Below are positions 1 to 35,845 of a stretch of DNA of 35,845 bases, piece by piece. A program made the position numbers and the translations under genes. The stretch comes from a virus, in the IMG/VR virus record IMGVR_UViG_3300020122_000582, positions 1-35,845 of that record; one strand, 5' to 3'. Numbering within the stretch: the first letter of the stretch is position 1; every line of letters begins with the position of its first letter. The notes under the pieces are model-generated. The model saw only the letters and a list, made by a program, of their open reading frames with translations. It ran no database searches and was not told where the DNA came from.

Positions 1-127
1 AGATGATGGCGCCTTTATTTATTCGACCTGGCCTAAATCTGTTTTTTACGGAACTGTTCATGAGCATACTGTGGCCAAGAAATATTGGTTTAAAGAGTTT
101 CATGGATATATGCAGGCCATCATGAAA
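1..127. repeat. Terminal redundancy, left copy (contig closes into a circle)
   Basis: The first 127 bases are identical to 35719-35845. One gene reads straight through the join in a single frame (35684 to 502), so the sequence is a closed circle of 35,718 bp. An exact 127-base overlap is what a de Bruijn assembler with k=127 leaves on circular or circularly permuted DNA, so it should not be read as a packaging repeat. Confidence 0.95.
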
Positions 128-502
128 AACTGTGATGTCGAAATAGCCTGCCTCGCCGATGATCCCGATACAATAATCGGTTATCTCGTGCGCTGGGTTG
201 ATATACTCGAATTCGTTTATGTAAAAGAAGCCTTTCGTAAACAAGGAATAGGTAAATTGCTTTTTAAACGACACGAATTATCAGGTTTTAATAAGAAGAG
301 CTTAACTAGGGCGGGTGAATCCATTGTAGAAAATCATCCGCTTCTTTTCAAAGGAGAACAAAATGGAAGCGACAACGACCGACACGAAGAAACAAAAAAA
401 GACCACAATGACCGATGCGGAACCCAATCAAGCGAAGCTGGAAGCACTGATTTCATCGGGGATATGTGCGAGAAGGGTTATCTTTCAGGAGGCGGTCAAT
501 AA
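1..502 (+). CDS. GNAT-family N-acetyltransferase (3' part; gene starts at 35684)
   Basis: Joined across the contig ends, the gene encodes 178 residues beginning MSQVIVRPYNAKDDGAF. The acetyl-CoA pyrophosphate-binding loop of GNAT enzymes is visible at residues 91-97 (R-K-Q-G-I-G-K, the R-x-x-G-x-G pattern), preceded by the expected beta strand LEFVYV. The acetyl acceptor cannot be read from sequence. Small GNAT genes beside the terminase genes are common in short-tailed phages. The last ~46 residues, after PLLFKGEQ, are hydrophilic and look unlike a folded domain; they are encoded in the 140 nt that overlap the next gene (start 363). Either a stop codon was lost and a tail added, or the overlap is a sequencing frameshift. 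Confidence 0.8.
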   Translation, partial: DDGAFIYSTWPKSVFYGTVHEHTVAKKYWFKEFHGYMQAIMKNCDVEIACLADDPDTIIGYLVRWVDILEFVYVKEAFRKQGIGKLLFKRHELSGFNKKSLTRAGESIVENHPLLFKGEQNGSDNDRHEETKKDHNDRCGTQSSEAGSTDFIGDMCEKGYLSGGGQ

Positions 503-674
503 CGCTAATGATGAGCCCGAGCATACTTTTTCTGAACAAACTGCAGTAAAAAGCAGAAAAGCTGAAATTTGGGCTACTCCTCATTACATCATTTGGAAAC
601 AAAAGAACGTACGCGGCGAAGACCGTTTTGGTATGGTTCCTACGGCCAACTGTAAATCAGTTGATGTAAAATAA
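363..674 (+). CDS. Small phage protein, function unknown
   Basis: 103 residues. The start is set by a strong Shine-Dalgarno AAGGAG at 351-356, six bases before the ATG, although it lies 140 nt inside the acetyltransferase gene. The first ~20 residues are rich in Thr and Lys; an internal ATG at 408 (MTDAEPNQAK) is an alternative start. The C-terminal half (AEIWATPHYIIWKQK, then FGMVPTANCKSV) reads like a small beta-rich domain. I do not recognise a function. Its place between an acetyltransferase and packaging genes suggests a virion or packaging accessory, which is inference from position only. Confidence 0.7.
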   Translation: MEATTTDTKKQKKTTMTDAEPNQAKLEALISSGICARRVIFQEAVNNANDEPEHTFSEQTAVKSRKAEIWATPHYIIWKQKNVRGEDRFGMVPTANCKSVDVK

Positions 675-708
675 CGCACATCTCTAAAGTTGAGTTAAAA
701 TAGACGTT

Positions 709-1065
709 ATGGGATTACCAAAAAAAGGAACTAGACAACCTGGTAGCGGCCGACAAAAAGGCACGCCAAATAAAACCACTCAAGAGCTTCACGACAAATG
801 CGCTGAACTTGGCGTTGATCCTTTCCATGTTTTGCTTCTTTTCGCTAAGGGAGATTACGAAGCCCTGGATTATGAAAAAGAGCGCGTGAAAATGGTTACT
901 GAAAATGGTGACGAAATTACCGAACTCACCATATCGCCGGAGCTTCGCCAAAAATCAGCCAAAGATGCCTGCGAATATTTGCATTCAAAACGCAAATCTA
1001 CCGAGCATTCGGTCGATGACAAAGGCTTTAAGATTTTAATTGAAGATTATTTGGGGAAAAAATGA
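709..1065 (+). CDS. Putative small terminase subunit (TerS-like)
   Basis: 118 residues. The N-terminus is a basic Gly-rich segment (GRQKGTPNKTTQE), followed by a helical region GVDPFHVLLLFAKGDYEAL and a C-terminal ELRQKSAKDACEYLHSKRK stretch. This arrangement recurs in small phage proteins encoded just before the large terminase. The assignment as DNA-recognition subunit rests on position (six genes, all coupled, lead to TerL) and size, not on a diagnostic motif. No good Shine-Dalgarno sequence precedes the ATG at 709. Its stop overlaps the next start as ATGA. Confidence 0.5.
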   Translation: MGLPKKGTRQPGSGRQKGTPNKTTQELHDKCAELGVDPFHVLLLFAKGDYEALDYEKERVKMVTENGDEITELTISPELRQKSAKDACEYLHSKRKSTEHSVDDKGFKILIEDYLGKK

Positions 1066-1229
1066 GGCATAAAATTTGGATAGCATCGTCAGATGCATTT
1101 CAGGCGGCTCTTCTTTTGGCTTGCGCTTGGGGAAAAATAGAATGGTATTGGTTTTGGATTGTTTTATTTCTCCAAAGCCTTGAACATTGGGGGTTTGAAA
1201 CTGAAATGAAAAAAGAGAGGGCACGATGA
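1062..1229 (+). CDS. Tiny membrane protein
   Basis: A 55-residue gene starting inside the previous stop codon (ATGA at 1062-1065) and ending inside the next start (ATGA at 1226-1229). It encodes a hydrophobic, Trp-rich central stretch (AALLLACAWGKIEWYWFWIVLFLQ) broken by one Lys and one Glu, then a basic tail (MKKERAR). One membrane span or a hairpin is likely. The perfect coupling at both ends argues that this short frame is translated. Function unknown. Confidence 0.6.
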   Translation: MRHKIWIASSDAFQAALLLACAWGKIEWYWFWIVLFLQSLEHWGFETEMKKERAR

Positions 1230-1414
1230 GCTTCTATCATTTCGGATTTAATATTTGCGCAGTTTGCTTGGGAGCCGACGACATTTCAAAGCTCGTCCGA
1301 AGAATTATGCGAAAGCCATTAATTGGAATTGATGGCGAAGTTTTAATTCCTAAGGGGCCTCAGAATTTTCATGCTAACTGCTTTAGAGATATGATGCGGA
1401 GACCAAATGGCTGA
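1226..1414 (+). CDS. Small Cys/His protein, possible zinc binder
   Basis: 62 residues in the coupled chain before TerL. It has a CxxC pair (C11, C14) and an HxxC pair (H49, C52), separated by a basic helix and a short beta-like segment (IGIDGEVLIPKG). Two paired ligand sets of this kind usually bind one zinc ion in a treble-clef-like fold. The start overlaps the preceding stop as ATGA; the end overlaps the next gene by 8 nt. Function unknown. Confidence 0.6.
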   Translation: MSFYHFGFNICAVCLGADDISKLVRRIMRKPLIGIDGEVLIPKGPQNFHANCFRDMMRRPNG

Positions 1415-1625
1415 TACTGAAAAATATTGGAAACTTAATAGTCCGGAAGTATGCAGGGATTTTTTAAAGAGTCTGCGTTTTGGCCCAAAGCAATCACGCA
1501 TTACTTGTTTAAAGCAAGATGATGGGCGCGAGCTTACCATTGATGAGGCGCCTGATGACCAGGTCATGGAGGTTGCCAACAATATTGCGCAAGCTCATGA
1601 AAGAGTTCAATCGAGAAAAAAATGA
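1407..1625 (+). CDS. Small hypothetical protein in packaging operon
   Basis: 72 residues, starting at an ATG that overlaps the upstream gene by 8 nt and ending in an ATGA overlap with the gene at 1622. The sequence (YWKLNSPEVCRDFLKSLRF, then ITCLKQDDGRELTIDEAPDD) predicts a small alpha/beta protein with a charged C-terminus. No family recognised. Position suggests co-production with the neighbouring terminase genes. Confidence 0.6.
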   Translation: MADTEKYWKLNSPEVCRDFLKSLRFGPKQSRITCLKQDDGRELTIDEAPDDQVMEVANNIAQAHERVQSRKK

Positions 1626-2332
1626 AATGTCAGAATTTCCTGTGCGTAAAAGAAGCGGAAGCCGGGCAGAAATATTGTTCAAAAGCTCATGCCCCCTTTT
1701 CGCATCTAGAAGGAGGGCACAATATAGATTCAATGAAAATGGGAAAATCTTCTTCGATGGGGCCTGGCGATCGGTCGCAAATTGTATCGAGCGAAAAGAA
1801 AAGCAGCGCACCTATAAGCAAATTAAATATGAGACCGATGCAGAATTTAGAAAGTATACTCGAGAACAACGATGTAAATGGTCCCGCGAAAACAATGAAC
1901 GAGAAAAAAAACGACAACGAAAAAGATATGCACAGATCCCCGATTCTATCAAACGAGAAATTAATAAAATTAGGATGGAAAGAGCCAGAGCAAATCGAGA
2001 GCATACCAGAGAAGTCAATAGAAACTGGTATGCCAACAATCCATCCCGAATCATTAGGCGCGCCGCTCTTGAGTTCGAACGCGGAGAAATTGATATCTTT
2101 GAACTTAATCGACGATGCAGTCGGGCGCTTGCACTCGCAACTGCAAAATCTGACGCCATCCGCAAAGGAGAAAGGCCAAGATATATCTCTTACGGAATGC
2201 CGGAAACTCAATCAAGAGGATCAAGCGATAGCGCAGACAGCATGCCTAACGGCAGTATCGATGGCGAAACTAATTCAATTAAAACTAAACGGTCTTAAGC
2301 TTTTAAGAGAATTAAGTCGATCAAATGATTGA
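1622..2332 (+). CDS. Zinc-finger-like protein immediately upstream of TerL
   Basis: 236 residues. The N-terminus carries C3-x4-C8-x10-C19-x3-H23 (MKCQNFLCVK...QKYCSKAHAPF), which looks like a small zinc finger. The middle is hydrophilic and probably disordered. The last ~80 residues (from LLSSNAEKLISLNLIDDAV to KLIQLKLNGLKLLRELS) are leucine-rich and predicted helical. The gene starts in the preceding stop codon (ATGA, 1622) and its stop overlaps the TerL start by 8 nt, so it is the natural link in the coupled chain. Almost its whole interior is also open in another forward frame (1627-2298); see that entry. Function unknown; a terminase accessory role is inference from position. Confidence 0.6.
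   Translation: MKCQNFLCVKEAEAGQKYCSKAHAPFSHLEGGHNIDSMKMGKSSSMGPGDRSQIVSSEKKSSAPISKLNMRPMQNLESILENNDVNGPAKTMNEKKNDNEKDMHRSPILSNEKLIKLGWKEPEQIESIPEKSIETGMPTIHPESLGAPLLSSNAEKLISLNLIDDAVGRLHSQLQNLTPSAKEKGQDISLTECRKLNQEDQAIAQTACLTAVSMAKLIQLKLNGLKLLRELSRSND
1627..2298 (+). CDS. Possible overlapping gene: very basic, HNH/zinc-finger-like coding frame
   Basis: A 223-codon open frame from ATG 1627 lying wholly inside 1622-2332, one frame back; it is open upstream to 1519. The product is strongly basic and does not look random: Tyr, Trp and Asn recur regularly among Arg/Lys/Glu (RKYTREQRCKWSRENNER, then REVNRNWYANNPSRI), a pattern typical of the basic helical parts of phage HNH or zinc-finger proteins. 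By eye its codons in 2030-2170 resemble those of the confident genes. No strong Shine-Dalgarno serves ATG 1627; an AGGAGG at 1711-1716 lies in the frame without a well-spaced start. It may be a second protein, a product joined to the 1622 zinc finger by frameshifting near the C5T4 run (~1692-1700), or a shadow frame. Confidence 0.4.
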   Translation: MSEFPVRKRSGSRAEILFKSSCPLFASRRRAQYRFNENGKIFFDGAWRSVANCIERKEKQRTYKQIKYETDAEFRKYTREQRCKWSRENNEREKKRQRKRYAQIPDSIKREINKIRMERARANREHTREVNRNWYANNPSRIIRRAALEFERGEIDIFELNRRCSRALALATAKSDAIRKGERPRYISYGMPETQSRGSSDSADSMPNGSIDGETNSIKTKRS

Positions 2333-3797
2333 ACTCAAATTTAGTCTCCAACCAAAGCAACAGGTGCTTTTAAATAAAATGGAAACGACGCCAGTTCTAT
2401 TTTACGGGGGTGCGAAGGGCGGCGGTAAATCTCGTGGTATGCGCGATGTTTTTCTGATAAGGAGATTTAAATATGAGAGAACAACTGCTGCGATTTTTCG
2501 TCAAACCTACCCAGAGCTTGAAGGCAATCATATTGCCCCTCTTTTTAAAAATTACCCGGATCTTCGGCAGTATTATAACGAGTCTAAAAAGAAACTCTCA
2601 TTGCCAAATGGATCTTCGCTCGAATTCTGTTACGCCAAAAGCGATGCCGACCTTGCTAATTACCAAGGACGCGAATGGGATGATCTTGGTATCGAAGAAG
2701 CCGGACAGTGGCGAGAGTCTATGTTTAGGACTCTTCATGGTTCCAACCGAACAGCTACTCCTGGGGTGCATCCGCGATGCCTTCTTACCGGTAACCCAGG
2801 AGGTATTGGACACGGTTGGCTTAAACGAATCTTTGTTGAGAGAAGATTTAACGAAAGAGAACTTCCGCAAGATTACGATTTTATACAAGCGACAGTCGAT
2901 GACAATCCTGCCCTTATGGAAAATGACCCCGCTTACGTTCGCAGGTTGGACGCTGAACCAAACGATGCCCTAAGACGCGCCTATCGTTGGGGTGATTGGG
3001 ATATTTTCGCCGGCCAATTCTTTCAAGAAATTCATCGCGACATTCATTTTATTGACCCTTTCCCAATCCCAACTCATTGGAATCGTTTTGGTGCCTATGA
3101 TTTTGGTTTTAATCATCCAGGAGCTTTTGGTTGGTTCGCAAATAACGAGGATGGCGATACATTTCTCTACCGAGAATTTATTAAGGCTGGGCTAAGGGTC
3201 GATGAATTTGCGAGCGAACTAAATAAATTTGAGGATACATCTCGTCTCTATCCAATAGTAGCGGGTCATGACTGTTGGGCTAAGCGTCAGGCAAAGATCA
3301 ATAAAAAAGAAGTTGATCCCCCAACGATTGCTGAAGAATTTAAAGCCCACGGCATTGTTTTAAAGCAGGCAGTTTTAGACCGCATTGCGGGAGCAGCTCA
3401 GCTTCGCAGCTATCTCGCCTGGAAAGGAAAACGCAATAAAAAGCCAAGGCTTTTTATTTTTAAGTCCTGTCCCATTACTTTTGATGCGCTTACACGAATG
3501 ATTGTAGATCCGGATCGGCCTGAGGATGTTTTGAAAGTAGATGCAACTGAAGGCGACCCAATGACCGGCGACGATCCATATGACATTCTTCGTTATGGTA
3601 TGATGTCACGCCCCAGGATTTCCGATCCACTCCCTAAAAATTATGTTCCAGGTACCAAAGAACATTCCGATCATATGGCGGCCCAGCTATTTGAAAATAC
3701 TGTTTCCAAATTAGAAAAAGATAAAAAGCAGCAAGATGGCGAAGGGTTCAATTGGAATCTTGACAATAGCGGTGTGCCATCATGGAATAAATGGTGA
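2325..3797 (+). CDS. terL: Terminase large subunit (packaging ATPase-nuclease)
   Basis: 490 residues, normal for TerL. The ATPase domain has Walker A GGAKGGGKS at residues 28-36 and Walker B with catalytic Glu at 119-127 (DDLGIEEAG). The RNase H-like nuclease domain shows its acidic positions in NRFGAYDFGFNHP (~255-267), VAGHDCWAK (~315) and GDDPYDILRYG (~430-440). The enzyme pumps DNA into the prohead through the portal and cuts concatemers. Its ATG overlaps the upstream stop by 8 nt, implying coupled translation. A promoter-like motif starts 3 bases after its stop. Confidence 0.95.
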   Translation: MIELKFSLQPKQQVLLNKMETTPVLFYGGAKGGGKSRGMRDVFLIRRFKYERTTAAIFRQTYPELEGNHIAPLFKNYPDLRQYYNESKKKLSLPNGSSLEFCYAKSDADLANYQGREWDDLGIEEAGQWRESMFRTLHGSNRTATPGVHPRCLLTGNPGGIGHGWLKRIFVERRFNERELPQDYDFIQATVDDNPALMENDPAYVRRLDAEPNDALRRAYRWGDWDIFAGQFFQEIHRDIHFIDPFPIPTHWNRFGAYDFGFNHPGAFGWFANNEDGDTFLYREFIKAGLRVDEFASELNKFEDTSRLYPIVAGHDCWAKRQAKINKKEVDPPTIAEEFKAHGIVLKQAVLDRIAGAAQLRSYLAWKGKRNKKPRLFIFKSCPITFDALTRMIVDPDRPEDVLKVDATEGDPMTGDDPYDILRYGMMSRPRISDPLPKNYVPGTKEHSDHMAAQLFENTVSKLEKDKKQQDGEGFNWNLDNSGVPSWNKW

Positions 3798-3800
3798 GCT

Positions 3801-3826
3801 AACCGGTCAACCCTACATAAGTAGAG
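3801..3826 (+). promoter_or_regulatory. Putative late promoter, copy 1 (AACCGGTCA-N5-ACAT)
   Basis: AACCGGTCA, five variable bases, ACAT, then AAGTAGAG. The same arrangement with the same spacing occurs at 7054, 9556 and 22192. This copy fills the 30-base gap between TerL and the gene starting at 3828. The ATG follows the motif after one base, so a transcript starting here would have almost no leader, or the site may act mainly as a read-in point for downstream genes. Confidence 0.55.
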
Positions 3827-3827
3827 T

Positions 3828-4043
3828 ATGAAGCTACCCTTTTTAAAACGCCATAAACTACCAAGAGTCGAGATTAAAAATCCCGAAGAAAAGCTTATAA
3901 ATGGCTCGGCTGAAGATCATTTAGAAGACTATGCAATTGGCGAAATGATGGAAGCCATCTCTGAAAAGAATATCAAAAAATTTAGATCCGCTCTCGAAGC
4001 GATGGTTTTAAATCAATTCGAAGAAGAGGAAGAGGTAGCTTAA
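3828..4043 (+). CDS. Small acidic helical protein (paralogous to C-terminal part of next gene)
   Basis: 71 residues. After a basic N-terminus, residues ~30-62 (EDYAIGEMMEAISEKNIKKF) form an amphipathic helical module that resembles residues ~62-98 of the next protein (MDHVALECMNAIEAKDKAAF). This suggests an old duplication of a small helical module. It ends in an acidic run. First gene after promoter-like copy 1 and before the portal; a head-assembly role is inferred from position. Confidence 0.65.
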   Translation: MKLPFLKRHKLPRVEIKNPEEKLINGSAEDHLEDYAIGEMMEAISEKNIKKFRSALEAMVLNQFEEEEEVA

Positions 4044-4373
4044 ATGCCGCTTATCCATGGAAAATCTAAGGCAGCTTTTTCTCATAATGTGGCGGCCGAA
4101 GTTCACTCGGGTAAGCCTGTAAAGCAAGCTGTGGCGATCGCATATAGCGAAAAAAGGAAACATATGAATATGGGTGGATATGCTGAAGGCGGCGAAGCCG
4201 AAATGGGTCCGATGCAAGACGAAGATCACGAAGCGCTTATGGATCACGTGGCTCTCGAGTGTATGAATGCTATCGAAGCGAAAGATAAGGCCGCCTTTAA
4301 GGAAAGTTTTGGAGTTTTAATGGCCGATATTTTAGGCAAAATGTCAGCCGAACATGAATCAGAAGGGGAATAA
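4044..4373 (+). CDS. Small conserved phage head-region protein
   Basis: 109 residues, starting directly after the previous stop. The N-terminal part (MPLIHGKSKAAFSHNVAAE, then KPVKQAVAIAYSEKRK) matches a short motif that I recognise from many phage proteins of unknown function encoded near portal genes. The C-terminal part repeats the helical module of the preceding gene. A Gly-rich linker (NMGGYAEGGEAEMGP) separates the two. Not enzymatic by any visible motif; likely a structural or assembly accessory. Confidence 0.7.
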   Translation: MPLIHGKSKAAFSHNVAAEVHSGKPVKQAVAIAYSEKRKHMNMGGYAEGGEAEMGPMQDEDHEALMDHVALECMNAIEAKDKAAFKESFGVLMADILGKMSAEHESEGE

Positions 4374-4375
4374 CT

Positions 4376-4666
4376 ATGCTCATGGATGCAAAGAAAATTT
4401 CTGAAATAATTCGTATGAAAAAAAAGAAAATGCTTGAGGCCGACCCTGAGCTTATTGGAACGTCGCCAGTTCCCGATATGAACGCGCAAGATGTTTATGA
4501 CATGGAGCAGAGAGGCAGAATTGAAGAAACCCTCGATTCGCCGCCCAAAATTAATTCAGACGATGCCAATATGGATATGGAATATGACGGCGTCGGTGTG
4601 TCACCGAGCGAAAAAATGAAATTGCCGCGTCTTCGCGCTTATTTCGATACGCTGGATATTTGGTAA
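4376..4666 (+). CDS. Hypothetical protein upstream of portal
   Basis: 96 residues, starting two bases after the previous stop (ATG at 4376; a second ATG at 4382 is possible). A lysine-rich N-terminal helix (KKISEIIRMKKKKMLEA) is followed by an acidic, probably extended region (DVYDMEQRGRIEETLD) and a C-terminal PRLRAYFDTLDIW. No family recognised. Tight spacing on both sides places it in the head operon. Confidence 0.6.
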   Translation: MLMDAKKISEIIRMKKKKMLEADPELIGTSPVPDMNAQDVYDMEQRGRIEETLDSPPKINSDDANMDMEYDGVGVSPSEKMKLPRLRAYFDTLDIW

Positions 4667-4667
4667 A

Positions 4668-4934
4668 ATGACTTTAGAAGAAACAGAAAAGTTATTGGGA
4701 ATTCTGCGCGCAAATGGCGTTACGAATTATAAACTTGGAACATTAGAAATTGTATTTGCGCCGGTAGAAGCGAAACCACCAATAACACCAGTTGACGCTC
4801 CGATTCCTGAAAGTGATCCAATCAAAAACTCGGTAGAAAAAATGACTTCTCTTATGAGGCTTTCCGACACAGAATTAGTTGAAAGCTTATTTCCAATTAA
4901 AACAGAAGAAGAGCCAGACGAAGAGGCTGTTTAA
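4668..4934 (+). CDS. Hypothetical protein upstream of portal
   Basis: 88 residues. The N-terminus (MTLEETEKLLGILRANGV, then YKLGTLEIVFAP) predicts a helix and two strands, followed by a Pro-rich linker (KPPITPVDAPIPESDP) and an acidic helical tail. The stop overlaps the portal start (TAATG at 4932-4936), so it is translationally coupled to the portal gene. Function unknown. Confidence 0.65.
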   Translation: MTLEETEKLLGILRANGVTNYKLGTLEIVFAPVEAKPPITPVDAPIPESDPIKNSVEKMTSLMRLSDTELVESLFPIKTEEEPDEEAV

Positions 4935-6865
4935 TGGCGTATACCAAAGAAGATATAAAGGCTGCCGAAAGCGAACGCGTTATCGATCCGCGTCCAAAGG
5001 AAAAGAAGGGCAAAAGCACTCCCTATAAATGGTGGAATGCCCAGGGTGACAATGATCTTCTTACTCAAACTCTTTCCACAATGGAATATCTCAAAAGGAT
5101 AAATCAGGCGCGAGTTCGCCAAGCTTCAATTTTCACACGCCTGTTTTCTGGCAAGCCCCTTTATAATTATTTGGCGTCAAACGCTTCTCTCGATCAGTCT
5201 AACCAGCTTCCTATCGGGCGTCCCACTGCAAATGTAGTTTATTCCTGCACCGATACTCTTGTTTCGCGCATTACGCGCAATAAACCAAACCCTTTCTTTT
5301 TGACCGACGGCGGCCATTATAAAGAGCGCATGCTCGCAGAAGAAGCCAATCAATTTATTCAAGGCGAACTTTATAGGTTAAATGCTCACGCCCAGGGAGC
5401 AAATGCGCTTCGAGATGCTTGTGTTTTGGGTGATGGATTTTTAAAAGTTTTTCCCAAAGATAAAAAAGTTTGTATTGAACGCACCCTTCAAACTGAACTT
5501 CTCACCGATTTCAATGATGCTTACTATGGTAATCCTCGACAATTAATGCAGCCAAAGTTAGTCGATCGCGGCGCATTTGTTGATCAGTTTCCAAAGTCTG
5601 AAGAAATGATCATGAAAGCGCATTCTGGTACCGTGGATACGACCCCACGCTCAAAGGATACAATCTCTGATCAGATTATTGTAGGGGAAGCTTGGCATTT
5701 GCCGAGTGGAGATGGCGCGGATGATGGTCGTCACGTAATCGTATGTTCCGACGGTATTATTCTCGATGAAAAGTGGGAACGAAAGAAATTTCCTTTTGTA
5801 AAGATTGGTTATAATCCGAATATAGTCGGTTGGTATTCTCAGGGGCTTGCTGAAATCGTAATGCCTACGCAAATGGAGCTCTATCGCCTTTTAATTATTG
5901 CTTCTCAATGTATAGAGCTCATGGGCGTGCCTCGCGTTCTTATTGAAGAGATGTCAAAGATTTTAGAGACCGCTTTCAATAATCGAATTGGCTCCATAAT
6001 TAAATATCGAAATACTCCACCTGAATTTGTGAATACGCCATCGATGGGCCCAGATATTATGCCTTGGATAAGTTTTCTTATTCAAAATGCATATCAAATT
6101 GCGGGCATTTCCCAATTATCTGCCGGTGGTGTGAAACCTCAAGGATTAAATTCGGGCGAAGCACAACGCGAATATATTGAAACTCAAGACGATCGATTTA
6201 CTGCGCTCGAACGTCGATATCAAGATATGTATACGGACCTCAGTTATGAGACGCTAGATTGTGCAAAAGAAATCGCCGATGAAAACGGCGGCAAATATTC
6301 TACCGTTTATCCTGGAAAAGACGGCACGCGCGTAATTGATTTCAAAAATATTTCGAAGCTAAATGATACATACGTTATTCAGTGTTTTGAGGAATCTTCG
6401 CTTCCCCGTGATCCGGCAGGACGCCAGGCAAAGCTTTCTGAAATGCTTGCTGCTGGAGAAATTGATAAAACAGAATTTAGACGCCTTTCGAATTTCCCAG
6501 ACTTAAAACAATCGGATCAATTAGCCAATGCTCTTGAAGAGCGCATTTTGTTTTGTCTTGATCATATAATTGAAAATGGCGATAAAAATTACGAAGAAAT
6601 AGCTCCTGATCCATTCATTCTTGATCCAAGCGACCTGGCAACGAAGCTCTGCGTAAACTACATAAATATGTATTCAAGGCTTCAGCTTGAAGAGCCAAAA
6701 ATGCAAGTGCTTAGAGATTGGTTCACTCAGGTTCAAAATCTAAAAGCTGAGGCAGCGCCACCGCCTCCTATGGCGCCCGCTGGCCCCGTTTCTAGTCCGC
6801 AAGGCGCGCTTCCGGTCGCTCCTCCAAGCCCATCGGTAGCTCCAACATCTGGAGCCCAAGTCTAA
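4934..6865 (+). CDS. Portal protein (head-tail connector)
   Basis: 643 residues, in the size range of podovirus-type portals. Typical features are a long alpha/beta body with GSIIKYRNTPPEFVNTPSMG and the helix NAYQIAGISQLSAGGVKPQG followed by a long helix (RFTALERRYQDMYTDL). In portals this region lines the DNA channel. The C-terminus is a disordered Pro/Ala tail (from ~605). As the portal it would form the dodecameric ring for DNA entry and tail attachment. Size, sequence features and the TerL-portal-scaffold-capsid order agree. Confidence 0.85.
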   Translation: MAYTKEDIKAAESERVIDPRPKEKKGKSTPYKWWNAQGDNDLLTQTLSTMEYLKRINQARVRQASIFTRLFSGKPLYNYLASNASLDQSNQLPIGRPTANVVYSCTDTLVSRITRNKPNPFFLTDGGHYKERMLAEEANQFIQGELYRLNAHAQGANALRDACVLGDGFLKVFPKDKKVCIERTLQTELLTDFNDAYYGNPRQLMQPKLVDRGAFVDQFPKSEEMIMKAHSGTVDTTPRSKDTISDQIIVGEAWHLPSGDGADDGRHVIVCSDGIILDEKWERKKFPFVKIGYNPNIVGWYSQGLAEIVMPTQMELYRLLIIASQCIELMGVPRVLIEEMSKILETAFNNRIGSIIKYRNTPPEFVNTPSMGPDIMPWISFLIQNAYQIAGISQLSAGGVKPQGLNSGEAQREYIETQDDRFTALERRYQDMYTDLSYETLDCAKEIADENGGKYSTVYPGKDGTRVIDFKNISKLNDTYVIQCFEESSLPRDPAGRQAKLSEMLAAGEIDKTEFRRLSNFPDLKQSDQLANALEERILFCLDHIIENGDKNYEEIAPDPFILDPSDLATKLCVNYINMYSRLQLEEPKMQVLRDWFTQVQNLKAEAAPPPPMAPAGPVSSPQGALPVAPPSPSVAPTSGAQV

Positions 6866-6907
6866 AAATTTTCAAACAGAAATAACCTCAAGAAAGAAGG
6901 AATAATC

Positions 6908-7855
6908 ATGGCCTACGAAACCGAAGCGCTCCCAGGTATCCCAAATAATGCAATGCCCGCAGCAAGCCCAATTGAAATGCGAGAAGAAAGAACAATTGAG
7001 CCCTATAGAAAGACGACCACAAAACTTGCTTCTGTAAATAATGAGGCGCCCAAAACCGGTCAGCCAAACATAGGTAAGGAAAGTGTGGCGGCAGAAACTT
7101 CGCCAAAGCCTGAAGAAACAGTGACACTTAGCCCGCAGATGGCAGCTCTTGCTCGCAAGGAGCAAAAGTTTCGTCGTGATCAGCAAGCTCTTAAGGTTGA
7201 GCGGGAAGCAATCGAGCGCGAAAAGGCCGAAATTGCCGAATTTAAGGCAATGAAGGAAAAGCTCGCGCAAAAAGATTATTCCGGCGTCGAACCGCTTATT
7301 GATTACAATGATTACACTCGATATCAAATTGAAAAAGCTGGCTCACAAGATCCTGTGCAAGAGAAATTTAAAAATCTCGAAGCAAAGGTAGATAGCGTTG
7401 AGAAAGCTCATCAAGAGGATATATCGAAACGCTTTGAAGCTGCTGTCAATGAACGTCGAAGCCAGGCAACTCAGCTTGTAGAATCGAACCCTGATTTCGC
7501 AATCATTAAACGCGCGGGCGCTACCGAAGGCATAGTGCAGTATATCTTAGATGTTTGGGAAGAAAAGGGCGTGGAGCCGACCATCGAAGAAGCTGCAAAA
7601 GAAGTGAAAGAACTTCTGCTTGAGCGAGCACAAAAAACTGCCGAGCTTTTAAAATCCACGGAATCTAATGAGGCTCCGAGTGATGGGAAGAAAGAACTAC
7701 CGCCACTTAAGCCAGGAATTAAAACATTAACTAATACTATGGCTCCCACCGGTGAAATTACGCGGCCTAAAAAACCATATTCTGGAATGAGTGATTCCGA
7801 GAGATGGAAAGAGGCGCGCCGTCGAGTGGAGGAGCGCATGAAACAGGGGAAATAA
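6908..7855 (+). CDS. Putative scaffolding protein
   Basis: 315 residues between portal and capsid genes, preceded by AAGGA at a good distance from the ATG. It is highly charged with a long coiled coil at ~85-190 (RKEQKFRRDQQALKVERE, then EREKAEIAEFKAMKEKLA) and a basic C-terminal tail (RWKEARRRVEERMKQGK). Long coiled coils with basic C-termini are typical of phage scaffolds, which guide capsid assembly and then leave the prohead. A promoter-like motif lies inside the gene at 7054-7079. Confidence 0.75.
   Translation: MAYETEALPGIPNNAMPAASPIEMREERTIEPYRKTTTKLASVNNEAPKTGQPNIGKESVAAETSPKPEETVTLSPQMAALARKEQKFRRDQQALKVEREAIEREKAEIAEFKAMKEKLAQKDYSGVEPLIDYNDYTRYQIEKAGSQDPVQEKFKNLEAKVDSVEKAHQEDISKRFEAAVNERRSQATQLVESNPDFAIIKRAGATEGIVQYILDVWEEKGVEPTIEEAAKEVKELLLERAQKTAELLKSTESNEAPSDGKKELPPLKPGIKTLTNTMAPTGEITRPKKPYSGMSDSERWKEARRRVEERMKQGK
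7054..7079 (+). promoter_or_regulatory. Putative late promoter, copy 4, inside scaffold gene
   Basis: AACCGGTCA, five bases, ACAT, then AGGTAAGG, in the same layout as the intergenic copies at 3801, 9556 and 22192. It is inside a coding sequence about 780 bases before the capsid gene, so it could raise transcription of the capsid gene over the scaffold. The first half could occur by chance in codons for K-T-G-Q, but conservation of the second half at identical spacing argues against that. Confidence 0.45.
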
Positions 7856-7859
7856 TTAA

Positions 7860-9203
7860 ATGACTACTCCATCGAATCCGGCATTTGCATATAGTAATGC
7901 GCAAACAAACGTATCCACACTGAAAGAGTTATACTCAGATGACGCATGGGTAATGCGCGATCTAGTATTTAATCGAAATCCAGCACTCGCCCTTATTGAT
8001 AAGGATGAGACGGAAATGGGTCTCGGCGGTAAATACTTTCCAATTCCAGTTCTATACGATACTGGTGCGGGACGTTCAGCGAACTTCGGTAATGCTCAGC
8101 AATATCAAAGCGCGCCTGCAACTGTTGAGTTTAACGTAACTCGAGTACAAAACTATTCGCTTGCTACGTTAACAGGTGACTTTTTACGAGCTTCAGCAGA
8201 AAATATTGGCGCTTTTATGCCCGGTGCAGAATTAAACGTAAAGGCCGCTTTTCAATCAATTGGTAATGATCTTGCGCATGACATTTTCGGCGACGGAAGT
8301 GGTACGCGCGGTAGTTATGGTGTGGGCTCAGGTTCGATTGCTGCGGGTGTAATTACTCTCGACAATCCGGGCATGGCGCTTCAGTTTGCTGTAAACATGG
8401 CGCTTGTGTCCTTCAGCGTTGCAGGTCAAACTCCTACTCAATCAACGGGTGCGAACTTAGGTTTCGTAATCGCGGTTGATACCGGAGCGGGAACTGTAAC
8501 CGTATCTGCGACTCAAGGTGGCGCTGCTGGTACACCAGTAAACTGGTCTACAGCGTTCCCATATCTTGCTCAGGTAGGTGACGTAAATTTCATCTCTAAC
8601 GGTCTAAATTCAGCGAATATGTTAAAGGTTGCTGGCTTTGCGGCATGGATTCCATCCGTGGCTCCAGGTGGCGGCGATAACTACTTCGGTGTAAATCGAT
8701 CGGTAGCTCCAACAAAACTTGCGGGTTTACGATTCAATGGTTCTCTAGAATCTATCCAAGACGCTCTAATTGATTCGGTGAATCAGTTGGCTGCCAATGG
8801 ATCAGAGGCTGGTGATCCTGATTTTATCTTCATCAATCCGATAAGCTACCAAGCGCTCGTTAAGCAATTAACTAGCCAGGGCGTTTATCAGATGATCAAA
8901 GCTAAGATCAATGAAGATGTTTCGATTTCCTTTAAGGCGTTGGTTCTACCAACTGCAAATGGTGAAATCGCGATCCTTCAAGATCGTAACTGCCCAGCGC
9001 AAACGGCGTATATTATTACGCTAAAAACTTGGAAATTGAGAACTCTTGGCAAATGCCCTCAGTTTTTAACTTACCCAGGTTTTTATGATCAGTTGGGCAT
9101 TCCAGTTCCAGGGTCTGATGCAATCCAATTGCAAATCGGATACTATGGTAACCTTACTTGCAACGCACCTGGTGCGAACGCAGTAGTAAGCTTGCCGCAA
9201 TAA
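7860..9203 (+). CDS. Major capsid protein (HK97-fold expected)
   Basis: 447 residues following the scaffold gene by 4 bases and closed by a strong intrinsic terminator. Features include an N-terminal helix (NVSTLKELYSDDAWVMRDL), a probable P-domain spine-helix region (SLESIQDALIDSVNQLAAN, then FIFINPISYQALVKQLTSQG), and a Gly/Thr-rich beta insertion at ~150-245 that could form a surface domain. There is no protease gene and no sign of a delta-domain. The position and the separate transcription signals fit the most abundant virion protein. Confidence 0.85.
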   Translation: MTTPSNPAFAYSNAQTNVSTLKELYSDDAWVMRDLVFNRNPALALIDKDETEMGLGGKYFPIPVLYDTGAGRSANFGNAQQYQSAPATVEFNVTRVQNYSLATLTGDFLRASAENIGAFMPGAELNVKAAFQSIGNDLAHDIFGDGSGTRGSYGVGSGSIAAGVITLDNPGMALQFAVNMALVSFSVAGQTPTQSTGANLGFVIAVDTGAGTVTVSATQGGAAGTPVNWSTAFPYLAQVGDVNFISNGLNSANMLKVAGFAAWIPSVAPGGGDNYFGVNRSVAPTKLAGLRFNGSLESIQDALIDSVNQLAANGSEAGDPDFIFINPISYQALVKQLTSQGVYQMIKAKINEDVSISFKALVLPTANGEIAILQDRNCPAQTAYIITLKTWKLRTLGKCPQFLTYPGFYDQLGIPVPGSDAIQLQIGYYGNLTCNAPGANAVVSLPQ

Positions 9204-9227
9204 AAATTCTGACAAGGAATGGCATTA

Positions 9228-9250
9228 GGGCTCCGAAAGGGGCCCTTTTT
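9228..9250 (+). terminator. Intrinsic terminator after major capsid gene
   Basis: Seven-base-pair stem GGGCTCC / GGGGCCC (one G-T pair) with a GAAA tetraloop, then TTTTT. It lies 24 bases after the capsid stop and separates capsid transcription from the converging tRNA genes. On the minus strand the stem has no U-tract, so it acts in one direction. Confidence 0.9.
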
Positions 9251-9259
9251 ATTTGTAAA

Positions 9260-9335
9260 TGGTTGGACGATTTGGACTTGAACCAAAACCTTCTTCTTTA
9301 TGAGAGAAGAGCTCTACCAATTAAGCTATCGTCCA
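9260..9335 (-). tRNA. tRNA with CAT anticodon (Met, or Ile2 if lysidine-modified)
   Basis: Complete 76-nt cloverleaf on the minus strand: acceptor TGGACGA/TCGTCCA, T8-A9, D-arm GCTT...GAGC with AATTGGTA loop, anticodon stem CTTCT/AGAAG with loop CT-CAT-AA, T-arm TTTGG-TTCAAGT-CCAAA, discriminator A, and an encoded CCA. It lacks the GGG/CCC anticodon stem of initiators, so it is an elongator Met or an Ile2 (AUA-reading) tRNA. It runs against all neighbouring genes. Confidence 0.93.
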
Positions 9336-9336
9336 A

Positions 9337-9410
9337 TGGCTGCGAGAAAAGGAATCGAACCTTTGCCTAAGCTTTAACAGAGCTTCGCACGACCTTCATG
9401 CTATCTCGCA
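9337..9410 (-). tRNA. tRNA-Asn (GTT)
   Basis: Complete 74-nt cloverleaf on the minus strand: acceptor TGCGAGA/TCTCGCA, D-arm GCAT...GTGC with a short 7-base loop, anticodon stem AAGCT/AGCTT with loop CT-GTT-AA, T-arm AAAGG-TTCGATT-CCTTT, discriminator G (as expected for Asn), encoded CCA. Only one base separates its CCA from the 5' end of the downstream CAT tRNA, so both would come from one precursor. Confidence 0.93.
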
Positions 9411-9420
9411 AAAATCAGCA

Positions 9421-9536
9421 TGCGAGGCAGCGTGTCTTTAATGGCCGTGTATTGATGAAGAACCTTGCGAGTGATCTCTTAGCATGATGACCCATACACA
9501 TTTTCGCAATTACCATAGCTTTCCACGCCGCTCGCA
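9421..9536. ncRNA. Possible structured RNA next to the tRNA pair
   Basis: A 116-base non-coding segment closed by complementary ends: TGCGAG (9421-9426) with CTCGCA (9531-9536), then GCGTG (9430-9434) with CACGC (9524-9528). Inside, ATGG/CCAT (9441/9513) and GTGTAT/ATACAC (9447/9494) nest, while TTGCGA/TCGCAA (9465/9504) crosses the last helix, giving a possible pseudoknot or two exclusive folds. No cloverleaf fits either strand. The strand is unknown; minus would place it as leader of the tRNA transcript. Confidence 0.35.
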
Positions 9537-9555
9537 CAAATAATTAATAGCACAA

Positions 9556-9581
9556 AACCGGTCAAATCGACATAGTTGAGT
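9556..9581 (+). promoter_or_regulatory. Putative late promoter, copy 2
   Basis: AACCGGTCA, five bases, ACAT, then AGTTGAGT, matching the three other copies in layout. It lies in non-coding DNA 81 bases before the ATG at 9662 and upstream of a leader hairpin, the clearest promoter context of the four. Confidence 0.6.
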
Positions 9582-9612
9582 GGGATACCCCTGCTTCGTT
9601 TTAAGACTAGCC

Positions 9613-9647
9613 GCTTCCGTCACTCTTAGAACGAAAAAAACGGAAGC
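9613..9647 (+). promoter_or_regulatory. Leader hairpin before structural gene 9662
   Basis: Perfect 8-bp inverted repeat GCTTCCGT (9613-9620) / ACGGAAGC (9640-9647) with a 19-base loop rich in A. It lies between promoter-like copy 2 and the GGGGG ribosome-binding site of the next gene and has no U-tract, so it is more likely an mRNA-stabilising or regulatory 5' structure than a terminator. Confidence 0.5.
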
Positions 9648-9661
9648 ATTTGGGGGTTCTC

Positions 9662-10762
9662 ATGGGTGCGCAATTAGGTAATAACGGCGGTCGTGGATAT
9701 TCGTTTCTTAGCCAACCAGTTTTAATCGACTGTAATTTCATCGTTGATAGTACAAACGGTAACGGCTTAGGAATTAGATCACTCAAAGGCTCCGGCGTTT
9801 CAAACGTTTTCATGCATACCTCGCAACCGGCAGGTCGCGGTCCCAATGGTTATCTCAATCCAAATCCAGCTGCTGGTTATGCTCTTGTTCAATTAAAAAA
9901 TAATTATTTTAAATATGCTGGCGGTTATTCAGGATTTGTTTCTCCAGTAACTGGTGCGAACTTGGCAATTAATGCCGCGGCTTTAACCGTAGGCAACCCA
10001 TATATAATTACTTCAGTCGGCGCTGGCTCCGCGGGAACCGCAACCATTCAGCCCGTGGCCGACGTTGCCGGATCTCTCGCCTCTACTTGGTTTAAACTCT
10101 ATGATGCCTACGGAAATGTTTTTATCATCTGGTTTTCTGTTTCTGGCGTGGGTGCTGCTCCAGTAGGAGTTTCTGGAATTCTTGTACAGCAAAGCATCTC
10201 GGCAAACGATACTGCGGCAACAATTGGTGCGGATCTAGTATTAACAATTCAAAATCTTCCATCTGGAATCGCGGGAGTGTTTTCTTTCACAGCATCGGGA
10301 ACAACTACTGTAACGGTAGTGAGCACGGCGGCTCGACCGTTGGCGGGTGGTCCTGCGGACGGACTTGTTCCAACTGGGTTTGCTTTCGCGGTAACAAAAT
10401 CAAAAACCAATCTTCAAAACTGGCAAAATGTTGGTCTTCCTAAAGGTGTTAGCCCAAATGTTGGCGCTTCGTTCATTGCGACGGCTACCGGAGATTCTAC
10501 TCTCGGCACTTCTTCCGGTCTTGTCAAGGCCGTTGGGTTTTCGGGGATTAGTTCAATCGAAGTAGTTGGAGATGCGAACCAGTCTCTCAATCCAGTTCCA
10601 GTGGGCGGAAGTCCAAATGTTGGCGGATGGGTAATGGTGCAATTTTTAGCTCCGACCGGCGCTGGCGTAACTACTCCAGTTGCTACCGCACCAGCCGATG
10701 GTCAAGTTGTTGGCATGAGTTTCTATGTTGAAGCCAAATCAATTTTGATTAGCGGCGAATAA
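9662..10762 (+). CDS. Virion structural protein, unknown role
   Basis: 366 residues. ATG 9662 is chosen because GGGGG (9652-9656) sits five bases upstream; a TTG at 9650 is in frame but unsupported. The protein is rich in Gly, Ala, Val and Thr with few charges: a first part (FLSQPVLIDCNFIVD), a central beta-rich region at ~95-230, and a C-terminal segment NWQNVGLPKGVSPNVGASF of a kind seen in phage head or tail decoration proteins. It has its own promoter-like motif, leader hairpin and terminator, so it is a single-gene unit expected to be strongly expressed. A head decoration or head-fibre protein is my best guess. Confidence 0.7.
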   Translation: MGAQLGNNGGRGYSFLSQPVLIDCNFIVDSTNGNGLGIRSLKGSGVSNVFMHTSQPAGRGPNGYLNPNPAAGYALVQLKNNYFKYAGGYSGFVSPVTGANLAINAAALTVGNPYIITSVGAGSAGTATIQPVADVAGSLASTWFKLYDAYGNVFIIWFSVSGVGAAPVGVSGILVQQSISANDTAATIGADLVLTIQNLPSGIAGVFSFTASGTTTVTVVSTAARPLAGGPADGLVPTGFAFAVTKSKTNLQNWQNVGLPKGVSPNVGASFIATATGDSTLGTSSGLVKAVGFSGISSIEVVGDANQSLNPVPVGGSPNVGGWVMVQFLAPTGAGVTTPVATAPADGQVVGMSFYVEAKSILISGE

Positions 10763-10765
10763 TAA

Positions 10766-10790
10766 AGGGGGGTTAATGCCCCCTCTTTTT
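10766..10790 (+). terminator. Intrinsic terminator after gene 9662
   Basis: AGGGGG (10766-10771) pairs with CCCCCT (10779-10784) around a 7-base loop, followed by CTTTTT. It begins three bases after the stop codon and ends eight bases before the next ATG, so the following gene relies on read-through or a nearby start site. Confidence 0.8.
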
Positions 10791-10798
10791 GAGGTATT

Positions 10799-11860
10799 AT
10801 GACAGCGCCATTTATGCCGCAGAATGTGGTGCTTCAAACTGGTAATGGGCAAAATCTCGTCTCGTGGCCCATTGTAGTTGGAGCCACTTCCTACAATATT
10901 CAACGCTCGACCGACGGATTGAATTTCGTTACTCTCGGATCGAGCGTTTCGCCATTTTATCTAGATTCCGCCGTTACAGTAGGAAACGAATATTACTATC
11001 AAGTCGCCTCCGTCAATGGTTCTGACGTAAGTCCTTATACTCAAAGCTACCCACCACTTATTACTCCATGTCTTCCGGGCCAGATAAATCTCGGATATTT
11101 AAGATATCAAGCGCAGCTTAAGGCCGATAAATTAAATTCTGAATATATTACGCTCGATGAATGGAATTTTAATCTAAATAATTCTACCGACGAGCTTTAT
11201 GACATTATTACTTTAAAGTTTGGCGAAGATTATAATATGGCTCCGCCTCTTTATATTCCGCTTACCGGTCTTGAAAAATATCCTCTTCCTGATGGTTCTA
11301 ATTATAGTGGCGCACCCGCAATTTATAAATTAATGGGGGTAGATGCCAATGTTTCCGGCGCTGCTCCTGGAATTAATGCGGGATGGGTCCCTCTAGCCCG
11401 CGCAAATTGGAGCGATCGCGATCGTTATACTACATTCCCGGGGCAGGCCGGAGCCTTGAATAATATCTATCAGATGAGTTACCGAGAAATGGGTAACGAT
11501 CTTTGGATTTTTCCGGCTAATCAAAACCAACTTTTGCGTGTAACTTATGTGCCGATTCGGCGCCAGCTTTTACTCGATACTGATATGCTTCCATTCGGAT
11601 TTAGTGCTTGGTGGGAATATGTCTCTATCGATACTGCAATCAAAGTAATGGACAAGGAAGAGTCATTTGAAAAAGTTCAAAGCCTTGAAAAGAAAAAAAT
11701 GTTCCTCATTGAAAGAATTGAATCGGCTGCCGCAAATCGTGATGTCGGACAACCAAATTCTGTATCCAATGTTCGAGCGACTATGGGTGATCCAGGATTC
11801 TCCAATTGGGGTAATGGTTATGGCGGCGGCGGATTTGGCGGCGGAGGAATGTGGGGATGA
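10799..11860 (+). CDS. Head-tail adaptor-like protein with N-terminal fibronectin type III domain
   Basis: 353 residues. Residues ~5-92 read as a fibronectin type III domain (NVVLQTGNGQNLVSWPIV, then SYNIQRSTDGLNF and YYYQVASVNGSDVS). The rest (LDEWNFNLNNSTDELYDII, FGEDYNMAPPLYIPL, LWIFPANQNQLLRVTYVP) resembles the connector proteins that sit under the portal in P22-like phages. It ends in a Gly-rich tail (from ~335). GAGG lies five bases before the ATG. The Fn3 domain is an accessory found on many virion proteins and may bind cell-surface carbohydrate weakly. Confidence 0.65.
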   Translation: MTAPFMPQNVVLQTGNGQNLVSWPIVVGATSYNIQRSTDGLNFVTLGSSVSPFYLDSAVTVGNEYYYQVASVNGSDVSPYTQSYPPLITPCLPGQINLGYLRYQAQLKADKLNSEYITLDEWNFNLNNSTDELYDIITLKFGEDYNMAPPLYIPLTGLEKYPLPDGSNYSGAPAIYKLMGVDANVSGAAPGINAGWVPLARANWSDRDRYTTFPGQAGALNNIYQMSYREMGNDLWIFPANQNQLLRVTYVPIRRQLLLDTDMLPFGFSAWWEYVSIDTAIKVMDKEESFEKVQSLEKKKMFLIERIESAAANRDVGQPNSVSNVRATMGDPGFSNWGNGYGGGGFGGGGMWG

Positions 11861-12150
11861 CTCAACCACTTTCTTCAAATCTTCCGTGGGAGCTCGCAAA
11901 TAATATTTGGGCTCAGTCTCTAAATCCGATTCTGGCCAATCCCATATTGGCTGGAAAAATGATTCAGAAAATATCGCTTGTGGCGAGCGTTCCTAAAATT
12001 ATTAATCATGGATTAAACCGTATGCAGACGGGATGGTTTTTGACTGATCAAAATGCTGCATCAAGTGTTTTTAGAGCAGCAGATTTTAATACGCAAACGT
12101 TAACTTTGGAGGCCACAGCAAACGTAACCGTTTCGCTTTGGGTATTTTAA
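11857..12150 (+). CDS. Small virion-associated protein
   Basis: 97 residues from ATG 11857, which overlaps the preceding stop (ATGA) and has GGAGG about nine bases upstream; an ATG at 11851 is in frame. The sequence has an N-terminal hydrophobic stretch (NPILANPILAGKMIQKISLV) and a beta-rich C-terminus (LTLEATANVTVSLWVF). Similar small beta proteins sit between adaptor and tail genes in related podoviruses. Function unknown. Confidence 0.65.
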   Translation: MTQPLSSNLPWELANNIWAQSLNPILANPILAGKMIQKISLVASVPKIINHGLNRMQTGWFLTDQNAASSVFRAADFNTQTLTLEATANVTVSLWVF

Positions 12151-13206
12151 ATGACTCCTAATATGAGTTTAATTAAGCCGGTAATTGGAGTTTCAACGGG
12201 ACTTGCCTGGGAACAAGCATTTAATTCAAATGCCGACATCGTCGATAACCATAACCATGCTCCCGGATATGGTTCGCCTATTCCGATTGAAGGCTTAAAT
12301 ATAAATAACGATTTAAATTTTAATTCTCTAAGTATTACAAATTTGAATAGTCTTGGTTTCGCCGGAGTGAATGTGGTTGCGGCATCAAGAATCTATATGA
12401 GCGTAAGCGGAGATCTTTGGTTTAATAATTCCGCTGGTACACCGGTTCAAATTACTTTAGGAAATGCAGTGAACGCTACAAGTTCCGGAATTTCTTCTGG
12501 TACTGCAAGTGCTGCTTTTTCCGCAGGCGTTTTACAAGTTTATGCAAATGCCGGAACCACGACGCCAGCAAATATTTTAGTCGGAAGTATTTTACTAGGT
12601 AATAATTTACCCGCATCTAAATTTTTAACTTTAAGTCCACCTGCTGCCATGGCCGCAAATATTGCACAAAGATTGCCGACGATTCCCGCCGCTCAAAATA
12701 TTATGACAATGGATGCGAGTGGAAATATGGCGGCCGCCTGGAATGTTGATGGCTCAACAATTGTTGTTTCTGGAAATACGATCGAAGTTCCTGCTGGCGG
12801 AATTACGCGAACACAACTTGCGGCGGTCGGTCAGCAAATCTCCCCAACTTGTTTAAATTTTTCTAGTAATAGCACGACGCCAGTGGCCGTTACGAATTTA
12901 TCGGTTACCATTACCTCTTCAGGGCGTCCTCTAATTATTGCGCTTATTAGCGATCAATCTTTCCCTGCATATGTTGGAAACTCAGGAAACTTTGAAACTA
13001 CGCTTTCTCTTTATAGGGGTGGATCATTTTTTACATCTTGGGCCTATTCTGCGGTTGGTGCTTCTTCTTTCAAAATGGCGCCCGGTGTTTTCATGATGGA
13101 TGTTCCGGTTGCAGGCACCTATACTTATGACGTTCGAATTAATACCAGCAATGCTGCAGCAAATGCTCTTTTAAACGATTGCAAACTGATGGTGTACGAA
13201 CTTTAA
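12151..13206 (+). CDS. Tail fibre or virion surface protein
   Basis: 351 residues, starting immediately after the previous stop. The N-terminal part (WEQAFNSNADIVDNHNHAPG, then GLNINNDLNFNSLSITNL) is typical of fibre attachment segments, with a triple-helix-like repeat of short beta strands. The middle is low-complexity beta (TASAAFSAGVLQVYANAG), and the C-terminus reads as a compact beta sandwich (FETTLSLYRGGSFF, GTYTYDVRINTSN). Likely trimeric and virion-exposed. It has no signal peptide, unlike the two fibre genes further on. Confidence 0.65.
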   Translation: MTPNMSLIKPVIGVSTGLAWEQAFNSNADIVDNHNHAPGYGSPIPIEGLNINNDLNFNSLSITNLNSLGFAGVNVVAASRIYMSVSGDLWFNNSAGTPVQITLGNAVNATSSGISSGTASAAFSAGVLQVYANAGTTTPANILVGSILLGNNLPASKFLTLSPPAAMAANIAQRLPTIPAAQNIMTMDASGNMAAAWNVDGSTIVVSGNTIEVPAGGITRTQLAAVGQQISPTCLNFSSNSTTPVAVTNLSVTITSSGRPLIIALISDQSFPAYVGNSGNFETTLSLYRGGSFFTSWAYSAVGASSFKMAPGVFMMDVPVAGTYTYDVRINTSNAAANALLNDCKLMVYEL

Positions 13207-13207
13207 A

Positions 13208-16200
13208 ATGAATAAAGTAGTTGTACCAATAAATTTTAGTCAGGGACTTAACCAAAAGGTTGATCCTTGGCAAATTGCCATTGGACAATTTGAAGAGCTT
13301 GTAAATTCTGTTTTTAAAAAGGGCGGATTGCTTTTAAAACGGGATGGCTATGGACTTTTGCCATCGGTAACCCCAAATTCATATATAACCACATTAAATG
13401 AAAATCTTATCGGAATAGGCGATACAATCAGCGCATATTCGCAAAGTCTTGGGGAATGGGTTACTAAGGGTACGCTTAAACCATGCGCTCTTTCGACTTT
13501 GCCGCTAATTAGAAATAATAAAAATCAAAGCCAAGCCGATTCAATTGTTGGTGGTGGCCTGATTTGTACGGTTTATACCGAAACAAATATTACGTCTTCT
13601 GCGACTGTAACTAATTATTTTTATGTAGTTGCCGACAGCACCACGGGACAAAATATTATTAGCCCGACTCTTATCCCGGCATATTCTGGGGCCATTTCGG
13701 GCAGTTCTAGAGTTTTTGTTTTGGGGAATTATTTCGTAATTGTAAGTCAGGTTTTAGTTGCGGGCGTTACTCATCTTCAATATTTTTCAATTCCATTAAA
13801 TAATCCATCGGCGACACCAGTTCCCGCGCAGGTTACTTCAGAAGCATATGTTCCCACGACCGGAAATCCTGGGTGGGACGCAGTTAGTATTAATAACGTT
13901 TCAAATAAAGCTTTAATTGTATCTTATAATACAAATACAGGTGGCCAGGGCGTTCATACGGCGCTTCTTACTCTAAATCAAATTATTGCAAGCGCCACAA
14001 CTTCAAACATTTCATCTTTCACAAATGCTGCATATATTTCAGCAATTGCGACACTTACTGTTGATGATACCGTCAATCCACAAATATTTTATTTGAGTTT
14101 TTGGAATAATATTACTCAAAATGGATATACTTGCGCATTTTCAATTACGAACTTTGTTTTCACGACAATTTTTTCACCAACTATTTCTATTGCTGCGACT
14201 CCCGTTGCAAATTTAGCATCCAGTGCGCAAAACAATAGTTGTCTGCTTTTTTATGAGGTTCCGAACGGAATTAGTGATAATGAGGTTGCGGGAGTGACGA
14301 TTTCTGTTGCCGGAGCCGTTGGCGCGCCTTATGCAGTTATTCGAAGCGTGGGCCTTGCGAGTAAATCATTTATCGCAAATGGAACTATTTATTTTTTGGC
14401 AGCACATTCGAGTCCATTTCAGCCCACTTATTTTTTGATAAACGGAAGTCTTTCTACTAGCGCATCTCCCATTATTACAGCAAAACTTGCTTACGAAAAC
14501 GGTGGCGGGTATCTTTTTTTAGGCCTTCCCGGGGTTTATTTAAATGGATCAAATGCTTCTATTGCGTATCTATTTAAAGATTTAGTGGAGGCGCTTAATA
14601 CTTTAAATAATCCTCAGCAAACAACTGCGGGCGGAATTTATAGTCAAACTGGTATAAATTTTGTTACTTTTTCTCTAGACACAAAATTAATTTCTTCCTC
14701 AGAGCTTGCTGCAAATCTGCATGTCAATGGTGGGTTTTTAGGTCAATTTGATGGCTATCTTCCTGTCGAGCATAATTTCTTTTTATGGCCAGAGGGACTT
14801 ACGACTAGCTATAATGCGACGTCCACCGTCACACCGACTGGAACATTTTCAAATGGATCTTTTACTATAGTTTTATCTTCGGCTGCCGGCGTATTTCCTG
14901 GCATGAGCATTATAGATACAAGTAATCCTACTTTTATTCCTGCTGGTACCCAAGTTGTAACGGTAAACGGAACGACTATCACAATTTCAAAGGCTACGAC
15001 AAGTGCCGGAGCGGCCAACAATCTTTCTATTCAGGGCAATATTGCAGCGAAACCCGATGGGGTCACCAATACCAATGCATATTATTATCAAGCGACGTAT
15101 GAATGGACTGACAATCAGGGTCTTGCGTATCGCTCGGCTCCGAGCATTCCTGTGGCTATTACAACAACGGGCTCTGGAACAGCCGGCACCGTCACGCTCA
15201 CGGTTCCTACATTAAGGCTTACTGCAAAAGTAGCAAATCCTGTAAAAATTGTTATTTATCGGTGGAGTCCGCAAACGGGAGTTTATAATCAGGTTACCTC
15301 CATTATTGCACCGGTATTGAACGATACGACCATTGATTCTGTCACTTTCGTCGATACTCTCTCAGATGCAAATGTAGTCGGAAATAATATTATTTATACT
15401 ACCGGTGGTGTGGTCGAAGATATAAATGCTCCGAGCTTTATTGCGGTAAATGTTTTTGATACGAGACTTTGGGGAATCGATGCAGAAGATCCAAATGTGC
15501 TGTGGGTATCAAAGCAAGTTATTAAGGGCACTCCGGTAGAAATGAGTGATCTTTTTACCATTTATGTCGCTCCAAATATTGGAACCTCTCAATCTACTGG
15601 TCCAATGAAATGTCTTGCTCCTATGGACGATAAAAATATTTTATTTAAACCGGACGCGATTTATTACATTAATGGCGTAGGTCCAGATAATTTGGGGACG
15701 ACTGCTCCCGGCTGTTCTTTGGGAAATTACAGTCAGCCGACCTTTATTACTTCGACTGTGGGCTGCGATAATCAAAACTCTATAGTTTTAATTCCAGATG
15801 GATTGCTTTTTCAAAGTAATAAAGGAATTTGGATTTTAAATCGCCAACTGCAAACACAATATATCGGCGCTCAGGTCGAAAATTTTAATTCTTCTCGAGT
15901 TACTTCAGCAAATGCAATTCCTGAAACAAATTTTGTCGTGTTTACGCTCGATACGGGCCAGATGCTTATGTACGATTATTATTTTAGGCAATGGGGTGTT
16001 TTTGAGGGAGCCCCTGCTATTTCGAGTTGCATCTATCAAGATCTTCATACGCTTTTAGATCCAAACGGTCGCGTGCTCCAACAAACTCCCGGAGAATATG
16101 TCGATGCCGGCGTTTTTGTGAAAATGCGCTTCACTACGGGCTGGTTTAATGTTGCTCAGCTTCAGGGCTATGAGCGCCTTTATGATTTCTATTTACTTGC

Positions 16201-16546
16201 AAAATATTTGAGTCCACATTCTCTCTTTGTGCAGACTTATTATAATTTTAATGATTCTGCGGCGCAGTCTAAAATAATTCGCCCGACGAATGTAATTGAA
16301 TCCAAAACCAGTCCATTTGGAAATCCTACTCCTTTTGGATCAAGTTCCGATCTTGAACAATGGCGAATTCACGCAAAGCAGCAGCTTTGTCAAAGTTTTA
16401 AAATTTCAGTTTCAGAAGTGTTTGACCCAACTTTAAATGACGGAAAAGAGGGTGCCGGTTTTACAATGAGCGGACTTTCATGCAGACTGGGAATCAAGCG
16501 CGCAACTCGACCTATCAGAGCGAAAAATACTGTCGGAGTATCATAA
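13208..16546 (+). CDS. Large tail protein (podovirus tail hub or stabilisation type)
   Basis: 1112 residues. The opening (INFSQGLNQKVDPWQIAIGQ, then FEELVNSVFKKGGLLLKRDG) is the characteristic start of large podovirus tail proteins that complete the tail tube or stabilise packaged DNA. The body is a long beta-rich repeat protein; residues ~690-860 (TWDNQGLAYRSAPSIPV-like strands, RLWGIDAEDPNVLWVSKQV) look like a propeller. Its Tyr-rich C-terminal third (YDYYFRQWGVFEGAP) is also typical. It follows the fibre-like gene by one base and is coupled to the next by TAATG. Confidence 0.65.
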   Translation: MNKVVVPINFSQGLNQKVDPWQIAIGQFEELVNSVFKKGGLLLKRDGYGLLPSVTPNSYITTLNENLIGIGDTISAYSQSLGEWVTKGTLKPCALSTLPLIRNNKNQSQADSIVGGGLICTVYTETNITSSATVTNYFYVVADSTTGQNIISPTLIPAYSGAISGSSRVFVLGNYFVIVSQVLVAGVTHLQYFSIPLNNPSATPVPAQVTSEAYVPTTGNPGWDAVSINNVSNKALIVSYNTNTGGQGVHTALLTLNQIIASATTSNISSFTNAAYISAIATLTVDDTVNPQIFYLSFWNNITQNGYTCAFSITNFVFTTIFSPTISIAATPVANLASSAQNNSCLLFYEVPNGISDNEVAGVTISVAGAVGAPYAVIRSVGLASKSFIANGTIYFLAAHSSPFQPTYFLINGSLSTSASPIITAKLAYENGGGYLFLGLPGVYLNGSNASIAYLFKDLVEALNTLNNPQQTTAGGIYSQTGINFVTFSLDTKLISSSELAANLHVNGGFLGQFDGYLPVEHNFFLWPEGLTTSYNATSTVTPTGTFSNGSFTIVLSSAAGVFPGMSIIDTSNPTFIPAGTQVVTVNGTTITISKATTSAGAANNLSIQGNIAAKPDGVTNTNAYYYQATYEWTDNQGLAYRSAPSIPVAITTTGSGTAGTVTLTVPTLRLTAKVANPVKIVIYRWSPQTGVYNQVTSIIAPVLNDTTIDSVTFVDTLSDANVVGNNIIYTTGGVVEDINAPSFIAVNVFDTRLWGIDAEDPNVLWVSKQVIKGTPVEMSDLFTIYVAPNIGTSQSTGPMKCLAPMDDKNILFKPDAIYYINGVGPDNLGTTAPGCSLGNYSQPTFITSTVGCDNQNSIVLIPDGLLFQSNKGIWILNRQLQTQYIGAQVENFNSSRVTSANAIPETNFVVFTLDTGQMLMYDYYFRQWGVFEGAPAISSCIYQDLHTLLDPNGRVLQQTPGEYVDAGVFVKMRFTTGWFNVAQLQGYERLYDFYLLAKYLSPHSLFVQTYYNFNDSAAQSKIIRPTNVIESKTSPFGNPTPFGSSSDLEQWRIHAKQQLCQSFKISVSEVFDPTLNDGKEGAGFTMSGLSCRLGIKRATRPIRAKNTVGVS

Positions 16547-18096
16547 TGCAAGACGATAAAAAAATGATGTTTGTCCAGAATATGACCCACATGGGACTAA
16601 CGCATACGCGGATGATGCCGAATCAGCCTCTTCCTTCTGGCGGAATGTCGCACGATAAGATGCTAGCTTTCGTTTCTCGCGCAATGAAAGATGGGTTGCG
16701 CTATATGGCCGTTGGCGGCGATCCAAATTCTAGAGTACCCATTATTCCTCCAATTGCGCCCGTTGCGGTGCCGGCGGCGTCTGCTCCCATTGTTGGCCCA
16801 AGCATGGTTAATACCAATCAAGCCACGGTTAATAATAATGGGCTTGTGGGTACGGTTGGAAATTTGCTTGGGCAAAATAATCAATTTCAAGCATCGGCCG
16901 CAAATATTACTCCGGGCACAAGCCCTGAGCAATTAGCGACAGCATATAGTGGCGCACAAAGCGGTCTTTCGCAGCAACAAGATATTACCAATGCGCTTAC
17001 TCCAGGTGTAACTCAAGGCGCTCAAACCCAGGCGCAATTAAATGAAATGCTACTTGAGCAGGCACAGGGAAATGGTCCAAATCCAGCTCAAGCAGAGCTT
17101 AATCAGAATACGGCCCAAAATATCGAGCAACAGGCAGCCCTTCAGGCCGGCCAGCGAGGCGCCGGAGCAAATGCTGGTCTTGTGGCAAGGCAAATAGCTC
17201 AGCAGGGAGCAAAAACACAGCAGCAAGCCATTGGAGAAGCCGCAACCCTTAAAGCACAACAGCAACTAGCTGCGGAACAAAATCTCCAAAATCTCACAGC
17301 ACAACAAGTGGCCGAGGGTGCTACTGCGGTTCAAGGCGTAAATAATGCGCAGCAAAATGAACAAAATATTTTACAAAATGCGAATACGGCTTTTAATAGT
17401 GCCAATGTTTCTCAGCAATCTAATATTAATAGCGTGAATGCCGGCGTATCTGAAGCGAATCAGAAAAATGCCGGAAATATTTTAGGTGGCATTGGCGGAC
17501 TTTTAAGTAATATCCCAATCGTTGGCGGTCTTTTTGAAGAAGGCGGCATGGTTACGAAAGAGCATCTCCATGCGATGAAAAAAAGTATGGGGGGAATGGT
17601 TAAGCGGCCGCAAAAATATGCTTCTGGTGGTGTAATTGGCTCTCCTACTGCTGGTCCACAGAGCTTTGTCGGTCAGTGGTTAAATTCGACTCCGCAACAG
17701 GGCACCTTACCTACCACAACAGCTGCTCCTCTTGCGCCAGACACTCCTGCGGCTGATTTATCAGAAGCCGGATCAAATATTGGTGGCTTCATTAAAGACG
17801 CTTTCACTCCGGCAGAAGAGTCCGTTACCGGCGGGGGCGGAGGAAATATCGGCAATCAAATTATGATTCCAGAAGCTCGCGGCGGATTAATGGAAAAAGG
17901 CGGCAAGGTTCGGGCGCATGATAAAAAAGAAAAGGCCGTTAAAAAAGATAATGCACTTGCAAATGATAAGATTCCAGCGATGCTTTCTGAGGGAGAAATT
18001 GTAATTCCTCGTTCGATCACTACACATCCAATGGCGCCCGAGAAAGCCGCTGCATTTGTGGCAAAAACTTTAGCTAAGCGGAGACTTGCAAAATGA
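16546..18096 (+). CDS. Internal virion (ejection-type) protein
   Basis: 516 residues from ATG 16546, which overlaps the previous stop (TAATG). The N-terminal ~75 residues are Met-rich. Residues ~110-320 are a Gln/Ala/Asn-rich helical region (NQNTAQNIEQQAALQAGQRG), typical of proteins carried inside podovirus heads. The C-terminus carries AMLSEGEIVIPRSITTHPM, a motif that I know from many phage internal or tail-tip proteins. Such proteins enter the cell envelope ahead of the DNA. First of three coupled genes of this type. Confidence 0.65.
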   Translation: MQDDKKMMFVQNMTHMGLTHTRMMPNQPLPSGGMSHDKMLAFVSRAMKDGLRYMAVGGDPNSRVPIIPPIAPVAVPAASAPIVGPSMVNTNQATVNNNGLVGTVGNLLGQNNQFQASAANITPGTSPEQLATAYSGAQSGLSQQQDITNALTPGVTQGAQTQAQLNEMLLEQAQGNGPNPAQAELNQNTAQNIEQQAALQAGQRGAGANAGLVARQIAQQGAKTQQQAIGEAATLKAQQQLAAEQNLQNLTAQQVAEGATAVQGVNNAQQNEQNILQNANTAFNSANVSQQSNINSVNAGVSEANQKNAGNILGGIGGLLSNIPIVGGLFEEGGMVTKEHLHAMKKSMGGMVKRPQKYASGGVIGSPTAGPQSFVGQWLNSTPQQGTLPTTTAAPLAPDTPAADLSEAGSNIGGFIKDAFTPAEESVTGGGGGNIGNQIMIPEARGGLMEKGGKVRAHDKKEKAVKKDNALANDKIPAMLSEGEIVIPRSITTHPMAPEKAAAFVAKTLAKRRLAK

Positions 18097-19769
18097 AGGG
18101 TTTAAATCTTTCACAATTCAAAAAAATAAAAGAAGATGCCAATACAGTAACTATGGGCCATCCAAATGGCCATTCGATTACCATTGCTAAAGGAAAATTG
18201 CCGGCGCTTCAATTAAAACAGCTAGAAAAACTTCCTATTCATATGGATGAGGGCGGCGGCGCCCAATCACCACAAGACGTTCTTGCGCAAGCAAACGCGG
18301 TTCCCACCACTACTTATCAACAAACTATCCCCAATGAATCAACAAATGAGCCACAAGCTCCCGCTCCTATTGCAGCCAACGATGATATTGGCTTTGCGTT
18401 GCAGTCTCAGCCAAATAAGCCGGCTGATCTTCCTATTTCTCCAGAGCCGGGCGTTCCTCTTGGAACCGATGAAAAGGCTGCCTCTGAATTGCCAGAGGCT
18501 AGCAAAGAATTACCAGATGCCGGGAAACCCGTCGGAAACCCGGCGCAGGCTTCTAGTTCGGGTGTAAATCCTATTGTTCAAGCCCAAATGACTGGTGGGG
18601 TTGATTTTGGAGGGGCATATAACCAAGGGCAACGAGCGATTTCAGAAAATGAGCAAGTCGCCGAAAAAATGGCGGCAGCTCGACTACAAGTTGGCCAAGA
18701 TGATTTAGCAGCCAGAAAAAAGCTTCAAGAAGACCAGCAAAAAAGTCTTCAAGATATCCAAGAGCATAGGCAACAGGCCTTGAGCGATTACGCGAGTGGT
18801 CATATTAATCCGAAGCATTATCAAGAAAATATGGGAACGGGACAAAAGGTCGCGACCGCGATCGGACTTTTGCTTGGCGGATTTACGGGAGGATTCAATA
18901 AAACCAATGTGAATCCCGCGGCTCAATGGCTAAATGATCAAATCAATAAAGATATTGAAGCTCAAAAATCCAATATGGATAAGCAAAAAAATGTGTTGAG
19001 CGCTTATCAGGATTTATATCATGATAATATTTTGGCAACGAACGCGACGCGCGCGACTTTAAATGATATTTATGATCATCAAATTCAGACCGAAGCTGCG
19101 CGTCTTGGTACTCCAGCAGCTAAAGCTGCAGCCGACGCGGCTCACGCACAATTTGCTTTTCAAAATGGTCAGCTTGTTCAATCTATGGCAATTAGAAATG
19201 CAGTGCTTGGATCCATTAAAACAAATGGCGGCAAGGGAGTCACTCCTCTTCAATTAGGACAAGCGGGATTTATGTCTCCAGAACAAGCTCAAAAGGAGCA
19301 AGCATCTATCGACGGACAAAATGCCAATATTCAAACGATGAGCCACGCTTTTGATGAGCTTTATAAATTACAGACTGTGGCAAATAAATTAAGTAGTCCG
19401 ATTCAAACGGGTCAGCAGATTGCTGCAATTAAGGCAAAGCTTTATAGTATTATTCAGGACGCCGATCCTTCAAAACGGCTTACTCCTGAGACCGCAAAAA
19501 AAGAAATCGAGCCTTATCTCGTGGGACTTACTGCAAGTCCTAAAACTTTTGCAGTTCAAAAACAGGCAGGTCTTGAACATCTCAAAGTTAAATATGCGGG
19601 ACAAACGCCAGTTACCTCTCAATATGCTCCCGCGGCGCTTCCCAATTATAATGTGCTTCCTGCTGGAAATCAGGAGGCTCCTCAATATAAAGTCGGACAA
19701 GTTATATATGTGAATGGACAGAAAAATCAGATAGTAAATGCTCAGGGTGATTTCAGGCCGGTGAAATAA
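18093..19769 (+). CDS. Internal virion (ejection-type) protein, second gene
   Basis: 558 residues, starting in an ATGA overlap with the previous gene. The N-terminal ~150 residues are Pro/Glu-rich and probably disordered. A long coiled coil follows at ~170-240 (ARLQVGQDDLAARKKLQED, then QQKSLQDIQEHRQQALSDY), then a short Gly-rich amphipathic segment (ATAIGLLLGGFTGGFNKT) that could insert in membrane, and further helices. The composition and position suit an ejected channel component; no enzymatic motif is seen. Confidence 0.65.
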   Translation: MKGLNLSQFKKIKEDANTVTMGHPNGHSITIAKGKLPALQLKQLEKLPIHMDEGGGAQSPQDVLAQANAVPTTTYQQTIPNESTNEPQAPAPIAANDDIGFALQSQPNKPADLPISPEPGVPLGTDEKAASELPEASKELPDAGKPVGNPAQASSSGVNPIVQAQMTGGVDFGGAYNQGQRAISENEQVAEKMAAARLQVGQDDLAARKKLQEDQQKSLQDIQEHRQQALSDYASGHINPKHYQENMGTGQKVATAIGLLLGGFTGGFNKTNVNPAAQWLNDQINKDIEAQKSNMDKQKNVLSAYQDLYHDNILATNATRATLNDIYDHQIQTEAARLGTPAAKAAADAAHAQFAFQNGQLVQSMAIRNAVLGSIKTNGGKGVTPLQLGQAGFMSPEQAQKEQASIDGQNANIQTMSHAFDELYKLQTVANKLSSPIQTGQQIAAIKAKLYSIIQDADPSKRLTPETAKKEIEPYLVGLTASPKTFAVQKQAGLEHLKVKYAGQTPVTSQYAPAALPNYNVLPAGNQEAPQYKVGQVIYVNGQKNQIVNAQGDFRPVK

Positions 19770-22192
19770 TGCCTAATGTTTCAGAATTAAATCCAAGTCA
19801 AATATCACTTACTCCTCCTCTTGAAGGGATGCCGCAATCGTCTCCTGATACAATGAGGGGCATGGCTTCGGCAGGCAATATAAATCAAATTCATCCCGAT
19901 GCCATTCAGACCGAAGAAGAGCATTTTTCAACTCCTGGTCAACAAATTTTAACCGGTATCGAGGGCGCGGCAAAGGGCGTTTTGGGTCCTGTAGCTCCTG
20001 CAATCGAGCAAGCAACGGGGTTAACTACTGGAGAAAATATTCGCGCGCGTGAAGCAGCCAATCCAATTACTCATGCGGTTGGAAATGTTGCTGGTCTTGC
20101 TGGTTCTATTGCTAGCGGAACGGGACTTGGTTCGCTAGTTTCAGAAGTAGGAGAAGGTGCTGCAGCCCTTTCCGGACTTTCAAATATTTCAAAAATTGCA
20201 TCCACCGGAATTAAAACAGGGGCAGAGCTTGCGGCGCTTCAAACTTCAGACGAGCTTTCAAAATTAGTAACGAATGATCCTGAACAAACAGTCGGTAGCG
20301 CCGCTATTAATGTGGGGCTCTCCGGATTAATGGGTGGCGTGGGCGGAGCCGTTATCGGAGCAGTATCGCCTCTTTGGAAAACAGCCGCAAATAAATTGGG
20401 GGTTGAAAAGCTCGCCAATGATTTCATGGGCGAAAATAAATTTTTGCGTGAAAATCCAATTCCTGCTGAGGCTGCTGCGGGCGAAGTAAATTCTCGCTTG
20501 CAAGAAACCGATGAGCTTTTAAAAAATATCGGGAATTTAAAAGGACAAGCAATTGCCGCAACTCTTCCAGAAATGACTCCGCAAAATGTCGGTAAAATTG
20601 ATGCTAAACTTTTAGATATCGCGAGCGAAGGCGCCAAACGATTAAATTCTGCTTCTGATAATGCTTATTTAAAGGGTGCAGTACCAAAACTTCAACAAGA
20701 TTTAAAAGAATTTCTGGATGTAGTTCACAATCCGGAATCAAATCTTTTAGACAAATGGGATGCGCTTAATGATTATAAACAAGCAACTCAGGCCCATGCT
20801 AATTATAATATTTTAACCGGAGGCAGTGAAGAAAAGGCTGTCTCAAAATGGGTAAAACCATTTGCCGCTAGTTTAAGAGAAGCTGCCGAAGATACAAAAA
20901 TTTGGGGTGAAGCGGGTAATGTACAAAAAACTGTTAATGAAAAGTTATCTGACTTGCTACAGGCTCAAAAGGATTTTTTACCAAAAATTACTTCTAAGGA
21001 ACTTGGCGAGAGAATTGCTGATCCAGCAAAATTACAGACTCTTATTAATCAAGCGAATAAAGGGAAAGCTTCTCTTCGCGTAAATGCCGTAAATAATTAT
21101 CTAGATGCCACACAAAAAGCGCTCGATGCCATCAATAAAGTTCATATTGAAAACGGACTCGAAGCTCCAATTTCGTCGTTCAATCCTACGCCGGTTTTAG
21201 AAAGAAGCTTAAATGTTCCTGTTTCTCCAGGGCGAACGCTTGCTCAATGGGCCCATAATAGTGGAGCTGCGACACTTGCAAATGCTACAGGTAAAACGGC
21301 TGGAGGAGTAACTGGCGGGGGATTGGGATTTTTAATTGGTCATCCGCTTGCCGGAGCATGGGCAGGTGAGCAAATTATGGCTCCAATTTTTGCGGCTCTT
21401 GCAAAGCCGTTTGCTGAGACAGCGGTAAATTCTGAGGCCATGAAAGCGGCTGTTACTTATGGCGTTCAGGCTGCAAAGGGACAAGCTGCTTTAAATGCTG
21501 CCGCCAAAAACTTTTTTAAAGCGGGCGCCGAGATTGTTCCTAAAGATTTATTGCCGGACGCGGCAAGCAGAAATAAGCTTGAGAAATCGATGGATGCTTT
21601 TCAAGTTCCTGGGAACGCAAAAAATGTCGGCGGAAATATTGGGCACTATTTGCCACAACATGGTTCTACAATTGCTGCGACTTCAGCTCAAGCCGTCAAT
21701 TATTTAAATTCAATTAAACCAAAACAACCGGTTATGAGTCCGCTTGATAAAAAACCACCTATCGATAAATATGCACAAAATCGATATGAGCGCGCCCTCG
21801 ATATTGCGCAACAGCCTCTTCTAGTTTTAAGTCATGCCAAAAATGGAACGCTTCTTCCAAATGATGTAAAAACTTTGCAATCTGTTTATCCGGGGCTTCA
21901 TTCGGCAATTGTTCAAAAGCTTCAAAATGAGCTTATTGAAAATAAAGAGCCCATTCCTTATCCTCAAAGAGTTTCGATGAATTTACTTATGGGTGGTAGG
22001 CCTTTAGACTCTACGATGACTTCTGGAGCCATGCAGGCAATTATGCATTCTGCGGGATTTCCGCAACCGGAACAAGCCGCTCCTTCTAAAAAATCTTCGC
22101 ACACAAGTGAAGCGACTTTAAAACAGGTAAATAAAGTAAATGCTCTATCTGCGACTCCGCTTCAAGCCAGAGAAGTCGATAAAAAAATCTAA
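19769..22192 (+). CDS. Internal virion (ejection-type) protein, third gene
   Basis: 807 residues, start overlapping the previous stop (AATAATG). It is helical throughout. Gly/Ala-rich amphipathic stretches occur at ~65-200 (GVLGPVAPAIEQATGLT, NVAGLAGSIASGTGLGSL, VGLSGLMGGVGGAVIGAV) and again near 515-545 (GGVTGGGLGFLIGHPLAG), patterns of segments that insert into membranes during ejection. There is no lytic transglycosylase motif. Its stop codon overlaps the first bases of promoter-like copy 3. Confidence 0.65.
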   Translation: MPNVSELNPSQISLTPPLEGMPQSSPDTMRGMASAGNINQIHPDAIQTEEEHFSTPGQQILTGIEGAAKGVLGPVAPAIEQATGLTTGENIRAREAANPITHAVGNVAGLAGSIASGTGLGSLVSEVGEGAAALSGLSNISKIASTGIKTGAELAALQTSDELSKLVTNDPEQTVGSAAINVGLSGLMGGVGGAVIGAVSPLWKTAANKLGVEKLANDFMGENKFLRENPIPAEAAAGEVNSRLQETDELLKNIGNLKGQAIAATLPEMTPQNVGKIDAKLLDIASEGAKRLNSASDNAYLKGAVPKLQQDLKEFLDVVHNPESNLLDKWDALNDYKQATQAHANYNILTGGSEEKAVSKWVKPFAASLREAAEDTKIWGEAGNVQKTVNEKLSDLLQAQKDFLPKITSKELGERIADPAKLQTLINQANKGKASLRVNAVNNYLDATQKALDAINKVHIENGLEAPISSFNPTPVLERSLNVPVSPGRTLAQWAHNSGAATLANATGKTAGGVTGGGLGFLIGHPLAGAWAGEQIMAPIFAALAKPFAETAVNSEAMKAAVTYGVQAAKGQAALNAAAKNFFKAGAEIVPKDLLPDAASRNKLEKSMDAFQVPGNAKNVGGNIGHYLPQHGSTIAATSAQAVNYLNSIKPKQPVMSPLDKKPPIDKYAQNRYERALDIAQQPLLVLSHAKNGTLLPNDVKTLQSVYPGLHSAIVQKLQNELIENKEPIPYPQRVSMNLLMGGRPLDSTMTSGAMQAIMHSAGFPQPEQAAPSKKSSHTSEATLKQVNKVNALSATPLQAREVDKKI

Positions 22193-22217
22193 ACCGGTCA
22201 GCCATACATTAGTAGCA
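22192..22217 (+). promoter_or_regulatory. Putative late promoter, copy 3, before fibre cluster
   Basis: AACCGGTCA, five bases, ACAT, then TAGTAGCA. It starts at the stop codon of the preceding gene and is followed by a small GGGG...CCCC hairpin (~22217-22232) and the GGAGG ribosome-binding site of the gene at 22254. This would give the fibre cluster its own transcript with a ~35-base leader. Confidence 0.6.
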
Positions 22218-22253
22218 GGGGCTTAGCACCCCGAACCCATCTTTTGGAGGCGT

Positions 22254-22676
22254 ATGTCTGGTAAAAATCAATACCCAATAGTCTATAACTGGCAATCAAA
22301 CGATCCTAGGATAGGATTTCTTCCTCAGCCATCAAATCAATCGGGCACAATTCCTTCTGGAAACCCAAATGGTGTAATGACCGGCTTAAATACGATTTAC
22401 AGTCAAATTGTAGAAACAAGCCGAATGGACAATGTGGGTCTTGAGGTTATGTGGAACGGCACCGCGGTTGGTGTTTTTTCAATTTTAGCATCATGCAGCG
22501 GAATCAATTGGAATGCGCTTACTTTTAATCCTGTACTTGCTCAGCCCGCTGGCGTCATGGGCGGAATGGGAATCGATCTCAATCAATATCCTTTTAAATT
22601 TTTGCTTCTCCAATATGTGAATGCTTCGGGAGTTGGCGTTTTAAATGCCTATGGCCAATATAAGGATTTAAATTAA
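22254..22676 (+). CDS. Small beta-rich virion protein
   Basis: 140 residues, with GGAGG eight bases before the ATG. The sequence (YPIVYNWQSNDPRIGFLPQ, LEVMWNGTAVGVFSILASCS, YPFKFLLLQYVNASGVGVLN) reads as a compact beta sandwich of the kind found in tail-fibre chaperones, knobs or decoration proteins. It leads a unit otherwise made of fibre genes, so a virion role is likely. I do not recognise a named family. Confidence 0.6.
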   Translation: MSGKNQYPIVYNWQSNDPRIGFLPQPSNQSGTIPSGNPNGVMTGLNTIYSQIVETSRMDNVGLEVMWNGTAVGVFSILASCSGINWNALTFNPVLAQPAGVMGGMGIDLNQYPFKFLLLQYVNASGVGVLNAYGQYKDLN

Positions 22677-23354
22677 ATGGGCGTCGATTATGGAACGTTT
22701 GTATGGCCTCCCGAAGGCAATGGTCTTACTGGGCCAACGCAGCAAGAAATTCCTGCCGGCGTCATAAACAACGTCAATACGACTTTTACTTTAAGTTTTA
22801 CGCCAGCAATGCCCGCGGCTCTTGAATTGTTTCTAGACGGACTAATTTTAATTCAAGGCGTTGATTATACTCTTGCCGGCAATGTCATTACAATGACAAG
22901 CGCTCCGCTTTTTGGCCAGGTTTTATATGCAGTTTACGGATTACCGGCGGGGGGCGCCGGAGTTATCACGGGATTTGCAAATACTCCGAATATAGCTCTT
23001 GCGGCTCCGGCAGGAATTTTATCAGCCACATTTATTTATCAAATTTTTGGGACTCGCGGTGCGCCAACATTAATTACCGCGGCGGGTGGCTTCGCTTTTG
23101 CTGGCAGTCAGTTTTTTTCAAAGGCTTATATTGCAGGAAATGGCGGTCCAGTGGTTGTGACCGCAAATCCACAGATTGCTCCGGGCAACGTGGATGGGCA
23201 AGAATTAATTTTACAGGGAAGAGATGCGGTGAATACAGTGGAGTTTCAAGACGGAACCGGTCTTTCTCTTAATGGCGCATGGATTGGCGGCTTAGATAGT
23301 GTTTTAAGATTATCCTGGGATACCGTGAATTGGGTAGAAACGAGCAGGCGATGA
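22677..23354 (+). CDS. Fibre-associated protein with a beta domain shared with the next gene
   Basis: 225 residues, starting directly after the previous stop. Residues ~20-90 (IPAGVINNVNTTFTLSF, LELFLDGLILIQGVDYTL, ITMTSAPLFGQVLYAVYG) are clearly homologous to the last ~75 residues of the next protein (TPAGTVDSVNVTFTLAH, VKLYIDGTFATQGTDYTI, ITMASAPLFGQSLDANYTY). The second half is another beta domain (NPQIAPGNVDGQELILQGRD) like those on fibre tips. Its stop overlaps the next start (ATGA). Confidence 0.6.
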   Translation: MGVDYGTFVWPPEGNGLTGPTQQEIPAGVINNVNTTFTLSFTPAMPAALELFLDGLILIQGVDYTLAGNVITMTSAPLFGQVLYAVYGLPAGGAGVITGFANTPNIALAAPAGILSATFIYQIFGTRGAPTLITAAGGFAFAGSQFFSKAYIAGNGGPVVVTANPQIAPGNVDGQELILQGRDAVNTVEFQDGTGLSLNGAWIGGLDSVLRLSWDTVNWVETSRR

Positions 23355-25738
23355 TGCGATTTCTTTTTTTATTTCTTTTTTTAATCTCGAGCATTGCATA
23401 TGCAAATCCGCGAATTCTTGTTGCTGATGAAATTCAATCGAGCGATCTTACCAAAACTTGGCTAATGCCTCCTGTTTCTGGAACATTGGCCACTTCGACT
23501 TCTGCATGGTCTTTGGCCGGAAATGCGGGAACCGGCGGCACCGGCGTTCTTGGAACAACCGATGCGCAGCCATGGTCAACCATTGCAAATGGAATATTCG
23601 TTGATGCTTATCAGACCGATGGAACCGTTTCTTCAATTCAAAATTTCACTCCGGTTGATGGCAATAATCATTTTCAAAAAAATAATCAAACTAATTTAAA
23701 TTCCGGTGTTGCTACGACGACTGCGAATTTTAGTAACCAAGCTAATAGTGTTGGCTATTCTGGCGGATTTGATTTCGCTGGAAATATTACAAACGAATCA
23801 AATGGTCTCGGACACAATGGTACCGAGCATATTGGCTATATGAGTAACGTTTCTAATAATTCCAATTTTGCAAGCGCCGGAACGCTAGATATCTTTAAAG
23901 GTATCGATATGAATGTCGGCATTGGTACTGGTTACACCATCACCAATTACAATGGGATTTTTAGTTCCGCCAATAGTACGGGTGGAATATTTGGATCTTT
24001 CAATCTTTTTGGCGGAGGCGCCGGATTTACTGATATTAATAGCGGGAATATTCAGGGTGTTAGTTTTAATTTAAATATTGATGGCGCATCGGTTCTTACA
24101 CAAGGGGCGCAAAGCTATTCATCGTCTCTAAATGTGAGTGGATCTACCACAGCCGTAAATAATCTGCAAGGATCGTCAAATACGATTAGCATAAACAATA
24201 CAGTTGCGGCAAATGGTGGTGTGACAGGCAACAATACAAATATTCAATTCAACGACAATTCTACTGCAAACCACACAAATGTTTTAGAGTCCGATCTTTC
24301 TATTAATAATGCCGCCGTCGTTAGCGGTGTAGCCATGCACCAAATTAATTTCCAGACACATGGGACTGCTCAAGGACAAAATGGTCAAGGCATAAATAAC
24401 GGACTTACAATGGATGGTTCATCACAACTTGATAGCTATTCTTTCTTTAATTCGAATGCTCAAATTAGTGGTACTCCGACGATAACAAATAATCTGACTT
24501 TTTTTAATGCAGGATCAAATATTACGGGCGGTACTTTTGGTGGTATCGGGGCGTCGTCAATGCCACTTACGGTTGGTGGTACTTCGGCAATTACGGGATT
24601 ATATGAAGGCTCGTTTACAAATATAGTTCTAAATGGCGCTGCAACTACAGGTACAATGATCGGTTCCGAAGTCGATATGACCACCGACAATACCGCGGTT
24701 GTTGCGGGTCAAATGGCCGGTTCAAAAATAAGTATACAAACAAATGGAGTTCCGCATAACAATTCACTAGAAGGTTTAGAAATCAATCTTTCGGGTGCCG
24801 TTTTAGATCCTGCGTATCTTGCAACCGGCGGACAGAAAAACGGAATTGTGGTTAATGACGGAACATTTTCAACTGGCTACAATTATGATATTCCGAGTGC
24901 CTCTACTTTTGTCGGAATCAATCAATTCGGATCAAATTTAAACGTGGTGAATGGAACACCTGTAACTGCTCTTGCTTTCGTAAATAATTTTGGAACCAAT
25001 TATACTCTTCACGACAATTGGACCATTGGCGGTTTTGGAATTGGACCTGTAAATATTTCTGCCGTTGGCGCTTTAGCAATTGATCCGACTTTTACGCTGG
25101 ACGAACATACCGGAATGATTTCTGGGTTAACGAATCCTTCAGGCGCTGGAACTTTAACTAGTGAATATAATTATAGAGCCGCCGGTGTAATTAATCAGGG
25201 TGGAACTCTCACAGCTACTAATGTCTATGGATTTTCGACATTCACGGCAGCATTCGGTTCCGTTGGAACGAATGTATGGGCCTTTTATGACGATACGATT
25301 GCAGAAAATCACGTAAACAAACTCGCAATCGGTACTGCCACCAAAAAGGTGGCTAATGCTAGTACGGCCTTAGAAATTGGTAATAGCAAAGCGCTTCTAA
25401 ATGGTCGCGGAAATACGGCAACAAAAAACCTGCTAACTGCTGTTGCTGGAATGCAATTTTATGACACAACACTAGATCAGCTTCAATATTATAACGGGAC
25501 ATCGTGGGTCGCGGTTGCAACGCCGACTGAAACCCAAGAAACGCCCGCGGGAACAGTTGATTCTGTAAACGTAACTTTTACATTAGCGCATGTGCCCGTA
25601 TCGAATGCGGCGGTTAAGCTTTATATAGATGGAACTTTTGCTACTCAAGGAACGGACTATACAATTGCTGGGGCTACGATTACCATGGCCTCAGCGCCAC
25701 TTTTTGGGCAAAGTTTAGATGCGAATTATACGTATTAA
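23351..25738 (+). CDS. Large fibre-like protein with Sec signal peptide
   Basis: 795 residues from ATG 23351, in ATGA overlap with the preceding stop. The N-terminus is a textbook signal peptide: MMR, a Phe/Leu core, then SSIAYA with cleavage expected before N19. The mature part is a long, Asn/Gly/Thr-rich beta-repeat shaft with about 18-20-residue periodicity (for example SVGYSGGFDFAGNITNES). A conserved module ends the shaft (AALEIG-like, LLNGRGN, QFYDTTLDQLQYYNGTSWV), followed by the C-terminal beta domain shared with the previous gene. The shaft is typical of trimeric fibres; export by Sec is not typical of virion proteins. Confidence 0.7.
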   Translation: MMRFLFLFLFLISSIAYANPRILVADEIQSSDLTKTWLMPPVSGTLATSTSAWSLAGNAGTGGTGVLGTTDAQPWSTIANGIFVDAYQTDGTVSSIQNFTPVDGNNHFQKNNQTNLNSGVATTTANFSNQANSVGYSGGFDFAGNITNESNGLGHNGTEHIGYMSNVSNNSNFASAGTLDIFKGIDMNVGIGTGYTITNYNGIFSSANSTGGIFGSFNLFGGGAGFTDINSGNIQGVSFNLNIDGASVLTQGAQSYSSSLNVSGSTTAVNNLQGSSNTISINNTVAANGGVTGNNTNIQFNDNSTANHTNVLESDLSINNAAVVSGVAMHQINFQTHGTAQGQNGQGINNGLTMDGSSQLDSYSFFNSNAQISGTPTITNNLTFFNAGSNITGGTFGGIGASSMPLTVGGTSAITGLYEGSFTNIVLNGAATTGTMIGSEVDMTTDNTAVVAGQMAGSKISIQTNGVPHNNSLEGLEINLSGAVLDPAYLATGGQKNGIVVNDGTFSTGYNYDIPSASTFVGINQFGSNLNVVNGTPVTALAFVNNFGTNYTLHDNWTIGGFGIGPVNISAVGALAIDPTFTLDEHTGMISGLTNPSGAGTLTSEYNYRAAGVINQGGTLTATNVYGFSTFTAAFGSVGTNVWAFYDDTIAENHVNKLAIGTATKKVANASTALEIGNSKALLNGRGNTATKNLLTAVAGMQFYDTTLDQLQYYNGTSWVAVATPTETQETPAGTVDSVNVTFTLAHVPVSNAAVKLYIDGTFATQGTDYTIAGATITMASAPLFGQSLDANYTY

Positions 25739-25748
25739 GGGGAATGGG

Positions 25749-28178
25749 ATGAAAAAATTAATTATTTTAGGACTACTGATTGCAAATACGGCATTCGGGG
25801 CAATTGGAAAACTTCAAAATGTTGATTTCGCAAGCTGTGCTCAAATCATGGCAGCAGGAGGAACTTGCGATCAGCTACTTAATACTTCCAAAATTTGGGA
25901 TAATGTCCATTCTCAACTTTTAGACGTAACTTTGGCCGGTGGTGGCACTGGTACGGTTACAAGCATAGATGTATCGGTTCCAGCGGGAAGCTTATTTAGT
26001 TCTACTGGTGGTCCGGTAACGACCGCAGGTACAATCGCAATTGGAACGGCGGGCACAAGCGGCGGAATTCCTTATTTTAGTTCCGCAACGCAAATGAATA
26101 GCTCTGCGCTTCTTTCTGCCAATCAATTAGTTTTAGGTGGTGGCGCGGGGACAGCGCCGGCAACATTAGGAAGTCTTGGTACAACCACGACTGTTCTTCA
26201 TGGTAATGCTGCGGGCGCGCCATCTTTTGGTGCGGTAAGCCTAACTACCGATGTTTCGGGAACATTGCCGATTGCAAATGGTGGCACCAACGGAATCACT
26301 GCAACTGCCGGCTTCAACAATTTATCTCCACTTACCACAAAAGGGGATTTAATTACGCGCGATGCTTCCAATAACGTGCGCCAGGCCGTTGGTGCAGATG
26401 GTTTTGTTTTGACTGCGGATTCCACTCAAGCGACTGGGATTAAATGGGCGGCAACTGGTGGCGGTACGGTAACGAGCGTCGATTTTGCAGATGGTAGCAC
26501 ATCTCCTTTGTTTTCAATTTCCGGCAATCCTATTACGACGGCCGGGACTATCACTGAAACACTCAATACGCAGACTTCCGGAACTATGTTTGCGGGGCCA
26601 GCTTCGGGCGCGGCGGCCCAACCAACATTTACAGCGACTCCTACTCTTGGAAAAACGGGAGGAACGACAGGCGCGCTTAATTTAGTGGGTACGACTTCAG
26701 GAATCGTAACTGTTCAGCCTCAAGCTGCTGCGGGTACATTTAATTTTAATTTACCAACATCTGCGGGAACGGCTGGTCAACCTCTCCTTTCTGGCGGTGG
26801 TGCTGGCTCTGCTCAAACATATGGAACGCTTCAAGTCCCTGCCGGCGGTACGGGGCAAGTTACCAATACAAATCACGGCGTTCTTTTAGGTCAAGGGGCG
26901 AGTTCGATTATTGCTACTGCCGTTGGCGCGACGGGAACGGTCCTTCATGGAAATACGGGCGCGGATCCTACATATAGCGCGGTTAGTTTGACAGCGGACG
27001 TAAGTGGAACTCTTCCGATTGCGAACGGCGGAACAAACGGCACGACCGCTACAACTGGATTTAATAATCTTTCGCCAACCACAACCAAGGGCGATTTAAT
27101 CGTCAATAATGGCACAGATAATGTTCGACAAGCCGTGGGCGCAGATACGTTTGTTCTTACGGCCGATTCTTCGCAGGCTACTGGAATTAAATGGGCTGCG
27201 GCATCAAGCGGTACCGCACAAACTTCAATTGTGGCTCCTAATGATACGGTAACAGGAACGACTGTAGATAAGCTCGCCATATTCAATTTTATAACCGGTC
27301 AAGGACTGGGAACCGGTGTTGTAATCGCGCCAAATACTGCGCTCGGATTTTTTTCGAATAACAGTACGGGCATTATTGGTGTAGTTACAAGTGGCGCGGG
27401 AACCGCAGGAAACGCAACCGTGGTGACTAGCGGTCTAGTGAATTGTGTTTTCGACGGCGCAACGACAGTCGGTGATTATGTCGTTTTAAGCACTACCGTT
27501 GCTGGCGATTGTCATTCTGATCCCAATACTGGCGGCACTACAGGATTTCAACAAAATAACGGAAGAATTTCGGGCGTCATTGGCTCGGTGCTTTCTACTC
27601 ATGGTGCGGGCGGTACTTATCAAATACTTCTTTATCCAAATCCATTTGGTGTCACTTATGCTGGTGCCGGCACATCTAGTTACAATCGAATTGTTTATAC
27701 TCCCGGATTAAATCAGTTTTCGTTGTTCGATGCGGCTGGGGATAATAACGGCGGATTCGTAAGTAATGACACTACAAATCTACAAACTCTTAGTGGCGTA
27801 AAAAAATTTGATGGTCTTTCATATAGCAGGCTTACTACCGGTAACGTAGCCACTGTGAATTCCGTTTCAACCATTCGCACCAGTAATTCAATGGTTGGGT
27901 ATAATACGATGACTGGAGCCGCAACAACGACGGTGAATGGTATCCAAGGAACGGCAGCTCAAGAGGGGCAGAGGTTCACACTATGTAATTTTACTGGAAA
28001 TACTGTGACGCTTACATATAATAGCGGATCTTCAACGAGTCCAAACTTTGATCGAATGATCTTTAATACTGGCGCCAACGTATCGATGACAAACAATAGT
28101 TGTTTTGATTTTATTTGGACACAGTTTACATCCTTTACGGCCGGCTCTGTTGTGGGCGTTTGGGTGAAGGTAAATTAA
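25749..28178 (+). CDS. Large fibre-like protein with Sec signal peptide and internal duplication
   Basis: 809 residues from ATG 25749 (preceded by GGGGAATGGG; an in-frame ATG at 25719 lies in the previous gene). Signal peptide MKKLIILGLLIANTAFG, cleavage expected before A18. The first mature residues hold two Cys (FASCAQIM, GTCDQLL) that could form a disulfide in the periplasm. The shaft contains two copies of an 87-residue module (26193-26453 and 26940-27200; LPIANGGTNG, GFNNLSP, TTKGDLI, QATGIKW), widespread in phage and bacterial fibre proteins. The C-terminus is a beta domain ending SVVGVWVKVN. Confidence 0.7.
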   Translation: MKKLIILGLLIANTAFGAIGKLQNVDFASCAQIMAAGGTCDQLLNTSKIWDNVHSQLLDVTLAGGGTGTVTSIDVSVPAGSLFSSTGGPVTTAGTIAIGTAGTSGGIPYFSSATQMNSSALLSANQLVLGGGAGTAPATLGSLGTTTTVLHGNAAGAPSFGAVSLTTDVSGTLPIANGGTNGITATAGFNNLSPLTTKGDLITRDASNNVRQAVGADGFVLTADSTQATGIKWAATGGGTVTSVDFADGSTSPLFSISGNPITTAGTITETLNTQTSGTMFAGPASGAAAQPTFTATPTLGKTGGTTGALNLVGTTSGIVTVQPQAAAGTFNFNLPTSAGTAGQPLLSGGGAGSAQTYGTLQVPAGGTGQVTNTNHGVLLGQGASSIIATAVGATGTVLHGNTGADPTYSAVSLTADVSGTLPIANGGTNGTTATTGFNNLSPTTTKGDLIVNNGTDNVRQAVGADTFVLTADSSQATGIKWAAASSGTAQTSIVAPNDTVTGTTVDKLAIFNFITGQGLGTGVVIAPNTALGFFSNNSTGIIGVVTSGAGTAGNATVVTSGLVNCVFDGATTVGDYVVLSTTVAGDCHSDPNTGGTTGFQQNNGRISGVIGSVLSTHGAGGTYQILLYPNPFGVTYAGAGTSSYNRIVYTPGLNQFSLFDAAGDNNGGFVSNDTTNLQTLSGVKKFDGLSYSRLTTGNVATVNSVSTIRTSNSMVGYNTMTGAATTTVNGIQGTAAQEGQRFTLCNFTGNTVTLTYNSGSSTSPNFDRMIFNTGANVSMTNNSCFDFIWTQFTSFTAGSVVGVWVKVN
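26193..26453 (+). repeat. Fibre module, copy 1 (87 codons)
   Basis: Encodes VLHGN...SLTTDVSGTLPIANGG, GFNNLSPLTTKGDLI, and NVRQAVGADGFVLTADSTQ up to IKWAA. The partner copy at 26940-27200 has the same length in codons and roughly three-quarters of its residues in common, with many silent differences, so the duplication is not recent. Confidence 0.85.
26940..27200 (+). repeat. Fibre module, copy 2 (87 codons)
   Basis: Second copy of the module at 26193-26453, in the same frame 747 bases further on: SLTADVSGTLPIANGG, GFNNLSPTTTKGDLI, NVRQAVGADTFVLTADSSQ, IKWAA. Confidence 0.85.
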
Positions 28179-28187
28179 GAGGGTAAA

Positions 28188-28727
28188 ATGACAACTCAAG
28201 CAAATCAAAGACAAATTCCAGAAAATGCAATTCTGGATTTTTATAATAAGCAAAATTATTTAGGCAATAGTTTTGTGGCATCATCTGGCGCTATTACGCT
28301 GCCTACTGCTGCCACAGAAAGCCCGATAATTACTCTCGCAAATCCATCGACAAATGGCGTTCCGGCATCTGGTTTTCAGGTACAAAATACAGGGCTTTTT
28401 CTTAAATCTAAAAAGCTTTTAGTTTTAACTGCCACACAAAGTTGTGTATTTAAAATTTATATTGGTCCGACGATCACGGTTGCCGGAACAGTTGTGACTC
28501 CGGTAAATATGCGTCCAGCGAATTCAAACGCAAGCGTAATGTCTTTTAGGAAAAGTCCTACAATTGGTGCCAATGGAACTCTTCTCACAAATTATTATTC
28601 CAACGGAATGGTAATCGATGATTCGTTTTTATTTGTTCTTGACCCTAATAAAACAATTTTGATAACAGGAACTCCTTCGGCAAACTCGACTGTCGTAACT
28701 GTGGATTTAAATTGGTATGAATGGTGA
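28188..28727 (+). CDS. Tail or fibre accessory beta protein
   Basis: 179 residues. It has no signal peptide, unlike the two genes before it. Strands such as GAITLPTAATESPIITLANP, TATQSCVFKIYIGPTITVAG and FLFVLDPNKTILITGTPS suggest a single beta-sandwich domain, likely virion-associated. It shares the fibre transcription unit and overlaps the next gene by 11 nt. Confidence 0.6.
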   Translation: MTTQANQRQIPENAILDFYNKQNYLGNSFVASSGAITLPTAATESPIITLANPSTNGVPASGFQVQNTGLFLKSKKLLVLTATQSCVFKIYIGPTITVAGTVVTPVNMRPANSNASVMSFRKSPTIGANGTLLTNYYSNGMVIDDSFLFVLDPNKTILITGTPSANSTVVTVDLNWYEW

Positions 28728-29103
28728 CGAGAAACCGAAATTTAAATTGAAAGCCCATCATGTTGGTGGAATTGGCGCTATTTTGTCGTTATACCCTGGC
28801 TTTTATGCGACTAAAACAGCCATGGATTTCTTTTTGCCTCGGCGCGAAGCATATGCCGCCATTAAAGATCTCAAAGAAAATGCCAAAGAAATGCATGCCG
28901 AATATGTCGAGAATACTAAAATTCTAGCGGCTTGGATGGAAAAAGAAGATAATCGCATAATGAATTTGCAAGTGGATATGGGCATCGTTAAGGGACAGCT
29001 CAAGGCTGCGCTTGAAATGGCTAAAAAAAGGCGCTTGCAGGACGAAGAAAAAGAATTAGAGTTAGTAGAACGAAAAAAATTAGAACAGAAAGCAGGGGGA
29101 TAA
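28717..29103 (+). CDS. Membrane-anchored coiled-coil protein, possible inner-membrane spanin
   Basis: 128 residues: a short Lys-rich N-terminus, one hydrophobic segment at ~15-41 (VGGIGAILSLYPGFYATKTA) and then a coiled coil to the C-terminus, very rich in Lys, Glu and Ala. This N-in, single-span, coiled-coil layout is that of i-spanins, and the gene begins a group of small membrane genes that looks like a lysis cassette. There is no sequence-level proof; a virion or other envelope role is possible. Confidence 0.5.
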   Translation: MNGDEKPKFKLKAHHVGGIGAILSLYPGFYATKTAMDFFLPRREAYAAIKDLKENAKEMHAEYVENTKILAAWMEKEDNRIMNLQVDMGIVKGQLKAALEMAKKRRLQDEEKELELVERKKLEQKAGG

Positions 29104-29104
29104 A

Positions 29105-29293
29105 ATGGTAGTTTTTAAAATTAATATTAATAAAGACATTTCTGCTGATCTTGAAGTGGCAGTCGGAAGAGGGCGTGTGGTAGTGGAAGGTGATCTTGAA
29201 GCCATTGGTGAATGGGTTAAAGTAGCCATCCCAGGAAAGATCGATGACGCCATTATTGATATAGCCGAAAAATGGGCGGCCTCTCAAGTTTAA
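29105..29293 (+). CDS. Small hypothetical protein in lysis region
   Basis: 62 residues, well served by AGGGGG five bases before the ATG, ending in TAATG overlap with the holin candidate. The first half (FKININKDISADLEVAVG, then GRVVVEGDL) predicts a beta sheet; the second half (KIDDAIIDIAEKWAASQ) an amphipathic helix. No membrane span. Function unknown; tight coupling suggests it is made with the holin candidate. Confidence 0.6.
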   Translation: MVVFKININKDISADLEVAVGRGRVVVEGDLEAIGEWVKVAIPGKIDDAIIDIAEKWAASQV

Positions 29294-29661
29294 TGCCGCA
29301 ACTTAAAAATCAATTACTCGCCGTCATAGATGCTATTCTCGATGGACTTATTAATGGTCTAGGCGGCGATTTAATTTTTGCTTCGGCTGCTGCCGCAGCT
29401 CCATGGGTTAGCTGGCCTATAATTAGTTCCATTATCAAGTTTGTGATCGGAAGGCTTACCGAAAGGGTTTATGGCACCATTGAGCCTCCCGTTGCATTAT
29501 CGATTATTAAATTTCAGACCAATGAAGAAAAAACTGCCTTTGATAATTCTCAGAAGGCACTCGCGATTGCGAGAAAAGTGGGAGACCAGGATGCTATTAA
29601 TAAAGCGAAATTGGCGCGTAATAATGCTTTCGACAGTGCTGTTACTTTCGATGGCGCTTAG
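29293..29661 (+). CDS. Putative holin
   Basis: 122 residues from ATG 29293 (TAATG overlap with the preceding stop). Two hydrophobic regions lie at ~8-36 (LLAVIDAILDGLINGLGGDL, then IFASAAAAAP) and ~38-53 (WVSWPIISSIIKFVIG), separated by Pro-Trp, followed by a charged soluble C-terminus. Small two-span proteins with charged tails next to spanin-like genes are usually holins, which release the endolysin through the inner membrane. The endolysin candidate is not here but at 32188. The last 71 nt overlap the lipoprotein gene. Confidence 0.45.
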   Translation: MPQLKNQLLAVIDAILDGLINGLGGDLIFASAAAAAPWVSWPIISSIIKFVIGRLTERVYGTIEPPVALSIIKFQTNEEKTAFDNSQKALAIARKVGDQDAINKAKLARNNAFDSAVTFDGA

Positions 29662-29965
29662 TGGCTGCGCGAGGTTTCAATTAAAAGATCACGTGATTTA
29701 TTTGGATGATAGTCCAGAAGGCTCGCATTATAAGCATACATTGACTCCTGAAAAGGGTGATTTAACTCAAGAGGAATGGGACGCGCTTCGCCCGGGCATG
29801 TGGTGTAGCGATGAGGCTACTTTTCTCGAAGCAAAGGAATTTATGGAATTTTTTTGCCATGAGACAAATCAGTGCGACTGGGAATCCCATCAAAATTTTA
29901 ATCGAATTTTTAATGAATTTCAGGCAATGAAAAAAAGCGTTATTCGCAATTCCGCTTCTCAATAA
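29591..29965 (+). CDS. Lipoprotein, possible outer-membrane spanin
   Basis: 124 residues from ATG 29591, chosen because GGGAG lies about seven bases upstream and because it supplies a basic n-region (KRNWR) before the hydrophobic core; ATG 29624 is the alternative. The core ends in the lipobox L-S-G-C with the modified Cys at residue 26, so the mature protein would be lipid-anchored, probably in the outer membrane. The mature part has four more Cys (MWCSD, FFCHETNQCDW) and few prolines, unlike classical Rz1. Its 5' end lies inside the holin candidate. Confidence 0.6.
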   Translation: MLLIKRNWRVIMLSTVLLLSMALSGCARFQLKDHVIYLDDSPEGSHYKHTLTPEKGDLTQEEWDALRPGMWCSDEATFLEAKEFMEFFCHETNQCDWESHQNFNRIFNEFQAMKKSVIRNSASQ

Positions 29966-30278
29966 TGCATTCTGGGCTATATAATTTATTTATAGAATTA
30001 AATTGTTTTGCCTGTTTTTCTAGTTCTTCTTTTTGGGCGGCATAGATAGCGCGAAATTCGGCCTCATTCGCTTCATGTTTGAGCTCATCTCTCATTAAAT
30101 CGATTTGGCGATTTGTTTCTTTTATGGCCTGGTTTTGGTCCACAATATTCTTGTTTAAAAGCTGCATTTCAGTTTGGGGAATGTATATAACGGTTCCTGG
30201 CGGTAAATTGTGGATATTTCCAGCAAGTGCATCCGGGATCATAAATATGGCTAAAAATATAAAAATTGCTCTATTCAT
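29940..30278 (-). CDS. Secreted coiled-coil protein, only minus-strand protein gene
   Basis: 112 residues. The signal peptide MNRAIFIFLAIFMIPDALA is cleaved before G20; the mature protein starts NIHNLPPGTVIYIPQTEMQL and continues as a long coiled coil (QAIKETNRQIDLMRDELKHE, then FRAIYAAQKEELEKQAKQF) with two C-terminal Cys. It overlaps the converging lipoprotein gene by 26 nt. A TTGACT-N17-TATTCT promoter on the minus strand ends so close to the ATG that the mRNA would be leaderless. Function unknown; a periplasmic protein acting on the infected cell is likely (superinfection or envelope effect). Confidence 0.7.
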   Translation of the reverse strand: MNRAIFIFLAIFMIPDALAGNIHNLPPGTVIYIPQTEMQLLNKNIVDQNQAIKETNRQIDLMRDELKHEANEAEFRAIYAAQKEELEKQAKQFNSINKLYSPECIIEKRNCE

Positions 30279-30284
30279 AGTATA

Positions 30285-30313
30285 AGAATAACATTGTTGA
30301 CAGCAATAGTCAA
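30285..30313 (-). promoter_or_regulatory. Sigma70-type promoter, minus strand
   Basis: Read on the minus strand: TTGACT (complement of 30308-30313), 17 bases, TATTCT (complement of 30285-30290). The expected start site falls on or next to the ATG at 30278, implying a leaderless transcript for the secreted coiled-coil gene. It overlaps the plus-strand promoter; the two -35 boxes face each other within one dyad. Confidence 0.6.
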
Positions 30314-30325
30314 GAATAGTATATT
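30297..30325 (+). promoter_or_regulatory. Sigma70-type promoter, plus strand, with shared operator-like dyad
   Basis: TTGACA (30297-30302), 17 bases, TATATT (30320-30325): a near-consensus promoter. The expected start site coincides with the ATG at 30332 and there is no Shine-Dalgarno sequence. TTGAC...GTCAA (30297-30313, 7-base centre) is a perfect dyad formed by the two opposed -35 boxes, so a dimeric regulator or the polymerase itself could make the two directions exclusive. Confidence 0.75.
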
Positions 30326-30331
30326 AGTATT

Positions 30332-30583
30332 ATGAAATTGAAATATAGATGTCTCGATTTTTTTCTAACTCTGCCCAATGGCCCTCAGGTTGAAGTATTT
30401 GTCCATTTCAGGGCCTATATAGGCTCCGATATGCATGATTATAAACGAACCTATCTTGAGGACGTTAAATTCAATATTTTCCTCGAAACCGATATCGAAA
30501 AGCCTTCCTATAATGATGAAAATATTCCCGAGTTTTGGCGTCCGGAAATCGAGCAGGCCATTTTGAATAAACTGGTATTGTAA
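30332..30583 (+). CDS. Small early-type protein, unknown function
   Basis: 83 residues (KYRCLDFFLTLPNGPQVEVF, then YLEDVKFNIFLETDIEKPS, ending EIEQAILNKLVL), predicted mixed alpha/beta. It starts at the expected transcription start of a near-consensus sigma70-type promoter, and no ribosome-binding site is visible, so translation may be leaderless. First gene of the rightward early region. Function unknown. Confidence 0.7.
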   Translation: MKLKYRCLDFFLTLPNGPQVEVFVHFRAYIGSDMHDYKRTYLEDVKFNIFLETDIEKPSYNDENIPEFWRPEIEQAILNKLVL

Positions 30584-30593
30584 TACTAGTATT
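30582..30593. promoter_or_regulatory. Perfect 12-bp palindrome, possible operator
   Basis: AATACTAGTATT begins within the stop codon of the preceding gene and ends 8 bases before the -35 box of the recT promoter. Related words (TATTAGTATTAT at 30322-30333) lie at the previous promoter. A repressor site is plausible; there is no U-tract for a terminator. Confidence 0.4.
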
Positions 30594-30600
30594 TTAATTG

Positions 30601-30629
30601 TTGACGCAATAAGTCAGTTTGTGTATAAA
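30601..30629 (+). promoter_or_regulatory. Sigma70-type promoter for the recT operon
   Basis: TTGACG (30601-30606), 17 bases, TATAAA (30624-30629). The -35 region TTGACGCAATAAGTCA is closely similar to TTGACAGCAATAGTCAA at the divergent promoter, including the TTGAC...GTCA dyad, so both may answer to the same regulator. GGAG (30643-30646) then serves the ATG at 30652. Confidence 0.7.
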
Positions 30630-30651
30630 AGCGACAGAATTTGGAGAATAT

Positions 30652-31449
30652 ATGAGCAAATCAAAAGACGTTTCATTAATGCCCTCTATTGGCGAATGGA
30701 CAATGCTCAAGGAACAGGCTTCTATGGTGGTTCGAACCGGACTATTACCCAAAGCCATTGACACGGCGGAGAAGGCAATTGCTATAGCGCTAAAAGGACG
30801 TGAGCTTGGCATTCCACCCATGCATGCCTTTAGCCATATTCATATCGTTCAAGGGAAGCCCACAATTTCTTCAGAGCTTATGCTTTCTCTTATATATAAA
30901 AATTGTCCCGGCGCAATAATTAATTACCTGAAAAATGATTCAAAAATCTGCGAAATCGAAGCAAGTCGCCCCGGTCATAAGGCGGCTAAATTTTCATATA
31001 CGATTGAAGAAGCCAAACAAGCAGGGCTTTTAAATAAAGATTCTTGGCGGAACTATCCCGCTGCAATGCTTCGCGCGCGTGCGATTTCAATTGTGGGACG
31101 AGCGATTTTTCCGGATCTAATCATGGGTTGCTCCTATATTCCAGAAGAGCTTGGAGCAGATGTAAATGAGGATGGTGAGGTTTTAACTATTCCGGTAGAA
31201 CCGAAAAAAGAAGATGCTGTTTTAAATGAGCGCTTAGAGCTTGGCAAAAAAATTATGACGACAGCCAAAGAACTTGAATTGGGAAAAGCAGAGCTCGCTA
31301 AATGGGCCACTGAAGAATTTGGTTGTATGCCAACTGAAATGACAATTGATCAAATGGAAGATTTTTTGGATCAACTTCATGGAGAATTAGTATTAAAAGA
31401 GAAAGGAAAACAACTGTTTGAAGAACCAACAGAAAATAATAGCCTTTGA
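30652..31449 (+). CDS. recT: RecT-like single-strand annealing protein
   Basis: 265 residues from ATG 30652 (GGAG five bases upstream; further upstream in-frame codons lie in the promoter). It carries the RecT-type signatures: KGRELGIPPMHAFSHIHIV at ~48-66, GKPTISSELMLSLI at ~68-81, the NYPAAMLRARAISIVGRAIF segment at ~134-153, and PDLIMGCSYIPEELG. RecT proteins anneal complementary single strands during phage replication and concatemer formation. No partner exonuclease (YqaJ or RecE type) was found; the next gene is the coiled-coil protein usually found near recT. Confidence 0.85.
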   Translation: MSKSKDVSLMPSIGEWTMLKEQASMVVRTGLLPKAIDTAEKAIAIALKGRELGIPPMHAFSHIHIVQGKPTISSELMLSLIYKNCPGAIINYLKNDSKICEIEASRPGHKAAKFSYTIEEAKQAGLLNKDSWRNYPAAMLRARAISIVGRAIFPDLIMGCSYIPEELGADVNEDGEVLTIPVEPKKEDAVLNERLELGKKIMTTAKELELGKAELAKWATEEFGCMPTEMTIDQMEDFLDQLHGELVLKEKGKQLFEEPTENNSL

Positions 31450-32137
31450 TGAGCTCAAGTCCGATATAACCATGCTTGTTTCTCCGATTGCAGATTTGAC
31501 TGTAACTGAATTTGTTTCAGCCCAGCAGGCAATCGGTGTCGGAAAGCAGATCAAAGAATTCCTGAAAAAAATAGAAACTACTCGAAAATCCCTTGTAGAG
31601 CCATTGAACAAACAGGTTAAAGCTATCAATGATTATGCAAAAGATATCGCTTTCCCTCTTATCAATGCCGAAAATCATGTAAAAAAACAATTAACTAGTT
31701 TTGAAATTGAGCAAGAAAAGCTTCGACAAATCGCTCATAAAAAAGCTGAAGAAGAGCGATTAAAAAAAGAAGCTGAACTAAAGGCTAAACAAGAAAACGA
31801 GCTAGATGCGGCAGCTGTTTTTGGTGCTTCTCCTGAAGAATTGACCGCGCTTGAAACAAAAGCAAAAGAAGAACTTGCAGTTCAAAAAAATGAAGCGCTT
31901 GCAAAAAAATACGATATCGAAGAACAAGGTATTAAAAACGCTCGCAAAACTTGGAAATGCGAAGCAGTTGATTTAAGCCAAGTTCCAAAAGAATTTCTTA
32001 TTGTTACGCTAAATGAAAAAGCCGTTTTAGCCGCTGCCCGTGCGGGTGTTACAACTATAGCTGGTGTGAAAATCTGGCAAGAAACTTCAATAGCTTTGGG
32101 CTCAAATACTTACGTTCCGCGATCTTCATTAATGTGA
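31418..32137 (+). CDS. Coiled-coil protein associated with RecT
   Basis: 239 residues starting at TTG 31418, inside the recT gene, with AAAGGA about ten bases upstream; no nearer ATG keeps the conserved N-terminus. Layout: an N-terminal helical domain (FVSAQQAIGVGKQIKEFLKK), a long Lys/Glu coiled coil at ~85-135 and a C-terminal beta domain (TWKCEAVDLSQVPKEFL, then TIAGVKIWQETSIAL). Proteins of this shape are commonly encoded with recT or ssb in phage recombination modules, where their role is not well known. Confidence 0.65.
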   Translation: MKNQQKIIAFDELKSDITMLVSPIADLTVTEFVSAQQAIGVGKQIKEFLKKIETTRKSLVEPLNKQVKAINDYAKDIAFPLINAENHVKKQLTSFEIEQEKLRQIAHKKAEEERLKKEAELKAKQENELDAAAVFGASPEELTALETKAKEELAVQKNEALAKKYDIEEQGIKNARKTWKCEAVDLSQVPKEFLIVTLNEKAVLAAARAGVTTIAGVKIWQETSIALGSNTYVPRSSLM

Positions 32138-32166
32138 TTGACAAAACTATTTCATTCTAATAAGCC
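32138..32166 (+). promoter_or_regulatory. Weak promoter candidate before endolysin-like gene
   Basis: A perfect TTGACA -35 box starts directly after the previous stop codon (32138-32143), but no good -10 lies at 17 bases (TAAGCC); TAATAA occurs at only 14. It may be an activator-dependent promoter or a chance match. The following gene has its own GGGAG ribosome-binding site. Confidence 0.3.
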
Positions 32167-32187
32167 TTACCCACTGGGAGATGGGCA

Positions 32188-32757
32188 ATGGATAGAATCG
32201 AAAAATATGCTGGTATATACAATGAGCTTATTCCGTCGGTAGGAAAGCTCGCGCTAATAAATAGCAAAATTCAAATTTACAAAACGAATTTAGATAAATT
32301 TAAGGAGACTGCCAATCACTTCCCTGGCATGCCGCCCGAAGTCCCGGGCCTTCTTTGTATGCGAGAGTCTGATTTCGATTTCAGTTGCCATCTCGCAAAT
32401 GGAGACTCTTTAGAGGGCGATACTTTTCATGTTCCGAAAGGAATAATGGCCCCCCTTCCTCCGCCATATACTTGGGAAGAGGCTGCAATCGCGGCTCTCG
32501 AAGATCATATAAAGGGATGGAATTTTAATTTAAAAAGTCCAGGTTGGGTTTGGGATATTCCCCATATAATGTATTTTTGCCAGGCTTATCATGGATTTGG
32601 TTGTGAAATTGAGCACAATGCGCTCGATTCTTATTTAATAGGCTGTTCAAATCTTTACGAAAAAGGTGGCTATGAAAATGACGGAGATTGGGTGGAGGAT
32701 TGGGTCGATAAACAACCGGGAGTGGCTACAATGCTAAAAGTAATGGGATTCAGATGA
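32188..32757 (+). CDS. Endolysin-like protein (lysozyme-superfamily peptidoglycan hydrolase)
   Basis: 189 residues. The central region matches a phage and bacterial lysozyme-like family that I recognise by its ordered motifs: a catalytic-type Glu in CMRESDFDFSCHLANGD (E60), then DTFHVPKG, PPYTWEEAAIAALED, a YHGFGCEIEH segment and the closing DKQPGVATMLKVMG. Family members usually read ES-x-N-F...HLHNGDPL...T...VP-x-G...TW-x-x-SA-x-DAL, so the conserved framework is kept with substitutions. There is no signal peptide, so release would need a holin (candidate at 29293). GGGAGA precedes the ATG. It lies in the early-type region, apart from the membrane lysis genes. Confidence 0.6.
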   Translation: MDRIEKYAGIYNELIPSVGKLALINSKIQIYKTNLDKFKETANHFPGMPPEVPGLLCMRESDFDFSCHLANGDSLEGDTFHVPKGIMAPLPPPYTWEEAAIAALEDHIKGWNFNLKSPGWVWDIPHIMYFCQAYHGFGCEIEHNALDSYLIGCSNLYEKGGYENDGDWVEDWVDKQPGVATMLKVMGFR

Positions 32758-32912
32758 ATAACAAAGAAGATTATTATTTAATTGGTTCGGCATATTACGC
32801 TTTAGGAGAATGGGCGCTATATGGATTTCCTATGGATGGTTGTATAGAAGTTTGGTTTGAATCATTTTGTGTGGCCTCTCAATTATTAGCAGAGGAGTTG
32901 AATCTAGCATGA
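32754..32912 (+). CDS. Tiny protein, function unknown
   Basis: 52 residues, with ATGA overlaps at both ends (32754-32757 and 32909-32912). Sequence MNNKEDYYLIGSAYYALGEW, then ALYGFPMDGCIEVWFESF, is rich in Tyr, Trp and Phe and predicted helical. The double coupling supports translation. Confidence 0.6.
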   Translation: MNNKEDYYLIGSAYYALGEWALYGFPMDGCIEVWFESFCVASQLLAEELNLA

Positions 32913-33199
32913 ATATTATTGAGGCCATTAAATCAAAGCAGCGTTTTAGGCGTCCGAATTGGCCAAAGAACTCGTGGCAAATAAATAGAGAAGATATTAG
33001 TTCTTTTTATACACAAACAGATATTCTCGCTGATGATTGGGAGATCGAAGAAAAGAAAATTGATATCACTTTCACTCAATTGCAAGCTGCTTTAGATAAG
33101 GTAATTTCTATTCGATCATTTTCTTCTGGTCCACAAACAATTGTTCAAAATATTGATTGGATTGCTAAAAATTTAGCAGCGGAGTTGGGCCTTTTATGA
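32909..33199 (+). CDS. DUF2829/Tad2-like small protein (possible anti-defence factor)
   Basis: 96 residues from ATG 32909, which overlaps the previous stop as ATGA; an in-frame start at 32867 adds 14 unlikely residues. The N-terminal half has the pattern of the DUF2829 family: NIIEAIKSKQRFRRPNW, a short variable strand region, then TDILADDWEIEE. DUF2829 includes Tad2, which blocks Thoeris defence by binding its cyclic ADP-ribose-type signal. Whether this protein does so cannot be told, because most DUF2829 members are uncharacterised. The C-terminal ~45 residues (TFTQLQAALDKVISIRSF) form an extra helical part. Confidence 0.5.
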   Translation: MNIIEAIKSKQRFRRPNWPKNSWQINREDISSFYTQTDILADDWEIEEKKIDITFTQLQAALDKVISIRSFSSGPQTIVQNIDWIAKNLAAELGLL

Positions 33200-33390
33200 A
33201 AAGAAAAGTAGAATGCTTGCGTTGCGATGAGCTTATCGTTTTTAGAATCGAGCGGCGTTTGTGTGATAAATGCCATTCTTTTATGCGAAAACCCGACAAG
33301 AAATGGGCTGCTGATTTAAATTATATCGGTGGCATGCAGCCTAAAAAAACTAGATCCTTTGACGGTAAAATAAATACTAGGACTAAATAA
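33196..33390 (+). CDS. Zinc-ribbon-like small protein
   Basis: 64 residues in ATGA overlap with the previous gene. Four Cys in two knuckles, C7-x2-C10-x12-C23-x2-C26, with basic residues between, form a probable zinc ribbon. The C-terminus is Lys/Arg-rich. Nucleic-acid binding is plausible; small zinc-ribbon proteins of this size are frequent in phage early regions. Confidence 0.65.
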   Translation: MKRKVECLRCDELIVFRIERRLCDKCHSFMRKPDKKWAADLNYIGGMQPKKTRSFDGKINTRTK

Positions 33391-33666
33391 ATGCTTAAAG
33401 GATTTAACTATGAACTTTGGGATGGTAAAAAATGTATTGGGCATTTTTATTCTAATTATCCCTTATATGGGAAATATCTTGTTTTACCCGAAGCATCCGT
33501 TCTTAAGCATCAATATGGTCGCCCTTGGAAAGAAATAAAAATCCCGATAATTACTAGGCATCTAAAAGACGATGGCATTGATTACACCATTCGTCGTGTT
33601 CTCGATATTCGCAAGAAAAGCAAAAGACAAATAGAAATAATTAAAAATTGTAAGTCACTATTTTAA
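33391..33666 (+). CDS. Small basic protein, unknown function
   Basis: 91 residues, starting immediately after the previous stop. The first half (NYELWDGKKCIGHFYSNYP) is beta-rich and aromatic; the second half is strongly basic (RRVLDIRKKSKRQIEIIKNC). It ends the coupled gene string 32188-33666. No family recognised. Confidence 0.6.
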   Translation: MLKGFNYELWDGKKCIGHFYSNYPLYGKYLVLPEASVLKHQYGRPWKEIKIPIITRHLKDDGIDYTIRRVLDIRKKSKRQIEIIKNCKSLF

Positions 33667-33925
33667 TCTAAGTTTAGACGCGCAGCGGATTGATGTTTAG
33701 TCTCACCGCTGGGTATATTCAGTATTGGCATACAGAATAAGGTTATAATTATATAAAAAACCTTTTCTGTCAATGCCCGAGAATCTTTCGGGACTTCACT
33801 CGTAAACTAAGACCGATAAAAACGCTACTACCGTGGCTAGGGATTCATGCCGATTTACCTTAAATTAGCCGGCTTTCAGAATGATGAGCAGCTAATTGAA
33901 TATGGCAAAGTTTAACCAGTAAGGA

Positions 33926-34120
33926 AGAGCTTTGAGGGGGAATTGTGGAAAGATATAGGCTCTGCATGGGTGCCTTGTTCCGAAAGGAATAGAAGGTTTT
34001 TTGAACCAAAGGACTGTAACGGGTAAACCACGCTGGACGTAAGCCGGACCAGCAAGATAGGCCCCGTACTAAGCGGAATCATGCATTCTGTTTAGTTCGT
34101 AGCCTATCAATTCCCAAGCA
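33926..34120 (+). ncRNA. Candidate large structured RNA with RNase P RNA-like core
   Basis: Two stacked long-range helices close the domain: GGGAATTG (33938-33945) with CAATTCCC (34108-34115), and ATAGGCT (33955-33961) with AGCCTAT (34101-34107). Their 3' strands are contiguous, while their 5' strands are separated by TGGAAAGAT, the arrangement around helix P4 in RNase P RNA. Ordered conserved-word matches are GGAAAG (33947), GGCTC, GGGTGCC (33968), GGTAAACC (34022) and AGCAAGATAGG (34051), compare GGAAAGTCC, GGGTGCC, GGTAAACCCC, AGCAAGACCAAATAGG. Inside are a GAAA-capped hairpin (33973-33996) and GCTGG/CCAGC (34032/34049). Against: P4 is not canonical, a P12-like arm is missing and ACAGAA is degenerate. 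AAGATATAG also recalls group I introns. Confidence 0.4.
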
Positions 34121-34170
34121 GTTCCGGGCCATAAACCCATTCCCTTAGGTAGGGGGGAATAGCATTATTA

Positions 34171-34200
34171 TATAACGTTGTTATACTGGTAATATAACAA
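34171..34200. promoter_or_regulatory. Operator-like repeated half-sites before gene 34212
   Basis: TATAAC-GTT-GTTATA (34171-34185) is a perfect dyad; TTGTTATA (34178-34185) and TATAACAA (34193-34200) form a second perfect dyad with a 7-base centre. The two share the middle arm, giving three half-sites in 30 bases, twelve bases before the ATG at 34212. A dimeric repressor could bind in two registers. No clear -35/-10 pair is visible. Confidence 0.45.
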
Positions 34201-34211
34201 GCGAGTGCGTT

Positions 34212-34544
34212 ATGCAAAAAGAGAAAGTCCCAAATACAAATCGTTGGTACTGGATTGGTAATCATCCAGAAAAAATATTTCTCGATCTTCCCGTTTTTAC
34301 CGAAAAAGAGATCAAAGAGTTTCGTAAGAAAAAATATACCGTCCAAATGTTTCTCTTGGCTTGCGCAGAACGTATCGAAGGAGCTGCGGTAGAATCGGAA
34401 AAAATTAGTCCTCGCGAAGATCTCGGCTACACAAAAATATTGCCCACTGAAGAGTTGGCCAAAAAATATTCAGCTAAAATTAGCGAAATCATAAAGACGT
34501 CCAGCATCAAAGGAATAAAAAACGCGGAAGAAGAAGCATCGTGA
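34212..34544 (+). CDS. Hypothetical protein downstream of operator-like repeats
   Basis: 110 residues. The start (VPNTNRWYWIGNHPEKIFLD, then LPVFTEKEIKEFRKKKY) is followed by a helical region (VQMFLLACAERIEGAAVESE) and a charged C-terminal helix. No family recognised. The operator-like repeats directly upstream suggest that it is a regulated gene, possibly a regulator; no helix-turn-helix is obvious. Confidence 0.6.
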   Translation: MQKEKVPNTNRWYWIGNHPEKIFLDLPVFTEKEIKEFRKKKYTVQMFLLACAERIEGAAVESEKISPREDLGYTKILPTEELAKKYSAKISEIIKTSSIKGIKNAEEEAS

Positions 34545-34605
34545 CTTGCATTTAAAAATATTCATGCCATTCTCTGAATTCACTTAGCAGAAAAAGGAGA
34601 AACAC

Positions 34606-34899
34606 ATGGCTAAACGTGGTCCACAAAATCCTCAAATTAAAAAAATTAGAACTCTCGAGGTCGTGCAGACGGAATATAATAATACCTGTTTTCGGATTGG
34701 TATGATGAAACACGGAATTCGCGTCACAAAAGCAAATATCGAAAAAGAAGAAAAAATTCTCGATGGCCTTTATAAGCAAGCCGACGCTTTAAACATAGAA
34801 TATGCGGCCAAAGCAAAAACTATTGCAAAACCATCTGAGCCAGCTCAAACTGAACAAAAAACACCCGAATCAAGCGCAGAGCAGGTGGCCAATGTTTAA
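34606..34899 (+). CDS. Hypothetical coiled-coil protein
   Basis: 97 residues with a strong AAGGAG ribosome-binding site six bases before the ATG. A basic N-terminus (MAKRGPQNPQIKKIRTL) is followed by a helix (IRVTKANIEKEEKILDGLYK) and a Pro/Glu/Gln-rich tail. It overlaps the next gene by 8 nt. Function unknown. Confidence 0.65.
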   Translation: MAKRGPQNPQIKKIRTLEVVQTEYNNTCFRIGMMKHGIRVTKANIEKEEKILDGLYKQADALNIEYAAKAKTIAKPSEPAQTEQKTPESSAEQVANV

Positions 34900-35359
34900 T
34901 TTTTTCAATAAAAAGCCGGCCCCCATTCTAATTGATCTTCCCCGCACAGAAGAAGATTTAGAAAATATCATCGATATGGTTATGGATGATTATTGCCTCA
35001 CTAATCGCCAACATGCGGCAGTATGTATATCTACCGCTATTCGTCATTTACCAAGCGATACTTTAAAGTGCCCAATTGAATATCTGGCTGGTTCCGTAAT
35101 TCGCAATATGGCTTACAACGTTTGCACCCATAAAGTGAATTTGCTTCAACATGAGTCCCAGATCAATCAGCTTACTGATATGCTTACCACAGAGCCAAAC
35201 AATCAGCAGGCGCGAGATGAATTAGAAAAAGCAGCGAGAGAAGGTTCCGTTAAAGCGAGAGAAGCACTTGATAAACTATTTCCAGATGAACCAAAGGCAA
35301 ATGTTACACCAATCGCAGGAGCGCCTATTGCGGCATCCGAAAGTACTCAAGGAGCTTGA
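34892..35359 (+). CDS. Hypothetical helical protein
   Basis: 155 residues from ATG 34892 (AGGTGG upstream; overlaps the previous stop); an earlier in-frame ATG at 34802 would overlap the upstream gene by 98 nt and is unlikely. The protein is mostly helical: PRTEEDLENIIDMVMDDYCL, HAAVCISTAIRHLPSDTLK, then a Cys-containing AGSVIRNMAYNVCTHK segment and an acidic helix. Its end overlaps the HTH gene by 32 nt. No family recognised. Confidence 0.6.
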   Translation: MFNFFNKKPAPILIDLPRTEEDLENIIDMVMDDYCLTNRQHAAVCISTAIRHLPSDTLKCPIEYLAGSVIRNMAYNVCTHKVNLLQHESQINQLTDMLTTEPNNQQARDELEKAAREGSVKAREALDKLFPDEPKANVTPIAGAPIAASESTQGA

Positions 35360-35699
35360 ATCTGTTTGGTATGAGAAGCTTCGAGAATCTGGCTTTGAAG
35401 ATATCGAAGACACCTCTCATCCGGACAGACCACTTATTTCTTGGCATAGCTTTCGATTTGGTTACATGACAGAAGTTAAAAGACGCCTAGCGGTAGATTA
35501 TTATGAACAAGGCAAGCAACTTCTTTATTCTTACGAATTTAAAAATGAAAAAGAAAAGGCCATTTGGGCTCTTCATATCGAAGGATATAGTAGTCGACAA
35601 ATTGTGAATATTTTGGGGAATAAACGGAGATGCAAACGCTGGGTGGTTACCGAAATCACTAAGCGTCTAAGGCAGGGAATAAAATGTCGCAAGTCATAG
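35328..35699 (+). CDS. Helix-turn-helix protein before packaging genes
   Basis: 123 residues from TTG 35328, preceded by AGGAG at an ideal six bases; upstream in-frame ATGs (35268 and 35286) lack such a site and overlap the previous gene more. The C-terminal half (EKAIWALHIEGYSSRQIVNI, then LGNKRRCKRWVVTEITKRLR) reads as a sigma-region-4-like helix-turn-helix. It may be a small transcription factor, for example for the AACCGGTCA promoters, or a DNA-recognition protein for packaging, as it precedes the terminase module. Its stop overlaps the acetyltransferase gene by 16 nt. Confidence 0.6.
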   Translation: MRHPKVLKELESVWYEKLRESGFEDIEDTSHPDRPLISWHSFRFGYMTEVKRRLAVDYYEQGKQLLYSYEFKNEKEKAIWALHIEGYSSRQIVNILGNKRRCKRWVVTEITKRLRQGIKCRKS

Positions 35700-35845
35700 T
35701 AAGACCGTACAATGCAAAAGATGATGGCGCCTTTATTTATTCGACCTGGCCTAAATCTGTTTTTTACGGAACTGTTCATGAGCATACTGTGGCCAAGAAA
35801 TATTGGTTTAAAGAGTTTCATGGATATATGCAGGCCATCATGAAA
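35684..35845 (+). CDS. GNAT-family N-acetyltransferase (5' part; continues at base 1)
   Basis: First 54 codons of the 178-residue acetyltransferase described at 1-502. ATG 35684 lies inside the HTH gene and has AGGG about eight bases upstream. The frame continues without interruption through the 127-base redundancy, confirming that the contig closes. Confidence 0.8.
   Translation, partial: MSQVIVRPYNAKDDGAFIYSTWPKSVFYGTVHEHTVAKKYWFKEFHGYMQAIMK
35719..35845. repeat. Terminal redundancy, right copy
   Basis: Identical to bases 1-127. Counting both copies would double-count the beginning of the acetyltransferase gene. Confidence 0.95.

Follow-up and report, generated by a model that had tools for sequence, protein, structure and literature searches.

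A candidate pair of same-strand overlapping genes between the terminase genes of a tailed phage

The window analysed here is a whole stretch of 35,845 bases from the IMG/VR virus record of an uncultivated phage. Just upstream of the terminase large subunit gene (terL), two long reading frames, designated A and B, are open on the same strand and share a stretch of 672 nt. The features of this locus are the following:

709 to 1065, plus strand: probable terminase small subunit gene (TerS), with homologues upstream of terL (30 matches in the collected loci) and a match to phrog_15261 (E 3e-10; unknown function)
1226 to 1414, plus strand: small gene of 62 aa with C-x2-C and H-x3-C, overlapping the gene at 1407-1625 by 8 nt
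1407 to 1625, plus strand: gene directly upstream of A, 72 aa, with an ATGA overlap with A
1616 to 1622, plus strand: A AAA AAA heptamer in the frame of gene 1407-1625, directly 5' of its stop codon
1622 to 2332, plus strand: frame A, 236 aa, with an N-terminal Cys/His motif, a middle part of low prediction confidence and a C-terminal amphipathic helix
1622 to 1690, plus strand: Cys/His motif C3-x4-C8-x10-C19-x3-H23 of frame A, recognized from the sequence, with putative zinc binding
1627 to 2298, plus strand: frame B, 223 aa from an inner ATG, 672 nt, net charge +25
1692 to 1700, plus strand: C5T4 run, proposed as a frameshift site, reading C CCC TTT at 1693-1699 in frame A
2325 to 3797, plus strand: terL (PF04466, 2.6e-09; phrog_979, 4.8e-37)

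The start codon of frame A overlaps the stop codon of the upstream gene as ATGA (1622-1625), and its TGA stop codon (2330-2332) lies past the terL start (2325), which results in an overlap of 8 nt. The ATG of frame B (1627) is located 5 nt downstream of the start of frame A (1622); frame B is stop-free from 1513 and contains alternative starts at 1519 (1519-2298, 259 aa) and 1597. Relative to A, B is in the +2 frame; relative to B, A is in the +1 frame. Re-inspection of the sequence confirmed the coordinates of both frames, the ATGA start, the 8-nt terL overlap, the Cys/His motif and the C5T4 run as described in the original prediction, which had also rightly noted that part of the antisense strand is stop-poor; this strand is free of stops for 174 codons at 1690-2211 and for 125 codons at 1815-2189. 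Promoter and terminator matches within 1000-2500 were no more frequent than expected by chance.

Searches based on TerL yielded a phage clade with mostly 56-72% identical TerL proteins. Homologues of the TerS gene, a GNAT-like gene and the gene at 363-674 are present among these relatives, and no homologues of the genes 1226-1414 and 1407-1625 were detected in the collected loci. The slot between TerS and TerL is either empty in the relatives or includes small genes, methyltransferases or HNH endonucleases, often arranged in chains with short overlaps, and the chain of 1226-1414, 1407-1625, A and terL in the window is of the same short-overlap type. In 49 of 54 relatives, the end of the gene preceding terL falls between -2 and +29 nt relative to the start of terL; the respective values are +8 for A and -27 for B. 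Since the terL start (ATGATTGA) encodes stops in both other frames, the end of A at terL is partly automatic; the informative part of the spacing is that B ends early, which is rare for real upstream genes.

Several other arrangements were observed in the relatives and in the window. The TerS-TerL slot of the relative L007 (TerL 58% identical) contains a C5 cytosine methyltransferase gene (phrog_363, 4.6e-69) and, inside it, a second same-strand frame of 264 codons that matches a phage family of its own (phrog_1008, 8.8e-18), the two frames being located at L007 457-1269 and 461-1255; this is a better-supported dual-coding candidate than A and B. In L130, the ORF at 1803-2507 has a TerS-like start followed by an N-terminal piece of TerL, and the next gene (2500-2859) is a second TerS-like gene preceding a full terL, apparently the result of a partial duplication or fusion of terminase genes. 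The DNA methyltransferase-like genes L089 2703-3620 and L128 2650-3642 include a stretch whose other frames encode simple repeats (AAVGAV..., SSCSSC...), which suggests a tandem-repeat insert. Within the window, adjacent tRNA genes for Met (CAT) and Asn (GTT) were found at 9260-9410 on the minus strand, whereas the structural genes lie on the other strand. There is an overlap of 140 nt between the GNAT-like gene 71-502 and the gene 363-674, each of which has homologues in relatives. A 166-codon frame at 2473-2973, open on the same strand within terL (overlap 498 nt), is probably a shadow frame.

No homologues of A or B were found in any of the collections searched, namely viral contigs, phages and plasmids (tblastn) and all collected loci (unmasked tblastn), and this was also the result for the C-terminal part of A, the overlap region 1798-2160 starting in frame B, and a joined protein consisting of the Cys/His finger and B. 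The profiles of Pfam, PHROGs and NCBIfam gave no significant match to A, B or the joined protein, including the HNH, endonuclease and methyltransferase profiles for A and B, and none to the Cys/His motif of A. A weak match of B to phrog_24129 (E 0.005-0.01) was rejected, as it was not reproduced by a search with the whole record. The closest relative, L086 (TerL 72% identical), carries just 118 nt upstream of terL, and the likeness of its 39-residue tail to A and B was no better than that of shuffled sequences (P 0.14 and 0.85, respectively).

Folding of both proteins with AF2, performed without an alignment, predicted long helices at residues 46-179 of B and disorder at its ends; the pLDDT, averaged by block, was 75-96 for residues 51-180 and 49-53 for residues 31-50. 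The model of A was mostly of low confidence, with a helix at residues 198-234 reaching 57-71. Long charged helices can easily score well in structure prediction, and the confident helices of B provide weak evidence of a supporting kind. A search of a viral fold library with the predicted B structure returned no match below E 0.27. Accordingly, the profile, tblastn and fold searches lent no support to the proposed resemblance of B to HNH or zinc-finger proteins of phages, and the high arginine content of B is that usually seen in +2 shadow frames of this phage.

The absence of stops from frame B was compared with expectation under the assumption that A alone codes. Keeping the A protein fixed and drawing synonymous codons according to the codon usage of the phage gave 24.1 expected stops in B, permutation of A's own synonymous codons 11.0, and shuffling of A's codon order 13.1. 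The observed number is zero, and none of the 20,000 simulations was stop-free under any of the three null models (P<5e-5). For the other genes of the same phage, the shadow frames contain no fewer than 4 stops per 223 codons. Moreover, no same-strand pair overlapping by at least 450 nt was present among 266 ORFs of at least 200 aa in 557 kb of GC-matched collected loci. The stretch had been picked out of 35 kb for being doubly open, a selection effect, and the result for B given A survives any correction for this choice. These data clearly indicate that B is open beyond what A explains and is more than a shadow of A, and they bear out the earlier assertion that its stop-free run is improbable by chance.

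The composition of the two frames differs. The third codon positions of A contain 0.18 T, compared with a range of 0.28-0.51 across 244 windows taken from other genes. Arginine accounts for 3.0% of A, and leucine, arginine and serine together for 0.258; the real frames of the phage show 2.3% and 0.173 (maximum 0.233), and +1 shadows 9.3% and 0.328 (minimum 0.275), so that A lies outside the range of the shadows. Accordingly, the composition of A is gene-like and favours A as a gene. Frame B, with 16.6% arginine and a combined fraction of 0.287, falls among the +2 shadows (mean 13.3% arginine, maximum 0.178; combined 0.307), which suggests that B is the more recent of the two. In agreement with this assignment, +2 de novo frames have been described as more basic and less hydrophobic (PMC8227390). 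A codon model placed both A and B between real genes and shadows. Two further measures were set aside: enrichment of leucine, arginine and serine, which has been described as a signature of gene overlap (PMC6195259), was dropped as evidence of dual coding because shadow frames are enriched too, and synonymous codon log-ratios did not discriminate, simulated shadows reaching similar values.

These observations are best explained by A and B being two true genes that overlap on the same strand and occupy the variable slot between TerS and TerL, a reading to which we assign a probability of about 0.55; this level of confidence reflects the selection effect on the result for A given B described below. 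The pair accounts for the depletion of stops, the distorted third positions of A, its gene-like composition and operon fit, and the shadow-like composition of B. Of the explanations initially put forward, overprinting is the best supported; the data reject B as a plain shadow frame and disfavour A as one.

The strongest competing explanation, which we nevertheless regard as unlikely, is that B alone codes, for an arginine-rich cargo protein that has a codon usage of its own, and that A is a +1 shadow that stays open because B contains few NTA and NTG codons. Permutation of B's own codons leaves 1.6 stops expected in A (P 0.11) and none over 1702-2295, the third-position composition of B resembles that of the neighbouring genes 71-502 and 709-1065, and B is the frame that is predicted to fold. 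With phage codon usage, however, 3.7-4.8 stops are expected in A (P 0.003-0.012), and the openness and coding score of A were jointly matched by none of 5,000 simulations, compared with 10% under B's own usage. If A shaped the codons of B, the null based on own usage may be too lenient; if B is of outside origin, the one based on phage usage may be too strict. Moreover, the composition of A is unlike that of a +1 shadow, and B as the sole gene would stop 27 nt before terL, unlike the upstream gene in 49 of 54 relatives. Taken by itself, the result for A given B (about 0.01) would fail correction over approximately 50 gene frames, and the case for A as a gene therefore rests on the composition and operon arguments. 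Accordingly, coding by B alone is disfavoured and A is probably more than a shadow of B, with weaker proof than that obtained for B given A.

Somewhat less likely still is a single gene split over the frames by one or two assembly indels or by recoding, with the finger in A, the body in B and perhaps the tail in A. The better-predicted parts do tile in this manner, comprising the motif in A (1622-1690), the helices in B (about 1765-2165) and the helix in A (2213-2329), and the own-usage permutation is compatible with such a gene (0.37-0.76 at most switch points). With phage usage, however, the chance openness of the unused frames amounts to 1e-4 to 3e-3, and the joined protein lacked a significant family match as well. 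The C5T4 run, at which a frameshift joining the finger to the basic domain had been proposed, makes a weak site, as C CCC TTT in frame A lacks the X XXY YYZ form of a canonical -1 slippery heptamer. A separate candidate recoding site is the A AAA AAA heptamer at 1616-1622, where a -1 slip could possibly fuse gene 1407-1625 to frame A; the fold downstream of it is only mildly stable (z -1.59). Coding by A alone, with B open by chance, is very improbable: the region is T-poor (T content 0.196, as low as in other parts of the window) and the residues of B are those of a +2 shadow, but 11 stops would be expected even with the T-poor codons of A and other shadow frames of this phage do not go below 4.

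With regard to the overlapping pair, A would be an ordinary operon member, translation passing to it from gene 1407-1625 via the ATGA overlap and from it to TerL via the 8-nt overlap. B would initiate at ATG 1627, probably within the initiation region of A, and we infer that both frames are translated. The B product is predicted to be basic, largely helical and probably nucleic-acid-binding. Regarding the direction of overprinting, A is probably the original gene of the pair. The residue make-up of B, being that of a +2 shadow frame, points to its birth inside A as the most likely origin, and we tentatively propose that B is a young gene that arose de novo by overprinting in a tailed phage and was kept open along 223 codons. 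The later retention of a stop-free B would have bent the codon usage of the older gene A, reshaping its third codon positions with a decrease of T to 18%.

Overprinted viral genes such as E and K of phiX174 likewise combine two long same-strand frames with distorted codon usage, with one frame enriched in the residues that characterise de novo frames, as is the case here (reviewed in PMC8227390). The A/B pair differs from E and K in that it occurs in a tailed phage, spans nearly the whole of both genes, has no homologues in the collections searched that could reveal constraint, and is a candidate predicted from the sequence. The methyltransferase and HNH endonuclease cargo genes of the relatives occupy the same position as A and B and are similarly chained by short overlaps, but their profiles are not matched by A or B. 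In the relative L007, the TerS-TerL slot likewise contains two long frames on one strand; in contrast to A and B, both match known phage families, the proteins are unrelated to those of the pair, and the GC content of the overlap is 0.53.

Same-strand overlaps that exceed 200 codons and take up nearly all of both genes appear to be rare, as judged from their absence among the 266 ORFs of the GC-matched loci, and standard gene-calling programs would be apt to omit one frame of such a pair. If both proteins are made, the locus would represent the birth of a phage gene caught in the act, with the codon choice of the older gene visibly distorted, and it would suggest the slot preceding terL as a place where new genes arise.
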